Below are positions 1 to 64,000 of a stretch of DNA of 64,000 bases, one piece after another. The stretch is from Candidatus Nitrosotalea sinensis (GTDB lineage: Archaea > Thermoproteota > Nitrososphaeria > Nitrososphaerales > Nitrosopumilaceae), in assembly GCF_900143675.1 (NCBI RefSeq), contig NZ_FRFC01000003.1, positions 374,095-438,094 on the forward strand, in the 5' to 3' direction. How positions within the stretch are numbered: the first letter of the stretch is position 1; each line of letters starts with the position of its first letter. Under the pieces are notes generated by a model that saw nothing but the letters and a program-made list of their open reading frames with translations, was not told the DNA's origin and did not search any database. Both the position numbers and the translations under genes were made by a program.

Positions 1-137
1 GCATATCAGGCTCAATCAATGAAGATGGAAAAAAGTACTTTTTGTATAAATCTAAAATCAAATCCATTGTAACATGTTTTAACAATGGTATGCTTGATGT
101 TGAAATTGTTCCTAATTCTGTAAATTTACAGGATTAG
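1..137 (+). CDS. Small heat-shock protein Hsp20, C-terminal fragment
   Basis: The window opens inside a gene whose last 44 codons are readable (codons start at base 3, TAG at 135-137). The peptide ends in a stretch with NNGMLDVEIVP, which matches the end of the alpha-crystallin domain and the C-terminal tail of small heat-shock proteins; the Hsp20 gene at 2009-2506 ends with the comparable NGILNIEIPK. Such ATP-independent chaperones hold unfolding proteins. Most of the gene lies outside the window, so the family call rests on a short match. The neighbouring stress genes fit. Confidence 0.6.
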   Translation, partial: ISGSINEDGKKYFLYKSKIKSIVTCFNNGMLDVEIVPNSVNLQD

Positions 138-224
138 AACAAACCAAATTTTATATCCAAACCAAACCTGATAATCATAAAATCATTTTAAATCTTGTAT
201 GGTAGAAAATATTGTGCTGGAAAT

Positions 225-1070
225 ATGTCTTACACCAAGAATGTGATAACATTACATCCTGATAGCAGCATTCATGATGCATTACTTCTTATGAATAACA
301 ATGACATAAAGAGAATTGTCATTATTAGTGACGGTAATCCTGTTGGTATTGTAACTGAACGTGATATAGGCAAGTTTCTACAAAATGATAAAACATCTAG
401 AATGTTAAACCAAATACATCTTGATGAAATCATGAGTAGGAATCTCTTTACTATCTCAAAAGATCAAGATGAAATTCTAGTTCAATGCGCTATACGTATG
501 GATGCATTTCAAATAAGCTCTATTGTTGTTGTAGATGAAGAAAAACTAGAAGGAATTGTCACAAAATCTGATTTGGTTAACAATTTCTCAAAATTATTTA
601 CTGGTTTGTACAAGGTTAAAGATTACATGAATACAAACATAATCACATGCAGAAAATCTGATTCACTGTTATTTGCTCTTAACATGTTAAATAGAAACAA
701 GATATCAAGACTTGTTGTCACTGATAATGATGGAAAACCGGTTGGTATAATCAGCTATGATACATTCTTGCGAAACAGTCCTTATTTTAGATCTGGAGCC
801 GAAAATACAAGGGAATATCTTCTTCCAAAAACCTCTGCAAGGGGATTGTTTGTAAATGACGTTGTTGGTAATGAGCTTCTGACAATAGGGTATAACGATG
901 ATCTTGCAAAAGCAGCAAAATTAATGTCTGAATATAAAATAAGTGGAATACCGGTAGTAAATGAAAATGGAGATCTAGAAGGAGTAGTTACCGCTACTGA
1001 CATAGTGCGTGCCTATCATGAAGTAAAAATCCATGCTGTAATTCAAAGAAACGATCCTCATTTTGCGTGA
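225..1070 (+). CDS. Protein with four CBS domains
   Basis: A 281-residue cytosolic protein made of four CBS units in two Bateman pairs (roughly residues 1-60, 70-125, 135-190 and 215-275). Each unit ends in the usual G-[IV]-[IV]-[ST]-x-x-D pattern, for example GIVTERDIG and GVVTATDIV. CBS pairs bind adenine nucleotides and act as energy or ligand sensors; no catalytic or DNA-binding domain is attached, so the partner is unknown. A TTG at 195 would lengthen it by 10 codons, but that start sits almost on the TTTTAAATC TATA-like box, so the ATG at 225 is preferred. Three further CBS genes follow within 5 kb. Confidence 0.85.
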   Translation: MSYTKNVITLHPDSSIHDALLLMNNNDIKRIVIISDGNPVGIVTERDIGKFLQNDKTSRMLNQIHLDEIMSRNLFTISKDQDEILVQCAIRMDAFQISSIVVVDEEKLEGIVTKSDLVNNFSKLFTGLYKVKDYMNTNIITCRKSDSLLFALNMLNRNKISRLVVTDNDGKPVGIISYDTFLRNSPYFRSGAENTREYLLPKTSARGLFVNDVVGNELLTIGYNDDLAKAAKLMSEYKISGIPVVNENGDLEGVVTATDIVRAYHEVKIHAVIQRNDPHFA

Positions 1071-1073
1071 TAT

Positions 1074-1094
1074 CTAGAAAAACTCTTTTTCTAG
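1074..1094. terminator. Perfect hairpin between CBS and dehydrogenase genes
   Basis: A 9-bp perfect inverted repeat (CTAGAAAAA and TTTTTCTAG) around a 3-base loop lies 3 bases after the CBS gene stop and 18 bases before the next gene. The T-rich right arm could work with the stem as a transcription terminator or mRNA-end hairpin. The pairing is certain; the function is inferred from position. Confidence 0.5.
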
Positions 1095-1112
1095 GGTCTG
1101 TATTCTAGTTAT

Positions 1113-2003
1113 ATGATTTCAATAATTGGTGCTGGCAAGGTAGGTTCTGCAATTGGATTTCTTTCAGCCTCTGCATCTCTTGATGATATTGTTCTAGTGA
1201 ATAGGAACAAGAATAAGGCTATGGGGGAAGCACTTGATATTGTAAACGTAGTACCAAAAAATTCTACAATATCTGTTACTGGTACAGATGACTATGAGAA
1301 TATTGCAGGGTCTCAGGTTGTTGTAATCACTGTAAATGCAGGAAAAATAGTCACTGATAGATCTGATCTAATCCAATATAATATTCCAATAATAAAAGAC
1401 ATTTCAAAAAAGATTGAAAGATATGCTAGCAATGCCAAAGTTATAGTGATTACAAATCCTGTGGACGTTATTACATATTGTATTTTACAAGAAAGTGGAT
1501 TGTCTGTAAAAAATGTAATTGGAATGGGCTCTAGTCTAGATTCTGATAGATTCAGATATGCCATATCAAAAACACTACACACAAACCAATCTGGAATTGA
1601 ATCTATTGTATTAGGAGAACATGGAAATTCGATGGTTCCAATATTTTCAACTGTTAAACTTGATGGGAAAGCAATACATTTTGATAAAAATCAAATGACT
1701 GATATCACAAATGAGGTAAGAAATTATTGGAGACCTTTGACAGAATTAAAGGGCGCGTCTGTCTTTGGTGCTGCAAAACATTCCTACGACATCATAAAAG
1801 CAATAATGAAGAATGAATCATTAGAAGTACCATCCTCTGTGATGTTGCATGGGGAATATGGCATATCTGATGTATGCATGGGAGTTCCACTAGTGATAAA
1901 TAAGAATGGTGCATCCATTAAAGAAATTGATCTTGATGACTCTGAACATGATATGCTTGTTAAATCATCTAATGTAATAAAAAACAATATAAAAAAAATC
2001 TAA
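1113..2003 (+). CDS. mdh: Malate/lactate dehydrogenase family enzyme
   Basis: A 296-residue NAD(P)-dependent 2-hydroxyacid dehydrogenase, probably interconverting malate and oxaloacetate. Visible family marks are the Rossmann loop GAGKVG, the TNPVDV segment, GMGSSLDSDRFR and the catalytic-histidine segment LGEHGNSMVP. Two departures stand out. The acidic residue that normally ends beta-strand 2 and favours NAD is replaced (LVNRNKNK), which suggests NADP preference. The mobile substrate loop after AG is about three residues shorter than in textbook MDH or LDH, and the usual RKPG or RQ discriminator segment is absent (AGKIVTDRSDL). Substrate specificity is therefore inferred, not read directly. 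Confidence 0.85.
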   Translation: MISIIGAGKVGSAIGFLSASASLDDIVLVNRNKNKAMGEALDIVNVVPKNSTISVTGTDDYENIAGSQVVVITVNAGKIVTDRSDLIQYNIPIIKDISKKIERYASNAKVIVITNPVDVITYCILQESGLSVKNVIGMGSSLDSDRFRYAISKTLHTNQSGIESIVLGEHGNSMVPIFSTVKLDGKAIHFDKNQMTDITNEVRNYWRPLTELKGASVFGAAKHSYDIIKAIMKNESLEVPSSVMLHGEYGISDVCMGVPLVINKNGASIKEIDLDDSEHDMLVKSSNVIKNNIKKI

Positions 2004-2008
2004 AAGAA

Positions 2009-2506
2009 TTATTGCACTGGAATTGACGAACCTTTTGATTTGGGTGTAGGTGTAACTTTTGGAATCTCAATATTTAGGATTCCATTGTTCATCTTTGCTT
2101 TTGCCTTTGATGAAGACACTTTCTCAGGCAAAGACAATGTCCTGTAATATGACGTCTCTCTTCTTTCTTTTCGTACATAATTCTTCTTTTTCTCATCTGT
2201 CTCTTCTTTATGTTGTGCTGAAATCTCCACTGAATTCTCAGTTATGTTCAATTTGATTTCGTCTTTTTGGATGCCTGGCATGTTTGCATTGATCATGAAT
2301 TTGTCTCCCTCATCTATTATGTCACATGACATTGCAGATGTGGGAAAAGACGGAACACCTATGTGTGGAAACATGGATAGTGAACGCTCCAAATCTCTTC
2401 TAAAGTTGTCAAAAACCCTGTCCATTTCCAACCAGCCAGCTTTCCAATATGGCGAAATCTCATTGGAGACTTCTGATTTTTTCTGTGGCTTGTCCATTTG
2501 GAGCAT
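2009..2506 (-). CDS. Small heat-shock protein Hsp20
   Basis: A 165-residue alpha-crystallin-type chaperone. The core has MPGIQKDEIKLNITENSVEI, then a basic, glutamate-rich loop and YYRTLSLPEKV, and ends with the NNGILNIEIPK strand and a P-V-Q tail, a pattern typical of oligomerising small heat-shock proteins. It is transcribed away from the CBS gene at 2608. A palindrome (2542-2557) sits 36 bases upstream of its ATG, just beyond where the TATA box should lie, and probably controls it. It binds unfolded clients without ATP in the cytosol. Confidence 0.93.
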   Translation of the reverse strand: MLQMDKPQKKSEVSNEISPYWKAGWLEMDRVFDNFRRDLERSLSMFPHIGVPSFPTSAMSCDIIDEGDKFMINANMPGIQKDEIKLNITENSVEISAQHKEETDEKKKNYVRKERRETSYYRTLSLPEKVSSSKAKAKMNNGILNIEIPKVTPTPKSKGSSIPVQ

Positions 2507-2541
2507 ATTTTTACAAAAATGTATTTTAGTATTAGACTAGT

Positions 2542-2557
2542 TTATCATATTTGATAA
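2542..2557. promoter_or_regulatory. Palindromic operator candidate (copy 1)
   Basis: TTATCA-TATT-TGATAA, a perfect 6+4+6 palindrome in the divergent promoter of hsp20 and a four-CBS gene. The identical 16 bases recur at 4882-4897 and close variants lie at 10287 and 10326. It sits 36 bases upstream of the hsp20 ATG. Binding by a dimeric regulator is inferred. Confidence 0.6.
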
Positions 2558-2607
2558 TCATTTTTGAAAATTGCAAAAGTACTCTTATCTATCACTGATT
2601 TGTTCAT

Positions 2608-3474
2608 ATGTTATTGAAATTAAAAAATTCTGATATTCACCAAATAATGAAACGGGCAGTAGTAACGTCTCCTAAAACCTCACTTCTTGATGCGCGATCT
2701 ATGTTGCTACGACACCGAATAGGCAGGCTTGTCGTAACTGAAAATGAAAAACCGGTAGGAATCATAACTGAAAAAGATTTAGTTCGATCGATATACCGTA
2801 TGGATAACAAATCAATTGAAAACATGCAAGTAAATGATGCAATGACAAAAAAGCTTGTTACTGTTACTGAGGACGCTACTATGTATGACTGTGCAAGATT
2901 AATGTTGAATCACAAGATAAGCTCGATAATTGTATTGAAAAAAGACTCGAGCTTGTTTGGAATAATAACAAAAACCGACATGGTCTCGGTATTTCTAACC
3001 CAGGCAGCAGAATCTATTTCTGTATCGAAAGTTATGACAAAACCTGTAATCACTGTAAAAACGGCCGATTCTCTTCTATATGTGGAAAGTGTATTAATGA
3101 AAAATAAAATATCACGCGTGGTAGTAAGTAGAAATAGAAAGCCAGTTGGAATAATCACACATCGTGACTTTATTCCTGCGAAAATCCCTCTATGGTTACG
3201 GCAATCTGGTGATCCTAAGGAAATAGAAAATTATCAGATGGCAGAAAAACCACACGAGTTTAAATCAAACCAATTAAGTTATCTTGGTACTTTTATTGCG
3301 GCAGATATTATGACGCCTAATCCAATCACTGTTGATGTAAAAGAAGATGTATCTGAAGCATCATTGTTAATGATACGCCATGGAATAAGTGGTCTTCCAG
3401 TAGTGCAAAAATCATTACTTGTAGGCATAATAACTAAAACTGATATAGTAAAGGCAATATCTTTAGGTAATTAG
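2608..3474 (+). CDS. Protein with four CBS domains
   Basis: A 288-residue protein with four CBS units (about residues 8-65, 75-130, 138-190 and 228-286); each closes with motifs such as GIITEKDLVR, GIITKTDMV, GIITHRDF and GIITKTDIV. It has the same layout as the protein at 225-1070 and is probably its paralogue. The insert between units 3 and 4 carries no recognisable domain. It is likely an adenosine-nucleotide sensor with an unidentified partner. The next CBS gene starts 7 bases after its stop, so the two are probably co-transcribed, and the promoter holds the shared palindrome. Confidence 0.88.
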   Translation: MLLKLKNSDIHQIMKRAVVTSPKTSLLDARSMLLRHRIGRLVVTENEKPVGIITEKDLVRSIYRMDNKSIENMQVNDAMTKKLVTVTEDATMYDCARLMLNHKISSIIVLKKDSSLFGIITKTDMVSVFLTQAAESISVSKVMTKPVITVKTADSLLYVESVLMKNKISRVVVSRNRKPVGIITHRDFIPAKIPLWLRQSGDPKEIENYQMAEKPHEFKSNQLSYLGTFIAADIMTPNPITVDVKEDVSEASLLMIRHGISGLPVVQKSLLVGIITKTDIVKAISLGN

Positions 3475-3481
3475 AACAAAC

Positions 3482-3916
3482 ATGACAGAACTAGTTCACA
3501 ATATAATGAAAAAACAAGTGGTTACAGTAGATTCCTCTATCTCTGTAAAAGACGCTGCAAAAATTATGGAAGATACAGGTGTGGGATGTGTTATTGTAAT
3601 GGAAGAAAATGTTGCAATTGGAATATTGACTGAGAGGGATTTTGTGCGAAGGATAGTAGCCCATGCAAAACCCCTGTCCACTTCTGTAAAAGATGTAATG
3701 TCGTCACCTCTCATTGTGATTAATCCTGATGAAAGTGTGTGGGAATTAGCTGAAATCATGAAACTCCGAAGAATTCACAAGGTTCCTGTTGTGCGTGACA
3801 ATAGATTAGTTGGGATTGTAACTACAACTGATCTCACAAAACTATGCAGTGCAGGTTCAGACTCTGAAATGCGTCGAGTTGCTGATCAAATTCTTTTACG
3901 AATGAAGAAATCTTAA
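3482..3916 (+). CDS. Two-CBS-domain protein
   Basis: A 144-residue protein formed by a single Bateman pair: HNIMKKQVVTVDSS opens unit 1 and GILTERDFVRR closes it; DVMSSPLIVINPD opens unit 2 and GIVTTTDLTK closes it, followed by a charged C-terminal helix. It starts 7 bases after the preceding CBS gene and is probably translated from the same mRNA. Ligand binding (AMP/ATP class) is the known role of the fold; the process it controls here is unknown. Confidence 0.88.
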   Translation: MTELVHNIMKKQVVTVDSSISVKDAAKIMEDTGVGCVIVMEENVAIGILTERDFVRRIVAHAKPLSTSVKDVMSSPLIVINPDESVWELAEIMKLRRIHKVPVVRDNRLVGIVTTTDLTKLCSAGSDSEMRRVADQILLRMKKS

Positions 3917-3941
3917 AGACCTGATATCTAAAAACACTTGA

Positions 3942-4379
3942 TTACTTTCTTAATCTGTAAAATACATAAATCAAAATAAATGGAATTGTTCCCAATGCAA
4001 ATGAAATTGTGATGTTTTCTACCAGCGATCTTGTTGCAAGTTGTAATCCTAAAAATAATGTAATCATTGCAGGAATCAATCCAAATAATGTAAAGCGATG
4101 ACTTCGTTCCTTGAATTTGTCAAAATCAAGGTATGGATATTCCAAGTGGTGATAAATTACAGGCATTATGAACAAGACTGCTGATATGGTGATAGAAAAT
4201 AATGATATCAAAAGTATGATCTTGTCTATGAAAATAAAATTTTTTGGGGGATTGATTGCAATGTTCAACAAGAATCCAAACAAAAATGCAGAAAAGGTTG
4301 TTAAAATAGCGTTTTCTCTTAATACTGAACCATAATCTGGGGATAGCTTATCATCTCGTCTGTCTTTATTTTCTCCCAT
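3942..4379 (-). CDS. Four-helix membrane protein, DUF6328-like
   Basis: A 145-residue protein with a polar N-terminus (about 30 residues) and four predicted membrane helices, including TFSAFLFGFLLNIAI, ISLFSITISAVLFIMPV, LIPAMITLFLGL and ALGTIPFILIYVFY. The HHLEYPYLDFDKFKERSHR cytosolic loop between helices 2 and 3 resembles the DUF6328 family of small membrane proteins with unknown function. A GTG at 4385 would add two residues; the ATG at 4379 is preferred. It converges on the CBS gene upstream and lies downstream of the minus-strand CBS gene at 4392, so it may share that transcript. Confidence 0.7.
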   Translation of the reverse strand: MGENKDRRDDKLSPDYGSVLRENAILTTFSAFLFGFLLNIAINPPKNFIFIDKIILLISLFSITISAVLFIMPVIYHHLEYPYLDFDKFKERSHRFTLFGLIPAMITLFLGLQLATRSLVENITISFALGTIPFILIYVFYRLRK

Positions 4380-4391
4380 GTACACAATACG

Positions 4392-4841
4392 TTATCTATC
4401 CCAATATTCATGTTCTTCGAATAGGCTCTCGTATAGATCCTTTTTGTATTCTGATGAATCTGTAACCAGTGTATTGAGATGTTTTAAAAAGTCTGTTATG
4501 GTGATTATTCCTACAGGATGTGCATTATCCATTACTACTACATGTCTAATTTTATTCTCAAGCATAGTCTGTGCTACATCATCTGCAGTTGAAACTGTTG
4601 AGACTGTGACAAATGGTGAGGACATTATCTGTGACGGACTCATGTCTGATGCCTTTTTATTCTGTGAGATAATCTTTGATAGATAATCTCTTTCAGTGAT
4701 TATTCCGCACGGTCTATCATCTTTGGTTAAAACAATACAGCTGATATTGTTCTTGTTCATTATTTTTGCGATTTCAGTTGTAGATGAACTAGTCTCTATC
4801 GTAATTACTTTTTTTGACATAATGTCGCGTGCAGTTGTCAT
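4392..4841 (-). CDS. Two-CBS-domain protein
   Basis: A 149-residue Bateman-pair protein: TARDIMSKKVITIETS, then GIITERDYL at the end of unit 1, and QIMSSPFVTVSTV with GIITITDFLK at the end of unit 2. An acidic, aromatic tail follows. It is divergent from the UspA gene at 4968; a TATA-like TTTTATATC lies about 23 bases before its ATG and the palindrome at 4882-4897 lies 41 bases before it. It is probably an energy-state sensor within the same regulon as hsp20. Confidence 0.88.
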   Translation of the reverse strand: MTTARDIMSKKVITIETSSSTTEIAKIMNKNNISCIVLTKDDRPCGIITERDYLSKIISQNKKASDMSPSQIMSSPFVTVSTVSTADDVAQTMLENKIRHVVVMDNAHPVGIITITDFLKHLNTLVTDSSEYKKDLYESLFEEHEYWDR

Positions 4842-4881
4842 GAGGAGTCTTACCTATCTTGATATAAAATCACTGGCAACA

Positions 4882-4897
4882 TTATCATATTTGATAA
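4882..4897. promoter_or_regulatory. Palindromic operator candidate (copy 2)
   Basis: TTATCA-TATT-TGATAA, identical base for base to the copy at 2542-2557. It lies between a minus-strand CBS gene (41 bases upstream of its ATG) and the plus-strand UspA gene (71 bases). Repetition of an exact 16-base palindrome in two divergent promoters argues for a specific regulator. Confidence 0.6.
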
Positions 4898-4967
4898 TTA
4901 AATAAAATCAATTCTGATAATGCATACATTCATTAAAATATCATTATGACTAGACTGTAACTGTAAC

Positions 4968-5414
4968 ATGGTTATACGAAATATCTTGGTGCCATATGAT
5001 GGAGCCGCTCTATCTAAAAAAGCTTTGGAACTAGCAAAGGATATAGCAAGAAATTTCACGGCAGATCTAACTATCTTGATGGTGATCCCTGTTTATTATC
5101 CAATAAGCGACTCTGTATTTTCTGGTGCTGCTGTCATGAATTATCAGGAAATTGTAAAAACCCTGACTCAACAAGGAGAAAAGGAGCTTACTAAAGTTGT
5201 AGAAAAATGCAGGCAAGAAGGAACCAAGACATCGTATAAGATTGTCCATGATGATGTATCTAATGCAATATTAAAACATGCAAAAAAATCAAAAACTGAT
5301 ATGATAATCATGGGAAGTAGAAGGCTCACTGGAGTATCTTCTATAAAGCGTCTTGGAAGCACTGCAAGACATGTTTCAGAACATGCTCAGTGCCCAGTAA
5401 CTATTGTACATTGA
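4968..5414 (+). CDS. Universal stress protein UspA family
   Basis: A 148-residue single-domain Usp: N-terminal strand RNILVPYDGAALSKKALELA, then the nucleotide-loop region MIIMGSRRLTGVSSIKRLGS and the closing strand CPVTIVH. The ATP-loop consensus G-x2-G-x9-G-[ST] is imperfect (the second glycine is displaced), so ATP binding is uncertain. Usp proteins help cells survive starvation, heat or oxidative stress. The promoter is shared divergently with a CBS gene and contains the palindrome at 4882. Confidence 0.9.
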   Translation: MVIRNILVPYDGAALSKKALELAKDIARNFTADLTILMVIPVYYPISDSVFSGAAVMNYQEIVKTLTQQGEKELTKVVEKCRQEGTKTSYKIVHDDVSNAILKHAKKSKTDMIIMGSRRLTGVSSIKRLGSTARHVSEHAQCPVTIVH

Positions 5415-5471
5415 AACCAGTTTTGATAATTGTAAGATCTGTTAATATTCTTCAATATTCTTTATTATTCT

Positions 5472-5897
5472 ATGAAACAAAAAATTAGCAAGATCTTGGT
5501 TGCACTTGATGGCTCTGAAAGATCATTTAAGGGTCTACATGAAGCGATATACCTTGCAAGACAATGTGGCTCTACTATAACAGGTCTATGTGTAACTCCG
5601 TATTACACAATAAGTCTTGGGCCCCTACTTACTTCTTTGAAGAATCAAACATTGAAGGAAGCAAAGCAATTCATGACTGATGCAAAAAAACTCTGCGCTC
5701 AAAATGGTATTGTATTTCATGAGAAAATAATCTACGGCACAGAATCATGGCAAATTACTGAATATGCTTCATATAGAAAATTTGATCTGATTGTTATTGC
5801 TTCTCGTGGACGAGGTCCGATGAAAAGTACATTCCTTGGAAGTGTAGCAAATGATGTTGTACACAAGTCCAAAATACCTGTATTGGTAGTCAAATAG
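5472..5897 (+). CDS. Universal stress protein UspA family
   Basis: A 141-residue Usp domain: SKILVALDGSERSFKGLHEA at the start, and ASRGRGPMKSTFLGSV near the C-terminus, which fits the ATP-binding loop except that the first glycine is alanine. It closes with KIPVLVVK. It follows another Usp gene after 57 bases on the same strand and may be co-regulated with it. A long inverted repeat lies just after its stop. Confidence 0.9.
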   Translation: MKQKISKILVALDGSERSFKGLHEAIYLARQCGSTITGLCVTPYYTISLGPLLTSLKNQTLKEAKQFMTDAKKLCAQNGIVFHEKIIYGTESWQITEYASYRKFDLIVIASRGRGPMKSTFLGSVANDVVHKSKIPVLVVK

Positions 5898-5912
5898 TTT
5901 CAGGGCAATTGA

Positions 5913-5953
5913 AGTTTATTGCACTGAAAAACAGTATTTCAGTACAATAAACT
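5913..5953. repeat. 16-base inverted repeat after usp gene
   Basis: The arms 5913-5928 and 5938-5953 pair over 16 positions with one mismatch around a 9-base loop. The hairpin lies 16 bases after the usp stop. It could be a terminator or mRNA-stabilising end; it lacks a clear T tract, so the role is open. Confidence 0.5.
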
Positions 5954-5992
5954 CGTATTTTACAACTACATTTTCCCTAGTAAATAAACTGT

Positions 5993-6022
5993 AATTGGCA
6001 TAATCTTATTACATTGCCAATT
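5993..6022. promoter_or_regulatory. Inverted repeat before RHH-like regulator
   Basis: AATTGGCA at 5993-6000 and its reverse complement TGCCAATT at 6015-6022 are separated by 14 bases and end 15 bases before the ATG of a ribbon-helix-helix-like gene. The spacing fits an operator overlapping the core promoter, possibly autoregulatory. Function is inferred from position only. Confidence 0.4.
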
Positions 6023-6037
6023 GTGTACTGTAACAAG

Positions 6038-6616
6038 ATGGTTGTTAAAAGACAACGACATCCTCCAAAACACGAACAAACCCGGAGTATTAGCTATAGG
6101 CTTCCTGAATATATCATAAATGAGTTAGAGACAGAAGCAATGCAAAAAGAAATATCGCAAAATGTACTTGTAAAACAAATTTTAGAAAAATACGTTAAAT
6201 GGGATAGATTCGCAGATAAGATAGGGATAATTCCAGTACCGAAAGAAATTTTGAGAATACTTGGCGATGAAATGAAAGGAGACGAGATAAACAAGATAAT
6301 TGATGTCATGATTCCAATGATCAAAGATTGGGTCATGTTTATGAAAGGAAACTATGATCTGAAGAGAGCGATTGAAGCATTAGAAGATTATATGAGAGCA
6401 TCGGGAATGACATCTGATCATAGAATAGAAGGTGGCATACATCATTTCATCATACAGCATAGTCTTGGTATAAAATGGTCTCTTTTTACAGAATATTTGC
6501 TGAAACAAATTTTCCATCAGTTTCTACCAAATATTACAATGCAATGTAAAACAACACCAAATACAACTATTGCTAGCATTGCACTTGGAGCTGAGTTTAG
6601 CGAACATGATTACTAG
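6038..6616 (+). CDS. Ribbon-helix-helix-like protein with lineage-specific C-terminal domain
   Basis: A 192-residue protein. Residues about 10-52 (RSISYRLPEYIINELETEA through VLVKQILEKY) have the strand-helix-helix pattern of ribbon-helix-helix DNA-binding domains. The remaining ~140 residues form an unrecognised domain that also occurs in the protein at 41622-42152: both share a WDxFxxxIG turn, a central MFMKG segment, an HxFxxxHxLGxxWS stretch and a C-terminal LEQIFxxF-like helix. A TTG at 6014 would add eight residues; the ATG at 6038 gives a better N-terminus. It is probably a transcription factor; the C-terminal domain may sense a ligand. Confidence 0.6.
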   Translation: MVVKRQRHPPKHEQTRSISYRLPEYIINELETEAMQKEISQNVLVKQILEKYVKWDRFADKIGIIPVPKEILRILGDEMKGDEINKIIDVMIPMIKDWVMFMKGNYDLKRAIEALEDYMRASGMTSDHRIEGGIHHFIIQHSLGIKWSLFTEYLLKQIFHQFLPNITMQCKTTPNTTIASIALGAEFSEHDY

Positions 6617-6675
6617 TTATCGCGCTCTCTGATATTGCATAAAAAATTTCTTCTAAATGTAGATAATAAAAAATC

Positions 6676-7566
6676 TCACTGAAGGTTTAACTTCAGTGGT
6701 ATTGAGGTACTGCCAAATGGTTCTCCTATTTTTAGATAGTATTGCTTTGATGGATCAAAGTCAAATCCTCCCACATGTTCTTTGCTGTAAAAGTTCCAAT
6801 CTATTGCAACAGGTTTGTGGTATACTAATTCTAGATGGCCAGATGTAAGAGAAAATATCGATGGTGGATAATCTCCTTGCCCGTCTGACAAATGATAGTT
6901 GCATGCAAAAGGTCCTGTGCAAAACAAATCTGGATTGTTTGATGAACTCTGGGTATTCTCTATTATTGTATGAACTATCACCATTTCACCATCACCTGTA
7001 TTGATCGCATCTGCACCTGTTAGATAATAGGTCACAGGACCTACTGTATATGGTGTAGAGTTTTGCATTTTTGTTTTGAGTTCTTGTTCATTTTCTATAT
7101 TTGCTAGGCATGTCTCTTTATCTGCAGGAGTACTCTCATTGTCACAACTTGTTGTATCAGAACTTACGGATGTAGTATTTGACAACTGGGTTTGATTTGA
7201 ATTCTGAGATTCATTTCCTCCTTGTGATATTTGGATTATTCCTACATCTATCATGTACTGAAGGCTTGATACAAATTCCAAAGTGCTAATGGAATCATTG
7301 GCCCATCCACCCGCATTGGTTTTTACCCATTTTGGTATGTGATCAGATTTTGTAGCATTTGTATTCTGCGATGATGTTGGAATTTTGATTATGTTGCTTT
7401 GTATTAGGTATTGTATGGAACTGACAAATTCCTTGTCATTTATCTGATCTTCAGACCACCATTTGGCATTATTTTTGACCCAAGCTGGAATAGAATCTGC
7501 ATATGCGTGATTTAATGCAAATCCGATGACAACTAGTGCCAAAATCATGCCAATTTCTTTCTTCAT
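6676..7566 (-). CDS. Secreted protein with two PxWVKxNAxWW repeats
   Basis: A 296-residue exported protein. Residues 1-23 form a signal peptide ending at AYA. Two related units follow (about 26-62 and 75-112), each starting IPxWVKxNAxxW and continuing into a helix with FVSSxQYLI or FVSSLQYMI and an xIIxI end, a repeat widespread in surface proteins of Nitrososphaerota. A Ser/Asn/Gln-rich linker leads to a C-terminal domain of about 130 residues without a known match, containing a Cys pair (FCTGPFACNYH). It probably acts outside the membrane; function unknown. The same repeat is found in the interrupted gene at 56210. Confidence 0.75.
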   Translation of the reverse strand: MKKEIGMILALVVIGFALNHAYADSIPAWVKNNAKWWSEDQINDKEFVSSIQYLIQSNIIKIPTSSQNTNATKSDHIPKWVKTNAGGWANDSISTLEFVSSLQYMIDVGIIQISQGGNESQNSNQTQLSNTTSVSSDTTSCDNESTPADKETCLANIENEQELKTKMQNSTPYTVGPVTYYLTGADAINTGDGEMVIVHTIIENTQSSSNNPDLFCTGPFACNYHLSDGQGDYPPSIFSLTSGHLELVYHKPVAIDWNFYSKEHVGGFDFDPSKQYYLKIGEPFGSTSIPLKLNLQ

Positions 7567-7712
7567 TGATTTGTTTTTGTTATTTTAGAATATAAACTAG
7601 TGACAACTAATAATTCTAGTGCCTAATATTTTTTATAAATTGTATAGATTAGTTGGCACCATGTAGAATTCTTAGCACTATTTTAAATAATGATGATATA
7701 CTATCAAATTCA

Positions 7713-8594
7713 TTGGTCTATATTCGAAGTAAAAAAATAAAAGGTATCGAATATGCGTATCTAGTTCATAGTGTCTGGGATGAAAAATTAAACACATCAA
7801 GACAAAAGACGATAAAATATCTTGGTAAAGTTTCTCATATCTCCATTGACAGCATCCCAAAAGAGTTTCAAGACATTCCTAATGTCAGGACTTTTCTTGT
7901 GAATCATAATATAGAGAATAAAATTAATGTACAAAAAGAACATACAAAGATACGAAAAATATTTTTCAATCTTCTAATTGATGGAAACCTTGAAGGAGCG
8001 ATTGATGTCTATGATACATATTCAAAGTCTTTACACTTATCAAACTTCTATGACTATATTTTAAAAATTGTAATGTATGAGATTGGTGATCTCTGGAAAA
8101 ACAAAAAGCTTGAGATTGCTCAAGAACATGTAGCAAGCAATACAGCGAATTCATTTGTAAAAACATTAACAGAAAGAACGTCTGCCTCACAACAGGGATG
8201 CAAGATAGTAATATGTACTCCTGAAGGAGAATGGCACAATCTTGGATGCAATGTACTGCAATCCGTATTGCAGAATAAAGGTTTCAAAGTCTTTAATATT
8301 TCTCCTTCTTTACCTCATGATTCTGTTGTAAATTATATTCTAGATGTTAAACCTGATGCTGTCTTTATTTCTGTGACTCTTGCTGAAAACCTGTCTTCCT
8401 GTAAACGCCTCATACATAAGATCGAATCAAAATCTTCTGTACCTATAGCTGTGGGTGGACTGGCTGTGAAAGAAATGAAGGACCAGAAACTTGATGCCAT
8501 TGTATCTACTGATGATCTTGATAGTGTTTCTTCATTGGTGAAAACCATGATGAAAAATCAGAAAAAACCTAAACCCTATAATAAAAAAAGTTGA
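7713..8594 (+). CDS. Cobalamin-binding sensor protein, CarH/LitR-like core
   Basis: About 293 residues. The N-terminal ~55 residues (YIRSKKIKGIEYAYLVHS, IKYLGKV) resemble the N-terminal segment of IS1634-type transposases and lack a MerR helix-turn-helix. A helical B12-cap domain follows with W128-x9-E138-H139, the Wx9EH motif of CarH/LitR photoreceptors, then a Rossmann-type B12-binding domain with TPEGEWHNLG, giving the E-x-H-x2-G motif whose His175 should be the lower cobalt ligand. CarH-type proteins sense light through adenosylcobalamin; light sensing here is inference. A TTG at 7653 would add 20 residues, but the TTTTAAATAA box at about 7680-7690 fits the TTG at 7713. Eight bases later comes a pyrimidine-dimer glycosylase. 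Confidence 0.75.
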   Translation: MVYIRSKKIKGIEYAYLVHSVWDEKLNTSRQKTIKYLGKVSHISIDSIPKEFQDIPNVRTFLVNHNIENKINVQKEHTKIRKIFFNLLIDGNLEGAIDVYDTYSKSLHLSNFYDYILKIVMYEIGDLWKNKKLEIAQEHVASNTANSFVKTLTERTSASQQGCKIVICTPEGEWHNLGCNVLQSVLQNKGFKVFNISPSLPHDSVVNYILDVKPDAVFISVTLAENLSSCKRLIHKIESKSSVPIAVGGLAVKEMKDQKLDAIVSTDDLDSVSSLVKTMMKNQKKPKPYNKKS

Positions 8595-8602
8595 TACTCT
8601 AA

Positions 8603-8932
8603 TTGAGAATCTGGGATATTCCGCCAAAAAACTTGTGTCAATTACATCTTTTGGGAGAACATAGGGAATTACATGCAATTTGGACTATATTGACACAAAA
8701 TAAGATGGGCTATACTCATCATCCAGAAACATTGCGCTGGAAAAACAAGTTACACGCACTGTATAATAGACATAGTTTACTAGTATCTGAAATGAAACGT
8801 CGCGGATATCACCACAAAAGTGATTTGGATAAAAGACTGGCCATAGGTTCTACAAAACAAACCAAATTTATCAATTCTCTCGAAGAACAGGTAGAAATCT
8901 TAAAAAATAAAAAATGTAAATGTAATGTCTAA
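8603..8932 (+). CDS. Pyrimidine dimer DNA glycosylase (T4 endonuclease V family)
   Basis: A 109-residue protein beginning at TTG: MRIWDIPPKNLCQLHLLGEH and REL, then GYTHHPETLRW, LYNRHSLLVSEMKRRGY and HHKSDLD, all hallmarks of the Pyr_excise family. Phage T4 endonuclease V uses its N-terminal amine and Glu23 to cleave at UV-induced cyclobutane dimers; Glu22 here matches that residue in the HxxxEHREL-like helix. The TTG start is supported because the family starts exactly at MRIW. Residue 2 is Arg, so the initiator Met may not be removed, unlike T4. It lies 8 bases after the B12-sensor gene and is probably co-transcribed. Confidence 0.87.
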   Translation: MRIWDIPPKNLCQLHLLGEHRELHAIWTILTQNKMGYTHHPETLRWKNKLHALYNRHSLLVSEMKRRGYHHKSDLDKRLAIGSTKQTKFINSLEEQVEILKNKKCKCNV

Positions 8933-8946
8933 GTTCATGAATTATT

Positions 8947-9414
8947 ATGATGACACCTGATTTACTCTCTTTTGCTGTGGCATTTCTTGGTGGTCTATTT
9001 GCTACTCTTTTGATGACTGCAACAGAAATTCCATCGTGGAAGAAATGGGGATTGCAGGGTGTATTAGAATGGCATGAAAATCAAGTACTATGTGTTAAAT
9101 TTTTCAAATTATCAAAATCAAATCTTCATTTCAAAGGAATTTTTTTGTTACATTTTGTAAATGGTGGTTTGGGAAGTATGGGATTTTTGTTAGCATTGTG
9201 GATATTCCCAATTGCTCTTGGAAGTTTGTTTTTCTCAGGAATACTATATGGATTATTTCTATGGGTTGTCACATTACTTCCTATCCACAAACCTATAACA
9301 GGAATATCACTACGAACTCATCCTGATGGAATACTGCCATCTGTTTCAAGTTTTATTGGTCATGTTGTATATGGGATTGCTATTGGGTATTTTTTCTTGA
9401 ATCTACCTGTATAG
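8947..9414 (+). CDS. Four-helix membrane protein, unknown
   Basis: A 155-residue integral membrane protein with about four hydrophobic helices: AVAFLGGLFATLLMTA, GGLGSMGFLLALWIFPIAL, ILYGLFLWVVTLLPI and FIGHVVYGIAIGYFFL. Between the first two is a soluble loop with EWHENQV and FLLHFVNGG. No family was recognised. It starts 14 bases after the dimer glycosylase and may be the third gene of the B12-sensor operon, which raises the possibility that it takes part in the same light or UV response, but nothing in its sequence shows this. Confidence 0.65.
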   Translation: MMTPDLLSFAVAFLGGLFATLLMTATEIPSWKKWGLQGVLEWHENQVLCVKFFKLSKSNLHFKGIFLLHFVNGGLGSMGFLLALWIFPIALGSLFFSGILYGLFLWVVTLLPIHKPITGISLRTHPDGILPSVSSFIGHVVYGIAIGYFFLNLPV

Positions 9415-9488
9415 ACATATGTGTAAATTGTATTTGAAAATAAAGTTGTAATGTGAAAGATAATGCTTGGTTGGATTTGAGTGCGTAC

Positions 9489-10244
9489 TTATGACACTGT
9501 TACTACGCCAATTCTCCAAGGATGGATAGAGCAATAGTAGTGGTATACTCCTGGTTTGGTAAACTTGTAGACAAAGGTATCACCTGTTTTTAGAACTGGA
9601 CTGTTAAACATTGGGATGATGATTCCCTTGTCATTTATGCTTTGGATTGTATGGCCTATGTTGTCTTGGTTTTGCCATGTAACTGTGGTACCTCTCAAAA
9701 TCTCTAGATTAAGTGGTACGAAGAATCCCACACTGGACTGTGCAGAGTTTCCATTTGGAATTGTTATACTTGCTGTAAGTGATGAACTTGATGTTCCTGC
9801 ATTAAGATAGTCTTTGCTATTTGCTAGATACTCTAATAGGTAATTCTGACCATTTCCTGTCATCTCTGCACTTATCTTCCATAATGAACCTGCTCCTGAT
9901 GAAATGACTCTACTTCCATCTAGAACTAGAGAATATGATATATTTTGTCTAGATGTGACTGGCCCGGTAGCATGAAATGAACCATCTCCATTATATGCAA
10001 ACTGCCATCCATTTGATGCAATCTTTGCAATTATTATGGAATTCTCTGAGTTAATCATAACATAACCACTATCAACTGTTTGATTGTGCAAGAAAATCTT
10101 GACACTTGATGTATACATTTTAGGCGAGTCACCATTTATCAAAGCAAATCCTGATCCCTTTATTCCAGTCTGTGGTGAATCTGCAAATGCTGTATTAACT
10201 GCTAATATTGATACTGCAATCAAAAGTACTATGGCTAATCTCAT
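9489..10244 (-). CDS. Secreted cupredoxin-domain protein
   Basis: A 251-residue exported protein with a signal peptide ending near AFA (residue 21). About 140 residues of unassigned beta-rich sequence precede a plastocyanin/azurin-like domain from about residue 170: FFVPLNLEILRGTTVTWQNQ, the first copper histidine in NIGHTI, and the Cys/His loop YHYYCSIHPWRIG. The Met usual three residues after the loop histidine is Arg here, so the type-1 copper site would lack its axial Met. It may be an extracellular electron carrier or copper protein. Its promoter, shared with the Nramp gene, holds two palindromes. Confidence 0.78.
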   Translation of the reverse strand: MRLAIVLLIAVSILAVNTAFADSPQTGIKGSGFALINGDSPKMYTSSVKIFLHNQTVDSGYVMINSENSIIIAKIASNGWQFAYNGDGSFHATGPVTSRQNISYSLVLDGSRVISSGAGSLWKISAEMTGNGQNYLLEYLANSKDYLNAGTSSSSLTASITIPNGNSAQSSVGFFVPLNLEILRGTTVTWQNQDNIGHTIQSINDKGIIIPMFNSPVLKTGDTFVYKFTKPGVYHYYCSIHPWRIGVVTVS

Positions 10245-10286
10245 ATCTAGTTGATACTTGATAACTGGATTTTAACCGACGCTAAA

Positions 10287-10302
10287 TTATCAACACTGAT
10301 AA
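10287..10302. promoter_or_regulatory. Palindromic operator candidate (copy 3)
   Basis: TTATCA-ACAC-TGATAA, same arms and 4-base spacer as the copies at 2542 and 4882, placed 43 bases upstream of the cupredoxin ATG. Confidence 0.55.
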
Positions 10303-10325
10303 CCATTCACGGACAATATCGTCTG

Positions 10326-10341
10326 TTATCAAATTCGATAA
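10326..10341. promoter_or_regulatory. Palindromic operator candidate (copy 4, one mismatch)
   Basis: TTATCA-AATT-CGATAA, differing from the consensus by one base in the right arm. It lies 24 bases after copy 3 and 79 bases before the Nramp start, giving a tandem pair in this divergent promoter. Confidence 0.5.
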
Positions 10342-10419
10342 TTTAGAATTCTTTTTAATTAAATGGGAGTAATTTCTAAGCATGTCTGTCTTGCAAATTC
10401 TTTGTAAAGGTGTAAGTAC

Positions 10420-11715
10420 TTGTTTGATAGACTGAATTCCTTTTTCAAAAGCTTGGGACCGGGATTAATCACTGGAGCATCTGATGACGATCCGTCTGGA
10501 ATAGCGACTTATTCACAAGCAGGGGCACAATTTGGATTTGGAATGTTATGGTTGGCATTGTTCCAGTTACCTTTAATGATTACAATTCAAGAAATGTGTG
10601 CGCGAATTGGACTTGTTACTGGTGGTGGTCTTGCAAATATTATGAAACATAGGTATTCAAAAAGTACTGTTTATCCCATAATAGGTCTGCTTCTTATTGC
10701 AAATACAATAAACATTGGAGCAGATATTGGTGCCATGTCTGCATCAATAACTCTAGTCTTACCGCAAATTCCAATAGTGGCAATCACAATACTATTTTCT
10801 GCATTTATAGTATGTATGGAAATTTTCATTTCTTATAGAAAATATGTTACTATGCTCAAGTATCTTACTCTAAGTCTGCTTGCGTATGTTGTTACGGCAT
10901 TTATTGTAGGAGGGAATTGGAAAGATATTGTTGTATCAAGTATCGTACCGCATTTTGAATTTACTTCTGAATTTGTAATGTTGTTTGTTGCAATCTTTGG
11001 TACTACTATATCCCCATACTTGTTTTTCTGGCAAACTTCTCAAGAAGCTGAAGAAGATGTTGCAAAAAATAAGATATCTGAAATTGGGAAAGGTATGCCA
11101 AAAATTCTAAAAAAAGAAATCAAAACCATGCGAAAAGATGTAGCAATAGGGATGGGATTGTCACAGGTGATAATGTGGTTTATCATTCTAACTACTGCTG
11201 GAACTTTACATGTACATGGTCTTACTGATATTGCTACTGCTGATGACGCAGCTAAATCACTAGAACCTCTTGTAAAAACATTCCCTCATGCTGGAGAGAT
11301 TGCAAAAACCATATTCGCTTTAGGCATAATTGGCACTGGGTTACTTGCAATACCTGTTCTAGCGGGTTCATCTGCATATGCCTTGTCAGAAGAATTTGGA
11401 TGGAAAGAGGGACTAGGCAAGAAATTCAAACAGGCAAAAGGATTCTACTTGATCATTATAGCATCCACCGTTGTAGGTTTGTGGATAAACTTTACAGATG
11501 TTGATCCAATTAAAGCTCTGATATATGCAGCTGTGATAAATGGAATAATTGCAGTTCCACTCCTTGTATTTATCATGAAGATAGGCAGTGACAGAAAAAT
11601 ACTAGATGGTATTACTAATGGAAAAATGTCAAATTCTATGGGCTGGATTACTGTTGGGATAATGGGATTCTCAGTAATAGTCATGTTTATGACTTGGGCA
11701 AAATTGATTATCTGA
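10420..11715 (+). CDS. Nramp-family divalent metal transporter, non-canonical site
   Basis: A 431-residue membrane protein with about 11 helices. The N-terminus SLGPGLITGASDDDPSGIAT is the Nramp helix-1 signature, but the canonical DPGN is DPSG, and helix 6, which normally reads MPH, has TTISPYLFFWQ. Canonical Nramps import Mn2+ or Fe2+ with protons through Asp, Asn and Met ligands; with the Asn and Met changed, the substrate may differ (Mg2+-type Nramp relatives show such changes). TTG is the only start after an in-frame stop at 10405. The palindromes upstream suggest shared control with the cupredoxin and stress genes. Confidence 0.85.
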   Translation: MFDRLNSFFKSLGPGLITGASDDDPSGIATYSQAGAQFGFGMLWLALFQLPLMITIQEMCARIGLVTGGGLANIMKHRYSKSTVYPIIGLLLIANTINIGADIGAMSASITLVLPQIPIVAITILFSAFIVCMEIFISYRKYVTMLKYLTLSLLAYVVTAFIVGGNWKDIVVSSIVPHFEFTSEFVMLFVAIFGTTISPYLFFWQTSQEAEEDVAKNKISEIGKGMPKILKKEIKTMRKDVAIGMGLSQVIMWFIILTTAGTLHVHGLTDIATADDAAKSLEPLVKTFPHAGEIAKTIFALGIIGTGLLAIPVLAGSSAYALSEEFGWKEGLGKKFKQAKGFYLIIIASTVVGLWINFTDVDPIKALIYAAVINGIIAVPLLVFIMKIGSDRKILDGITNGKMSNSMGWITVGIMGFSVIVMFMTWAKLII

Positions 11716-11769
11716 GGAGTAATTATCCTACAAATATACAATTAGCATTCTTTATAGCATGGAGCGGAG

Positions 11770-11949
11770 ATGCCAATCTTTATGGCATTTGATATAGATC
11801 AGACAATGCTTGTGTATCTCGGCATGATTACAGCAGGAATCTTCATTTTTCCAATATCGTCTGATCCTCCGTATTATCTTGTGATAGGTATAGCATTGAT
11901 TGTAATAGGTGGTTTCTTGGTCTATAGAAAATCAAGAAAAACTCAGTGA
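11770..11949 (+). CDS. Small membrane protein, two helices (59 aa)
   Basis: ATG 11770 to TGA 11947-11949, 59 residues. Two hydrophobic segments, MLVYLGMITAGIFIFPI and YYLVIGIALIVIGGFLVY, are joined by a short SSDPP turn and end in a basic RKSRK tail, which suggests a cytosolic C-terminus. It lies 54 bases after the Nramp gene and its last 7 bases overlap the end of the convergent gene at 11943. Function unknown; it could be an accessory subunit of the transporter, but only proximity suggests it. Confidence 0.6.
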   Translation: MPIFMAFDIDQTMLVYLGMITAGIFIFPISSDPPYYLVIGIALIVIGGFLVYRKSRKTQ

Positions 11950-12335
11950 GAATTTTGGAATTTTGATTGAGATTTTAATTTCTCTGTGAGTTTGCTAAAT
12001 ATTTCATTGTGCCCAACATCTGTAAAATTAACAGCTCCGCCTTCTCGTATTACTTGTTTTTCAAATTTTTCTTTTATGGCAAATGTGACTGAAGAATAAT
12101 GTATTCTCCCCTTTAGCTTCTCCTGTACTATTGTATCAGTATCAGGAAAGGTTGCAAAATGAAATGCCACTCCTCCTGCCCAAAAGATAGTGGGAATACC
12201 TCCGCCTGCAGATCTTGCACTGGCAATTATCTGTATTATCCAATCTTCGAATTTTAGCTCTAGAACCTCGTGGATTACTAGTTGGTTCCATGGTTCTATT
12301 GTTATTTCCAAGTCTTGATTAGAACTCGAGCTCAT
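11943..12335 (-). CDS. Conserved-looking hypothetical protein (130 aa)
   Basis: A 130-residue soluble protein without signal peptide or membrane helix. The centre is rich in glycine and aromatics (SARSAGGGIPTIFWAGGVAFHF) and the C-terminus is a basic helix (FSKLTEKLKSQ). No family was recognised. It is a single gene whose end overlaps the convergent microprotein by 7 bases. Confidence 0.6.
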   Translation of the reverse strand: MSSSSNQDLEITIEPWNQLVIHEVLELKFEDWIIQIIASARSAGGGIPTIFWAGGVAFHFATFPDTDTIVQEKLKGRIHYSSVTFAIKEKFEKQVIREGGAVNFTDVGHNEIFSKLTEKLKSQSKFQNSH

Positions 12336-12451
12336 GTTTTATTTAAATAAGAACAGACTTGAAACAAGATCGCTAAATTGTATTTATGTAAAGCCTCAGA
12401 AAGATGGATTTAAATACTATGCAAGTTTTTTGGTGGTTAGGTAATTTAGAT

Positions 12452-12553
12452 ATGCAAGATTGGAGTCAAGCCGGCGTATACATACCATTGATGGTAGGAC
12501 TGATACCAGGATTCATTTACTGGTGTGTAATTACTGCACGAAAACACAAGTAA
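12452..12553 (+). CDS. Single-helix microprotein (33 aa)
   Basis: ATG 12452 to TAA, 33 residues: a short amphipathic start (MQDWSQAGVY), one membrane helix (IPLMVGLIPGFIYWCVITA) and a basic RKHK end. An in-frame ATG at 12419 exists, but the TATA-like ATTTAAATAC ends just before it, so the second ATG, 39 bases after the box, is favoured. It resembles the single-span accessory subunits of membrane complexes; no partner is visible nearby. Confidence 0.5.
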   Translation: MQDWSQAGVYIPLMVGLIPGFIYWCVITARKHK

Positions 12554-12681
12554 ATAAAACCAAATCTTTTATCTTCTTTTTATGTTGATTTTCTAACGCT
12601 AGTTTAGTAGAACCTTCTAAACTATGTTGTATAGATTATGATATGTAGCACGTGATTAATCTCCTCATACAACATTCATTC

Positions 12682-13707
12682 ATGAAAATGTTGTTACTTT
12701 CATCATTTTTGGCTGTTATATTGCTTACAACAAATTTTGCTTGGGCTGATCTTCCGCCATCTACAAGCCTGGGCGTTACAGTTCTTCAAACAATCTATTC
12801 ACACAAGGTAAGTGACGGTACCACGCAGGTCTTCGGCGAGGTACAAAACAATCTAAGCTCACCTGTCAATGCTGTTACAATTGGGGTAACATTCATGGAT
12901 GATAACTCTAATCAAATTGAATACAAGACTGGCACCACACTTCTTCAGGTAATTCCAGCTGGAGGAAAATCACCATTTATGATATCCTCTACAAGTCCTA
13001 ATCCTTCCATTACTCAAGTACAGGTAAAGATTGCAGGATTCCAATCTTCTCCTGATAAGCAACAAGTGTTACAAATCTCTCCTGGAACTTTGCAAGTATC
13101 TGACAAACTTTCTATCTCTGGTACTCTTACAAACAATGGGGCACAAAAGTCTGCTAATACTAAACTCTATTTGATTTCATACGATGCGTTTCAGAGAGTA
13201 GTTGCTGTTGGAATATCTGATCCAATTACTGTCGGCCCTGGAGCCAATTCTGCATTTAGTATGACATCTGATTCTAACACACGAGCAAAATCATATGTAA
13301 TACTTGCCGAATCTGATTCTTATCAATCAAAATTAATTCCTGTAACTGCCGCCCAAGTAATTTCACCTGTAATTGTAGGTAACACTGTAATAACTGACTC
13401 TAATGGCACTTCATATTCTGCAATACCATTGAATGCATCAATGAAGATATCCAGTGGAATTCAATATTTGCTTAACTCCACACAACCATTTGTCTTTTAT
13501 GTTCAAATAAAACAATTTGACGGTAGATCTGAATTCATAGGAAAATCTACAGGAGTATTTCTTGGTTCACAAAATCAAACAATATCAGTAGATTGGAAAC
13601 CCCAGAATGCAGGTTCTTATTTTATTGAAACATATGTGTGGAATCCTGATGCTGTCCCTCTGTCTTCCTCATCTTCATTATCCCTTAATCCTATAGTTGT
13701 TAAATGA
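12682..13707 (+). CDS. Secreted protein with FxLYD-like beta domain
   Basis: A 341-residue exported protein: signal peptide MKMLLLSSFLAVILLTTNFA ending at AWA, then beta-sandwich sequence. The early part (VFGEVQNNLSSPVNAVTIGV followed by FMDDNSNQ and IPAGGKSPF) has the pattern of FxLYD domains, which are found in cell-envelope proteins; a second similar unit follows (SISGTLTNNGAQKSANTKLY). The C-terminal part is unassigned. A GTG at 12652 would place ten extra residues before the signal peptide, so the ATG at 12682 is chosen. Probably an outer-surface protein of unknown role. Confidence 0.65.
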   Translation: MKMLLLSSFLAVILLTTNFAWADLPPSTSLGVTVLQTIYSHKVSDGTTQVFGEVQNNLSSPVNAVTIGVTFMDDNSNQIEYKTGTTLLQVIPAGGKSPFMISSTSPNPSITQVQVKIAGFQSSPDKQQVLQISPGTLQVSDKLSISGTLTNNGAQKSANTKLYLISYDAFQRVVAVGISDPITVGPGANSAFSMTSDSNTRAKSYVILAESDSYQSKLIPVTAAQVISPVIVGNTVITDSNGTSYSAIPLNASMKISSGIQYLLNSTQPFVFYVQIKQFDGRSEFIGKSTGVFLGSQNQTISVDWKPQNAGSYFIETYVWNPDAVPLSSSSSLSLNPIVVK

Positions 13708-13735
13708 TAAAACTACCAAAACATTACTATCTGTC

Positions 13736-14200
13736 ATGACAAAATTCAAACTTGTAGCTCTGGGGGGAACTTTTGATATTGTTCATAAGGGTCATCTTGA
13801 GTTGCTACGAAATGGCTTTTTGATTTCATCCAAAGTTATAATCGGTCTAACAAGTGATGAGTTTGCACAGAAAAAGGGGAAAAATCCATCAAATGACTAT
13901 GTTACTAGATTTCACTCCCTTGAAGATGCAATTAAGAAGAATTTTCCAAATTCCAACTATGAAATAAGTAAGCTAGATAATGATTTTGGTCCTGCTGTTC
14001 TAGAAAATGATGTGGAAGCATTGGTGGTAAGTGAGGAAACTGCTTTCAAAGGTGATGAACTAAATAGACTGCGCAAAGCACGAAATTCTTCTCCAGTTGA
14101 GATAATTGTTGTACCTATGGCTCTTGCAAAGGACGGAATGAGAATATCAACAACAAGAATAAAAAAATCTGAGATTGATTCTGATGGAAACATACTTTGA
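13736..14200 (+). CDS. coaD: Phosphopantetheine adenylyltransferase, archaeal type
   Basis: A 154-residue nucleotidyltransferase that would transfer AMP from ATP to 4'-phosphopantetheine in coenzyme A synthesis. Visible are the ATP-binding GGTFDIVHKGH motif (T-x-x-H class), IGLTSDEFAQKKGK, VVSEET and the C-terminal ISTTRIKK, which corresponds to the ISSTxIR signature. The length matches the archaeal COG1019 family. An upstream in-frame ATG at 13697 lies inside the previous gene; the ATG at 13736 starts directly at the first strand. It follows the secreted-protein gene after 28 bases. Confidence 0.9.
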   Translation: MTKFKLVALGGTFDIVHKGHLELLRNGFLISSKVIIGLTSDEFAQKKGKNPSNDYVTRFHSLEDAIKKNFPNSNYEISKLDNDFGPAVLENDVEALVVSEETAFKGDELNRLRKARNSSPVEIIVVPMALAKDGMRISTTRIKKSEIDSDGNIL

Positions 14201-14253
14201 CTAATAACTTTTCATTCTTTGAGTAGGTTATCTAAAACTCTACAATACTTTGT

Positions 14254-14592
14254 ATGGTGTTGAAGGAATTAACCGATAAAATGCTACATGGAATGTCATA
14301 TGGAATTACTAATCTGAAGGAAGGTTTGGATCCAGAAAACATAGCACTTTGGTATAACAAAATTATTGGAGATGCAAAAGAAATGGCACCGCCATGGTTG
14401 GTAGACAAGATTGGTGTAAAACAAGATCCAATTTTATATCTCAAATTTAATCTAAATATCTCAAAAAGAGCAGTACGATATCTCATGATTGCAATAGAAA
14501 ATAATCTTGATGAGATGCCATATACAACAAGATTGTATTTTCTCAAAGTTCAAGAACTGGTTACTCAGGAAATGGACAAATCTCTTGTCTGA
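14254..14592 (+). CDS. Hypothetical protein (112 aa)
   Basis: A 112-residue soluble, largely helical protein. It contains GMSYGITNLKEGLDPENIAL, MAPPWLVDKIGVKQDPILYL and a C-terminal pair of helices ending in VTQEMDKSLV. No family was recognised. It converges with the small gene at 14596, leaving 3 bases between their ends. Confidence 0.6.
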   Translation: MVLKELTDKMLHGMSYGITNLKEGLDPENIALWYNKIIGDAKEMAPPWLVDKIGVKQDPILYLKFNLNISKRAVRYLMIAIENNLDEMPYTTRLYFLKVQELVTQEMDKSLV

Positions 14593-14595
14593 ATT

Positions 14596-14886
14596 TCATT
14601 CTTTTGTTATCTCTACTACATCTTCAACAACCAGAGTCGTTGTTATTCTGTTTGTCTCTTCAATTACTGATTGGATAAAATCTGCAAAAGACTCTGCCTG
14701 GGATTTATCTTTAAAAAGTATGCTGTGAGCTGACTTATCTTTCAAAGATATTATTATCTCGTTTTCAATTATCTCTAAGATTCCCTTAATGAAAATCTCA
14801 TTGTCTTCTTTTATGTATATTAGGCTTGCAAGTTTCTGTGCCTCATAATTGTCTGCACATGTGATATTTCTCTTCATTTCAGTCAA
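14596..14886 (-). CDS. Hypothetical small alpha/beta protein (96 aa)
   Basis: A 96-residue protein with strands ITCADNYEAQKL, IFIKGILEIIENEIIISLKD and a helix SQAESFADFIQSVIEET. The alternation faintly resembles Pcc1-type KEOPS subunits, but no diagnostic motif is present, so no name is given. It overlaps the start-side neighbour trpS by 8 bases on the same strand and is probably translated from the trpS mRNA. Confidence 0.6.
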   Translation of the reverse strand: MTEMKRNITCADNYEAQKLASLIYIKEDNEIFIKGILEIIENEIIISLKDKSAHSILFKDKSQAESFADFIQSVIEETNRITTTLVVEDVVEITKE

Positions 14887-15994
14887 ACATGAATTTGTCT
14901 ATCTGATCTTTAGCTTTTTCTCTCTGTTTCTTAAATTCTGCTAAGAAAGGTTTTGTAGCATCTTTTAGGTTGCACTTACACTCGCCACACAATAATTGTC
15001 CACCTTTGCATTTTCTTGCTCTTTCATCAGATTCTTTTTCTGTGTCAAAAAAGTATCTGAGATACCAAAATACGGGGCATATGCTAAAGTTTGCTCCAAG
15101 TTGTCGTTGTAGTTCCACTGTTGGTTGGCCTCCGGTAAATGTACTTGAGATCTTTTTGTCTATTGATTTGTCATCGTCTGTAGTAAAAATGGCAGTCTCT
15201 GGTATTGATGAAGACATTTTTCCTTGCATCCCAAGTCCTGGCAAAAACTTGGAATGAATTTGTGCAGGCTTGGGGTATCCCATCTTTTCTGCAATATCTC
15301 TTGTGACTCTCCAATAGGGATCTTGATCTATTGCAGCAGGTATGAGTACTGGTGTTGGTCGCCCTTCTATTATTGATGGAAGAAAACAAGGTGCTGCCTG
15401 TATTGGCGGAAATCCAATCATGCCAATGTTTGTTGAATTCTCAAATCCAAAAACTGCTTTTACAGTTGAGAATGTAATCCTCTTTGCTATCTCAAGTGAT
15501 ATGGGATAAATTCTCTTGATGTCTTTTGTGTCGATTAATATCTTGGTTTTTTTTGGATCAAACCCTATTGCAATTATGTCTAAAATATTTTCCTGGGTAA
15601 ATCTTGAGACATCTTCCATTGTCTTCCCATCGCTATACAGAAATTTTTCATCATCAGTTAACTGGAAAATTAGATTTACATCAAATTTTTCTTGAAGATA
15701 TTTTGTAAAAATCCATGGAAGAAGATGTCCCATGTGAATTCTGCCGGAAGGACCTCTTCCAGTGTACAGGTAGAACTTGTTACCTTTTTCATATTCTGTT
15801 AAAATCTTATCCAAATCTCTATGGCTAAAAAAATACCCAAGTTTTAACATGGGATGGACCTCACCAGTTATCTTTTCAATGCGAGCCTCTAATTCTGGAG
15901 AAATTTTTTCTGTACCAAACTTCTGCATGAGTTTATCATAGTCAATATCTCCTTCTACGCTCCAAGGAGTTACGGTAAACTCTTCAGATGACAT
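14879..15994 (-). CDS. trpS: Tryptophanyl-tRNA synthetase
   Basis: A 371-residue class I synthetase that charges tRNA-Trp. The HIGH-like motif is in RGPSGRIHMGHL and the KMSKS-like motif in GKMSSSIPETAIF. The sequence LTDDEKF, IGFPPIQAAPCFLP and IDQDPYWRVTRDIAEKMG match the archaeal/eukaryotic TrpRS type. The C-terminus carries a Cys-rich stretch, LLCGECKCNL, common in archaeal TrpRS. A divergent promoter separates it from pheS. An intron-bearing tRNA-Trp lies at 21372-21525. Confidence 0.95.
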   Translation of the reverse strand: MSSEEFTVTPWSVEGDIDYDKLMQKFGTEKISPELEARIEKITGEVHPMLKLGYFFSHRDLDKILTEYEKGNKFYLYTGRGPSGRIHMGHLLPWIFTKYLQEKFDVNLIFQLTDDEKFLYSDGKTMEDVSRFTQENILDIIAIGFDPKKTKILIDTKDIKRIYPISLEIAKRITFSTVKAVFGFENSTNIGMIGFPPIQAAPCFLPSIIEGRPTPVLIPAAIDQDPYWRVTRDIAEKMGYPKPAQIHSKFLPGLGMQGKMSSSIPETAIFTTDDDKSIDKKISSTFTGGQPTVELQRQLGANFSICPVFWYLRYFFDTEKESDERARKCKGGQLLCGECKCNLKDATKPFLAEFKKQREKAKDQIDKFMFD

Positions 15995-16046
15995 TCATGA
16001 TTTACTTAGGATTAGGTTTAAAAAGTCTTTATGGTTTTTTGTCATA

Positions 16047-17501
16047 ATGTCACAAGTTCTGCATCCTATTGAACAAAAAATACTCAAGACCCTAGCAGAA
16101 AAGAAAAATCTCACACCTGAAGAACTTGCTTCTATTACAAAACTCTCTCTTGATCAGATACGAAGAGGTATAGAATGGCTCAAATTCAAAAATCTTACAG
16201 ATGTACAAGAATCTGAAACAAATGTAGTAACACTGGGAAAGAAAGGACCTGAAGCCATTGAAAAGGGCTTGCCTGAAAGGCAACTGCTAAACCATCTAAG
16301 ATCCTTGGATGGATACTCATGTGAAATTAATGATGCAAAAAATTATCTAAAAAATGAATTTAGTCCTGCAATAGCAAATGCAAAGAAAAACGGATGGATT
16401 GAAATTCATGAAAATAGAATGATGCTAAAAGGGTATCATGATGTTACTCCTGAAGAAAAAATTCTAAAAACTGTATCTAAATCTCCTGAAGGAGTATCTG
16501 CAAACGAACTAGAAAAAAATGCACTAGATTCTCTCAAAAAAAGACCTGATCTTATTGCTATTATCTCAAAAAAATCTACTTTGGTAGGCCTTACTGAAAA
16601 AGGAATAGATGCATCAAGAACTGTTCCAGATAATCTTGATTCTGTCTTGATATCTGATGCATCTCTGACACATGACTATGTGAGGGCAATTGATGTTGAG
16701 GCTGATGCACCGCTTGCATTTGCAGCTCGCAGTCATCCATTACGAGATGTAATTGATGAAGTACGTGAAATATTTGTCAGTCTAGGATTTTCTGAAATTA
16801 TAGGAAATAACGTGCAATCAAGTTTTTGGAATTTTGATGCACTCTTTACACCACAGGATCACCCTGCACGTGAAATGCAGGATACTTTCTATCTGAAGGA
16901 TATCAAAGCAGGAAATGTAGCAAAGCCTGATCAGATACGTAAAGTCTCTGAATCTCATAAAAAAGGCTGGAATTACAACTGGCAGAGCGAAGAAGCAAAA
17001 AAACTGGTACTACGAACTCATACTACATGTGTCACAATAAGGGAGCTTGCAGATCAACAATATGATGAAGCACGACTGTTTTCAATAGGTCGAGTATTTC
17101 GAAATGAAAAACTAAGCTACAAACATCTTGCGGAATTCCACCAAGTTGAAGGTGTAGTGATGGGAACAAATGTCACACTACGAGATCTTATGGGACTACA
17201 AACGGAATTTTATCACAAGATGGGAATAAAGAAAATAAAATTCTGGCCTACATTTTTCCCATATACTGAACCGTCGCTACAGTCTATGATATATAATGAA
17301 AAACTCGGCAAGTGGGTGGAATTATTTGGAATGGGAATATTCAGACCTGAGGTAACAAAACCACTAGGCATAAAAAATCCAGTTCTTGCATGGGGTGGAG
17401 GAATTGAAAGAATTGCAATGTTGAGATTTGGATTACAAGATGTTCGTGACTTGTATGAAAATAAATTTGGCTGGTTGAGGAGTGTACCAAAATGCCCGTA
17501 G
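16047..17501 (+). CDS. pheS: Phenylalanyl-tRNA synthetase alpha subunit
   Basis: A 484-residue archaeal-type PheRS alpha chain. The N-terminal ~180 residues are helical winged-helix-like modules (ILKTLAEKKNLTPEELASIT). The class II catalytic domain follows: DHPAREMQDTFYL (motif 1-2 region), LRTHTTCVTIRELA, FSIGRVFRNE (motif 2 arginine), FHQVEGVV, WPTFFPYTEPS and WGGGIERIAMLRFG (motif 3). It forms an alpha2-beta2 enzyme with PheT, whose gene overlaps its last 10 bases. Confidence 0.96.
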   Translation: MSQVLHPIEQKILKTLAEKKNLTPEELASITKLSLDQIRRGIEWLKFKNLTDVQESETNVVTLGKKGPEAIEKGLPERQLLNHLRSLDGYSCEINDAKNYLKNEFSPAIANAKKNGWIEIHENRMMLKGYHDVTPEEKILKTVSKSPEGVSANELEKNALDSLKKRPDLIAIISKKSTLVGLTEKGIDASRTVPDNLDSVLISDASLTHDYVRAIDVEADAPLAFAARSHPLRDVIDEVREIFVSLGFSEIIGNNVQSSFWNFDALFTPQDHPAREMQDTFYLKDIKAGNVAKPDQIRKVSESHKKGWNYNWQSEEAKKLVLRTHTTCVTIRELADQQYDEARLFSIGRVFRNEKLSYKHLAEFHQVEGVVMGTNVTLRDLMGLQTEFYHKMGIKKIKFWPTFFPYTEPSLQSMIYNEKLGKWVELFGMGIFRPEVTKPLGIKNPVLAWGGGIERIAMLRFGLQDVRDLYENKFGWLRSVPKCP

Positions 17502-19129
17502 TCACATTATACTTTGACAGATTGAAAAAAATCCTGGGCAGGAGTGTTCCTAAAAACAAAATTGTAGAAACATTGCCATTTATCGGCCTTGACATAGAAG
17601 AGGAGACAAAGGATCATGTTAATGTAGAATATAGTCCCAATAGGCCGGATTATTCTACTGATTATGGAATAGTTACTGGTCTTCAAGGATTACTTGGAAT
17701 AAAACTGGGAATGCCTGTGTTGAAAATCAAAAATGGCAAAAATGTTATAAAATCTGATTCTTCAGTGTCAAAGATAAGACCATTTGTAACAGCTATTGAA
17801 GCACGAAATGGCAAACTTGATGATGAAACAATAAGACAAATCATAACAATGCAGGAAGATCTGCACAATGGACTTGGAAGGAGAAGGAAAAAGGCATCAA
17901 TTGGCATACACGATCTTGAAAAAATAAAATTCCCACTGTATTATAAAACTGTGAATAAAAATCATAGTTTTGTACCGCTTGAGGCTGATAGTGTAATGAC
18001 AGTATCAGAAATACTTGAAAAAACAGAAACTGGAAAAAAATATCATCATATACTTGATGGATACAAACAGGTACCTATCATACTTGATTCTGATGAGAAC
18101 ACTGTATCACTTCCTCCTATAATAAACTCAAAACTAACACAGATGAATACAAAAACTCGTAATCTTCTTGTAGAAGTTACAGCAACTGATAAAAATACTG
18201 CAGAAGGGGTGCTTGCAGTTATCGCAAATATATTACAAACAGCTGGATTCCAACTCTTCTCGGTAAAAATAACTGGAAAAAATAATGCCACTCCTACATT
18301 ACAATCACGAAACCTAAATCTTGATCCTATGTTGGTACAAAAGACTCTTGGAATTGAAATGACCAATCCACTGATTGTTCAATCTCTTCGAAAGAGCAGA
18401 CTTGACGCAAAGATAAAAGGAAAAAAAATTGTATGCACTATTCCAAGATATAGGACGGATATTTTTGGAGAAATGGATCTAGTTGAAGAAGTGGCACTTG
18501 GTTATGGAATACAAAACCTGACTCCTACAATGCCGGCTTCATTTTCTGCTGGTGAAAGAAACCACATCACAAAAACACTTGAAACAATTCGTTCTGTTAT
18601 GATAGGTCTTGGATATACTGAAGTAATGAACTTTGAGCTGACTAGCAAAGAATCTCTGTATGATAAAACTTCAAGAGATTCTACAAAGATGATATCTGTA
18701 GCCGATTCAAAAAGTCAAGAACACATCATTCTTCGCGACATGTTAATTCCTGAAATGATGGAAGTACTATCAAGAAATATTCATGAATCGTACCCTCAAA
18801 AAATATTTGAAATAGGGACTGTATTTGAAAAGGGTTCCCAGATACAAGAGATCATGCATATGGCTTGCCTTAGTGCACATAAAGACGTCAACTTTACTGA
18901 GATAAAATCGGTTTTGCAATCTCTCTTTAAAACAAGTTTTGATCTTTCATGTAAAACTGTGACACAAAAAGAACCAATGTTTGTAGAGGGAAGAACAGGC
19001 AAAATTATGGTATCTGGAAAAGAGGTTGGCACAATAGGAGAAATTAGTCCGAAAATCTCTGATAATTTCAAACTACGAACACCAGTGTCAGGATTTGAGA
19101 TAAAACTCTCAGGATTGCTGTCTGCCTAG
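17492..19129 (+). CDS. pheT: Phenylalanyl-tRNA synthetase beta subunit
   Basis: A 545-residue beta chain, typical for archaea, which lack the N-terminal tRNA-binding extension of bacterial PheT. Seen are VEYSPNRPDYSTDYGIV, the B3/4 domain RPFVTAIEARN with RRRKKASIGIHDL, the B5 domain PRYRTDIFGEMDLVEEVALG, and a catalytic-like fold ending FEIGTVFEKG. The B3/4 region is the editing domain for tyrosine in the family. The start overlaps pheS by 10 bases, so translation is probably coupled. Confidence 0.95.
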   Translation: MPVVTLYFDRLKKILGRSVPKNKIVETLPFIGLDIEEETKDHVNVEYSPNRPDYSTDYGIVTGLQGLLGIKLGMPVLKIKNGKNVIKSDSSVSKIRPFVTAIEARNGKLDDETIRQIITMQEDLHNGLGRRRKKASIGIHDLEKIKFPLYYKTVNKNHSFVPLEADSVMTVSEILEKTETGKKYHHILDGYKQVPIILDSDENTVSLPPIINSKLTQMNTKTRNLLVEVTATDKNTAEGVLAVIANILQTAGFQLFSVKITGKNNATPTLQSRNLNLDPMLVQKTLGIEMTNPLIVQSLRKSRLDAKIKGKKIVCTIPRYRTDIFGEMDLVEEVALGYGIQNLTPTMPASFSAGERNHITKTLETIRSVMIGLGYTEVMNFELTSKESLYDKTSRDSTKMISVADSKSQEHIILRDMLIPEMMEVLSRNIHESYPQKIFEIGTVFEKGSQIQEIMHMACLSAHKDVNFTEIKSVLQSLFKTSFDLSCKTVTQKEPMFVEGRTGKIMVSGKEVGTIGEISPKISDNFKLRTPVSGFEIKLSGLLSA

Positions 19130-19253
19130 TTATTTTGCATTTACTCTTGAAGCGGTTACACGAATATGTGATTCCAAGATATTGGAATAGAATCACACTG
19201 GAATTTGATATTAAACAATCACAATAAATTACTGGATAAAAAATAATCTATCG

Positions 19254-19405
19254 CCCCAAATGCACGCAGACGGACTGGGATGATAAAATATGATTTTTGG
19301 TCCACCCAGCCGTGCTACAGGGCACCCCGGTAATAGAACAAGATGAGGATTTAGGCTAAAAGTACCAATGACTCTATGTGAGTCAGAACCGGGGAACATT
19401 ATTTT
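19254..19405 (+). ncRNA. Structured non-coding RNA candidate, class unknown
   Basis: The 420 bases between pheT and the next gene hold no credible reading frame, but 19262-19398 is a GC-rich island in AT-rich sequence with strong pairing. Element 1: CTGGG (19275-19279) with CCCAG (19305-19309), extended by ACGG/CCGT or alternatively GCACG/CGTGC. Element 2: CCCCGGT (19325-19331) with ACCGGGG (19388-19394), enclosing the hairpin TGACTC/GAGTCA (19369-19385). A TATA-like run lies at about 19228-19247 and a T-rich end follows at about 19399. ACA trinucleotides follow both elements, as in H/ACA RNAs, but clear guide pockets are missing. Direction inferred from box and T-run order. Confidence 0.5.
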
Positions 19406-19550
19406 TCTTAATTCTTCTAAAAATAACTATATTCAAAAGATTTTTTGGTATAAAATATCAAAAAACACTGCTATTATCAATATGATGCAATTTTTGATCC
19501 TGTACTGATAAAACAGATCTATTGATATATTTGCGTTGTATAGGTATATC

Positions 19551-19790
19551 ATGGCAACTGCATATGTGCTGATAAATTGTGAACTTGGCTCTGAAGAGTC
19601 TATAATCTCTCAGCTGAAAGCCATTAACGGAGTCAAGGAAGTACATGGTACCTTTGGGGCCTACGATATTCTAGCAAAGATAGAATCTCCAACAGTGGAA
19701 GCACTACGTGAGATAATTACCTGGAAAATTCGTAAAATAGAGAAGATCCGTTCCACTCTTACCCTGATGGGAATAGAAGGCCAAAGCTAA
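19551..19790 (+). CDS. Lrp/AsnC ligand-binding (RAM) domain protein
   Basis: A 79-residue stand-alone RAM domain: ATAYVLINCELGSEESIISQ, the turn VKEVHGTFGAYDILAKIES and ITWKIRKIEKIRSTLTL. In Lrp/AsnC regulators this domain binds amino acids and builds octamers; the DNA-binding helix-turn-helix is absent. Stand-alone RAM proteins may partner with full-length regulators or act as small-molecule sensors. The ATG at 19551 is preferred to a start five codons earlier because the family begins at this strand. Confidence 0.85.
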   Translation: MATAYVLINCELGSEESIISQLKAINGVKEVHGTFGAYDILAKIESPTVEALREIITWKIRKIEKIRSTLTLMGIEGQS

Positions 19791-19890
19791 ATCTTTGGAA
19801 ATTTCTCCATTCCATATTTTTGAAACCTATCCATAGAGTATTCTATTTTTATGCAAAGACCTTTAATTGCTTCATAATTCTTTTTTCTTT

Positions 19891-20457
19891 ATGCTTCTAC
19901 ATTTCATATTCTTGGTAAAAGAAGAGGATCTAGAAAATCGAAAATGGGAATTTGAATATATCACAGATATGGCCGCATTTTACAAGACATGGATAGAAAA
20001 AACTTTCTCAAAAAAAGTTGATGTTCAAACCGATGAAATGGTGGTAAGATCTGGTGGACGTCTTAGGATTGTTGATACTCCTGCTTTACTTGATGATCAT
20101 GCTGATAGAGGCAGAGACATATTTCATTTCTATTTGACATATTTTAGACCTTTGTGGACTGATTGTACATGTGAAGGTTACTTTGCTGATAATTTTGGCA
20201 TGGTTCAATGGAGTAAAAGTCCACAACCAAACGATCTCAAATTTCTAATGGATGTTAATTGTCCCAAAGTCTCACATGAGTTAGCGCATGAATTTCTAAG
20301 ACAATCTGGATACAAAAATTACAAAGAACTGGTACATGATATCTGGGACAAACATCTTTTTGCATCAGTACCCTTTGAGTATTATGATAAAAATCACCTC
20401 AGAACAGAAAAAGAAGCACTGTTTGCAACTCTTGATACCTCCAGCTTTAAAGTATAG
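19891..20457 (+). CDS. Hypothetical protein with HExxH motif
   Basis: A 188-residue protein with H129-E-L-A-H133 inside SHELAHEFLRQSGY, the zinc-binding HExxH signature of zincin metalloproteases. The surrounding sequence does not match a family I recognise; a third ligand could be one of the later His or Glu residues (DKHLF, KNHLRTEKEA). Two cysteines in DCTCEG precede it. No signal peptide is convincing, though the N-terminus is hydrophobic. The TATA-like TTTAATT 26 bases before the ATG at 19891 supports this start. HExxH also occurs by chance, so protease activity is tentative. Confidence 0.55.
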   Translation: MLLHFIFLVKEEDLENRKWEFEYITDMAAFYKTWIEKTFSKKVDVQTDEMVVRSGGRLRIVDTPALLDDHADRGRDIFHFYLTYFRPLWTDCTCEGYFADNFGMVQWSKSPQPNDLKFLMDVNCPKVSHELAHEFLRQSGYKNYKELVHDIWDKHLFASVPFEYYDKNHLRTEKEALFATLDTSSFKV

Positions 20458-20507
20458 ATCATTTCGGTGCGCTAAAAGACTATAAGTAAGTGATTTGGAG
20501 TTTTTTT

Positions 20508-20624
20508 ATGCCTGAATTCATTTGCCCGGATTGCAGTACGAAACTATTTCACGAAAATGAAACCACACTTACTGTGGAAAAACAAATACATTCAAAATTT
20601 TGTCCTGCTAAAAAGAAACACTAG
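20508..20624 (+). CDS. Zinc-ribbon microprotein (38 aa)
   Basis: ATG 20508 to TAG 20622-20624. The peptide has CPDC near the start and H-x4-C near the end (IHSKFC), enough for one zinc site. Its final CTAG is shared with the stop of the convergent gene at 20621. Function unknown; such ribbons often bind nucleic acid or protein partners. Confidence 0.55.
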   Translation: MPEFICPDCSTKLFHENETTLTVEKQIHSKFCPAKKKH

Positions 20625-21253
20625 CACTTTGTGACAGAGTAAATTCTGTCTTGAAAACTAGCTGTTTTGAAATCAATCTTATTTTGAGGATCTTTCTTTC
20701 TACTTGTACTTAGTTTTTCAAGTGCGACAAGTGCCTCACCGTCAAATCCTACTGAAGATCCAAAGACTCCTTCTGAGAGTTGGTTTCCATGCTCTCCTTT
20801 CTTGATATCGTCTACCATTTCGTAAAACTTGATTGCTTCTCTTTTTGTTGTTGGGCCACCTGAAGATTTGTTGACTCCAACAGCAATGTACATGCCGTTG
20901 TTTTTAACTGCAATAGGAACTTTGTACACTTTACCAGAATTGCCTGGAATTTTTTCATTTAATAAAATCTCACACTTGTGGAACATGCTTGAAATGTATG
21001 CAAAAAATCTATAGTTGGCATATACGCCATTTTCATCTTCATGACAATCAACAAAAACCTTATGCAACAATTCAAGAGCCGAGTCATTCATGCTTTGCAG
21101 CCGTTCTTCAATTCTGCCTTTTCTAACAAGTTCTGATTTACAATCTGCTGCAACCTTTTCTAAAATGAAAGGAGGCAGATTATAGTTTTTCAGAGTAGAG
21201 ACAAAAGTTCCAGTCTTGGATGCACCAAATGTTGGAAAATTTCCTTTACTCAA
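20621..21253 (-). CDS. Hypothetical soluble protein (210 aa)
   Basis: A 210-residue protein with no signal peptide or membrane helix. Recognisable features are a Gly/Thr-rich start (FPTFGASKTGTFVSTL), a helical middle with an unpaired HEDENG, a beta section (KVYKVPIAVKNNGMYIAVGV) and a Gly-rich segment (GVFGSSVGFDGEALVAL). I do not recognise the family. Its stop overlaps the microprotein stop in the same CTAG. Confidence 0.6.
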   Translation of the reverse strand: MSKGNFPTFGASKTGTFVSTLKNYNLPPFILEKVAADCKSELVRKGRIEERLQSMNDSALELLHKVFVDCHEDENGVYANYRFFAYISSMFHKCEILLNEKIPGNSGKVYKVPIAVKNNGMYIAVGVNKSSGGPTTKREAIKFYEMVDDIKKGEHGNQLSEGVFGSSVGFDGEALVALEKLSTSRKKDPQNKIDFKTASFQDRIYSVTKC

Positions 21254-21371
21254 TTATTACTACCTCGAAATTTTTTTGTAATTGTAAAACTCATGTGTCC
21301 CATTCTCCCCTAGCAGAATTACTATCTCTCTTTTTCCTTATAACTGTTAAGGTTGTCTAAAGATCAGATGG

Positions 21372-21525
21372 TGGGGCCGACCGGAGTTGAACCGGCGACA
21401 CACGGGTCACTACAGCTCCAAACTGTACATCATCCTTGCGTCAGTGAAGCTTGTGAAACCACTGGAGCCCTTAGCGGTGATCATGTGATCTTAACTGTCG
21501 CCATGCCAGGCTAGGCTACGACCCC
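21372..21525 (-). tRNA. tRNA-Trp (anticodon CCA) with two introns
   Basis: Read on the minus strand, GGGGTCG pairs with CGGCCCC and the discriminator is A. The D arm is GCC..GGC and the T arm GCCGG-TTCAACT-CCGGT. The best fold has stem ACAGT/GCTGT and loop CTCCAGA with anticodon CCA. This requires a 26-nt intron at 31/32 (21493-21468) and a 44-nt intron at the canonical 37/38 site (21461-21418); CTCCA in the exon pairs with TGGAG across the second intron, as expected for archaeal splicing. The variable region is then 15 nt instead of about 5, so a third, very short intron is possible. CCA is not encoded. Confidence 0.75.
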
Positions 21526-21663
21526 ACGTAATGACCATAAATGCACTTGAATTTTAATTTACTTGGTTGCTGAAGATTTATTGGTACCATGTAACTTTCT
21601 TTGAGCGTTGGGCTGTTACAAGAAAGCTTTGTACTGTGATATTGTACACGCTGGGAGTAGATT

Positions 21664-22197
21664 TTGGTCCGTCCCATAATTGTTCTATTGGCAGCAATCC
21701 CTATACTTGCAGCCCTGTTTATCGTAGTTCCTACACTTTTACGTCCTGAAATCCCAAATGTTGCAGTAAATGATGATGATGTAATATCAATAGAATACAG
21801 TAAGCAACATTTACAGAAAATATCGTTTGGTATGACTCAAAGTATTGGTGCAGATACCACTGAAGTTCTAACTATATCAAATGATGGTCAAACTACCTAT
21901 AGTTTAACAAAGAACGGGTATTCAGAACCTGATAAAAAATACCAATTATCAAAAGATGAGGTAAAAAGATTGACTGCTCTGATAAAAGAAACAGGATTTA
22001 TGGCAATCCCGTCAACTAACTATCCTGTAAAAAGTGATCTAAGTCAATATGAAAAATTTGGGTTACAGGTAACATTGAATGGCAAATCTGTTAATATGCA
22101 ATGGCCAGACCAAAATTCTACTGACGCATTTATTCCTCCCTTGATGACTCACGTTCAAAGTAGTTTGGATGACGTCATTGCGGAAATAATAAAATAG
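21664..22197 (+). CDS. Membrane-anchored extracytoplasmic hypothetical protein
   Basis: A 177-residue protein starting at TTG. One N-terminal helix ([20 protein letters not shown]) without a clear cleavage site anchors an outside domain of about 145 residues rich in Thr, Asp and Lys. The domain has [20 protein letters not shown], then TYSLTKNGY and [20 protein letters not shown], a pattern seen in uncharacterised extracellular proteins of archaea. It lies 22 bases before pdxS on the same strand but shows no link to PLP synthesis. Confidence 0.6.
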
Positions 22198-22219
22198 CCT
22201 AAGGAGACGATCAAATCTT

Positions 22220-23188
22220 ATGATTCCACTTTCTGGTGATTTAGGCGATACCAAAGGAGTAGTAAAAGAAAAAGTTGGGTCCTTTGGTACTATACGAGGA
22301 ACATCTACACTAAAACGTGGTTTTGCTCACATGTTAAAAAATGGAGTTGTGATGGATGTTACAACAGTTGAACAAGCCCAGATTGCAGAAGATGCTGGAG
22401 CAGTTGCAGTCATGGTATTGGACAAACTGCCGTCTGATGTAAGAAAAGCTGGTGGTGTTGCAAGGACTGCAAGTATTAGAATTATTCAAGAAATAATGGA
22501 CTCGGTAACAATCCCAGTGATGGCCAAATGCAGAATTGGTCATGTCTATGAAGCAATGGTATTACAAGAAACAAATGTAGACATGATTGATGAATCAGAA
22601 GTTCTAACTCCTGCAGATGAAAATCGACACATATGGAAATGGAATTTTACTAGTCCTTTTGTAAATGGGGCAAGAAACCTAGGAGAAGCATTACGAAGAA
22701 TAGAAGAGGGTGCTGCTATGATAAGAACAAAAGGTGAACCAGGAACTGGAAATGTTGCAGAAGCAGTAATTCATATCAAAAATGTTAACACAGAATTAAG
22801 ACGTATCAAATCTATCTATGATGCAGGTGATGAACAAGATTTGATTAGTGTTGCACGAGAACTCAAGGTTTCTTATTCTGTTGTAGAAGAGACTGCAAGT
22901 TTAGGTAGGCTGCCAGTTGTAAACTTTGCAGCAGGCGGAATATCCACTCCTGCTGATGCTGCATATCTTATGACCTTGGGTTGTGATGGTGTATTTGTAG
23001 GATCTGGAATATTCAAGGCAGATGATGCTAAGGAAAGAGCACAAGCAATAGTTCTTGCAACTACGTTCTGGGAAGATCCAGATAAAGTAAAAGAAGCACA
23101 AAAAATGATTGATGAAAGACAATCTATGCTTGGACTTGACACCAAGAATTTGGAACTTAGAATGCAAGAACGAGGTAGTACAGCATGA
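22220..23188 (+). CDS. pdxS: Pyridoxal 5'-phosphate synthase subunit PdxS
   Basis: A 322-residue (beta/alpha)8 enzyme that builds PLP from ribose 5-phosphate, glyceraldehyde 3-phosphate and ammonia. Characteristic segments are [55 protein letters not shown] and [12 protein letters not shown]. Lys residues in the DVTT-to-LDKLP and MAK regions hold the substrate. It is followed by pdxT with a 4-base overlap; the two subunits form a 24-mer in which PdxT supplies ammonia. Confidence 0.96.
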
Positions 23189-23802
23189 GCGGTATTAACA
23201 TTGGGGTACTTGCAGTTCAGGGAGATGTTGCAGAAAATGTAATGGCAACAAAGATGGCAATAGAAGACCTCGGCATGGATGGAATAGTAACTGAAGTGAA
23301 AACCCCAGAACAGATTGAAGATCTTGATGGACTTGTAATACCAGGCGGTGAGAGCACGGTTATAGGCACATTATCTCTTGTTAATGGCTCTTTGAAAAAG
23401 ATAAAAGAAAAAATTGCAAGTGGCATGCCCGTATTTGGAATCTGTGCAGGCATGATAATGCTCTCAAAAAAAGCAAAAGACCGAGTAGTTGGTGAAATGG
23501 ATCAACCGTTATTAGATTACCTTGATGTTCGAATAGAAAGAAATACTTTTGGAAGACAAAAAGATTCTTTTGAATCTGAGATATCTATGGAAAAAATTGG
23601 AATTTCTAAATTCCAGGGAGTTTTCATACGTGCGCCATCCATAATAGAGACTGGAAAAGATGTCGAAATAATATCAAAATTCAATGAAAAAATAATTGCG
23701 GTAAAACAAGGAAACATTTTAGGAACATCATTTCATCCTGAATTGACTGGTGATATATCACTCCACAAATACTTTGTAGGATTGGTTAAAGCAAAACACT
23801 AG
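23185..23802 (+). CDS. pdxT: PLP synthase glutaminase subunit PdxT
   Basis: A 205-residue class I glutamine amidotransferase. It has the oxyanion motif PGGESTVIG, the nucleophile Cys in [10 protein letters not shown] and the His-Glu of the triad in [10 protein letters not shown]. The N-terminal [12 protein letters not shown] is family-typical. It hydrolyses glutamine and channels ammonia to PdxS; the ATG overlaps the pdxS stop (ATGA), which suggests coupled translation. Confidence 0.96.
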
Positions 23803-23873
23803 CGCGCTATTGTATACATATCTGGGAAATACCGTTTATATTAAATCCAAATCTGTCATATTATGTTACAGTG

Positions 23874-26156
23874 ATGCAGATAGAAACTACTCCTGAGATG
23901 GTGTCCAAGGTTTATGCAAAGCTGGAAGAAAATATTGCTAAATATAGAAAAATAGTAAACAGGCCTCTCACACTAACTGAAAAAATTCTTGTTGGACATC
24001 TTGATGATATTGCAAGTGCAAAAGATCTTGAACCTGGAAAAAGTTACTCTTTTCTAAGACCTGACAGAGTTGCACTACAAGATGTAACAGGACAGATGGT
24101 TATATTGCAATTCATGCAGTCAGGGCTCAAACGAACCATGCTTCCTACAACTGTTCACTGTGATCACTTGATTCGAGCCAAGGTCAGTGGAGATGTAGAT
24201 ATCAAAGTGGCATTAGATGAGAATAGTGAAGTATACAAATTTCTTGAATCATCCTCAAGAAAGTATGGATTAGGGTTTTGGAAACCCGGTGCAGGAATAA
24301 TACATCAAGTTGTGCTTGAAAATTATGCATTTCCTGGAGGATTGATGATTGGAACTGATTCTCATACGCCAAATGCTGGCGGTCTGGGCATGCTTGCTGT
24401 TGGAGTTGGGGGATTGGATGCAACTGAAGTTATGGCAGGATTCCCGTGGGAACTTTTGTATCCTAAAAGAATTGGAATTCACCTTAAAGGAGAGCTAAAC
24501 GGATGGGTTGCACCAAAGGATGTCATATTGTATGTAGCATGGAAACTTACTGTATCTGGAGGAACAAATGCAATTGTAGAATATTTTGGTCCTGGCACAA
24601 AATCAATTAGTTGTACCGGAAAAGCAACCATAACAAATATGGGAGCAGAAATTGGTGCCACTTGTTCTGTATTTCCATATGATGATAAAATGGATGTTTA
24701 CTTGAGGTCTACTAACCGAGGACCTATTGCTGATCTTGCAAACAAGCATAGAGATCTACTGGTTGCAGATCCTGAAGTTGAGAAAAACCCTGAAAAATAC
24801 TTTGATAAAGTAATTGAGATTGACTTGTCCACACTGGAACCATACATTGCAGGTCCGCATACGCCAGATCTTGCAAGGCCTATATCTCATCTTGCTGAAG
24901 ATGTCAAAAATAGCAAATATCTTGATACAATATCTGTTGCATTGATTGGAAGCTGTACTAATTCCTCATATGAGGATATGACAAGAGCTGCATCTGTTGC
25001 AGAACAAGCAAAATTACATGGAATTCATATCAAAATTCCTCTACTTGTAACACCGGGTTCAGAACAAATACGAGCAACAATTGAACGAGACGGACAGATG
25101 CACACTCTAAACGATATAGGTGCAACCGTTCTTGCCAACGCATGTGGCCCATGTATTGGTCAATGGAATAGACCTGAGATAAAACCTGGTGAACCAAGCA
25201 CTATAGTTACTTCATTTAACAGAAACTTTCCGGGGCGAAATGATGGAAGAAGAGAGACAATGGCCTTTATGGGCAGTCCTGAATTGATTGTAGCACTAGC
25301 ACTTGGTGGCAGGCTTTCATTTAATCCGCTAAAAGACACATTAATAGGTTCTGATGGAAAGGAATTCAAACTGGAACCGCCCAAAAAAGCACCTGAGGTT
25401 CCGTCCAAAGGTTTCTCAAACATTGGTTCCATCTATGTTCCACCTGCTGCAAATCCTGATGAAGTTGAAGTCATCATAAATCCCACAAGTGGAAGATTGC
25501 AAAAACTTGAACCATTCCAAAAATGGGATGGCAAAGATTTTGTCGAGTTGCCGCTTTTACTCAAGGCAAAAGGCAAGTGTACAACTGATCATATCTCTCC
25601 TGCAGGTGCTTGGCTGTCATTGCGCGGGCATATAGACAAGATAAGTGATAATGTATTTCTTGGAGCGGTAAATGCTTTTACAAATGATATTGGCAAGGGT
25701 AAAAACCAACTAAATGGAAATACTGAATCGTTTCCAGTTATTGCAAGACAATACAAACAGAATTCACTAAAATGGATTGTAATTGGTGACAATAATTATG
25801 GTGAAGGAAGCAGTAGAGAACATGCCGCCATGTCTCCGAGATATCTAGGGTGTGCAGCAGTAATTGCAAGAAGTTTTGCACGTATTCATGAAACTAACTT
25901 GAAAAAACAGGGAGTGCTTGCACTGACATTTGCCAACTCATCTGATTATGATAAAGTACAAGAGTCTGACAAGATAAGTGTGCTAGGTCTATCAAACATG
26001 CAGCCTGGACAAAACATCAAATGTATACTTCATCACAAGGATGGGACAAAGGACGAGATTGCACTCAAACACTCGTATAATGATTCTCAAATAAAGTGGT
26101 TCAAGGCAGGCTCTGCGCTTAATATCTTGAGAGAGAAGGAAGCACAAACAAACTAA
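23874..26156 (+). CDS. acn: Aconitate hydratase
   Basis: A 760-residue iron-sulfur enzyme interconverting citrate, cis-aconitate and isocitrate. Cluster ligands are visible as Cys in GSCTNSSYEDM and the pair in ANACGPCIGQW. The swivel domain has GKCTTDHISPAGAW, GDNNYGEGSSREHAAMSPR and IARSFARIHETNLKKQG, giving the substrate-binding residues. The length is near that of mitochondrial-type aconitases. A GTG lies directly before the ATG at 23874; ATG is taken. The gene probably serves the 2-oxoacid branch of the citric-acid pathway. Confidence 0.96.
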   Translation: MQIETTPEMVSKVYAKLEENIAKYRKIVNRPLTLTEKILVGHLDDIASAKDLEPGKSYSFLRPDRVALQDVTGQMVILQFMQSGLKRTMLPTTVHCDHLIRAKVSGDVDIKVALDENSEVYKFLESSSRKYGLGFWKPGAGIIHQVVLENYAFPGGLMIGTDSHTPNAGGLGMLAVGVGGLDATEVMAGFPWELLYPKRIGIHLKGELNGWVAPKDVILYVAWKLTVSGGTNAIVEYFGPGTKSISCTGKATITNMGAEIGATCSVFPYDDKMDVYLRSTNRGPIADLANKHRDLLVADPEVEKNPEKYFDKVIEIDLSTLEPYIAGPHTPDLARPISHLAEDVKNSKYLDTISVALIGSCTNSSYEDMTRAASVAEQAKLHGIHIKIPLLVTPGSEQIRATIERDGQMHTLNDIGATVLANACGPCIGQWNRPEIKPGEPSTIVTSFNRNFPGRNDGRRETMAFMGSPELIVALALGGRLSFNPLKDTLIGSDGKEFKLEPPKKAPEVPSKGFSNIGSIYVPPAANPDEVEVIINPTSGRLQKLEPFQKWDGKDFVELPLLLKAKGKCTTDHISPAGAWLSLRGHIDKISDNVFLGAVNAFTNDIGKGKNQLNGNTESFPVIARQYKQNSLKWIVIGDNNYGEGSSREHAAMSPRYLGCAAVIARSFARIHETNLKKQGVLALTFANSSDYDKVQESDKISVLGLSNMQPGQNIKCILHHKDGTKDEIALKHSYNDSQIKWFKAGSALNILREKEAQTN

Positions 26157-26168
26157 AGAACTAATAGT

Positions 26169-26426
26169 TTGGATGACATTTTGTTGTCAGGGTTGAGTCA
26201 TACATTTGATCCAAATGAGCTTTACAATAGGGTAGTTCATTATTACATTGATAAAAAAGGGTACTCCAAAGAACAAGCAAATTCCATAGCTAGGAAGGTT
26301 GTCGAGAGAGAAAAAAATAGGCATACGTGCAAAAATGTCAAATGCGGTCATGGACTTGATGATCATATTCGGCACAGTGAGACTTGTCTTGTGGTTGATT
26401 GTGAGTGTAGAAAATTTGTCAGCTAG
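26169..26426 (+). CDS. Zinc-binding-like hypothetical protein (85 aa)
   Basis: An 85-residue protein starting at TTG, 12 bases after the aconitase gene. The first half is helical (LYNRVVHYYIDKKGYSKEQA); the second half carries CKNVKCGHGLDDHIRHSETC and CECRKF, with five cysteines and several His that could bind one or two zinc ions or a cluster. The arrangement is unfamiliar. The last 8 bases overlap the convergent dehydrogenase gene. Confidence 0.6.
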   Translation: MDDILLSGLSHTFDPNELYNRVVHYYIDKKGYSKEQANSIARKVVEREKNRHTCKNVKCGHGLDDHIRHSETCLVVDCECRKFVS

Positions 26427-27417
26427 ATACTTGTAGTAATATCTTTCCGGTTTGGCTGCTGTCTTCCATTCTTTGATGAGCCTTCTTGGCGTCTTTCAGG
26501 TCATATGTACTGTCAATTACGGGTCTGATCTTTTTTTGTTTCATGAATTTATGTAGTGAAACAAGTTGTGCTCTTGTCCCAAGATATCCTCCAATTATTT
26601 GAGCCTCTTTGCTGTAAAATGATCTGATGTTTACTGTTGCATCACTGCCAGTTGTGGTTCCACATGCAATCATATTGCCTCTTACCTTCAAGACTTCAAG
26701 ACTTGTAGGCCATGTCTTTGCACCAACATGATCAATCACTGCATCAACCCCGTTGTTATCTGTAATCCTGAGGACCTCTGATGTGACATCGCTTGTATTT
26801 CTGTTTATTACAAAATCTGCTCCAAGTTTTTTTGCAAACTTTACCTTGTCTGAATCGGATGCAATTGTTATGACTTTGAGGCCCTTTGCTTTTGCAAGCA
26901 GTATTGCTGCAGAACCTACTCCGCTATTTGCACCCCATATGAGAATAATGTCGCCTTTTTTACATCTTGATTTTTCAAGCATATTCCATGCCGTCAAGTA
27001 TGATATGTTTATTGCAGCAGCCTCCTTATCGGAAAGTTCTGCTGGTTTTTTTATTATGTTCCTTTTTGGAACTTGGATGATTTCTGCATATCCGCCTTGA
27101 TATTTACCAAAGCCTCCAATTATTCCAAAAGATACACGTGGTACGTTGCTCTCAAATGCTGGGTAAACAACAATCTTGTCGCCTTTTTTGAATTTCCCAA
27201 ATCCTTCCATGAGAGTTCCACAAATATCACATCCAAGAATGTGTGGAAATGTGACTGTTTTACCTACAATTCCATTTCTAACCCATATATCCAGATGGTT
27301 TACTGCACAATAATTTACCTTGATCAAGACATGATTTTTTTCAGGTATTGGATCTGGAACATCTTCATATGATAAAACACCCGGGCCTCCATGTTTTCGT
27401 ATGACTATTGCTTTCAA
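26419..27417 (-). CDS. Medium-chain dehydrogenase/reductase, quinone-reductase type
   Basis: A 332-residue MDR protein: GroES-like N-terminal domain (NYCAVNHLDIWVRNG, FPHILGCDICG, KKGDKIVVYP) and a Rossmann domain with ILIWGANSGVGSAAILLAKA. The cofactor-loop region TIASDSDKVKFAKKLGADFVI is also typical. The catalytic-zinc Cys/His set of alcohol dehydrogenases is largely missing (NHLDIW replaces the CHSD-like motif), so it is more likely a zinc-independent NAD(P)H:quinone or enone reductase. Substrate unknown. Confidence 0.85.
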   Translation of the reverse strand: MKAIVIRKHGGPGVLSYEDVPDPIPEKNHVLIKVNYCAVNHLDIWVRNGIVGKTVTFPHILGCDICGTLMEGFGKFKKGDKIVVYPAFESNVPRVSFGIIGGFGKYQGGYAEIIQVPKRNIIKKPAELSDKEAAAINISYLTAWNMLEKSRCKKGDIILIWGANSGVGSAAILLAKAKGLKVITIASDSDKVKFAKKLGADFVINRNTSDVTSEVLRITDNNGVDAVIDHVGAKTWPTSLEVLKVRGNMIACGTTTGSDATVNIRSFYSKEAQIIGGYLGTRAQLVSLHKFMKQKKIRPVIDSTYDLKDAKKAHQRMEDSSQTGKILLQVSS

Positions 27418-27506
27418 CTATGTTTGACAAGAAAAATTGTTATTTAAAGAACACCACTAACACTCTCAGAAAACTTGTTAAGCAATAATGTTCAAAGAAC
27501 TGTAGA

Positions 27507-28085
27507 TTGGTAAAACCCAAAATTCTTGCATTTGCAGGAAGTACTCGTAGTGATTCATTTAATAAAAAACTAGTAAAGATTGCAGCATCTGGCGCAAAAG
27601 ATGCAGGTGCTGATGTAACTGTAATTGATCTTCGTGATTTTACAATGCCGCTCTATGATGGTGATCTTGAACAAAAGGAAGGTCTTCCATCTAATGCACG
27701 CAAACTAAAAGACTTGATGATATCACACCATGGTTTTCTAATTTCGTCGCCTGAATACAACAGTTCTATATCTGGTGTGCTAAAAAATACAATTGACTGG
27801 ACATCAAGACCGACTGAGGGTGAACCACCGCTTGCATGTTTTCAAGGAAAAGTTGCAGGATTGATGAGTGCATCTCCTGGAGCACTTGGAGGCCTTCGTG
27901 GATTGGTACATGTTCGTTCTATTCTTGGAAATATTGGTGTACTTGTAACTCCTCATCAAGTTGCTATTTCTAAAGCACATGAAGCATTTGATGCTGACGG
28001 TGCACTAAAAGACAAAAAACAAGAGGATCAGGTAAAAAAAGTTGGTATTGATGTTGCCCACTTGTTAGCAAAACTAGTATCTTGA
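27507..28085 (+). CDS. NAD(P)H-dependent FMN reductase
   Basis: A 192-residue flavodoxin-like protein beginning at TTG. The FMN loop is FAGSTRSDSFNKKL, followed by DLRDFTMPLYDGD, the signature SSPEYNSSISGVLKNTIDWT and a C-terminal stretch GLRGLVHVRSIL. Such enzymes reduce FMN, quinones, azo dyes or chromate with NADPH. It is transcribed divergently from the MDR gene, consistent with a pair of detoxifying oxidoreductases, though this is only context. Confidence 0.9.
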   Translation: MVKPKILAFAGSTRSDSFNKKLVKIAASGAKDAGADVTVIDLRDFTMPLYDGDLEQKEGLPSNARKLKDLMISHHGFLISSPEYNSSISGVLKNTIDWTSRPTEGEPPLACFQGKVAGLMSASPGALGGLRGLVHVRSILGNIGVLVTPHQVAISKAHEAFDADGALKDKKQEDQVKKVGIDVAHLLAKLVS

Positions 28086-28089
28086 AATC

Positions 28090-28458
28090 TTATTTTGCAT
28101 TGCTATCCATCTGAATTATTCCGAAAATGTTTCCGTCTGTGTCTGAACATAATGCAAAATGCCCTACTCCTGGAATGGGGAACTTGGGTGTATGTACTTG
28201 GCCTCCACCTGATGTAATTTTGGAAATGTATTCTTCAATTGATGACACTTCTATAGTATTTGTCATGCCTATCTGACCTGGCATTCTTCTTGCCATTCCT
28301 CCATTGATTCCAGGCTGTTTGTCATCTCCTGTTTTTATCATCCAATATTCCATTGGACCATCCCACTTGGTAAATTCCCATCCGAACACCTCTTGGTAAA
28401 ATTTTTGTGCTCTCTCTGGATTGTCTGACGGTATGTCAAAATGTACGATACGTGACAT
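28090..28458 (-). CDS. Glyoxalase/VOC-family protein
   Basis: A 122-residue single-module pair of the vicinal-oxygen-chelate fold: RIVHFDIPSDNPERAQKFYQ, the EVFGWEFTKW segment, and TNTIEVSSIEEYISKITSGG with HFALCSDTDGNIFGI. The metal-ligand positions His (VHFDI), His (GHFAL) and a C-terminal Gln or Glu are plausible. Members range from glyoxalase to resistance proteins; the substrate is not evident. Ends 4 bases from the convergent FMN reductase. Confidence 0.87.
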   Translation of the reverse strand: MSRIVHFDIPSDNPERAQKFYQEVFGWEFTKWDGPMEYWMIKTGDDKQPGINGGMARRMPGQIGMTNTIEVSSIEEYISKITSGGGQVHTPKFPIPGVGHFALCSDTDGNIFGIIQMDSNAK

Positions 28459-28492
28459 GATTCATTGAATGATCTTCGTGCTATTAAACTTC

Positions 28493-30808
28493 TTAGATTA
28501 TGTTATGCATAGCTTTGAGATCCTTTGAAAATGGTTCCAAATTCTCTGGTATTGTCATTTCTATGGTATCTTTCAGAGACAAGTTCATGCTTTTCTTCTT
28601 ATTCCATACTTCTGAATTGAATTCTGTTATTTCTTTTGTAAATCTTGTCCAGTCTTCATGGCCTTCTGACTTGACAAATTTTTGGTGATGTACGGTATCT
28701 TTTGAATAAAGATTCTGCCAAAGATAATCTGTGATAAATGGTGTAATTGGTGCAAGTAGTATCAAAACAGATGATAAAACTTTGTGTAGTGTAAATATTG
28801 CACCATCTCTTTCTTGTTCTGTGAATCCTGAGCTGTATGCTCTTCCCTTTACCATCTCAATATAGTGTGCAGCAAACAAATTCCATGTGAACTCTCTAAG
28901 TGCGGTGGCTGGTACAAAAAAGTTGTATTCGCTATATCCCTTCTTACATTCCTCTATGACCTTGTCAAGCTCAGAGAGTATCCACTTGTCAGAAGCACTT
29001 AGAGTTCCGGAATTTATGATTGGAAATCCTGAAAGAAATCTGGAGACATTCCAAAGTTTGCTGAGGAATTTTTTTGTAGTCTCTATCTTTTGTTCAGAAC
29101 ACCTAAAGTCATAACCTAAATTTATCTCGCTTGCACTCCAAAACCTAAAAGTATCAGCTCCAAATTTCTGGATGACTGGGAGAGGATCGATGACATTTCC
29201 CTTACTCTTACTCATCTTGGCACCATGCTCATCTACTCCATAGCCCATTATCCACGCATCAGTCCATGGGGTCTTTCCTGTGAGTTGCTCACATCGTAGT
29301 ATTGTGTAATAAAGCCATGTACGTACAATGTCCTTTGATTGGGGTCTGATTGTAGTAGGATAGGTTTTTTTGAAAAATTCCTCATCTTGTTTGTATTTTG
29401 TTATGTATAGGGGAGACACACTAGAGTCCATCCAGGTGTCAAAGGTGCGATGCTCTCCCACAAATTCCGTGGAATCGCACTTGGTACACTTTGATATGGG
29501 GCTTGGGTCCTTCCATGGCCTGTAATATCTTCCAGGTTCTGGAACATGTGGTTCGTTACATTTTTTGCAATACCATATGGGTATCTCCGTTCCGTAAAAT
29601 CTCCTTCTTGATATGGGCCAGTCAATTGAGATTGATTCTAGCCAGTTCATGAGAATTTGTTTGTGCATTGATGGGTGAAAATCAATCTTTGATCCTAATT
29701 CCTTTATCTTTTCAACAGAATCTTTTTGTTTCAAATAATACTCCTCCATTGAGATGATTTCTATTGCAGTCTTGCTTCTCTCAGATATTGGGGTGCGATG
29801 ATTGATGTTCTCTATCTTTTCTACAAAACCTTGGTTTTGAAGATCTTCAATTATTTTCTCTCTTGCTTGTTTTACCTTTAGTCCTGCATATGATCCTGCC
29901 ACTTCTTTCATTCTACCATTCATTCCTACTGCGGCAATCTCTTCTAGTTTCAAATCTCGAAACAGTGCAACATCATTTTGATCACCATAGCTACATACCA
30001 TTACTGCACCGGAACCGAATTCTTTTTCAGCAGATGGATGTGTTCTTATCTCAACTTCTCTGTTTACAAGCGGAATTGTCACTTTGTTTCTGATAACATC
30101 TGCATATCTTTCATCATCAGGATTTACAATTACTGTCTGACATGCACATAGTAGCTCAGGTCTTGTACTTGCAATGATTATAGTTCTGTCAGATTCTTTT
30201 ATCTTAAATTTCATATGCACGAGTTTTGTTGGAATTTCTTCATAGGTTATCTCTGCATCAGCAATGGTAGTACCAGTGACCCAGTCATAGTTATTGGGCC
30301 TGTTTGCAAGATAAATCTGGCCCTTTTTCCACATTTCTATGAATGTAGACTGGGTGAGTGTACGATATTTTTCCGAATCTGTTCTGTAATATTCTGCAAA
30401 ATTACCGCTAAGGCCTAGACTCTTCATTATTTGTATCATTTCTGCCTCAAGATCATCTAATGCAGTTGCACAAAGTTTCAAAAATTCTCCTCTTTCTGTC
30501 TCATGCATTCTTATGTTGTGTTTTTTTTCTGTGTACATCTCCACAGGCAAACCATTTCGGTCTATTCCTATGGGGAACAAGACATTTTTGCCAAACATTC
30601 TTGCAGTTCTTGCAATCATGTCTATTTGTGCATAATGTGATGCTGCACCAATGTGCCACGGCCTTCCCGATGGATATGGAGGAGGAGTATCAATCACAAA
30701 GACATCTCCTTCTGCCTTGAAATCGTAAATGTGAGACTCGTCCCATTGTTTTAGTATCTGTTTTTCAATCTCTGGATTCCATGCGGTCTCCTTGATAGTT
30801 GGCTCCAT
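28493..30808 (-). CDS. valS: Valyl-tRNA synthetase
   Basis: A 771-residue class I synthetase. The HIGH-like motif is in TPPPYPSGRPWHIGAASH and the KMSKS loop in GAKMSKSKGNVIDPL. The CP1 editing domain includes VNPDDERYADVIR, ending near the WPISRRRFYGTEIPIW segment used for valine recognition. Zn-type Cys clusters CKKCNEPH and CTKCDS are visible. It is shorter than bacterial ValRS and lacks a long C-terminal coiled coil, as in archaea. It directly follows the pterin-synthase fusion gene on the same strand (2-base gap). Confidence 0.95.
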   Translation of the reverse strand: MEPTIKETAWNPEIEKQILKQWDESHIYDFKAEGDVFVIDTPPPYPSGRPWHIGAASHYAQIDMIARTARMFGKNVLFPIGIDRNGLPVEMYTEKKHNIRMHETERGEFLKLCATALDDLEAEMIQIMKSLGLSGNFAEYYRTDSEKYRTLTQSTFIEMWKKGQIYLANRPNNYDWVTGTTIADAEITYEEIPTKLVHMKFKIKESDRTIIIASTRPELLCACQTVIVNPDDERYADVIRNKVTIPLVNREVEIRTHPSAEKEFGSGAVMVCSYGDQNDVALFRDLKLEEIAAVGMNGRMKEVAGSYAGLKVKQAREKIIEDLQNQGFVEKIENINHRTPISERSKTAIEIISMEEYYLKQKDSVEKIKELGSKIDFHPSMHKQILMNWLESISIDWPISRRRFYGTEIPIWYCKKCNEPHVPEPGRYYRPWKDPSPISKCTKCDSTEFVGEHRTFDTWMDSSVSPLYITKYKQDEEFFKKTYPTTIRPQSKDIVRTWLYYTILRCEQLTGKTPWTDAWIMGYGVDEHGAKMSKSKGNVIDPLPVIQKFGADTFRFWSASEINLGYDFRCSEQKIETTKKFLSKLWNVSRFLSGFPIINSGTLSASDKWILSELDKVIEECKKGYSEYNFFVPATALREFTWNLFAAHYIEMVKGRAYSSGFTEQERDGAIFTLHKVLSSVLILLAPITPFITDYLWQNLYSKDTVHHQKFVKSEGHEDWTRFTKEITEFNSEVWNKKKSMNLSLKDTIEMTIPENLEPFSKDLKAMHNII

Positions 30809-30810
30809 GT

Positions 30811-31632
30811 CTAGATCTTTGATATTTGTGATATGATGTGGGCTCCCTTGTTGTAGCCCTCGTAGATGTAGACGCCTACTGCCTCGATATTTTTTGGCAT
30901 CTTTGGAACTAGTAGTTTTATTAATTCAGTAGACAAATTTTCAACAGTTGCTTCTCCTTTCAAAAGATATGTTGTATGTTTTGGAACTTGAAGATCAAAC
31001 TTTCCCTTTGGTCCATCAAATGCAATTCTGTACTGATCATCTTCTTCTTTGATTAGATATTTCTCATTTATGAAAAACTTGTGATCTAAAATTGAAATTA
31101 CTTCTTTAATTATTTTTTTAGCGTCGCCAAAATCCATCAATAGATTATTTTTCATCTCACCTACTAGTTCTACTGTTACTGAAGATGTATGTCCATGTAA
31201 GATAGAACATTTTTCCACCAGAGGAAGTATGTGGGCATAGTCAAATGCAAATGACTGGTCTTCCATAAATATGGAACCTGTCTGAACCTCCTGAGTCTTG
31301 TATAAGATAATGTCTTGGAGCTCTGACAGTCTTGCTGAAAATTTTGGATGCCCAAGTGCAATCACCTTTGTATCAGATAGTTCTTGTTTGAGTTCCTTGT
31401 ATTTTGTTATGTCTGACTCAACGTCTATTACTTCGATTATTCCCTTGTCTGTCTTAAAATCGACCCTAGTTTTTTTTCCATTTTTTAATGTTATATCATA
31501 ATCATATTGATATTCTATCTGTAGAAACTCTAGCATCTGAGCTATTGAAAGTTCGGTTCTGCTTCTTAGCAAATTCCCTTTCCCGTCTATGTACTTAAAA
31601 TCAGAATCCAAAATTGTAGAGCCTGCTGGCAT
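30811..31632 (-). CDS. Fusion of a PD-(D/E)xK-like domain with a PTPS/QueD-type pterin enzyme
   Basis: 273 residues in two parts. Residues about 1-115 look like a restriction-endonuclease fold: LLRSRTELSIAQMLEFL, the strand YQYDYDI and RVDFKTDKGIIEVID with D58 and E67, but the Lys of the motif is Ile. Residues about 125-273 are a 6-pyruvoyl-tetrahydropterin synthase/QueD domain: zinc ligands H134 (FDYAH), H146 and H148 (HGH), catalytic C142 (EKCSILHGH) and the FGDAKKIIKE and DHKFF segments. The reaction would act on dihydroneopterin triphosphate. A carbinolamine dehydratase gene lies upstream on the same strand. The N-terminal domain role is unknown. Confidence 0.8.
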   Translation of the reverse strand: MPAGSTILDSDFKYIDGKGNLLRSRTELSIAQMLEFLQIEYQYDYDITLKNGKKTRVDFKTDKGIIEVIDVESDITKYKELKQELSDTKVIALGHPKFSARLSELQDIILYKTQEVQTGSIFMEDQSFAFDYAHILPLVEKCSILHGHTSSVTVELVGEMKNNLLMDFGDAKKIIKEVISILDHKFFINEKYLIKEEDDQYRIAFDGPKGKFDLQVPKHTTYLLKGEATVENLSTELIKLLVPKMPKNIEAVGVYIYEGYNKGAHIISQISKI

Positions 31633-31690
31633 TTGAAAAAATGTGCCCAGTCCGTATATAAATTCTGTACAGGTCTTGTATTGTTTCTGT

Positions 31691-31972
31691 CTAGTTTTTT
31701 AGCAAATCCAAAGTCTTTGCAAGGGAAATATCATTTTGAGTTATGCCGCCAGCATCATGGGTCACCAAGTCAATTGATATCTTGTTGTACACATTAAACC
31801 ACTCTGGATGATGATTCATCTTTTCTATGTGTATTGCAGCCTTGGACATGAAACCAAAGGCATCAATAAAATCATCAAAGATGTAGTCTTTGTGAAGTTT
31901 TCCGTTTACGACACTCCATCCTTGCAATCTTGACAACTCTGACTTTATCTGCTCTTCGGAAAGTCTTTGCAT
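31691..31972 (-). CDS. Pterin-4a-carbinolamine dehydratase
   Basis: A 93-residue PCD/DCoH-type protein (ATG at 31972; an ATG five codons earlier is possible). The signature runs [19 protein letters not shown], then [20 protein letters not shown] and [11 protein letters not shown], containing the conserved His-His-Pro and final Asp. It dehydrates 4a-hydroxytetrahydropterin in known systems. Its placement next to the PTPS-fusion gene suggests a shared pterin pathway. Its 5' end faces the ligase gene at 32027 and shares a promoter region of about 55 bases. Confidence 0.93.
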
Positions 31973-32026
31973 TGTTGTTTTTTGCATAATCCTATATTTA
32001 ACTCTCAGAGTGAATTGATTGTAAAA

Positions 32027-32812
32027 ATGAAGACTAGATCAGGGTTTGACAAAAAATTGTATGAACAGATGGTTCAATCTGTAGAATCTGTAAGGGGCTC
32101 TGGTAAGATGGGGATATCATTTTCAGGTGGAGTTGATAGTTCGCTTTTGGCAAAAATATGCCATGATCTTGGATGTGATGCGGTGCTTCTTACAATGGGA
32201 TTTGAGGGTTCACACGATGTTGAATTTTCAAAACAAATTGCAAGGATTCTTGGTATGGAACACAAAATAGAGATAATTTCTGTCAAGTCGTTTCCAAATA
32301 TTGCAAAAAAGATCTGGAATGAAATCAATGTAGATAATCTGTCATGGAATGAAAACTGTATTGCATTTTATTATGTGGCAAAACTTGCAAAAAAATACGA
32401 AATTGATACTGTTGTAACTGCCAATGGTATTGATGAGCTCTTTTGTGGATATAATGCATATCGAGATGCTGTGTCAAAGGGGGAAGATGCGGTACTTGAG
32501 ATGATGGGTGACAAGCTTGACAATGAAACAAAGATGATGAAAGCAGTGAACAAGATAACGTCTGAATTTGGTGTTAGAATAGTTCAGCCTTTTCTATCTG
32601 ATAAATTCATTGAATTTGCAAAAACAATTCCGATTCAGCACAAGATAACAAACAAAGATGATCTCATGAGAAAACACATTGTTAGAAAACTTGCCATCTC
32701 CATTGGGGTTCCAGAAGTGTCTGCACTAAAGCAAAAAAAAGCCATGCAGTATGGCTCTCTTATTCATAAAAATCTCCTAAAAGTCAAGAAAACTTGGAAC
32801 AAAGACCTCTGA
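32027..32812 (+). CDS. Asparagine-synthase-like ATP-pyrophosphatase, no glutaminase domain
   Basis: A 261-residue protein with an N-type ATP pyrophosphatase PP-loop ([16 protein letters not shown]) and the asparagine-synthetase C-domain segments [17 protein letters not shown] and [19 protein letters not shown]. The N-terminal glutamine amidotransferase domain of AsnB is absent, so it would need free ammonia or another donor, or use a different acyl-adenylate substrate. The ATG at 32027 is chosen over one 20 codons upstream that lies inside the divergent gene. Its end overlaps purB by 29 bases. Confidence 0.8.
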
Positions 32813-34145
32813 TCTTGGTTGAGACATTCTTTATTATGTCAAATGAGGCTCCAAGGTGATTTTCAGGAACGAAAATCTCATCAATCTCTTGGTCTGTAAG
32901 GTGAGAAGAGAATGCCTTGTCATTTCTTACTGCGTCTCTAAAATCTGTACCGTCCTCTGATGATGCAAATGCCACTCTCTGTATGTCTCTATATGCTTCA
33001 AATCTCGGTACTCCTTTTTGGATCATTGCATCTAGGACAAACTCTGCAAATATCTGTCCTCTTGTTATCTCTAGATTTTGTCTTATTCTGTCTTGGTTGA
33101 CAAAAAGTGAGCCTACAATTCTTGTCATGGTTTCAAGCATCTCGTCAAGCAATATTGCGCCAGTTGGGATGATGAATCTCTCATTTGCTGAATTTGTCAA
33201 GTCTCTTTCATGCCACAATGGGATGTTCTCAAATGCTACTGATATCTGGCTTCGCAATAATTTTGAAAGCGATGTAACTCTCTCACTTTTTACAGGATTT
33301 CTCTTTACGGGTACTGCGCTACTTCCCATCTGTCCCTTTTTGAAAGACTCGGCTACTTCGCCTATCTCAGTTCTCTGTAGGTTGCGAATTTCTACTGCAA
33401 TCTTTTCAAGTGTTGATCCAATTAGGGCCATGTAAAAAACAAGTTCTGCATATCTTTCACGTGCAACCACCTGGGTTGTGACATCTGCTGGATACAATTC
33501 AAGCTTTTTTGCAACTCTTTTTTGTACCTCAAGTGCCTTGGCTCCCATCAGAGAGCCTGTTCCAACTACTCCTAATGTCTTGCAGATCAAGACTCTTTTT
33601 TTGAGCTCTTCAATTCTTTGCACATGAGTTGACATTTCAAGTGCCCAATTTGCAAACTTTAATCCAAATGATATTATGCTTGCATGCTGACCGTGAGTTC
33701 TACCTACTGCTGGAAGTGCCTTGTATTTTACTGCCTGCTCTGAGAGAATGAGTGCAAGTCTTGCTACTTTTGGTTCTATGATTCGTAATGTGTCCCTTAT
33801 CTGCAGTGAGTTGCTGGTGTCAACCAAATCATTACTTGTAAGACCATAATGTATCCATGGCTTGGCAGAAGGCTTGCATAATTCACTTAGTGCCTCCACC
33901 AAAGCTGCTGTATCATGGTCGCTTTTTGATTCTAGTTGCTTTACTCTCTTGACTGTAATCTTGCCGGACCTTGCCATCTTTGATATGTTTGCTGCAGCGT
34001 CTCGTGGAACCATTCCTATTTCTGCTTGGGAGAGAGCAACTGCAGCCTCTATCTCTAATTGGTATGTTATCTTTTTTTGATCATCGAAAATCTCTTTCAT
34101 CTTGTCAGTGCCATAACGACCTCCATCGATTGGAAGAATTGCCAT
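32784..34145 (-). CDS. purB: Adenylosuccinate lyase
   Basis: A 453-residue fumarase/aspartase-superfamily enzyme that splits SAICAR and adenylosuccinate in purine synthesis. It shows GGRYGTDKM, the active-site KSDHDTAALVEAL, HYGLTSNDLVDT, RTHGQHASI and the signature GSSAVPVKRNPVKSERV. The ATG at 34145 gives the standard MAILPIDGGRYG start; an ATG 21 codons earlier is unlikely. It partners with PurA at 57063 in AMP synthesis. Confidence 0.95.
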   Translation of the reverse strand: MAILPIDGGRYGTDKMKEIFDDQKKITYQLEIEAAVALSQAEIGMVPRDAAANISKMARSGKITVKRVKQLESKSDHDTAALVEALSELCKPSAKPWIHYGLTSNDLVDTSNSLQIRDTLRIIEPKVARLALILSEQAVKYKALPAVGRTHGQHASIISFGLKFANWALEMSTHVQRIEELKKRVLICKTLGVVGTGSLMGAKALEVQKRVAKKLELYPADVTTQVVARERYAELVFYMALIGSTLEKIAVEIRNLQRTEIGEVAESFKKGQMGSSAVPVKRNPVKSERVTSLSKLLRSQISVAFENIPLWHERDLTNSANERFIIPTGAILLDEMLETMTRIVGSLFVNQDRIRQNLEITRGQIFAEFVLDAMIQKGVPRFEAYRDIQRVAFASSEDGTDFRDAVRNDKAFSSHLTDQEIDEIFVPENHLGASFDIIKNVSTKIRGLCSKFS

Positions 34146-34239
34146 ATCTGGAATCACATGATTAAGGAAAATAAATCTACTTGTGCACATCTTAATTGAA
34201 ATCGACACTTTTTTCTATGATGTATCACAACCCAAAATC

Positions 34240-34356
34240 ATGTCATCTGAGAAAAAACAAGAGAAAAAGAACTCTGAAGATGATGAGCAAAAAGAATTGC
34301 TTGATGGCAAAGCATTACACGATCTGTATCGCCATACTACAAAATTGATTAAATGA
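34240..34356 (+). CDS. Charged microprotein (38 aa), tentative
   Basis: ATG 34240 to TGA, 38 residues: a lysine/glutamate-rich first half (SSEKKQEKKNSEDDEQKE) and a helix LLDGKALHDLYRHTTKLIK. It sits alone between purB and rtcB on the rtcB strand. The composition fits a real small protein, but the length leaves the call uncertain. Confidence 0.4.
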   Translation: MSSEKKQEKKNSEDDEQKELLDGKALHDLYRHTTKLIK

Positions 34357-34416
34357 CTTGAATTTCGTATACTCATGATTTAAATTGTGTAAAAATGACT
34401 TTTTTCGCAGAACAAA

Positions 34417-35868
34417 ATGTCATCGCTAATTCCAAAGAAAATACGTGAGATGGAGTATAGGATTGAGGCAGATCCATCAAAGGGAATGAAAGTTCCTGTA
34501 ACAATTTACGCTGATGAAAAATTATTACAAAAGATGTTGACTGACAGGACAATCCAGCAGGCAGTAAATGTATCCACCATACCTGGCGTTCTAAAGCACG
34601 TGGTAGTATTACCGGACGGACATGAGGGATATGGCTTTCCTGTAGGTGGAGTTGCAGCAATGGATGCAGAAAAGGGAATGATAAGTCCTGGTGGAGTAGG
34701 TTATGATATCAACTGTGGTGTGAGGCTAATCAAGACAAATCTCTTGGAAAAAGATGTAAGGCCAAAATTGAAGGACCTTGTAACAGAATTATTTACTTCT
34801 ATCCCTTCAGGTGTTGGCTCAAAGGGAGCGGTAAAGCTTAGCTCATCTGATCTTGATGAGGTTCTCGTTAAAGGAGTACAGTGGGCAGTTAGCCATGGAT
34901 ATGGATCACAAGATGATGCAGATGTATGTGAAGAAAACGGACAGATAAAAAATGCAGACCCATCAAAGATATCTCCTACTGCGCGAAAAAGAGGTGCACC
35001 ACAGCTAGGAAGCCTTGGGTCTGGAAATCACTTTCTTGAGATACAAAGAGTTGATCAAATCCATGACAAGGAAGCAGCAAAAAAGATGGGAATATTGCAT
35101 GAAGGACAAATTACAGTATTGATTCATTGCGGTTCAAGGGGATTTGGTCATCAAGTATGTAGTGATTATCTTAGAGTGTCTGAACAGGCATTGCCAAAGT
35201 ATAACATCAATCTTGTAGATAGAGAACTTGCATGTGTTCCAAATTCTTCTGATGAGGGCGAGTCATACAGAAAAGCAATGTTTGCAGCTCTTAATTATGC
35301 ATGGAGCAATAGACAGATGATTACACACTGGACAAGAAAGGCATTTGAGAGAGTCTTCAAGCAGACCGAGTCTGATCTTGACATGAAACTAATCTATGAT
35401 GTTGCACACAATATTGCCAAAGTTGAGAAGCACAAAATTGACGGTGAGCTACGCTCTGTTGTAGTACATCGAAAAGGTGCAACAAGGGCATTCCCACAGG
35501 GACGTGATGAAATTCCAAGAAAATACCGTGACATTGGTCAGCCTGTCTTTATACCTGGTTCAATGGGAACTGGAAGCTGGATTCTTTTGGGAAAACCAAA
35601 CTCGATGGACCTTAGCTTTGGATCTACTGCACATGGTGCAGGAAGAATGATGTCACGTTCTGCTGCAAGACGCGGATTTACTGAAAATCAAGTACAAAAG
35701 ACACTAAGCGATAGGGGCATATTCATTAAAGCACTCACGCGTGAAGGTGTAGTTGAGGAGACTCCTGAAGCTTACAAGGATGTTGATGCTGTGGCAAATG
35801 TATCTCACGAACTAGGAATAGCTACCAAGGTGGCTAAACTTGTTCCAATTGGGGTAATCAAGGGTTGA
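34417..35868 (+). CDS. rtcB: RNA-splicing ligase RtcB
   Basis: A 483-residue GTP- and Mn-dependent ligase that joins tRNA exons after intron removal. Family hallmarks are VVLPDGHEGYGFPVGGVAAM, GGVGYDINCGVRLIKT with the metal Cys, LGSLGSGNHFLEIQ, LIHCGSRGFGHQV, VAHNIAKVEKH, FIPGSMGTGSWIL and STAHGAGRMMSRSAA with the guanylated His region. A host gene for the introns in tRNA-Trp at 21372. The following gene overlaps its stop by 4 bases. Confidence 0.97.
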   Translation: MSSLIPKKIREMEYRIEADPSKGMKVPVTIYADEKLLQKMLTDRTIQQAVNVSTIPGVLKHVVVLPDGHEGYGFPVGGVAAMDAEKGMISPGGVGYDINCGVRLIKTNLLEKDVRPKLKDLVTELFTSIPSGVGSKGAVKLSSSDLDEVLVKGVQWAVSHGYGSQDDADVCEENGQIKNADPSKISPTARKRGAPQLGSLGSGNHFLEIQRVDQIHDKEAAKKMGILHEGQITVLIHCGSRGFGHQVCSDYLRVSEQALPKYNINLVDRELACVPNSSDEGESYRKAMFAALNYAWSNRQMITHWTRKAFERVFKQTESDLDMKLIYDVAHNIAKVEKHKIDGELRSVVVHRKGATRAFPQGRDEIPRKYRDIGQPVFIPGSMGTGSWILLGKPNSMDLSFGSTAHGAGRMMSRSAARRGFTENQVQKTLSDRGIFIKALTREGVVEETPEAYKDVDAVANVSHELGIATKVAKLVPIGVIKG

Positions 35869-36302
35869 CAGAAGAGGACAAGGAACTAGAACTACTCAAG
35901 GCAAAAAGGATGCTTGAGATGCAAAAAAACATCTCACAAAGACAACGAATTGAGGATGTCAAACCTGTATCTGCACCACAAGTATCAGCAAGAGATGTTG
36001 TGTTAAAGCAACTTGGATACAGGGGAGAAGAAGTATTGCAAAATGCCGAGGCTCAGTTTCCAAATGAGACTCGCGTTGTAGTTGAAAAACTTGCAGAGCT
36101 TATCAAAGGTGGAGATATTGCAGAAATTATTGATGGGGGAAAATTACTTGCACTGTTTCGCTCTGTTGGCATAAGAGTGAGAATGAATACTACAATCAGT
36201 GTAGAGCAGGATGGAAAGATGGTCTCTTGGTCTGACAAGCTAAAAGGTGATAGTAAATCCTTGTCCGAGTCTTCAAGTGAAGAGATACCTGATGTGTCAT
36301 AA
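35865..36302 (+). CDS. Small basic/helical protein, possibly PDCD5-related
   Basis: 145 residues beginning at TTG inside the rtcB stop (4-base overlap). The N-terminal helix EDKELELLKAKRMLEMQKNI resembles the start of archaeal PDCD5/TFAR19 DNA-binding proteins. The middle (VVVEKLAELIKGGDIAEIID) and the strand-rich IRVRMNTTISVEQDG do not fit that family well, and the C-terminus is Ser-rich. I therefore call it only possibly PDCD5-related. Coupling to rtcB suggests an RNA- or DNA-linked role. Confidence 0.55.
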   Translation: MTEEDKELELLKAKRMLEMQKNISQRQRIEDVKPVSAPQVSARDVVLKQLGYRGEEVLQNAEAQFPNETRVVVEKLAELIKGGDIAEIIDGGKLLALFRSVGIRVRMNTTISVEQDGKMVSWSDKLKGDSKSLSESSSEEIPDVS

Positions 36303-36362
36303 TATTACTAAAAGTATCTTACCAAACTCTTATTATTTGTGATATGATTCTGTTTTTTGTTT

Positions 36363-36686
36363 ATGCACGGAAGACCGACCATACTTGAAATTGCAACTAC
36401 AAAATACGATGTTGATAGACCTATTGTCCAGGCTGTCATGGAAGAGATACAGACAGCATGTGGAATCAATGAAGGTTTTCTGATAAGCAACCCGATGGAA
36501 AGATTTGGTTGGGCCTTTTTCAAGGTCTTGATAAAAATGGAATTGCTCTCCGGCATGGAACTAAAGTTTGGTGATCAAATTGCAAAAACCAAGGGAAAGA
36601 AAATTGAAGAAAAATTTATAAAATTTATGATAAATTTCTTTGAAAGTAAAGATGCTAGAGTTAAAGTAAAACTTGTAGACGCCTAG
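36363..36686 (+). CDS. Hypothetical protein (107 aa)
   Basis: A 107-residue soluble, largely helical protein: [50 protein letters not shown] and a basic C-terminus ([19 protein letters not shown]). No match known to me. The ATG at 36363 is preferred to the TTG two codons before. Its stop shares CTAG with the stop of the convergent ribosomal gene. Confidence 0.6.
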
Positions 36687-37087
36687 ACTCTTCTTCCTCT
36701 TTTACCACCCTTCTTTCTAGTGGTATCATGAGGGATTGGTGTTACATCATCAATTCTTCCAATCTTGAATCCGCCTCTTGCTAGTGCTCTAATTGCTGCT
36801 TGTGCGCCAGGACCTGGTACACGTGAGCCTACACCGCCTACTGCTCTTACTCGTATGTGAAGACCAGTAAAGCCCTTGTCATGTGCTGCCTCTACAACTG
36901 CTGCAGTTGATTTCATTGCAGCATATGGAGATGACTCGTATCTGTCTGCGTTAACATGTCGTCCACCGGAACTAATTGCCACAGTCTCTGCACCTGAAAC
37001 ATCGGTGATGTGTACTATGGTATTGTTAAAACTACTGAAGATGTGGGCAATACCCCATTTCTCCTTAGCTTCTTGTGTAGACAACAT
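36683..37087 (-). CDS. rps11: 30S ribosomal protein S11
   Basis: A 134-residue S11/uS11 protein: [58 protein letters not shown] and the basic tail [15 protein letters not shown]. It sits in the 30S platform and binds 16S rRNA near the mRNA exit. It is not flanked here by S13, S4 or RNA-polymerase genes as in many other archaea. Confidence 0.97.
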
Positions 37088-37214
37088 TTGAAGACTCTAT
37101 AACGGGTTTAAAAAACATTTGTTAAAAGGCTAGGTTCGGGTTTGGAAATGGTAGAAGAATGTTAAGTCGGGAATCTACGCCAGTTTTTTAAAGTTTCATG
37201 ATTAGTTTCAAATT

Positions 37215-37577
37215 GTGAACAAAAAACTGATTCTTGCCATTTTAATTCCATCTGCGATTTCTTTTATTCCATTATTTTTCATCACACGAGATTATATGAG
37301 TTATTTATATTGGATGAATCATGACACGAGTCATTGGAGTTGTAATGGACACACCCTTTGTTCGTCTTCCCTAAATACTGGGTTAATGTGCAAAAAAGCC
37401 TATGAAAATCATAATTATGCATCTTTCCATGATTTGTGTACGATACGTGGCTTTAATGCGGATGATAATGGAGAAGTTTACTTTACTAGTATCGGAATAA
37501 GCATAATTCCTGTTATAGTCGCAGTGGTACTGCTGTATGTTGTATATCTAAAACAGAAAACAGCTATTAGAAAATGA
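37215..37577 (+). CDS. Small membrane protein with two helices
   Basis: 120 residues from a GTG start: an N-terminal helix (LILAILIPSAISFIPLFF), an extracytoplasmic loop with five cysteines in about 40 residues (WSCNGHTLCSSS, MCKKAY, DLCTIRG), and a C-terminal helix (SIGISIIPVIVAVVLLYVVYL) ending in basic residues. The cysteines could form disulfides outside the cell. The next gene begins 4 bases before its stop, so the two are probably one unit. Confidence 0.6.
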   Translation: MNKKLILAILIPSAISFIPLFFITRDYMSYLYWMNHDTSHWSCNGHTLCSSSLNTGLMCKKAYENHNYASFHDLCTIRGFNADDNGEVYFTSIGISIIPVIVAVVLLYVVYLKQKTAIRK

Positions 37578-38527
37578 AAACTCCGCATCTTACAATAATC
37601 ACGGGAATAGGAATCAGCGTAATTATAGTTGCAACAGTTTTGATATTCTTTTCCCCATCGAATGTAACTACTCGACAAAATTTAATCCCGCCATCACAGA
37701 TTAACCCATCAGTTATCACACTCACGGTCTACGGCTTGAATGATACATACCTTGTCGGACAGAGAATCAATTTTAACATAAACACTACATCAACAGAGTG
37801 CTCAAGACCGCATGTAATATTGACTAGTGAAAATGGTAGTACTATATGGACTAACAGACCAGATGTGATGTTTTGTGATATTATCTCCAGTTCATGGCCT
37901 GCTTCATGGCATTGGAGATTAGATAATGGAGATCTTGGAGTTTTACGAGTAAATCAGACTGGAACATATAAAATGATAATATCATTTTTTGGAAAGACAA
38001 TAGAAAGAGAATTTTCTGTCATCTCTTCTAGTAATCTCGATTGTCATGGAAAGGGTGTCTCGAAAAATCAAGATGGCTCATTAGTGGTACTCTTAATGAA
38101 TCCAAATTCTACTGCAACTATATGCACTACTTATCAGTTTGATTCTAGCTGGGGTTCGTATCAGAACAAAGCAATCTATAAGGGAGGAATGGCGCATTTT
38201 GGATTTAGTCTTGGACCAAAATTTAATGTCACTGCAATCCCAAGTTTGCTCAATATAACCAACGCATCAAAAGGCGATACCTTTTCGGTCATGTACAAAA
38301 TTTCTTCTGCTACCGATTCAAAGGGAATCTATGATTATTCTATTCCTTGGGATACTTGTGAACAATATCCTTTAGCCGTAGACTATGATGTATCTAAATT
38401 GAAAAAATCTGATTTTCCTTTAGAAGTGCTTTTGACAAGGCCTTGTTTCAACGTTATTTTTCATGTTACTTCAAATACCATCGTATCTGGTATGAATTTC
38501 ACAGAAGTGATTGTAAAGGGACAATAA
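37574..38527 (+). CDS. Membrane-anchored extracellular protein
   Basis: 317 residues: one N-terminal helix (LTIITGIGISVIIVATVLIFF) and an outside region with several beta-rich segments, including VITLTVYGLNDTYLVGQRIN, a pair of Cys (ECSRPHVI, MFCDIISS) and a later set (LDCHGKG, TICTTYQF, TCEQYPL, PCFNVI). Multiple N-x-S/T sequons fit a glycosylated surface protein. No family was recognised. ATG overlaps the stop of the upstream membrane gene (ATGA). Confidence 0.6.
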   Translation: MKTPHLTIITGIGISVIIVATVLIFFSPSNVTTRQNLIPPSQINPSVITLTVYGLNDTYLVGQRINFNINTTSTECSRPHVILTSENGSTIWTNRPDVMFCDIISSSWPASWHWRLDNGDLGVLRVNQTGTYKMIISFFGKTIEREFSVISSSNLDCHGKGVSKNQDGSLVVLLMNPNSTATICTTYQFDSSWGSYQNKAIYKGGMAHFGFSLGPKFNVTAIPSLLNITNASKGDTFSVMYKISSATDSKGIYDYSIPWDTCEQYPLAVDYDVSKLKKSDFPLEVLLTRPCFNVIFHVTSNTIVSGMNFTEVIVKGQ

Positions 38528-38576
38528 GTTCGACTAAACAAGTTTAGACCACTGGATTGCAGTTGACTAAAAAACA

Positions 38577-39536
38577 TTAGGATCTAAGATGTGTCCAGCC
38601 GCATCTCTTGATCTTGCTAGTTTTACCGTTCTCTGAAAATATCGTTCCGTTCCCAGGTTTTACATGGCCTATCTCATATATGGGTGTGCCAGTTTTTTTT
38701 GCAATCTTTCTCACTTTTGATAGGTCTTCTGGATGAACAGTTGATACAATTTCATATTCTTCTCCTCCACAAAATACCAGTCTGTGAAGACTAGACTTGT
38801 TTTGTAGTGCAAACTTGGTTACTTGACTAGTTGTTGGCAAATTTGTGATGACAAATCTCTTTTTGCTTTGTCTACTCATGTCATCAAGTGTTATTGATAA
38901 TCCATCGCTAGAGTCCATGGATGATGAAAAATATTTTGCAGCCTCAAGCCCAAAATCTAATCTGGGTCTTGGTCTAAACACTGCATCCTTGAATTTTTTG
39001 ATACTGCTAGAATCAGACTTGTAACCTTGGAGGACAATTTTGAGTCCTGATGATGCATATCCAAATGGGCCTGATGTAATTATGATGTCTCTTGTCTTTG
39101 CACCTGACCTTGATGGTATCTTTTTGTTGGCTGCGCCAAACATGGAGACCTCTATTATGATCTCTCTTGCTTGATTTGTGTCTCCTCCGATTATCTTAAA
39201 ACCAAATTCTTTTGCTGCTTTTTGAAATCCTTTTGCCAATTGGGATGTCTCTTTTTTTGTAAACCCATGTGGTATTCCAAGTGCGATTGTTGCAAACCTA
39301 GGTCTTATTCCCTTGCAGGCCAAGTCACTTACACATGAAACAATGCTTTTTCTTGCAATTTGATCAAGTTTCATCCCTTGAGGAACATCGGTACTCTGCA
39401 CAAGCATGTCTGATTTTACAACAAATCTGCCCTGTCCAATTTTTACTATCTCAATGTCGTCTGCTTGAAAGTGTCTTTTTTTCCCAAATGAACCCTGGAA
39501 TATCTTGATTATTTCTGTCTCATCTGGATTCTTCAT
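38577..39536 (-). CDS. thiL: Thiamine-monophosphate kinase
   Basis: A 319-residue AIRS/PurM-superfamily kinase that phosphorylates thiamine monophosphate to the active diphosphate using ATP. It shows MLVQSTDVPQGM, IARKSIVSCVSDLACKGIRP, the GGDTNQAREIIIEVSMFG glycine motif and SMDSSDGLSITLDDMS, all typical of ThiL. Start overlaps the end of glmM by 17 bases on the same strand. Confidence 0.93.
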   Translation of the reverse strand: MKNPDETEIIKIFQGSFGKKRHFQADDIEIVKIGQGRFVVKSDMLVQSTDVPQGMKLDQIARKSIVSCVSDLACKGIRPRFATIALGIPHGFTKKETSQLAKGFQKAAKEFGFKIIGGDTNQAREIIIEVSMFGAANKKIPSRSGAKTRDIIITSGPFGYASSGLKIVLQGYKSDSSSIKKFKDAVFRPRPRLDFGLEAAKYFSSSMDSSDGLSITLDDMSRQSKKRFVITNLPTTSQVTKFALQNKSSLHRLVFCGGEEYEIVSTVHPEDLSKVRKIAKKTGTPIYEIGHVKPGNGTIFSENGKTSKIKRCGWTHLRS

Positions 39537-40824
39537 AACTCTGCCTGACCATCTTGGATGTTTGTTTTTCTATCTGTCTTGCCTTGTCTAGGTTGTTTGA
39601 TTCTGCTGAAACTCTGATTATATGCTCTGTGTTTGACTGTCTGACCAAGACCCAACTGTCATCATCTATTATGGATTTTATTCCGTCAATTGTTATTATT
39701 TGGCTTGATTGTTTTTTCATTTTTTTCAAAAATGTCTCCAATGTCTTTTTGTGTAATTTAGAATCGACATTCACCTTGGTCCTCACCTGATGATATCCTT
39801 CCATAAAGTTGTTAATTTCATTGAATTGTCTTGTACCGGCCATTGATGCAATAAGGCCGCTTGTAAGAATTCCGTCTCGACACATGTTAAATTCTGGCAG
39901 AATAAATCCTGCACTGCTTCCTTCTCCTCCTGCCTGAGATCTTGTCTTTAACATCATGTCTACCACATTTGCCTCTCCGACTTTTGATCTGCTGACATTG
40001 CCGCCTTCATTTTTGATAAATTTCTCAATTGCAACACTTGTGTCTATGCTTAGAACAAATTTTTTGTAACCCTTCTCAAGTGCACCTGCAACACCCAAGC
40101 CAAGTGTAACATCTGGAGACTGTTTCTTGCCGTCTTTTACCACAACTAGTCTATCTCCATCAAGATCAAATGCAAACCCTAGTCCTGTCTTTGATGCATG
40201 TACTAGTGATGTTAATCTGTCACTTGTTGGGTCTGGGCCTCTTGTAGATTTGCCTGGCGTGCCGTTGATTATACTTGTTCTACATCCTAATTTCTTCAAA
40301 AGCTTGGGTGCGACATCAAATGCTGCACCTCCGCCTACATCGATTGTTATCTTGGGAGACCCCTTTACATTTCCAATTACCTTTGATGCCTCCTCAATAT
40401 ACCTAGAATCTACGACCGTCTCTTTTCCTATGCCGTTGTTCTCAAATTTATCCTGCCTTGTAAGGTATTCAAGTTCTGATTCGTTTATGCCTCTTCCATC
40501 TATGATGAACTTGAGACCATTCCATTCCAAGGGGTTGTGGGAAGATGTGATGATAAGACCGCTCCCATACTTTCTTGCTTCTCTGAATATTACGGGAGTT
40601 GGAGATACGCCAATATCGTAAACATCAATTCCTCTTTCCAAAAGCGAGGCAACTGCAACATTTGTAACTATCTGGCTTGATGGCCTTGTATCTCTTCCAA
40701 CGATGCACTTTTTTGACTTGACAAGACGTGAAAAATTTTTACAATAAAACATTACATCTTCCAGATTGAGGTCAGTTCCAAAAATTCCTCGAACTCCGGA
40801 GATTGATACTTTCAATGATCGCAA
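39520..40824 (-). CDS. glmM: Phosphoglucosamine/phosphomannose mutase
   Basis: A 434-residue alpha-D-phosphohexomutase. Motifs: the phosphoserine loop ITSSHNPLEWNGLKF, the metal loop AFDLDGDRLVVVKDG, the sugar-binding GEGSSAGFILPE region and the C-terminal phosphate clamp (RQSNTEHIIRVSAES). It probably makes glucosamine 1-phosphate or mannose 1-phosphate for surface glycans; the sequence does not separate the two. Confidence 0.92.
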   Translation of the reverse strand: MRSLKVSISGVRGIFGTDLNLEDVMFYCKNFSRLVKSKKCIVGRDTRPSSQIVTNVAVASLLERGIDVYDIGVSPTPVIFREARKYGSGLIITSSHNPLEWNGLKFIIDGRGINESELEYLTRQDKFENNGIGKETVVDSRYIEEASKVIGNVKGSPKITIDVGGGAAFDVAPKLLKKLGCRTSIINGTPGKSTRGPDPTSDRLTSLVHASKTGLGFAFDLDGDRLVVVKDGKKQSPDVTLGLGVAGALEKGYKKFVLSIDTSVAIEKFIKNEGGNVSRSKVGEANVVDMMLKTRSQAGGEGSSAGFILPEFNMCRDGILTSGLIASMAGTRQFNEINNFMEGYHQVRTKVNVDSKLHKKTLETFLKKMKKQSSQIITIDGIKSIIDDDSWVLVRQSNTEHIIRVSAESNNLDKARQIEKQTSKMVRQSYEESR

Positions 40825-40835
40825 AGCACAAAGGC

Positions 40836-40845
40836 TTTTTATAAA
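40836..40845 (+). promoter_or_regulatory. TATA box of tRNA-Thr
   Basis: TTTTTATAAA centred about 28 bases upstream of the tRNA 5' end, the usual archaeal box A spacing. Confidence 0.55.
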
Positions 40846-40868
40846 CTCTGATTACATTGCGAACCACT

Positions 40869-40942
40869 GCCTCGATAGCTCAGCCTGGTAGAGCGAACGC
40901 CTCGTAAGCGTTAGGCCGCGGGATCGAATCCCGCTCGAGGCT
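40869..40942 (+). tRNA. tRNA-Thr (anticodon CGT)
   Basis: 74 bases, no intron. Acceptor GCCTCGA/TCGAGGC, D arm GCTC..GAGC, anticodon stem AACGC/GCGTT around loop CTCGTAA (CGT), and T arm GCGGG-ATCGAAT-CCCGC. The discriminator base is T, as usual for archaeal tRNA-Thr. CCA is not encoded. Confidence 0.93.
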
Positions 40943-41046
40943 TGATTTGAATTTAATATTTGTAAAATCTGGTACGGGAATAAATCATATCTTCAAGATA
41001 ACCATGTTTTTTCAATTTTTATCACAAACAAAATAAAAAGTTGGGC

Positions 41047-41517
41047 CTAGCCACGTATGAGGTCGGCCCAAGATTTTCTTTCTACCATTGGGATGCTGTG
41101 CGGTCTTCCCTCTGCGGTTTCTTTTATCAAGTCTGCTGCATATTCTGCTTCCATCTGGAGTTCTTCTTTGATTCTCCCTGAAAACAGGCCTGCAGGTCCA
41201 CTGATTTTATAGTCCATGCTGATTTCAAGCAGGGTGGTATTTCCCATGGCATTCAAAATAATGTCTCTTGTTCCCTTTATCATGCCATGAGTCCAAAGTA
41301 CGTGAACTCTGTCATTTGGTACAAGGGTTATCTTTTGAAGACACTTGTCTACCTTGCCTATCACAGATTCGCGAACTATCTCATTTTCTTTCTTTGAGAT
41401 ATTTCTAATTCTCTTGGTTAGGGTCCAAAACTTGGGATCATCGTCAGTCTTTGAAATAATTCCGTAGACTTTTTCCAATGGTGCGCCAATTTGCACCCAT
41501 ATTTTGATTTCTACCAT
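41047..41517 (-). CDS. SRPBCC/polyketide-cyclase-like protein
   Basis: A 156-residue helix-grip protein: VEIKIWVQIGAPLEKVYGII, then the pattern of alternating strands (IVRESVIGKVDKCL, VHVLWTHGMIKG) and a long C-terminal helix (GRIKEELQMEAEYAADLIKE). The fold encloses a hydrophobic ligand pocket; the ligand is unknown. Divergent from the RHH-like gene at 41622. Confidence 0.8.
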   Translation of the reverse strand: MVEIKIWVQIGAPLEKVYGIISKTDDDPKFWTLTKRIRNISKKENEIVRESVIGKVDKCLQKITLVPNDRVHVLWTHGMIKGTRDIILNAMGNTTLLEISMDYKISGPAGLFSGRIKEELQMEAEYAADLIKETAEGRPHSIPMVERKSWADLIRG

Positions 41518-41621
41518 GTCTTTTCTTTAGTGAATCTGTGATAAATTATCTGAGTATACAATGTAAGACGGAGAAGGTTTCTTGCTGATTTTCTTAAATA
41601 TTTAATAATCACATATCTTTT

Positions 41622-42152
41622 GTGGAATCTGAAGCCAGGAAAAAAACTGCTACTATTACGTTTAGATTTGATGTAGACTTGATAAACAAACTACAAAGAG
41701 AAGCCAAGAATCATCAGGTAAATACCAATACTCTTGCTACCCAAGCACTACGTAGATTTCTAGAATGGGATATCTTCCAGCCTCGAATAGGACTTGTCAG
41801 TCTTAACAAGTCTGTGTTTACAAAGATCTTTGATAACCTAAGCGAAAAAAAAGTAATTGAGATTGCACTAATTGGAAAAGACGAAATGCGTGACATTGCC
41901 ATGTTCATGAAAGGTGAAACTGATATTCTCTCGTTTATGTCGTGGTTTGAGATGCAGATGGTAAACTCCTCTGTTCAGGTAAGTCACATGTCTGATGATG
42001 GAACGCACACTTTTGTCATGAAGCATGATCTTGGAAAGAACTGGTCATTATACAATAAAACAATCTTGGAGCAAATATTCCAGGATATATTCAAGCAAAA
42101 AATTGATGTCAAGTATGACAAGAACATGTTTGCATTACGGTTCTCTAAATGA
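41622..42152 (+). CDS. Ribbon-helix-helix-like protein, paralogue of 6038-6616
   Basis: 176 residues from GTG. Residues 5-50 (KKTATITFRFDVDLINKLQRE through ATQALRRFLEW) give the ribbon-helix-helix layout; the rest matches the C-terminal domain of the 6038 gene: WDxFxxxIGxxxxxK, DEMRDIAMFMKG, HTFVMKHDLGKNWSLY and KTILEQIFQDIF. Its promoter carries the palindrome TTAAATATTTAA, which is probably just the TATA box. It is probably a DNA-binding regulator of a lineage-specific type; the sensed signal is unknown. Confidence 0.6.
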   Translation: MESEARKKTATITFRFDVDLINKLQREAKNHQVNTNTLATQALRRFLEWDIFQPRIGLVSLNKSVFTKIFDNLSEKKVIEIALIGKDEMRDIAMFMKGETDILSFMSWFEMQMVNSSVQVSHMSDDGTHTFVMKHDLGKNWSLYNKTILEQIFQDIFKQKIDVKYDKNMFALRFSK

Positions 42153-42220
42153 CACCTATGTCTTACCTTGTCTTACATTGAGTACCCAGTCATTATATCT
42201 TTGAGCGACTACATTAAATC

Positions 42221-42523
42221 ATGAACAAATCAAGTGTAAACTCGAACCAAACAAAGAATCTGCAACCAGTCTTTGCAGTTGGAGTGATGCTTGCAATCGT
42301 AGTTCTAATGATGACTATGGTATGGCCCGTATGGAATTTGTTCCCACAATATGTAACTGAGAATGTAAAACTTGTCTCAGTGGATTCAAGTGGCTGTTGG
42401 GCAGATACGCAAGACAACTATCTGGTAAAGCTTGTAAACTCTTGTAGTGGACAGCCAGGCCAGCACATCATGGGAACCTATGATGTAAAGGTAAAGCAAC
42501 GAATGCATACATTTCTTCCATAA
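42221..42523 (+). CDS. Small single-helix membrane protein (100 aa)
   Basis: 100 residues: polar start, one membrane helix (VFAVGVMLAIVVLMMTMVWPVW) and an outside part with two cysteines (SSGCWADTQ, NSCSGQPGQH). No family was recognised. The ABC exporter genes end 38 bases after it on the opposite strand. Confidence 0.55.
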   Translation: MNKSSVNSNQTKNLQPVFAVGVMLAIVVLMMTMVWPVWNLFPQYVTENVKLVSVDSSGCWADTQDNYLVKLVNSCSGQPGQHIMGTYDVKVKQRMHTFLP

Positions 42524-42561
42524 ATATTTGGAAAACTTGTGTTTCCAAATACCTTGATTTT

Positions 42562-43344
42562 TTAGATTGCCTTCATTCTCTTAAATGACCAAGTTCCAAG
42601 CATGCCAAGGACAATTGTATATGCAATCAATATTGACATGTCAAGGCCAAGAGGCCTATTGCCAATTCCTAAGATGATATTTCTCATAGCATCAACACTG
42701 TATGTTGCAGGATCGATTGTAGTAAGGATGGACAGCCAGGGAGGAATCTTGTCAAGCGGAAACAAGGCCCCACTAAGGAAAAAGAGCGGGAATACTACGA
42801 AACTTACAATCATTTGAAATCCTTCAAGACTTGACATGTAGCTTCCTATTGCAAGTCCAAGCGATGTCAATGCAAATGCTAAAAGCAAAATCACTGCAAT
42901 GGTTTCAATAAATCCAAGTGGGGTAAAGTGCACTCCAATTGCTAATCCTACTGCCAAAAGAATTCCGGTTTGAATCAGTGAGGTTGTCATGCCTCCAAGT
43001 ACTTTTCCTGTAAAGATGCTTCCCCTTGAAACTGGTGCTACCATGACGCTTTTTAGAAAATCAAATTTTCTGTCCCATATTATGTAAGAGCCAAAAAATA
43101 CTGCAGAAAATATTACTGACATGCAGAGTATTCCTGGGAATAGGAATTGCTGGTATTCAATAGATGAGGTGGCAGTCAAGGAGACAGAAGAGCCAAAACC
43201 GTTCCCAATTACAAATAGCCAAAGAAGTGGTGTAAAGGTAGATGCAACAAGTCTGCTTTTTTCACGCAAAAAGACCTTGAATTCTCTTAGCCATAAGGCA
43301 TAGAGTCTTCCACAGTATGTTCTAATTTCTATTGTATTGGGCAT
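42562..43344 (-). CDS. ABC-2 type transporter permease
   Basis: A 260-residue permease with six helices: cytosolic REFKVFLREKSRL, FGSYIIWDRKFDFLKSVMVA (a conserved ABC-2 segment), GGMTTSLIQTGILLAVGLA, ALTSLGLAIGSYM, MIVSFVVFPLFFLSGALFPL and the final helix. The HLA-like cytosolic start and the FPLxxxP end are typical. It should pair with the ATPase encoded just upstream, whose end overlaps its start by 23 bases. Export substrate unknown. Confidence 0.9.
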   Translation of the reverse strand: MPNTIEIRTYCGRLYALWLREFKVFLREKSRLVASTFTPLLWLFVIGNGFGSSVSLTATSSIEYQQFLFPGILCMSVIFSAVFFGSYIIWDRKFDFLKSVMVAPVSRGSIFTGKVLGGMTTSLIQTGILLAVGLAIGVHFTPLGFIETIAVILLLAFALTSLGLAIGSYMSSLEGFQMIVSFVVFPLFFLSGALFPLDKIPPWLSILTTIDPATYSVDAMRNIILGIGNRPLGLDMSILIAYTIVLGMLGTWSFKRMKAI

Positions 43345-44280
43345 ATCTTTCCATGAAACCTCCTTCTGCTTGTTGTTCTTTGATTGATCTTCCAGTTAAT
43401 TTGAGAAAAACATCATTTAATGTGGGACTGGAATATTCCACGTATTCTGCTTCTACTATCTTTAAAATTTCAGGTATATTCTTCTTGGCATCGTCTACTT
43501 GCAATATTATTTGATTATCTTTAGATTCTATCTTGCGAACAAATTCAAGATTTTGCAATCTTGATGTATCGACATGTTTTTTTGTTTGCAGTTTGATGAT
43601 ATCGCCACTTAGTTGTGATTTAAGCTCAGACGGAGTACCTAGTGCAATTATTTTTCCCTTGTCTATTATGCCAATTCTGTTGCATAAAAGATCTGCCTCT
43701 TCCATGTAATGTGTAGTCAAGATTATTGACATTTCTTTTTCTTTAACGAGTTTTTGGATGTATTCCCCATTGTTTCTCTGCTTGATGGGTCAAGGCCCAA
43801 CGTTGGCTCGTCAAGGAAAAGAACTTTGGGATTGTGAATGAGTCCTCTTGCAATTTCCAGTCTCCTGCGCATACCTCCGGAATATTTCTTGACCTGATCA
43901 TTTTTTCTTTCAGTAAGGCCTACCAGCTCCAAGGCATCACTGATTCTTTTTTCTCTAATATCTGGAGAAATGCCGTAAAGATACGCATGTATCTTTAGGT
44001 TCTCATAACCTGTTAACAAGTCGTCACTGCTTGGAACTTGAAATACTATTCCTATGCTTGCTCTGACTTTGGATGACTCTTTTGTTATGTCGAAGCCGTT
44101 TACTATTGCATTTCCTGAAGTTGGCTTGAGAAGTGTGGCAAGCATGTGAATCAAAGTGGTCTTACCGGCACCATTTGGCCCTAGCAGGCCAAAGATCTCG
44201 TTGTCCTGTATCTCCAAAGTTAGATTATCAACGGCAGTTAATTTTTCGTAAATCTTGGATAATTTGTTAATCTTGATCAA
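43322..44280 (-). pseudogene. ABC exporter ATP-binding protein, broken by one-base frameshift
   Basis: The N-terminal part (from 44280) has Walker A GPNGAGKTT, signature YSGGMRRRLEIARG and Walker B VLFLDEPTLGLDP, then turns into nonsense after SSRETM. The C-terminal part (43322-43732) resumes with LTTHYMEEADLLCNRIG, including the switch His, in another frame. Inserting one base near 43767 would restore an ETMWEYIQKLVKEKE-like junction, so a single base is missing. Either the sequence has an error or the ATPase is a recent pseudogene; the reading frame is otherwise intact. It forms an operon with the permease at 42562. Confidence 0.88.
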
Positions 44281-44400
44281 GTGTACCTTGTCCTTGTTAT
44301 GACTGCCATATTATGCTTAGATTATGCCTATTTGATGTCATAATTTTCAGATGTGAAATTAAGATCTAATTTTAAATAAATAGGATGCAATTTACCATTG

Positions 44401-44832
44401 ATGAAAGTAAAAACAATTCTTGTTCCACTTGACGGCTCTGAAAATTCACTAAAATCATTGAAATACGCGCTTGATTTGGCATCTCAGCTAGGCGCAGAAG
44501 TTGTTAGTTTACACGTAGTCACAGACATGAGTCTGTTTACAGCGGTTCACCCAATTGTGATTGCTGAAAACAAATGGCCTGCATATGTAAGGGATCTAGT
44601 AAAAGATGCGCAAAAGATTGCAAGCAAGAGCAAGGTAGGTTATCATGAGATAGTGATTGGCGGCAAATCTGCTGGATATGATATAGTTACTTTTGCAAAC
44701 AGCAAGAGTAACTCTATAGATGTGGTAGTAATTGGGCATAGGGGTCTTGGCTATCCAAAAGAAGTAATTCCTGGAAGTACTACCAACTTTATCATACACA
44801 AGTCCAAGGTTCCTGTACTGTTGGTTGCCTAG
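44401..44832 (+). CDS. Universal stress protein UspA family
   Basis: A 143-residue Usp: VKTILVPLDGSENSLKSLKY, then VVVIGHRGLGYPKEVIPGST with a perfect G-x2-G-x9-G-[ST] ATP loop, and KVPVLLVA. ATP binding is therefore more likely than in the two Usp proteins near 5 kb. A TTG directly before the ATG is ignored. It stands alone behind an unassigned region. Confidence 0.9.
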   Translation: MKVKTILVPLDGSENSLKSLKYALDLASQLGAEVVSLHVVTDMSLFTAVHPIVIAENKWPAYVRDLVKDAQKIASKSKVGYHEIVIGGKSAGYDIVTFANSKSNSIDVVVIGHRGLGYPKEVIPGSTTNFIIHKSKVPVLLVA

Positions 44833-44967
44833 GATTAGATTTGATTTGTATCTGTTTTAGTTGTTGATCTGGTTACTGTGTGTTGCGTTGCTAGTCCAGG
44901 ATGATGATATGATATGCAAAATGTTTGAAAATTAAATTTACGTAAAATGTTCTAATTGTTGGTCGGT

Positions 44968-45051
44968 CTAGTCTTTTCTTTCATCAGGAGATTCAATATC
45001 AAATTCAAGTTCTTTGGCAAGTCCTTTCCACCATGTTAATCTCTCTTCCAA
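44968..45051 (-). CDS. Tentative microprotein (27 aa) in a 383-base gap
   Basis: The stretch 44833-45215 has no large gene. The only coherent frame is this one: TTG 45051 to TAG, encoding MEERLTWWKGLAKELEFDIE and a short acidic/basic tail, and it has a CTATAAAGG-like box about 45 bases upstream. The amphipathic peptide is plausible but short. The remainder of the gap shows no other feature I can support. Confidence 0.3.
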   Translation of the reverse strand: MEERLTWWKGLAKELEFDIESPDERKD

Positions 45052-45215
45052 TGCTACTCCCCTTTTGATACATTAAACTACGCCTTTATAGATCTGTCGG
45101 TTCTCTGATCATTGACTAATTTTTCAAACCTGATCGTGTTTTGTTATTTTGATGTGATCAAGAAAAATATCATTTAGAAAATAAAATTCTAAAATAATGA
45201 AAAAAGAGAGTTGGC

Positions 45216-45497
45216 TTAGAGATCTAGGCCAAAAGAGTCTGCAAGACTCTGGAATCTCTCATATGTTTCCAGATATTGCTTACCTTTTGTAGTTATGACA
45301 AATGTGTTCTTGCCGTCAAATTCTATTCTGTTCATTAGGCCAGCACCAGTTAGGTTGTCTATGAACTTGGATAGTCTTGAATGTGATAAGTTTGCCTTGG
45401 TTAGAAGTGATGTTACGTTAATGCCGTTCATTCCGCTTTCTTCTGTCACAGTAAGCAAATCTCTTACTATTTGCATGCTTGTTCTATATGCTACCAT
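45216..45497 (-). CDS. Winged-helix DNA-binding protein
   Basis: A 93-residue winged helix: YRTSMQIVRDLLTVTEE, ANLSHSRLSKFIDNLTGAGL (recognition region) and the wing FDGKNTFVITTKGKQYL, ending ADSFGLDL. The protein at 52445 is similar through the whole length (YRTHMSIIGDIL, ANVSYGRLSKILETLVSQGL, ADSFGLRI). Probable transcription regulators. The ATG at 45497 starts at the conserved MVAYRT; an earlier start adds seven residues. Confidence 0.75.
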   Translation of the reverse strand: MVAYRTSMQIVRDLLTVTEESGMNGINVTSLLTKANLSHSRLSKFIDNLTGAGLMNRIEFDGKNTFVITTKGKQYLETYERFQSLADSFGLDL

Positions 45498-45624
45498 TGT
45501 TGTCACAAAGTATATCAACTGGTGATATAAGGGTATTACTCCTTTATCTTGCTTGGAAAATACGTCAAGCGATCTTTTCTTTGGTATGAGAGGAGATTTA
45601 TCCCTTTTTCACGTGTAGGAAACA

Positions 45625-46182
45625 TTGGATTTTGCTTGTGTAAAAGAATGCTCCAAGTGTTGCATTGAGCGGGAGTACTATCCGTCTGTAGAGTTTGGCA
45701 AGATAGGGGTGCTACTCTTACCTGAGGAGAAAAAACAGATAGAGTCTATTGCGGAAGAAAATGACATCAAGGTTACCATTCTGCCAAGAATCGGGGTTTC
45801 AGATGATATTTCAGGACCAAAGACAGTACTTGCATACCAACTCATGGGCACAGATGCTGATGGAAATACATGTCCATTTCTTGATGTGACATCTGAGAAG
45901 AGATCTCCACATGGTGGATACACTTGCAAGATATACGACACTAGACCCCTTGCCTGTAGGGCATATCCTGTAATCCAGTCATCTCCAATCACACTGGATC
46001 CAAAATGCAAGTTTTGTCAGGATTGCGGGACTCCATCTGGAAATGTTGATTCTGAGCTTGAATCGCTAGTCAAGATACAGAAAAAGATGGAAACAGGTGC
46101 TAAATGCATCTGGAGGTATGCAACAGGAATTGGCGAGTCTAAAGACAAAGATCTGATTAAAACTGGTTGGTATCTAGTTTGA
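45625..46182 (+). CDS. YkgJ-like cysteine-cluster protein
   Basis: 185 residues from TTG. The first cluster is CVKECSKCC and a later one YTCKIYDTRPLACRAYPV, then CKFCQDC: the C-x3-C-x2-CC and RPxxCRxYP patterns of the YkgJ/CxxCxxCC family, which probably hold Zn or an Fe-S cluster. Function is unknown in the family; some members modify other proteins. Stop overlaps the end of the convergent zinc-ribbon gene by 9 bases. Confidence 0.8.
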   Translation: MDFACVKECSKCCIEREYYPSVEFGKIGVLLLPEEKKQIESIAEENDIKVTILPRIGVSDDISGPKTVLAYQLMGTDADGNTCPFLDVTSEKRSPHGGYTCKIYDTRPLACRAYPVIQSSPITLDPKCKFCQDCGTPSGNVDSELESLVKIQKKMETGAKCIWRYATGIGESKDKDLIKTGWYLV

Positions 46183-46338
46183 CTTGTTTACCCTTTCATG
46201 GGTGCCTGGATAATGTTCTGCAATCTTTTTTGAGTAACATTTGCTGCACAACAAACCGCTCATGTTCCATGACTCCATTGGTACATAGACATGATCAAGA
46301 GGGCCTTTGCAAAGAGTACATTGTTGTGCTTCTACCAT
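46174..46338 (-). CDS. Zinc-ribbon protein (54 aa)
   Basis: ATG 46338 to TAG, 54 residues: CTLCKG, then LLCSKCYSKK, a complete four-Cys zinc ribbon, with a PMESWNMSG loop between them. The second half is basic. It ends inside the convergent YkgJ gene. It may be an RNA- or protein-binding ribbon; no named family was recognised. Confidence 0.65.
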   Translation of the reverse strand: MVEAQQCTLCKGPLDHVYVPMESWNMSGLLCSKCYSKKIAEHYPGTHERVNKSN

Positions 46339-46437
46339 GTATGTAAAACTCGATCAACTTCGTTATAAAAATCATATTCGTTAAAACCATTCCAATAAAA
46401 CGTATGTTAAATACTGGTAGAATATAGGATAAAAACA

Positions 46438-46498
46438 GCGGTAGGTAGATGGCTAATGTGGACCTCCTGCAAGAGAACCTATAGTCATCTTCTGCCGC
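46438..46498. other. Long hairpin next to AIPR gene, terminator or small RNA
   Basis: GCGGTAG (46438) pairs with CTGCCGC (46492-46498), and AGATGGCTA (46447-46455) with TAGTCATCT (46482-46490), giving about 16 pairs around a 26-base loop. On the minus strand it comes right after the AIPR stop and is followed by TGTTTTTA, so it fits an intrinsic terminator. On the plus strand a TTAAATAC box lies about 26 bases before 46438, which would also fit a small RNA start. Confidence 0.5.
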
Positions 46499-46507
46499 AA
46501 ATAATTT

Positions 46508-48268
46508 CTAAAAAAGATCGTGCACTAGTTTTTGGATACTGGTTATCTCTTCTTCCTCTTGCTTTATCTTCTTCTCAATTACACGAACCATTGAATCCTG
46601 CCACACATGATGAGAAAAGAAATTGTGGTATGTGTTTGCAGCAGTCATCTCATCATCTACAACCGTATCCTCAAGGAATTTGGTTACAATCGTGTCTGTC
46701 AATTTGAGGATACGTTGGTTAAGCTTGACACTCTTGAATATTGGCTCTAATTTTGCAATATCTTCTTTAAAGTCGTCTTTTGTATGAAGTATTTTTTCAT
46801 GGAGGATCTTAAAGTATACTGCAACAAAGAACAATGTGGCGTATCTTTTTGTTTTGTGTCCTCCCTTCTTTCCATAGTTGATTCCTTTTTTTGCATATTC
46901 TTTGATTAGATATGGATACAGTAAAAGCCTAAAATCATCTCTTAGCTTTTCATCAAAGACCTCATCATACTTGCTTCCTCTTGGAAGAAATTGGGCAGGA
47001 GAGCTGTACGCCTCAGTAGGTCTTTGTTCTATTCCTGCAATAAATGCCTGTATTGCATCTTTTGCAACAACAATTTTTTTGTGATTATCTGGGAGATACT
47101 TGTTGTAAATTGGGTCTCCGACAAACTCACTTTGGTGCGACTTTTCTTTTGTGTCAAATGAGCCTGCTTGGATTTCGTAAAAATAATGAATGTTCTCCAT
47201 TTGTGATTTTATGGATTTGTGAAAGTCCATCAAAGATACGAGATCTTTTCCTCTTACTGCGTTCTGCGAGTTTCTATACTTTGTAATGTTGTTCTGATCA
47301 AGCTCGTCTGCAGCCTTGATGATTGTAACTGTGATGCTTCCTTCTAGATTGTGAGTACGCCTTGCGTGGTCAAGTACGGAATTTGATGTCTGTGCACCGT
47401 TGACTATTTGCGGAGAATGCAAAACTATGGAATTGTCTTCCTGCTCTTCAAAATCACTTACTACGATGGTTATTCCGTTGTTATAGTAAAAGAACTTGTG
47501 TGGAACCTCTTGAAGCGTCTCTCGTAATCCCTTGTTTACTGTGGTCTTGAATTGCATCCATTGTCTTATGTTTGACTCAAAGACGTATTCTTTGTTCTTT
47601 GTCACAAAGTTTGTCAGCTCTCGTAGTTTTAAAATTCCAAGTAGCGTATCTTGATATCGCAATTTTGTTTCAAGTTTTATTGATGCTCTTTTTCCTGCTG
47701 CAGGTTTTTTTATCCTGTCCCAAAGCTTTTGCACTATGACATCGATATCATAAATCTCAATGGAATCAAAAAATTCCTCTTCTACGTTCTGGTCGGTAAC
47801 ATAGATGCATTCTATCTTGAGGTTTTTCTCTTGAATCTTTGTTACAAGTTGTGCAAGCTCAGGGCGCATCTTTGCGATGTCTTTTTCCTGCAATCTCCTG
47901 ACATCTTCCTTGAATTTTGCTATTGCTTCAATGGAATGTGAAGTTCCATATTTTGACTGGAATAGGTATATCTTGTTCTCTGAAAAATCCACCGGAAGAT
48001 ATGCGTCAATACCCAGATCGTTTGCACCATCTATTATCGCGTCAGTTGCATCGTCCTCTGTTGCTTCAAAGACACGCGTAAGCACCCATTGCAAAAAGTT
48101 GTGTCCTTTCTCAACTTCGTTTTGTGCACTCTCTGCATACTCTTTGATGCTGTCTTTTACATTCTGTGCAAATCCATCAAGCGGTTGGGTGGAATTGTAA
48201 TTATATGAAACAGGTTTTGCACCTGGAATGTATTCTAGTAAACCACTGCTTCTTTCAGCCAAATTCAA
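46508..48268 (-). CDS. AIPR-family abortive-infection protein with nuclease-like N-terminus
   Basis: A 586-residue protein. The central segment VFESNIRQWMQFKTTVNKGL followed by RETL, HKFFYYNNGITIVV and IVNGAQTSNSVLDHARR is the AIPR signature (abortive phage resistance). The N-terminal part has D88 in NDLGIDAYL, then E97-N-K and Q104-S-K106 in YLFQSKYG, a Mrr-like D...QxK nuclease arrangement. It probably senses infection and cleaves nucleic acid. The window holds no other recognised defence gene; the downstream side is a hairpin. Composition does not obviously differ from neighbours. Confidence 0.85.
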   Translation of the reverse strand: MNLAERSSGLLEYIPGAKPVSYNYNSTQPLDGFAQNVKDSIKEYAESAQNEVEKGHNFLQWVLTRVFEATEDDATDAIIDGANDLGIDAYLPVDFSENKIYLFQSKYGTSHSIEAIAKFKEDVRRLQEKDIAKMRPELAQLVTKIQEKNLKIECIYVTDQNVEEEFFDSIEIYDIDVIVQKLWDRIKKPAAGKRASIKLETKLRYQDTLLGILKLRELTNFVTKNKEYVFESNIRQWMQFKTTVNKGLRETLQEVPHKFFYYNNGITIVVSDFEEQEDNSIVLHSPQIVNGAQTSNSVLDHARRTHNLEGSITVTIIKAADELDQNNITKYRNSQNAVRGKDLVSLMDFHKSIKSQMENIHYFYEIQAGSFDTKEKSHQSEFVGDPIYNKYLPDNHKKIVVAKDAIQAFIAGIEQRPTEAYSSPAQFLPRGSKYDEVFDEKLRDDFRLLLYPYLIKEYAKKGINYGKKGGHKTKRYATLFFVAVYFKILHEKILHTKDDFKEDIAKLEPIFKSVKLNQRILKLTDTIVTKFLEDTVVDDEMTAANTYHNFFSHHVWQDSMVRVIEKKIKQEEEEITSIQKLVHDLF

Positions 48269-48334
48269 ACTGTCTAGAAACCACTCTATTTAGAAAAGTA
48301 GGTTATTATGATATAATCTCGGACTGGATTTAGA

Positions 48335-48691
48335 TTGTCTGGAACTATTAGAATAGAAAACAAAAATCTTGTTTTTGAAATGCATGGAATTGACATTATA
48401 CTGGCAATAAGAAAAAGCATCACAATTCCTCTAGAACATGTACTCTCAGTATCCACTGATCGCATCTCATGGAAGCCTTTTGAGCAGATAAAAGTTGCAG
48501 GAACCTCACTTCCTGGAGTAATCAAGGATGGCATGTTTCTTTCAAGTGATGGCCTATTGTTTTTTGAAATGCATAATCCTGACAAGTGCATAACAGTATC
48601 ATTGAAAAACGAAAAGTACAAGAAAATAATCTTTGAGGTAGATGACAAGGAGTCTATAGCAAAGACTATTCGTGATGCCTTGTCTAATTAA
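48335..48691 (+). CDS. Small PH-like domain protein
   Basis: 118 residues from TTG. The strand sequence TIRIENKNLVFEMHG and DIILAIRKSITIPLEHVLSV resembles bacterial/archaeal PH-like (bPH) domains, and the end KYKKIIFEVDDKESIAKTIRDAL forms the capping helix. Such domains bind lipids or proteins; none of the residues show which. Transcribed away from the AIPR gene (66-base gap). Confidence 0.55.
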   Translation: MSGTIRIENKNLVFEMHGIDIILAIRKSITIPLEHVLSVSTDRISWKPFEQIKVAGTSLPGVIKDGMFLSSDGLLFFEMHNPDKCITVSLKNEKYKKIIFEVDDKESIAKTIRDALSN

Positions 48692-48703
48692 ATAAAATAT
48701 CAG

Positions 48704-48775
48704 AGGTGAGGAAGGGATTTGAACCCCTATAGATTCGCTTTGCAGGCGAACGCATAGCCGCTCTGCCACCTCACC
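48704..48775 (-). tRNA. tRNA-Cys (anticodon GCA)
   Basis: 72 bases, no intron. On the minus strand acceptor GGTGAGG/CCTCACC with discriminator T, D arm GCAG..CTGC-like, anticodon stem TTCGC/GCGAA and loop CTGCAAA (GCA), and T arm GGGG-TTCAAAT-CCCT. U73 is standard for tRNA-Cys. CCA is not encoded. Confidence 0.92.
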
Positions 48776-48818
48776 GCAATCAAAAATGGTCTTTATCTGA
48801 ACAATTAAATCTTTTAGA

Positions 48819-49040
48819 TTAGAATTTTGAAAACTGTTTTGCAGCCAATCTGATGTCTTCTGACTTGATTGTTTTTCTGCCAGCATGGGTAGACATTTCT
48901 ACTGCATTTTTTGCAATTGCAATGCCTATCTCTTCAAGTATTCTTCTAAGTTCGTTGGCAGACTCGTCACTTACTCTTTCAGCTCCTGCTTTTTTCAATA
49001 TTCTGTACATTACAGACAGACCAAACTCCGATGTTGTCAT
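48819..49040 (-). CDS. Archaeal histone
   Basis: A 73-residue histone fold: FGLSVMYRILKKAGAERVSD, ANELRRILEEIGIAIAKNAV and STHAGRKTIKSEDIRLAAKQ, with the loop-2 RKTI and the RxT-type DNA contacts of HMf-like proteins. It packages DNA in dimer-based stacks. No tails are present. Starts 265 bases before... on the minus strand it is separated by a short gap from tRNA-Cys, and a divergent promoter lies before TatD. Confidence 0.95.
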   Translation of the reverse strand: MTTSEFGLSVMYRILKKAGAERVSDESANELRRILEEIGIAIAKNAVEMSTHAGRKTIKSEDIRLAAKQFSKF

Positions 49041-49139
49041 GGAGTAAATTCCAAAAACCCTTGATAAAAGACTTTGAGTGGAAAAAAACTATGCAAGGAT
49101 CGATTTATACACACTATTTGACGGTCAGATATGTACCAG

Positions 49140-49895
49140 ATGGCCTGGCTTACTGATGCTCACATTCACTTGTCTGATCCTGAATATTCCGGAGATATGG
49201 AGTACATTATTACTGCAATGGACAAGATGAAAATGCGAGCATGTTGTGTCTCCATGGATAATTCTAGCTCCCTGTCTACTCTTGAGCTTGGTAAACGCAG
49301 CCCCCTAGTTTTGCCATTTATTGGAATACATCCGGAAAAGGCAGATGATGATCTTGATGCAATGATATCTCTTGTAACTAAAAACTCTGACAAGATATCA
49401 GGAATTGGAGAGATTGGACTTGACAAGACCTATGTCTCAGACGAGCAAGGGTTTGCAAGACAGGTCAAAGTATTCCAAGAGCTTCTTTTGCTTGCAGAAA
49501 AGCTTGGCAAACCTGTATCTATACACTCAAGAAAAACACTTGATGAAATATTTTCAATACTATCGTCTTATTCAATACCTGGAGTGTTGCTTCATTGGTT
49601 TTCTGGTAGCAAGAAACAATTGCAACAAGCAATGGATCTTGGATGCTTTGTGTCATACGGTCCTGCAATGGTGTATTCGCAAGACAAGCAAGTGCTTCTT
49701 TTGCAAACAAGTCCTGACAAAATTTTGTTGGAGACAGACGGGCCTGTAAGGTTTTCAAGATGTTTTGGGTTCAAGAGTGCCCAGATAACATTTCTTCCAA
49801 GTGTTCTTTTTTGTGCGGCTAATCTTCTTGGCAAGTCATATGACGAAATGTTGCATGCAATTGAGAAGAATATGAACTCATATCTTGGTGTATAG
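49140..49895 (+). CDS. TatD-family metal-dependent hydrolase
   Basis: A 251-residue TIM-barrel hydrolase: the metal motif DAHIHLSDPEYSGDM, GIHPEKADDDLD, GEIGLDKTYVSDEQ, HSRKTLDE, LLHWFSGSKKQLQQAM and ILLETDGPV. These supply the His/Glu/Asp metal ligands of TatD DNases and related deacylases. The ATG at 49140 follows the typical start; one three codons earlier is possible. Substrate unclear (DNA or D-aminoacyl-type). The next gene overlaps its end. Confidence 0.92.
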   Translation: MAWLTDAHIHLSDPEYSGDMEYIITAMDKMKMRACCVSMDNSSSLSTLELGKRSPLVLPFIGIHPEKADDDLDAMISLVTKNSDKISGIGEIGLDKTYVSDEQGFARQVKVFQELLLLAEKLGKPVSIHSRKTLDEIFSILSSYSIPGVLLHWFSGSKKQLQQAMDLGCFVSYGPAMVYSQDKQVLLLQTSPDKILLETDGPVRFSRCFGFKSAQITFLPSVLFCAANLLGKSYDEMLHAIEKNMNSYLGV

Positions 49896-49926
49896 GTATA
49901 AAAAACCCCTTTTGCCAATCAGGTCT

Positions 49927-50184
49927 GTGAATAGAATCAGACGAATTTCGACAGAACTTATGTCTACTTATAAAGGAAAATTTGATACTGATTTTGAACA
50001 CAATAAAAAAATCCTAAACGAGGTTGCAGTTGTACGATCTAAAGGTCTAAAGAATGAGATTGCAGGATACATCACTTCTTATCTCAGAAGAGAGCTTGAG
50101 GAAAAAGAAGCAAAAGAGGAAATTGTTGCTCAAGATGAAACAGTAGATGATACTGAAGAGATTGAAGAACAGATACTCAACTAG
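49927..50184 (+). CDS. rps17e: 30S ribosomal protein S17e
   Basis: An 85-residue S17e with an acidic extension: RIRRISTELMSTYKGKFDTD, then NKKILNEVAVVRSKGLKNEIA and GYITSYLRRELEEKEAKEE. The GTG at 49927 begins the protein at the usual Asn-Arg; an in-frame ATG 14 codons earlier would give a foreign tail. The Glu/Asp-rich C-terminus is longer than in many archaea. Found only in archaea and eukaryotes, which supports the assignment of the window. Confidence 0.92.
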   Translation: MNRIRRISTELMSTYKGKFDTDFEHNKKILNEVAVVRSKGLKNEIAGYITSYLRRELEEKEAKEEIVAQDETVDDTEEIEEQILN

Positions 50185-50211
50185 ACCTGGCACTGTATAC
50201 ATTTTGATACA

Positions 50212-50988
50212 ATGATAACAGTCAAGCTATTGGGAGGAGCAAGAAAATCCTTCTCTGCTGATAAGTTGGAAATTTCAAATCCTGGTACCATATCTGGACT
50301 TGTTGATGACATTCAAAACCTAATTCCTCAGAATTTGCCAAAACTTGACCCTGACAATATCTTGGTGGCAGTAAATGGTGTAGATTCATCAGCATTGCAG
50401 GGAAAAGATACCGTGCTCCAAGATGGAGATGTCATAACTATAATACCGCTTGTACATGGGGGCGCATCAAAAAGAATTCATCTTGATGTATCTGGAACTG
50501 GTGTAGAACTTGTACGAATTGGCGAGATGCAAGACCCTGTGGAATTTCTTGATTTGATGAGGAAAAAATATCCCAGCATACTGGTGCAGGGAATTGATGC
50601 CGGATACATCTTGGGTATAGGACATGTAAAAAAAATTCTTGCCATTTCGCTTGCTGCAAAAAAGGCAAGAACATTACTTTCCAATAAAGTTGAGACTGAT
50701 ATACTAATGAGGTTTGCATGCACAAGGCAGATTAGCGATGCAATCTCAAAGGTCGGGGTAAAACCTGGACATGATTTTATCTTGCTAATCCTTGGAAGAA
50801 AATCGCTTGTTACAAAATTATTCCATGAAATTGAGGACAATCTAGAGTCTGGAATATTTGAAAAAAATAATGCGAAACTAGTACAAAAAGAATTTGGTAT
50901 AACGCAAAAGGCAATTGATTGTGTTATCTCAAAGACACCTCTTGAAGATCTTCTTGCAGAAAAGGCAGCAGCTACTCTATTCCATTGA
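50212..50988 (+). CDS. Fusion of a MoaD/ThiS-like domain with KEOPS subunit Cgi121
   Basis: 258 residues. Residues 1-84 are a ubiquitin-like fold: MITVKLLGGARKSFSADKLE, then DNILVAVNGVDSSALQG, GDVITIIPLVHGG, ending at the di-glycine G83-G84 that marks MoaD or SAMP tails. Residues about 90-258 match Cgi121: VQGIDAGYILGIGHVKKIL, then KVETDILMRFACTRQISDAI and the I-x-x-x-G-V-K-P-G region. Cgi121 is a KEOPS component for threonylcarbamoyl-adenosine (t6A) in tRNA. Sua5 and a THUMP protein lie next to it. The GG is internal, so either it is cleaved or it has lost its usual C-terminal role. Confidence 0.8.
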   Translation: MITVKLLGGARKSFSADKLEISNPGTISGLVDDIQNLIPQNLPKLDPDNILVAVNGVDSSALQGKDTVLQDGDVITIIPLVHGGASKRIHLDVSGTGVELVRIGEMQDPVEFLDLMRKKYPSILVQGIDAGYILGIGHVKKILAISLAAKKARTLLSNKVETDILMRFACTRQISDAISKVGVKPGHDFILLILGRKSLVTKLFHEIEDNLESGIFEKNNAKLVQKEFGITQKAIDCVISKTPLEDLLAEKAAATLFH

Positions 50989-51498
50989 ATCTCGTTTGAG
51001 CTTTAGCGTACTTACTATGTCTTCTTCTTTTAGTATGGACACACCTACAATTCCGCCCATTATCTGAATCATAACATTCCAGTCATAGAATTCCAAGGAA
51101 ACCTTGTTTGGGATTGTGTTTGCAATTGCGGTAATGAGATCCTTTGAGGAGATGTCTGAGCCTCGCTTTTCAATTGTTATTCTGTATGTCTCGGTATCCT
51201 TGATTATCTTAGTTTGGTTCTTTACTGCATTTACAATCTCTTCTATGGTAGATGATGTGGTTTGTGCAAGTGGGATGAATCTGTGACAATATCTCATTCT
51301 CCATGGCTCGTCAAGAATAATCTTCTTGATCTCCTGTATGACTGTAAAAGGGTCTATCTTGGTATCTATCCAAATTATTCCTGAAAAACTTGATTTACCT
51401 ATTCTTGGGGACTGGTCTCCAAGTTCTGATATTATTTCTGAGATTTCATCACATGCTTCTTCTTCAAGATGCCTGCTACATGTTGCAATTAGATTCAT
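50977..51498 (-). CDS. THUMP-domain protein
   Basis: A 173-residue protein of the THUMP type: NLIATCSRHLEEEACDEISE, then FSGIIWIDTKIDPF, YCHRFIPLAQTTSSTIEEIV and ETYRITIEKRGSDISSKDLI, with the R-x-T-I-x-K-R-x4-S segment of tRNA-binding THUMP folds. Similar stand-alone proteins (Tan1-like) assist tRNA cytidine acetylation. Its end overlaps the Cgi121-fusion gene by 12 bases, and its start overlaps the Sua5 gene by 4 bases on the same strand. Confidence 0.82.
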   Translation of the reverse strand: MNLIATCSRHLEEEACDEISEIISELGDQSPRIGKSSFSGIIWIDTKIDPFTVIQEIKKIILDEPWRMRYCHRFIPLAQTTSSTIEEIVNAVKNQTKIIKDTETYRITIEKRGSDISSKDLITAIANTIPNKVSLEFYDWNVMIQIMGGIVGVSILKEEDIVSTLKLKRDSME

Positions 51499-52085
51499 AC
51501 CAACGACTCTGATTTTATCTTGCCCTGCCTTACTATTTTTAATTCATTACCTATAACTTCAACTATTGTGGATTCACAAGAGTCTTCTATCTTTCCTCCA
51601 TCTAGTAGAACATCGTATCCAGTAAACTTGGCTGCCAGTTCCTTTGAATCGCCAAATGATGGTTGTCCTGAAAAGTTTGCACTAGTTCCTGTTACAAGTC
51701 TGCACTTTTGCAATAACTTGCGCATGCATAGATGGCCTGGAACTCGTACTGCAACCTTGTCTTGAAGATCAAGTGCTTTTGCAATCTTTTTGTCTTTTAT
51801 CTGGAGTATCAAGGTAAGTGGTCCTGGCCAGAACTTGTCTGCCATCTCTTCTGATCTTTTATCCAAGACTGCAATCTCTTTGATATCTTCCTTGGAATAT
51901 GCTAGAATGGGGAGTTGCTTTACCTTGTCTCGTCCTTTTATTTGGTATATTTTTTTTACAGCATCTTCATTGCGTGGATCACATCCTATGCCGTATACTG
52001 TATCTGTAGGAAATACAATGACTCCGCCATTTTGTATTTTTTTTACAACCTCTTCTATTGATTGGTCATTGCAGGGCAAAATCAC
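51495..52085 (-). CDS. Threonylcarbamoyl-AMP synthase Sua5/YrdC
   Basis: A 196-residue YrdC-fold enzyme that makes threonylcarbamoyl-adenylate for the t6A37 modification of tRNA. Motifs: GGVIVFPTDTVYGIGCDPRN, IKGRDKVKQLPIL, FWPGPLTLILQ, VAVRVPGH and TSANFSGQP. The Sua5 C-terminal domain is absent, as in YrdC. The t6A pathway needs this enzyme with the KEOPS subunit encoded at 50212, so the cluster is functionally coherent. Confidence 0.93.
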   Translation of the reverse strand: MILPCNDQSIEEVVKKIQNGGVIVFPTDTVYGIGCDPRNEDAVKKIYQIKGRDKVKQLPILAYSKEDIKEIAVLDKRSEEMADKFWPGPLTLILQIKDKKIAKALDLQDKVAVRVPGHLCMRKLLQKCRLVTGTSANFSGQPSFGDSKELAAKFTGYDVLLDGGKIEDSCESTIVEVIGNELKIVRQGKIKSESLV

Positions 52086-52164
52086 AATCTTTGTGGGTCT
52101 TTGCTTGTAAATTATCTCTTTTTGTTGAAAATAATATAAGATTGGATGACGTAATATGGTACTA

Positions 52165-52332
52165 TGGATGAAATACTACAATGCCAATGTCCTCCAGGCG
52201 GGGAAACATATGAGGATGAAGATGGAATGCAGATCTGCATTTCATGTGGCGGATGGGTAAATCCAAACTAGGCTTGGCAATCGTATGACATTTGGACTGT
52301 GTAAGTCTTTTATAGGAAAATATTTTGTGTGA
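52165..52332 (+). CDS. Zinc-ribbon microprotein
   Basis: ATG 52165, 35 bases after an ATAATATAAG box. The first ~32 residues (CQCPPGGETYEDEDG, then CISCGGW) hold a C-x-C and C-x2-C pair, a compact zinc ribbon. As read, the frame continues for 23 less convincing residues to TGA 52330-52332 and overlaps the promoter of the next gene. A one-base difference near 52260 would instead stop it at about residue 35, so the C-terminus is uncertain. Confidence 0.5.
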
Positions 52333-52337
52333 TTATT

Positions 52338-52448
52338 ATGTCAGATGATTTTGAAAACGACTTTGAAGATGATTTTGATGAAGACTTTGACGACCCAGAC
52401 GATGATATTGATGATGATTCTGAAGATATACCTGAAAGTGAGACCTAG
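52338..52448 (+). CDS. Hyper-acidic microprotein (36 aa)
   Basis: ATG 52338 to TAG 52446-52448. Of 36 residues more than half are Asp or Glu, in a repeating DDFENDFEDDFDEDF pattern. A TTTATAGG box lies about 29 bases before the ATG, the leaderless spacing. Its last four bases, CTAG, are shared with the stop of the convergent winged-helix gene. It could be a DNA-mimic or metal-binding peptide; no homologue is known to me. Confidence 0.5.
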   Translation: MSDDFENDFEDDFDEDFDDPDDDIDDDSEDIPESET

Positions 52449-52735
52449 ATTCTCAATCCAAACGAGTCTGCAAATTCTCTAAATCCACGGTATGCTTGGA
52501 GAAACTCTCTACCTCTGTCACTGATTCTGTATTTACAAGCCCTGTCTGAACTTGATTGTTCCAACAATCCTTGTGATACAAGTGTCTCTAAAATTTTTGA
52601 TAATCTTCCATATGACACGTTTGCCTTTCGTATTAGATATGTTACACTTGCACCTGTTTCGTCTGGAGACTCGTCTCTTGTAGTAGTGAGTATGTCTCCA
52701 ATTATGCTCATGTGAGTCCTATATGTTACCGCCAA
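52445..52735 (-). CDS. Winged-helix DNA-binding protein, paralogue of 45216
   Basis: A 96-residue winged helix from TTG: YRTHMSIIGDILTTTRDE, ANVSYGRLSKILETLVSQGL, SDRACKYRISDRGREFLQAY and ADSFGLRI. Shares its layout with the 45216 protein. The gene start lies inside the end of the membrane-protein gene at 52719 (17-base overlap), so both may be one transcript. A regulator of unknown target. Confidence 0.78.
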   Translation of the reverse strand: MAVTYRTHMSIIGDILTTTRDESPDETGASVTYLIRKANVSYGRLSKILETLVSQGLLEQSSSDRACKYRISDRGREFLQAYRGFREFADSFGLRI

Positions 52736-53357
52736 TTTTCATACCTCCTCTCATTGGTACTTGCGATATTGGAACAAAGAGTGCACCCAGTCCAACTATC
52801 TTTGTTGATACTGAGACAAAATACAAGATTGATTTTGGAAATACAATCGAGTACCAGCCCAAAAACTCTCCTAATGCAAGTAATCCTAATCCTGTAGCTA
52901 CGAAAAGAGCGCTCCTCTTTCTACTCTCCATATAGGACATTATTGTTTCAATTGTCCCATATACCAGTAGGATAAAAGAAATTGACCTTATAATATGCTC
53001 AATTGAATTTCCTGGAAGAATGAAAAGTGGTGCGGCAATTGACTTGAAGTATCTTGATTTTGGGAAAAATGACTTGATTCCATGAGAGAATGCTATGAAA
53101 AAGTATCCTACTGTCTGAATTCCTATTCCTAGTGTCTGTATCCATGTATCTATTGTAGTATACTTGAAGACCCATAATTCCATCAAATCTCCAAATCCTA
53201 CAACTCCAAATCCTATTCCTATTGAAAAAAAGGCAATGTTTAGCCTAAAGAGAGTGGGACTGCCTGTATTTCTAAACCCAATGTATGAAAAAATTCCCAA
53301 AACAAGCCCGACTACAAAACCTAAAAGATTTAGCGCTGACTCAAATACAACTTCCAA
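52719..53357 (-). CDS. Multi-helix membrane protein (212 aa)
   Basis: 212 residues with six or seven hydrophobic helices, beginning ALNLLGFVVGLVLGIFSYIG and including IAFFSIGIGFGVVGFGDLME, LGIGIQTVGYFFIAFSHGI, ISFILLVYGTIETIMSYM and ALFVATGLGLLALGEFLGWY. A conserved-looking His and acidic residues in the membrane region could bind a cofactor, but no family was recognised. Probably co-transcribed with the winged-helix gene, which raises a regulatory link by context only. Confidence 0.6.
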   Translation of the reverse strand: MEVVFESALNLLGFVVGLVLGIFSYIGFRNTGSPTLFRLNIAFFSIGIGFGVVGFGDLMELWVFKYTTIDTWIQTLGIGIQTVGYFFIAFSHGIKSFFPKSRYFKSIAAPLFILPGNSIEHIIRSISFILLVYGTIETIMSYMESRKRSALFVATGLGLLALGEFLGWYSIVFPKSILYFVSVSTKIVGLGALFVPISQVPMRGGMKIGGNI

Positions 53358-53408
53358 CTAGTTCTAGTCTATTCTGAAATTACATAAATCTTGCAGGTGG
53401 ACTTTTTT

Positions 53409-53615
53409 CTACCAATCATCAAGAGTTCCGGATGTAGTGCCGCTTGTGTCAGTTGCATAGTCTCCCAATACATCAGAGTATCTAGCATCCTTGTATGCAA
53501 TCATTTTGACATAATCCCCATATGATATGTCAAGGGAGCAATGTGAACACTTGACATATGAAAAATCGTCTCCAAGTTCTGCTATTTTTTCACACTTGGG
53601 GCACTTGATCTTCAT
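53409..53615 (-). CDS. Zinc-ribbon protein (68 aa)
   Basis: From the ATG at 53615: MKIKCPKCEKIAELGDDF, YVKCSHCSLDISYGDYVKM, a complete C-x2-C ... C-x2-C ribbon, followed by a Thr/Gly-rich tail. Six upstream residues would be added by an earlier ATG. Function unknown; the ribbon fold suggests interaction with RNA polymerase, ribosome or tRNA enzymes. Confidence 0.65.
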   Translation of the reverse strand: MKIKCPKCEKIAELGDDFSYVKCSHCSLDISYGDYVKMIAYKDARYSDVLGDYATDTSGTTSGTLDDW

Positions 53616-53724
53616 GTCTGTATTTCTCTCCAAGACCTATTATCTCTTCTTGATGTACTCTGATAGAAATCATTCATGATTTTTGTAGCATACCTTAATA
53701 ATCAAATAAATTTTTTTCAAATAC

Positions 53725-55209
53725 ATGTCATCACTCAAGGAATTTGCATTTTTGATAGCGTCTACAGCAGCCGTTATTGGTATATGGTTTACTGCCTATG
53801 TCCAAGAATCTGAAAAGCTAAACGGTGATTATCAACTATATCTTGAACAAAACGGAGAAGATCAAGTTGCAAATAGAATAGGTGGAGATTTATCGTCACC
53901 ATTTTACCTTACCGAATCCCTGATTCAAAAAGTAACTGGCACTGATGGAAACTATGTAACAATATCGTCCATAGTTAGTGGAGTCAACCAAGATACTGGA
54001 AAAGAGATATTCCATTCTGAGCAGACATACCATGTTGATGCCTACAGTTTGACATACAAGGATGTGCCAAAAAAACAATTTGGTTTCAAGCCTGGTGTGC
54101 AAAAACAAAACTATGATTTTATTCATCCGATGGTCTTTGCAGACGTCCCACTTGTTTATCAAAACACTGACACAGTAAATGGCCTTGAGGTCTATGTATT
54201 CAATGCACAAACACACAATTTGGATATCACTGGAACGTCTCCTCTTTATCCGGGAGTTCAAATTCTGTCAAATAGTAACTCTACATTCTGGATAGAGCCT
54301 ACTACTGGAGACTTGGTTAAATTTGAGAAAAGTTGGATAGACTATCAAGTACAAAACAACAAGACCATTGCAATCAATGAAAAAGGATGGAAAAAGACAA
54401 CAACATATTCCTCATTCATATTATCAGAAGCCACCAAATCAAAGATCTCTGATTATTATTATAACACAAGAATAATGCCGATACTTCTTGGCTCACTTAC
54501 AGTGGGAGTAAATGTCATCTTGATTCTTCGAAGCAAGCTTAGAAGATCTACTGAAACACTTGTGAAAAATGCCAAGCTTACTGCAATTGGAAACTTGTCT
54601 GCAAGAATATCTCATGACTTGAGAAATACCTTGACTGTTATCAAAGGTGAGGTATCAATAATGTCGATGGATGAGAACAAGGACGCCAAGACAAATGAAA
54701 GACTACAACGCCTTAACAGGGCCATTGATAAAATGGACAATCAAATTGGTGAAGTGCTAGACTTTGTAAGGGAAAAACCACTAAAAATTGAAGATATCTC
54801 ATCAACCAAGCTGATTAATCGTGCACTTGAGGGAATGTATGTGCCTGAGGGAGTAAAAATAACAACTCCTGTACAAGATGTAAAGATGCGAGGAGATTAT
54901 CTAAAATTAGAAACTGTCCTATCTAATGTTGTCATTAATGCAATCCAGGCAATTGGAAAAATAGGTCAGGTAATGATATCTGTTGAAGACAAGCCTGATG
55001 GTATAGTGATGAGCATAACAGACACTGGACCAGGGATACCTGAAAAACATCTCTCTAAAATATTCGAGCCTTTGTTTACGACAAAGCCTCTGGGAACAGG
55101 ACTTGGACTTGCAAGCTGTGATGCTATCATCAAGAGTCATGGTGGAAAGATTTCTGTCACGAACAATCCTACTACATTTACCATCTGGCTCCCAAAAGAC
55201 AGTAAATGA
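53725..55209 (+). CDS. Sensor histidine kinase, orphan
   Basis: 494 residues. One N-terminal helix (residues 8-26), an outside domain of about 220 residues with DUF3068/PorA-like character (NLDITGTSPLYPG, FWIEPTTGDLVKFEKSW), a second helix (MPILLGSLTVGVNVILIL), then HisKA with H297 in RISHDLRNTLTVIKGE and HATPase with N-box VVINAIQAIG, G1 DTGPGIP and G2 GTGLGLA. It should autophosphorylate on His in response to an external signal. No response-regulator gene is adjacent. Confidence 0.9.
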   Translation: MSSLKEFAFLIASTAAVIGIWFTAYVQESEKLNGDYQLYLEQNGEDQVANRIGGDLSSPFYLTESLIQKVTGTDGNYVTISSIVSGVNQDTGKEIFHSEQTYHVDAYSLTYKDVPKKQFGFKPGVQKQNYDFIHPMVFADVPLVYQNTDTVNGLEVYVFNAQTHNLDITGTSPLYPGVQILSNSNSTFWIEPTTGDLVKFEKSWIDYQVQNNKTIAINEKGWKKTTTYSSFILSEATKSKISDYYYNTRIMPILLGSLTVGVNVILILRSKLRRSTETLVKNAKLTAIGNLSARISHDLRNTLTVIKGEVSIMSMDENKDAKTNERLQRLNRAIDKMDNQIGEVLDFVREKPLKIEDISSTKLINRALEGMYVPEGVKITTPVQDVKMRGDYLKLETVLSNVVINAIQAIGKIGQVMISVEDKPDGIVMSITDTGPGIPEKHLSKIFEPLFTTKPLGTGLGLASCDAIIKSHGGKISVTNNPTTFTIWLPKDSK

Positions 55210-55280
55210 TTTTCCTAGTGTGTCTGGCCTGCGTGTTAATCTCTTAAAGAATTAAATTGCTACTTCTGTCCCTTTCTTTC

Positions 55281-55559
55281 ATGGCAAGAGCCTGCACAAA
55301 ATGTAAAAAAGAGATACCTGATGGTGTCGAACTTGATCCGATGGCCTCTGTATATCCATGTTGCAATGAGTGTTGGGCAGAATGGAAGCAATATCGAATA
55401 ATGGTCATGAATGAAATGAAACTTGACATGTCTCTACCGGATCACAGAAAAGTAGTCAAAAAATATGAAAAAGTGTTTGTAGGTGTAATGACTCCTGAAG
55501 GCGATGTTGTTAATTTTGCTGACGAGAGTAAAAGAAATCCAGAAAAGCCACCTAACTAG
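55281..55559 (+). CDS. YggX-like Fe(II)-trafficking/oxidative-damage protein
   Basis: 92 residues. An N-terminal CTKC pair and CCNEC give a metal-binding site; the second half, WAEWKQYRIMVMNEMKLDMS and LPDHRKVVKK, matches the core of YggX (W-x2-W..NE.KL...HR). YggX-type proteins protect Fe-S clusters. The ATG at 55281 begins at MARACTKC; an upstream start would add eight hydrophobic residues. Stop shares CTAG with the convergent gene. Confidence 0.75.
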   Translation: MARACTKCKKEIPDGVELDPMASVYPCCNECWAEWKQYRIMVMNEMKLDMSLPDHRKVVKKYEKVFVGVMTPEGDVVNFADESKRNPEKPPN

Positions 55560-56014
55560 ATACCAATCTCATTTTTTGCCATTTCAGGGATTATCAAGTA
55601 AATCTTCTTTCTTTCCTTTTCATCAAATGTACTGATGATTTTCTGGATTGTTGAAGAAATTGTTGCTCTCTGTTCTACAGAAAGTGACATGTAAATTCCA
55701 AAAATTCCATCCAGGTTAAACGAAATTAGTTTTTCTGGATGGTTGAGTATCTCACTTATGTAACTTGAAAACATGATTGTTCTTTGTTCTTCTGATAAAC
55801 TACATAGAGTTTCAAGCCATGTCTTGAACAAGGTGGAAAATGTGTCAAATGGTATGGTTGGACCTGCCTGTAAAGCATTATTGATTATCTCCTTCTTGTC
55901 TTCTGAATTCATTGTAAAAAACTCTGACAGTCTCTTTTTCAGTATGGGTTTTCTTAGAAATTCTGGAAGGCTTGCAAGGTTTGCTATGATGTTTCCTGCA
56001 TGATTTTTTGACAT
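55556..56014 (-). CDS. Helical protein, unknown (152 aa)
   Basis: A 152-residue all-helical soluble protein with a repeated pattern: LSEFFTMNSEDKKEIINNAL, LCSLSEEQRTIMFSSYISEI, MSLSVEQRATISSTIQKII and FDEKERKKIYLIIPEM. Three segments with L/M-S-x-E-x-R-x-x-I/M-F/I suggest a repeat of about 40 residues. No family was recognised. It ends in the CTAG shared with the YggX-like gene. Confidence 0.6.
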   Translation of the reverse strand: MSKNHAGNIIANLASLPEFLRKPILKKRLSEFFTMNSEDKKEIINNALQAGPTIPFDTFSTLFKTWLETLCSLSEEQRTIMFSSYISEILNHPEKLISFNLDGIFGIYMSLSVEQRATISSTIQKIISTFDEKERKKIYLIIPEMAKNEIGI

Positions 56015-56209
56015 GAAATACTAGAACTTGATCTGCTCTAAAACCGTTTGCCAATGTATGCCATGTAATTTTTTTCAAATGATATACTACATGGCTTTTT
56101 CAATCTTTCTTCTCTTTGATTAGTATGACATGCCTGATATCATATGGTAACAAAGTTAACTAACAAAGTATCACAATTCTTTATTAGAAATCTACAGTTG
56201 TTATCTCCA

Positions 56210-56959
56210 ATGAATCTGCAAAACCATAGAAACTATGGACTATTTGTTGTGCTTACTGCAATTTCCATGCTTGCCATCTCTGGCCTGTCTTCAGTATATG
56301 CAGATCCTAAATACAATCCTGGACCAAACGGGCAACCAGGATATTCTGGACCAAACGGACAGTCTGGATATCCTGGGTTCAATGGACAAAACGGTGGAAA
56401 CTTTCAACACCATGGAATATTACACTCTGGAAATTTTACACAAAATATGAGATTCCAGCACTCTGGTAACTTTACTCGAATGGGGCATTTTCCTCCAAAT
56501 GGTAACTTTCCACATATGGGACAATTTCCACATATGGGACAATTTCCACCTAATGGAAACTTTACCCGCATGGGTCAATTCCAGCACTTTGGAAACTATA
56601 CACAAAACATGGGATACAAACACTATGGAAACTTTACATCTGTAAATCCTCCAAACCCACAAAACTCATCTGATACATCTCAACCATCGAGTGCTCCAAT
56701 TCCATCGTGGGTCAAGACCAATGCAAAATTCTGATCTCAAGGACAACTGGGAGATTCTGATTTTGTAAATGGATTGCAATATCTTATCCAACACGGTATG
56801 ATAAAAGTAGCAAAGACAACTGTCAACTCGACAGGATCGCAGCAGATACCAAAATGGGTACACAGCAGTGCTGATCTATGGAGCTCAAACCAGATATCTG
56901 ATAATGACTTTCTTCAAAGTGTTCAGTATCTGATAAGCAGTGGTATCATCCACGTTTAG
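56210..56959 (+). pseudogene. Secreted Gly/Asn-rich repeat protein with in-frame TGA
   Basis: Signal peptide (residues 1-31, ending VYA), then a collagen-like PGPNGQPGYSGPNGQSGYPG stretch, then about ten units with GNF, HxG or MGxF patterns carrying several N-F-T or N-Y-T glycosylation sequons. Two PxWVKxNAxxW repeats should follow, but TGA (56732-56734) replaces the Trp codon after TNAKF; the frame continues intact for 75 codons to 56959 with SQGQLGDSDFVNGLQYL and IPKWVHSSADLW. TGG to TGA is one base. It is either a recent nonsense mutation, readthrough or an error. Start chosen for the signal peptide. Confidence 0.75.
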
Positions 56960-57062
56960 ATCGGCATCTTCTTTTATTTTGTAATATAGGCACATGTTGT
57001 CTATTTTTTTATTTAGATGGTTAGATTTGGCTTAAATATCTCCGATTATGCTCACCTTGTGT

Positions 57063-58064
57063 ATGCCTTGTACAGTAATTGTTGGAGGTTTTTACGGTGA
57101 TGAAGGTAAAGGAAAGATTGTCTCATATCTTGCAATGAAGGATAATCCCACAGTAGCAGTCAGAGGTGGAGTGGGACCAAATGCAGGACACACAATTGAA
57201 CTTGATAACAAAAAATACAAGGTTCGAATGCTGCCAAGTGCATTTCTAAATCCTGGTACACGTTTGCTAATAGGACCTGGAGTTGTAATAAGTCCCGAAG
57301 TACTCCTAAAAGAAATTAAAGAATTTGGAACTGATGATAGATCATTTGTAGACTTTCAATGTGGTGTAATTGAAGAATCACACAGAACAATAGATTCAGG
57401 TGGTAGGCTAAAACAATCAATAGGCAGTACAGGAACTGGTACTGGGCCTGCCAACGCTGACAGAGCAATGCGTACATTAAAGCTTGCAAAAGATGTCGAA
57501 TCGCTTACTCTGTATCTTGATGATATACCAAACCAAGTAAACTTTGCACTAGATAGAAAAGAAAATGTCATAGTAGAGGGAACACAAGGAACATTTCTTT
57601 CATTATGGCATGGAACCTATCCATATGTTACATCAAAAGATGTCACAGCGTCTGCAATCTGTGCAGATGTAGGAATTGGACCAAAAAGTGTTGATGAAGT
57701 TCTTGTTGTGTTTAAATCGTTTGTAACTAGAGTTGGTGAAGGACCTCTCAAAAATGAGATCTCAACAGATCAGGCAACAGCAAAGGGTTGGCAAGAAGTA
57801 GGTACAGTTACAGGAAGACAGAGGAGAGCAGCAGAATTTGATTTTGAGCTTGCCAGAAGATCTATCATGCTAAACAGTGCAACACAGCTTGGCATAACGA
57901 AACTAGATGTTGTCTTTCCAGAGTGTGCTCACATGCAATCGTATGCAGACCTGAGCTCACCTGCCAAGTATTTCATCAAAAACATTGAAGATCAACTAAA
58001 GGTGCCAGTCACGTTGATTGGTACTGGACCTGATGTAAATGATGTCATTGATAGAAGACAATAG
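57063..58064 (+). CDS. purA: Adenylosuccinate synthetase
   Basis: A 333-residue enzyme joining IMP and aspartate with GTP. It shows VIVGGFYGDEGKGKIVSYL, VRGGVGPNAGHTIEL, STGTGTGPANADRAM, VEGTQGTFLSLWHGTYP and the RVGEGPL loop. It is about 100 residues shorter than bacterial and eukaryotic PurA, as in other archaea. The ATG at 57063 is used; one five codons earlier is possible. Functions with PurB at 32784. Confidence 0.95.
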   Translation: MPCTVIVGGFYGDEGKGKIVSYLAMKDNPTVAVRGGVGPNAGHTIELDNKKYKVRMLPSAFLNPGTRLLIGPGVVISPEVLLKEIKEFGTDDRSFVDFQCGVIEESHRTIDSGGRLKQSIGSTGTGTGPANADRAMRTLKLAKDVESLTLYLDDIPNQVNFALDRKENVIVEGTQGTFLSLWHGTYPYVTSKDVTASAICADVGIGPKSVDEVLVVFKSFVTRVGEGPLKNEISTDQATAKGWQEVGTVTGRQRRAAEFDFELARRSIMLNSATQLGITKLDVVFPECAHMQSYADLSSPAKYFIKNIEDQLKVPVTLIGTGPDVNDVIDRRQ

Positions 58065-58119
58065 TGAAACAATAATCACAAACGACTACTTTTAATGTGG
58101 ATAGTTTTTCACAAACATC

Positions 58120-58773
58120 ATGGCAAAACTTCCGTTTTATATTGAAGTAAGCGACATGGCTGAATTTTCAAGAATGGTCTGTGCCTTGGAACGGGTTCCA
58201 CGCACTACGTTTGCTTTTGAGCTTGATGGAAAAAACATAATATCTGTACAAATGGACCTTCTCAAGGAAAGGTCTGTTAATTATTACGTCAAGGCCGACA
58301 AAAATGGTCACTATTTATCATATGGATTCAAGAATGGAAAAGAAGACTTTGATGTTGTAAATACAGTATCAAACCCCATGTACATCTATTCGCCAGTAGT
58401 GCGAGTAAAGGCGCTTCCTGATACTCTAAAACCAGAGACTGCTCCTACTGAAATAACATACCAATCAATTGAGCTTGAAGATATGACAAGCCTGATAAAA
58501 CTAAGTTATGGTTTTGAAGAATCTCCGTTTCCTCTATTTGCATTTCCTGATGGTAGCAAATGGAATGTTGGAGTATTCATGAACTTTAATGAATCTGATG
58601 AGACATCATACTTTTGCCATGTCAAACTTGATGTAGAGCCTACCAAGCCGTTTCTGAGATATTCAAGCAAGGATGGGGCAGAGCCAATCTTTGTAAGTAC
58701 TGTAAATGATCATGGTTACTCGTATCTCAAAGTGATAAAACTCAAAGACAAGCATCCTCTAGTCAAGCCATGA
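58120..58773 (+). CDS. Hypothetical beta-rich protein (217 aa)
   Basis: A 217-residue soluble protein with many strands: LPFYIEVSDMAEFSRMVCAL, IISVQMDLLKERSVNYYVKA, ELEDMTSLIKLSYGFEESPF, WNVGVFMNFNES. No family was recognised. Its stop overlaps the pyrF start by 4 bases (ATGA), so the two are co-transcribed and it may be linked to pyrimidine metabolism. Confidence 0.65.
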   Translation: MAKLPFYIEVSDMAEFSRMVCALERVPRTTFAFELDGKNIISVQMDLLKERSVNYYVKADKNGHYLSYGFKNGKEDFDVVNTVSNPMYIYSPVVRVKALPDTLKPETAPTEITYQSIELEDMTSLIKLSYGFEESPFPLFAFPDGSKWNVGVFMNFNESDETSYFCHVKLDVEPTKPFLRYSSKDGAEPIFVSTVNDHGYSYLKVIKLKDKHPLVKP

Positions 58774-59516
58774 GCAAGTTTAGAAAAAGAATGCATGATT
58801 CTTCTTCTAAAAGTCTGGTAATACTTGCAAATGATCTTGACACTACAAATCTTGCAACTCTAGAAAAGCATACTTTACAAAACATACAAAATCTCGGTAA
58901 CTATCTATGTGCTGTGAAATTTAATTTTCATGTACTGCTGCCTCTTGGAGAAAAAAGTATCAAGAAAATAAACAAGACAGCACACGATATGGGGCTACAA
59001 ACAATAGCAGACATCAAACTAAATGATATTGGCAATACAAACATGGTTACACTGCAAAGATTGTGGAGCAGTGGATTTGATGCAGTGATTGCAAATCCAA
59101 TAATGGGACCTGAAAATCTGTCACAACTTGTCAAAAATGCACATGGGAATAATCGTGGTGTGATAACACTTGTACACATGAGTCATCCTGGTGCAAAACT
59201 TGGATATGGTTTACGTGTACAGGATCCAAACACTGGCAAGATGACAAGTGTACATGAGCTATTTCTGAAATGGTCATACTCTATGAATGTGGATGGAATT
59301 GTAGTTGGAGCTACAATTCCTGATTTGATACGTCAATCAAGCAAAAAAGCAAAAGGAAAATTTGAGATCTACTCTCCAGGGGTTGGCACACAGGGGGGTG
59401 ACCCAACTGATGCACTTGATGCCGGTGCAAACTATCTCATAGTTGGAAGAACAATTCTTAATTCAAAAAACCCTAAACTTGAGGCACAAAGATTACGAGA
59501 AATAACCCTGTCATAG
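58770..59516 (+). CDS. pyrF: Orotidine 5'-phosphate decarboxylase
   Basis: A 248-residue TIM-barrel decarboxylase making UMP. Visible are SLVILANDLDTTNLATLE, AVKFNFHVLLPLG, the catalytic-type DIKLNDIGNTN, ANPIMGPENL, the phosphate loop SPGVGTQGGDPTDALDAGAN and LIVGRTIL. The Lys of the DIKLND tetrad is in place. Its stop overlaps the convergent Nudix gene by 6 bases. Confidence 0.9.
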   Translation: MSKFRKRMHDSSSKSLVILANDLDTTNLATLEKHTLQNIQNLGNYLCAVKFNFHVLLPLGEKSIKKINKTAHDMGLQTIADIKLNDIGNTNMVTLQRLWSSGFDAVIANPIMGPENLSQLVKNAHGNNRGVITLVHMSHPGAKLGYGLRVQDPNTGKMTSVHELFLKWSYSMNVDGIVVGATIPDLIRQSSKKAKGKFEIYSPGVGTQGGDPTDALDAGANYLIVGRTILNSKNPKLEAQRLREITLS

Positions 59517-59915
59517 GTCCTTGACTTTTTTGAATACATTTTGGGCCGTCTTGTATGTCAGTTTTGCAAGAGCCTCATCAAAGCCAAGCCATGTGTAATC
59601 CTGATGTTCAAAAGATAGGGTAATCTTGTCTGTGTTTGTGGTTGCCAAGAAAAAGGCAACTTCCTTGTGTATCACTTGTCCATCTCTTTGATAATGATAC
59701 TCTACCTTGTCCTCAAATCCGTCCACAAATGTAATGTCTGTTATGCCTGTCTCTTCTCTTGCTTCTCTTAGTACTGTCTCCCTTAGTGCCTCGCCCTTCT
59801 CTATGTTTCCCTTGACAAAATCCCAGTGACCTGAAGGGTAATTCAAAAGAAGATACATCTTTCCCTGTGGTGACTGGCGATAAATTATGGCACCTGCCGA
59901 TCTTTCTTCTAACAT
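59511..59915 (-). CDS. Nudix hydrolase, Ap4A-type
   Basis: A 134-residue Nudix protein. The box fits G-x5-E-x7-R-E-x2-E-E-x-G exactly: GNIEKGEALRETVLREAREE and TGI. The N-terminal RSAGAIIYRQSPQGKMYLLL and the C-terminal HQDYTWLGFDEA are typical of diadenosine-tetraphosphate or NTP-cleaving members. It probably removes alarmones or damaged nucleotides. It follows uppS at 38 bases on the same strand. Confidence 0.92.
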   Translation of the reverse strand: MLEERSAGAIIYRQSPQGKMYLLLNYPSGHWDFVKGNIEKGEALRETVLREAREETGITDITFVDGFEDKVEYHYQRDGQVIHKEVAFFLATTNTDKITLSFEHQDYTWLGFDEALAKLTYKTAQNVFKKVKDL

Positions 59916-59953
59916 TACAAAGGTAACTTGAGGGTGTCCAGTATTTCTCTTTT

Positions 59954-60655
59954 TTATTTGCCCAGTCTTCGGCCTCTTTTCTGAAATGTTCTAATTGCAC
60001 GCATCAGATCTATCTTTCTAAATTCCGGCCAGTATACATCCATGAATACAAGTTCGCTGTATGCACTTTGCCAGAGAAGAAAACCACTCAATCGTTTTTC
60101 GCCTGATGTTCTTAATATCATGTCAGGTGATGACTGGGGAAGGTGTGAAGTGTAAAGACTTGATTCTATTACGTCCTTGTCTATCTGGTTTACATTAAGA
60201 GATCCGTCTTTTATCTTTGCACCTATTTTTTTTATGGCGTCAACAAGCTCGTTTTGTCCACCATATGCTATTGCAATGTTAAGGTAATGACCATCATAAT
60301 CTTTTGTGGTTTCTTCCAGCTTGCCAAGTATGTCTTTTAAAAAGTCAGGTAATAGCTCTATGCTGCCTATTGCTTTGACCTTCATGCGATTCTTGTGAAT
60401 TCTTGGATCGTTGTACAGCTTGTGCAGTCTTTCATTAATCAATTCATACAGGTAGCCCAATTCATCGTCTTTGCGATTGAGATTTTCTGCAGACAAGACA
60501 TACAATGTAATTATCTTGATGTTTAGCTCTTCACACCAATCAAGCAATTTTTCTACCGCATCTGCTCCTCTAAAGTGGCCATCAATCTTCATTATCAGAT
60601 TGCGCTTTGCCCATCTTCTATTTCCGTCTAGAATTATGGCAATATGCTTTGGCAT
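59954..60655 (-). CDS. uppS: cis-Prenyltransferase (undecaprenyl-diphosphate synthase family)
   Basis: A 233-residue enzyme adding isopentenyl units in Z configuration to make a long-chain lipid carrier for glycan assembly. The active-site IAIILDGNRRWAKRN, GHFRGADAVEKLLDWCEEL, TLYVLSAENLNR, LNIAIAYGGQNELVDAI, PDMILRTSGEKRLSGFLLWQ and YSELVFMDVYWPEF all match. The product chain length cannot be read from the sequence. Confidence 0.95.
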   Translation of the reverse strand: MPKHIAIILDGNRRWAKRNLIMKIDGHFRGADAVEKLLDWCEELNIKIITLYVLSAENLNRKDDELGYLYELINERLHKLYNDPRIHKNRMKVKAIGSIELLPDFLKDILGKLEETTKDYDGHYLNIAIAYGGQNELVDAIKKIGAKIKDGSLNVNQIDKDVIESSLYTSHLPQSSPDMILRTSGEKRLSGFLLWQSAYSELVFMDVYWPEFRKIDLMRAIRTFQKRGRRLGK

Positions 60656-60732
60656 CTCGCCACTCTGGATATCATTTTCTAATCTTCTAGAATACAGGCT
60701 GTATAAACCGCCAAAGTTGAGAACCTTGTCTT

Positions 60733-61878
60733 TTATTCTGATAATACCTCACCACCCTTTTTCTTTCTGTATCTATGAAAGAGCAAGGATGCTGATATCA
60801 GTATTACTGCAAGACCTATCAGTAGTGGAGGAATCAACGTGTATGGGCTGTCTCCTTTTACCATGATTGTAGTGAACTGGGATACAACTGGATACAATGT
60901 TACAAGTACAATTATTCTCAGTATGTCTGTAATAGATCTCAAGCTTCCCTTGAACCAGCTGCTCAAAAGTGAACCGCCGAAGATGCATCCTATTCCAATC
61001 CACAAGAAAGGCAACATTCCTGATACAAAGAGTCCTATTGTCTGCTGATTCAACACCAGTTTTAGTATGTTGTCCGGCTTGGTGGTTACTCCGGGTACCG
61101 CAGCACCAATTCCTGCAGTAAGTGATGCAAGTATCATTACAATTCCTGCAACAAGTGTAAATGTTCGTATGAATCCTCCCGGCGTTGGTTTGTTCCAGTT
61201 GGACCAGGCCCTGTCTATGTCAAAAGCTCTGATAAGAAATGCTCCGCCCAAAATGCTTACAAGAACTGCAAATATTTCTCTTGACAGTCCAAGGACAGAA
61301 CCTATTCCTCCTATTAGCAAAAGCATTCCTGGTACGCCAAGAAAGAATTTGGAATATTTTGAATCAAAAGCAATTGCCTTGAGATATCTTCCAAGAACTG
61401 CATAAGAATATTCTACAGATCTGCTTGCTCGCATTACTACTCTTTTTACAGAGATTATGGGCAAAACATTTTGAATTATAGGTATGACACTTTCATCATC
61501 TTCACCATCTGATACAATGACTGCACCATTAGCGGAAAATTGCATTGCAATTGATTTTACCTGCGCCACAATTTTTTCGTCTCCCTGAACTCCTTTGTGT
61601 TCTACTCCTGAAACAAGTGCGACCTCTGCTTGGTATCCCTTGCTTGTAAGATCTTCAAAAGTTTTAACAGCTGCAAAAATTGAATTAGAATCTGCATCCT
61701 CTGGGTCTTCTAGTGCAAGTCGCTGTGCTGCCTCTATGCATGCATTACGACCAACAACCGGAGTTACAACTCCTGCCTTGATTCCTATGTCATCATCCCT
61801 GTCAACACAAATCACCAATAATCTGCTGGTCTTTGTCTCAGTTACACCTCTTTGCAGGCTGGTCTCTTTTGCAGACAT
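60733..61878 (-). CDS. DUF373-family membrane protein
   Basis: A 381-residue protein: cytosolic N-terminal half with RLLVICVDRDDDIGIKAGV, EDPEDADSNSIFAAVKTFED, LVSGVEHKGVQGDEKI and ANGAVIVSDGEDDESVIPII, and a membrane half of about seven helices (LGVPGMLLLIGGIGSVLGL onward). The pattern matches the archaeal DUF373/COG2237 family. Function is unknown; the Asp-rich VDRDDD motif may bind metal. It follows uppS upstream on the same strand after 77 bases. Confidence 0.85.
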   Translation of the reverse strand: MSAKETSLQRGVTETKTSRLLVICVDRDDDIGIKAGVVTPVVGRNACIEAAQRLALEDPEDADSNSIFAAVKTFEDLTSKGYQAEVALVSGVEHKGVQGDEKIVAQVKSIAMQFSANGAVIVSDGEDDESVIPIIQNVLPIISVKRVVMRASRSVEYSYAVLGRYLKAIAFDSKYSKFFLGVPGMLLLIGGIGSVLGLSREIFAVLVSILGGAFLIRAFDIDRAWSNWNKPTPGGFIRTFTLVAGIVMILASLTAGIGAAVPGVTTKPDNILKLVLNQQTIGLFVSGMLPFLWIGIGCIFGGSLLSSWFKGSLRSITDILRIIVLVTLYPVVSQFTTIMVKGDSPYTLIPPLLIGLAVILISASLLFHRYRKKKGGEVLSE

Positions 61879-61969
61879 GGTATAGACGAAAATGGCATTT
61901 CCTATTAATTAATGTAATTTCAATTAATTTTTACAACTACATGAGATGTCTTGGTTTTGTGGTATTATC

Positions 61970-62467
61970 TCATGGACGAGCTTGGTCTGATTTGGCTGCC
62001 AAAGTATCTGACTCTTGTTTGAGTGATGTAATCTTTGACATCTCATCGCTTATCTCAGATTGAGGTGCCCCTGACTTTATCTTGTTTGCAAGAGACATGG
62101 TCTCTGCTAGATAGTCGTTGTACTTTTTGAGGGATTCATAATATGCACCATAGCTCTGCTTCCACTCTGCAGGTGGATTGCTTTCAACCAACTCTGTTAC
62201 AAGTGATGAAACTTGAGACGATGCAACCTGGGCCTGGCTTGTATAGTTGTCAGGTGAGACGGTCTTGTCTGATAATCCTTTCATGCTTGCATCTGTATCT
62301 GCTATGATTAACGACTGTTTCTCTTTGACACTGTCCAGCTCGGCTTTATAGTCTGAAACAACAAACGTAGAACCGTGGTTTTGCGGGAGGAACCATATCA
62401 TAAAACTTGCTCCCCCTATGGCTGCCAATATTATGCCTGTGACTATGATGCCTTTTCTGCTGGCCAT
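61970..62467 (-). CDS. Single-helix extracytoplasmic coiled-coil protein
   Basis: 165 residues: N-terminal helix IIVTGIILAAIGGASFMIWF and an outside helical region (DYKAELDSVKEKQSLIIADT, VSSLVTELVESNPPAEWKQS, YYESLKKYNDYLAETM). The heptad-like pattern suggests a coiled coil. No family was recognised. It is the next minus-strand gene upstream of the DUF373 gene. Confidence 0.6.
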   Translation of the reverse strand: MASRKGIIVTGIILAAIGGASFMIWFLPQNHGSTFVVSDYKAELDSVKEKQSLIIADTDASMKGLSDKTVSPDNYTSQAQVASSQVSSLVTELVESNPPAEWKQSYGAYYESLKKYNDYLAETMSLANKIKSGAPQSEISDEMSKITSLKQESDTLAAKSDQARP

Positions 62468-62719
62468 TCAAGTGAATCTTTTTATCGCTTTTAAAAGCAT
62501 AACTACAGTAAACAATTTGATTATTCTTGTACCCAATTTGTTAATTTCACGGTCTTGGATCCTTTCCTCGTAAGAAATATGATAAAATCATGTATTTTTA
62601 TGTAAAAACTAGATCTATGATCTGAATTAGGCCATGTAAAAATTTAACACCCTCTAGTGTATAGTGAAATAATTTTTACAGCGTCTTGCTATATACCACT
62701 TCATTCGTAAGAAGTTGAA

Positions 62720-62863
62720 ATGACTCAAGCGTACTGCGTAAAATGCAGAAAAAAAGTCGACATCGCAAATCCAAAGGAAGTTAAGCTAAAGAACGGACGA
62801 CCTGCGGTTAAGGGCACATGTCCAAAATGTGGTACTAACGTCTTCCGAATAGGTAAGGCTTAG
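62720..62863 (+). CDS. DUF5679-type zinc-ribbon protein (47 aa)
   Basis: ATG 62720 to TAG 62861-62863, 47 residues: AYCVKCRKKVDIANPKEVKL, NGRPAVKGTCPKCGTNVFRI. The C-x2-C ... C-x2-CG ribbon and the conserved KNGRPAxKGxCPxCG segment match the small DUF5679 family widespread in archaea and some bacteria. It is basic and probably binds nucleic acid. The 233 bases after it hold nothing I can support. Confidence 0.8.
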   Translation: MTQAYCVKCRKKVDIANPKEVKLKNGRPAVKGTCPKCGTNVFRIGKA

Positions 62864-63095
62864 TACAATTTTCTTCTTTTTCAAGATACCTGGTATACTG
62901 TCACATTTCATGTTCTTTTGAGAAACTGTATGCCTGGTAGTATGTAATTTTGTTTTACGGGTGTCACTTTTCTAGTATCATTTGGATTTTGGCTGTCTAG
63001 TTTGGTGCAAATGAAAATGTCTAAAACGTGTGGATTTTGAACCTATTTTTTGGAATTTTGTGCCTAAAATCACTGGAAAATTAATTCGTACGGTG

Positions 63096-63326
63096 CTAGT
63101 TTACTAGGCTCTCTAGGCGTGCACACGCAAGTTGGTTTCGTAGTATGTGTACCTGAATAGAGTCTCTAAATGAATTATCTATCTTGCCAAGTTTCAGGTA
63201 CAATCTAAAGACTTGACCGTTGTCTAGGCTTGCCTTGTCCGGTGCCATGTCTATTGGATCTAGAATCTTATCTATGTACTGCCACATTTGAGCAAGTGTT
63301 GGTGTGTTATTTTGTAAACTTGACAT
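63096..63326 (-). CDS. Hypothetical helical protein (76 aa)
   Basis: 76 residues: a helix LAQMWQYIDKILDPIDMAPD, then VFRLYLKLGKIDNSFRDSIQ and LRNQLACARLESLVN. Soluble and mainly helical; no family was recognised. It follows the small basic gene at 63375 after 48 bases on the same strand, so they may form a unit. Confidence 0.55.
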   Translation of the reverse strand: MSSLQNNTPTLAQMWQYIDKILDPIDMAPDKASLDNGQVFRLYLKLGKIDNSFRDSIQVHILRNQLACARLESLVN

Positions 63327-63374
63327 ATTTTATCGACTTTTATTGGGATTTTCCTGCTTGGGGGATGATGTTCT

Positions 63375-63539
63375 TCATCTGGTTCTCCTCTTCTTCTGGT
63401 TCTTTGATATGATCATCTTTAGAAACGTGCTATTGTCAAGTGAAGGATCGTCCTTCTGTGCCTTTTTTATGGCTCTTGTAAACATCTGAAAGGCAGCTGT
63501 TTTTACAGTGATGGTCTTGTACTCTTTCCTAGGCATCAT
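63375..63539 (-). CDS. Small basic RHH-like protein (54 aa)
   Basis: ATG 63539 (a second ATG directly follows) to TGA, 54 residues: PRKEYKTITVKTAAFQMFTR, PSLDNSTFLKMIISKNQKKR, ending RRTR. One strand (KTITVKT) and two helices give the ribbon-helix-helix outline, with a strongly basic tail. It may be a DNA-binding antitoxin-like regulator, but no toxin partner was recognised; the neighbour at 63096 would be the only candidate. Confidence 0.5.
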   Translation of the reverse strand: MMPRKEYKTITVKTAAFQMFTRAIKKAQKDDPSLDNSTFLKMIISKNQKKRRTR

Positions 63540-63668
63540 TTTCTATGTCCGGGATGTATGGATAAACTCTAGGTAGACCTTTTTAGACAGCGATCTGCTG
63601 TTATTACCATTTTAGGGGATTTTAGGCAGATCGATTACCTTAAATGGTGAAAGTGTACTGGATATGGT

Positions 63669-63977
63669 ATGGCATTGAGCGAGTCCCACCGCCAATTGTT
63701 CATAGATGAATGCTCACGACTTACTGTGTTGGTATGTGAGTGCCTAAGCGCTCTTGAAAAGGACCCATCTGATGCTGACACTATAGAAAAAATGGTCAAT
63801 GCTGCAGATGTCATACGTGGTGGGGCAAGATTTCTCCAGGACAAAAACATGGAACAGAGTGCTCAATTGTTAATTGAACTGTTCAAAGGAGCTCAGGATG
63901 TACGTGAAAGACAAGAGGGGTTTAATGTTGTATCCAATCTCTTTGGCAGGCTGACTCCACTATCTACGTTGAACTAG
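63669..63977 (+). CDS. HPt-like helical protein lacking the phosphorylatable His
   Basis: 102 residues: FIDECSRLTVLVCECLSALE, KDPSDADTIEKMVNAADVIR, GGARFLQDKNMEQSAQLLIE. The pattern follows the histidine phosphotransfer (Hpt) domain of CheA-type proteins, in which H-x2-K-G-x3-x2-G is the active loop; here the His is replaced (ADVIRGGARFLQ), so phosphotransfer is unlikely. It may act as a four-helix adaptor. The window ends 23 bases after the stop. Confidence 0.55.
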   Translation: MALSESHRQLFIDECSRLTVLVCECLSALEKDPSDADTIEKMVNAADVIRGGARFLQDKNMEQSAQLLIELFKGAQDVRERQEGFNVVSNLFGRLTPLSTLN

Positions 63978-64000
63978 TATTGTTCGCCTGGTATTTTTCG

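Follow-up and report, generated by a model that had tools for sequence, protein, structure and literature searches.

The closest described systems are photoreceptors of the B12 type, among them the MerR-type adenosylcobalamin (AdoCbl) regulators CarH/LitR (class I) and the photocobilins. The published light signature of this group consists of the elements GxxW, EH, GxxH and GxxxP (PMC11796333), and in light sensors it is the W and EH residues to which the adenosyl group is bound (PMC11796333, PMC10979010). Both CarH and photocobilins form head-to-tail assemblies (PMC10979010). In Pseudomonas, the light-inducible region of PmlR1 contains a photolyase, a short-chain dehydrogenase (SDR) and an FAD oxidoreductase (PMC9758184), and genes for RudS (TudS-DUF1722) are often found in LitR/photolyase light operons (PMC11417400).

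Archaea are not mentioned in the main text of two papers on the mining of B12 photoreceptors (PMC11796333, PMC10979010), and photolyases of ammonia-oxidising archaea (AOA) have been described in sunlit lineages (PMC6593220, PMC10232715, PMC9239080). Our search of the main texts of open-licence papers turned up neither a B12 photoreceptor reported from archaea nor a light sensor described in AOA. Cells of these organisms rank with the most abundant in the ocean, and inhibition by light is believed to influence where they live. Here, we analysed a window of 64,000 nucleotides from Candidatus Nitrosotalea sinensis, which has a genome of 1.6 Mb and belongs to the family of Nitrosopumilus and its kin (f1), together with a sample of 300 genomes of the order (AOA).

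The putative cobalamin-binding protein X

The window encodes a CarH-like cobalamin-binding putative photoregulator, termed X, at 7713-8594 on the plus strand (293 aa, TTG start). A longer, mechanically called reading frame starts at 7653; this start was rejected because it lies within the operator described below and is not conserved, the 7713 start being the only one kept across relatives. X consists of a beta-type head (residues 1-70), a four-helix cap (about 85-160) and a Rossmann B12 domain (about 163-283). Cap and Rossmann domain are both above the Pfam cut-off (PF02607, B12-binding_2, E 5.8e-9; PF02310, B12-binding, E 5.7e-16). Pfam detected B12 domains only and no bilin-binding globin-like domain, and the structure model stops at the Rossmann domain. 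A cobalamin adenosyltransferase (PF01923) is also encoded in the genome.

The signature residues of X are G125DLW128-x9-E138H139 and G172EWH175. An earlier note on this DNA had pointed out W128-x9-E138-H139 and E173-W-H175, and we found these residues exactly there. The pattern G..W-x9-EH...G[ED].H is kept in 112 of 116 distinct X copies, the four exceptions forming one paralogue group, and G125, W128, E138, H139, G172, E173 and H175 are invariant across 36 diverse relatives, so that chance does not account for them. The fourth signature element, GxxxP, is replaced in the window copy by S197PSLP201 (SxxxP), compared with GASVP in photocobilin 8j2w; its G is found in some relatives.

A sequence search of the PDB returned the photocobilins 8j2w, 8j2x and 8j2y as best matches, above methionine synthases, and TtCarH and AerR were also matched. 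Using a profile-based AlphaFold2 model of X (mean pLDDT 89), the top hits of the fold search were photocobilins, the CtMerR B12 domain and TtCarH, the latter with a TM-score of about 0.8 by target. Judged by sequence and model, the B12 domain of X is of the photoreceptor type. X also has sub-threshold matches to corrinoid-protein families, which would suit a methyl-transferring corrinoid carrier of the MtaC/MtbC type that lies near repair genes by coincidence. We regard such a role as very improbable: the best NCBIfam match is the CarH model (residues 98-290 only, 61 bits against a cut-off of 400), photoreceptor structures head both the sequence and the fold ranking, none of the loci inspected had a recognisable methyltransferase gene next to X, and both the linkage to repair genes and the operator data shown below speak against it.

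In agreement with the earlier note, X has no MerR domain: neither Pfam nor NCBIfam returned a MerR match for residues 1-80, and in the model this part is built of three strands and one helix. The head, a putative DNA-binding domain encoded at 7713-7922 (plus strand), is predicted to form a three-stranded sheet plus helix that is not represented in Pfam, and it contains invariant basic and aromatic residues. Searching with the head alone for similar folds gave nothing significant, and neither fold nor Pfam searches revealed a recognised relative with DNA-binding or other known function. We conclude that the MerR head is replaced in X by an uncharacterised beta domain.

The proposed resemblance of the N-terminus to a transposase received no support, as no transposase was found in Pfam, PHROGs, plasmid or viral searches, and a transposase origin of the head was discarded. 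A viral origin of X was likewise rejected, since none was found on viral contigs and phages gave weak B12-domain matches only. The sole outside protein found to share the head is a Fic-like protein in two genomes, both from congeners, whose N-terminal segment is related to it (L260:434-1321 and L261:453-1364, both minus strand).

The operon and its operator-like repeats

X is followed after 8 bp by P (8603-8932, plus strand; 109 aa, TTG start) and, 14 bp after P, by M (8947-9414, plus strand; 155 aa), confirming the spacing and coordinates reported earlier. The assignment of P to the pyrimidine-dimer DNA glycosylase family was also correct (PF03013, Pyr_excise; E 3.7e-28, 98 bits against a cut-off of 23, residues 1-75), and P shares 36% identity with phage enzymes annotated as endonuclease V. 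The catalytic residues of T4 endonuclease V are the N-terminal Thr2 and Glu23. Compared by eye with the T4 sequence, P keeps the Glu (in HREL) together with the adjacent H and R, and it starts with M-R-I-W and has no Thr. M, to which no family could be assigned, shows about four hydrophobic segments, as expected for the four-helix membrane protein that had been proposed; in several further families, too, its relatives are neighbours of X or P. The divergent gene (cluster 0; 6676-7566, minus strand) encodes a probably secreted protein with VPxWVKxNAxWW repeats.

In the relative G523, X is 88% identical, and both the X-P-M operon and the divergent neighbour are preserved (dN/dS about 0.08-0.17 for the four genes, window vs G523). 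Family f2 contains the alternative arrangement M-P-X (L053). In a further genome, the P beside X looks degraded, with an internal stop (G206:C151:10643-10813, L051).

Missed by the earlier note were two operator-like repeats, 7653-7688 on the plus strand and 7590-7625 on the minus strand. The first, the operator-promoter of X, is composed of TTGGCACCA (7653-7661), 10 bp, TTAGCACTA (7672-7680) and the TATA-like TTTTAAAT; the second, belonging to the divergent gene, reads TAGGCACTA-N10-TTGTCACTA-GTTTATAT. Both are conserved in G523. Across families, the consensus at X promoters is the direct repeat TTRGCACTA-K-N9-TTRGCAYTA with a TATA element directly after it, and 60 distinct X promoters share a repeat spacing of 19 bp. 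New here is this TTRGCACTA direct repeat, which borders on the TATA box at promoters of X. The first half-site is located about 57 nt ahead of the X start codon, a distance that suits leaderless transcripts. Separate promoters had been named as evidence that would count against a common unit; in the window, one operator-bearing promoter stands before X, and P and M follow at 8 and 14 bp, as in G523.

To what extent the repeat accompanies X was seen in a pattern search of the 300 genomes, which found it in 82 of the 107 genomes with X and in 11 of the 193 others, compared with 7 of 107 and 4 of 193 for the reversed-pattern control. Among the sites listed, repeats more than 400 bp away from X starts were present in at least 46 X genomes vs at least 6 others. 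Two nearly complete genomes, G252 and G223, have good operator sites together with P or photolyase and no X was found in them, which may reflect an assembly gap or recent loss.

The TATA box comes immediately after the second half-site in the promoters of the X, SDR, amine oxidase and cluster 0 genes; binding in the dark would therefore be expected to block TFB, and light to relieve the block. The promoters of TFB, P and cl6 often carry the upstream half-site only, so that activation is possible there, and the single half-sites at P and TFB promoters fit activation as well as repression.

A different factor whose gene lies close by, e.g. TFB, could also read the repeat, in which case X would be a B12 light sensor acting as a co-regulator like AerR/PpaA. 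TFB genes adjoin X and carry a half-site themselves, the head of X is without a known DNA-binding relative, and AerR is among the PDB matches of X. Nevertheless, the repeat tracks X across genomes and, in the genus of the window, follows X and the operon instead of phylogeny. Moreover, the first half-site is not a BRE, as the BRE/TATA position is only reached about 20 bp downstream of it, and nucleic-acid binding would fit the basic and aromatic residues that are invariant in the head. Taken together, a pure co-regulator is unlikely, and we favour an X that would bind the repeat with its own head.

Distribution, repair genes and predicted regulon

X-like proteins are encoded in 107 of the 300 genomes, with the same head domain in most. 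A scan of named genomes located them in Nitrosopumilus, Nitrosarchaeum, Nitrosotenuis, Nitrosopelagicus, Nitrosocosmicus, Nitrosopolaris and relatives. The occurrence is patchy in the genus of the window (4 of 37 genomes), and the window copy forms a long branch in the X tree. Some Nitrosopumilus possess a second X paralogue near a photolyase (L077, L229, L231, L235), which has kept the head and the lower-ligand His and has lost W and EH.

Photolyase (PF03441) was found in 37 genomes, of which 35 also encode X, and P in 39, of which 28 do. Homologues scattered without repair genes, the outcome that the earlier note had set against its own reading, are not what we observed: X lies within 15 kb of P in 15 of the 28 genomes with both, and within 15 kb of a photolyase in 21 of the 35. 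Only one X genome contains P and photolyase together (28 with P, 35 with photolyase; Fisher p 5e-5, with p-values for both linkage and exclusion inflated by the relatedness of the genomes). Hence the two almost exclude each other among X genomes, most of which have a photolyase or neither, rather than P. Photolyase and the light-independent glycosylase seem to replace each other under one regulator. The idea of a B12 core wired to dimer repair is supported by the linkage to P and photolyase, but it was too narrow, as P is one of several predicted outputs.

Half-site rates were determined upstream of operon starts in neighbourhoods chosen around X or P, not genome-wide, where the background is 8% of unrelated genes. 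Within these neighbourhoods, the half-site precedes 76% of cluster 0, 85% of cl10, 73% of FAD amine oxidase, 65% of cl22 and 63% of cl6 genes, followed by SRPBCC-like genes (49%), photolyase operons (43%), SDR (41%), TFB (37%) and P (26%). For DUF1722, BtuF-like, cl16 and GTPase genes, the count in the same neighbourhoods was 0 of 122, which indicates that the enrichment is gene-specific. Membership of these four in the regulon by position alone was rejected, since they have no upstream half-site; as part of a longer operon, DUF1722 could nevertheless be transcribed. When P is farther than an operon away, 23 of 31 genes are without a clear half-site.

The repeat is also present at an unlinked locus of the window genome (C3:650-652 kb), between an SDR and a cl6 gene. 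In the congener G513, X is found next to SDR at the locus matching this site, and within the genus a full-length SDR is encoded in G000 and G513 only. Between the unlinked operator and cl6 lies a small Cys-rich, zinc-ribbon-like ORF (L219:5900-6069, plus strand), and L055 has a similar peptide ahead of X. The clusters cl6, cl10, cl22 and cl7 (L041-L238) comprise short conserved proteins without a Pfam family that have the operator in common; cl22 shows a weak DICT match. They may be unknown light-stress proteins.

These data also bear on the question of what X senses. AOA make cobalamin (PMC7554672), a BtuF-like gene is near X in several genomes, and oxidoreductases are among the putatively regulated genes, all of which would be in line with a sensor of cobalamin supply, redox state or oxidative stress that controls a general stress set independently of light. 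In contrast, X keeps the W/EH residues, which in light sensors are the ones that contact the adenosyl group (PMC11796333, PMC10979010), its strongest linked gene is photolyase, which needs light, the BtuF-like gene has no half-site (0 of 20), and in bacteria, the counterparts of these genes are induced by light (PMC9758184). We consider a signal other than light distinctly unlikely.

Proposed mechanism and comparison with known systems

Our preferred reading, which we hold to be probable, is that X is an archaeal CarH-like AdoCbl photoregulator that binds its operator in the dark and whose operon is induced by light. In the dark, the C-terminal domain would hold AdoCbl and oligomerise head to tail, placing the beta-rich N-terminal domains on the 19-bp-spaced TTRGCACTA direct repeat; a direct-repeat operator suits head-to-tail assemblies like those of CarH and photocobilins. 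At X-type promoters, the occupied second half-site, directly upstream of TATA where TFB binds (BRE), would block initiation. On illumination, the Co-C bond would be cleaved, the oligomer would loosen and the operon would be induced; in the window, this would raise the amounts of X, of the dimer glycosylase P and of the membrane protein M. A response would also come from the divergent gene and from the distant locus (SDR oxidoreductase and small protein). In most relatives, X would serve a wider light-stress set, namely photolyase or P, SDR, FAD amine oxidase, an SRPBCC protein and TFB. B12 binding, the light response, binding of the repeat by X itself and the sign of regulation are all parts of this scheme that we infer.

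With somewhat more reserve, we lean towards the view that this is a new kind of archaeal regulator, in which an AdoCbl photoreceptor with a beta-type DNA-binding head not described before would act on the TTRGCACTA repeat and govern an AOA light-stress regulon with photolyase and glycosylase as alternative outputs. For AOA, this provides a concrete sensor, operator and target list and could show how these microbes sense sunlight; if true, the new DNA-binding head would also make this B12 photoreceptor of interest for optogenetics.

Among the known systems, T4 endonuclease V/Pyr_excise matches P by family; in contrast to the T4 enzyme, P lacks the N-terminal Thr and is encoded together with a B12 regulator. 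The region of the Pseudomonas LitR PmlR1 (PhrB, SDR, FAD oxidoreductase, RudS) resembles the X loci in having photolyase, SDR, FAD oxidoreductase and DUF1722, whereas the class II LitR itself has a MerR head and no Rossmann B12 domain, makes use of a LOV protein and recognises a different operator. AerR/PpaA is, like X, a B12-binding photoregulator without a MerR head, but AerR acts through CrtJ, while X has its own 70-aa head and a co-occurring operator-like repeat. The photocobilins (SasPcob, AbPcob) provide the solved structures nearest to the B12 domain of X in both sequence and fold; they carry a bilin-binding globin-like domain, which X lacks, and X has an N-terminal head. In contrast to CarH/LitR, no carotenoid genes were recognised in X loci. 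X shares with CarH/LitR the cap and Rossmann B12 domain, W-x9-EH and ExH, a similar predicted fold, a direct-repeat operator at the promoter and the linkage to photolyase and similar oxidoreductases, and it differs from them by an archaeal head in place of MerR, the operator TTRGCACTA and archaeal TATA/BRE promoters. We infer from this comparison that X works like CarH without being a member of the MerR-type CarH/LitR family.
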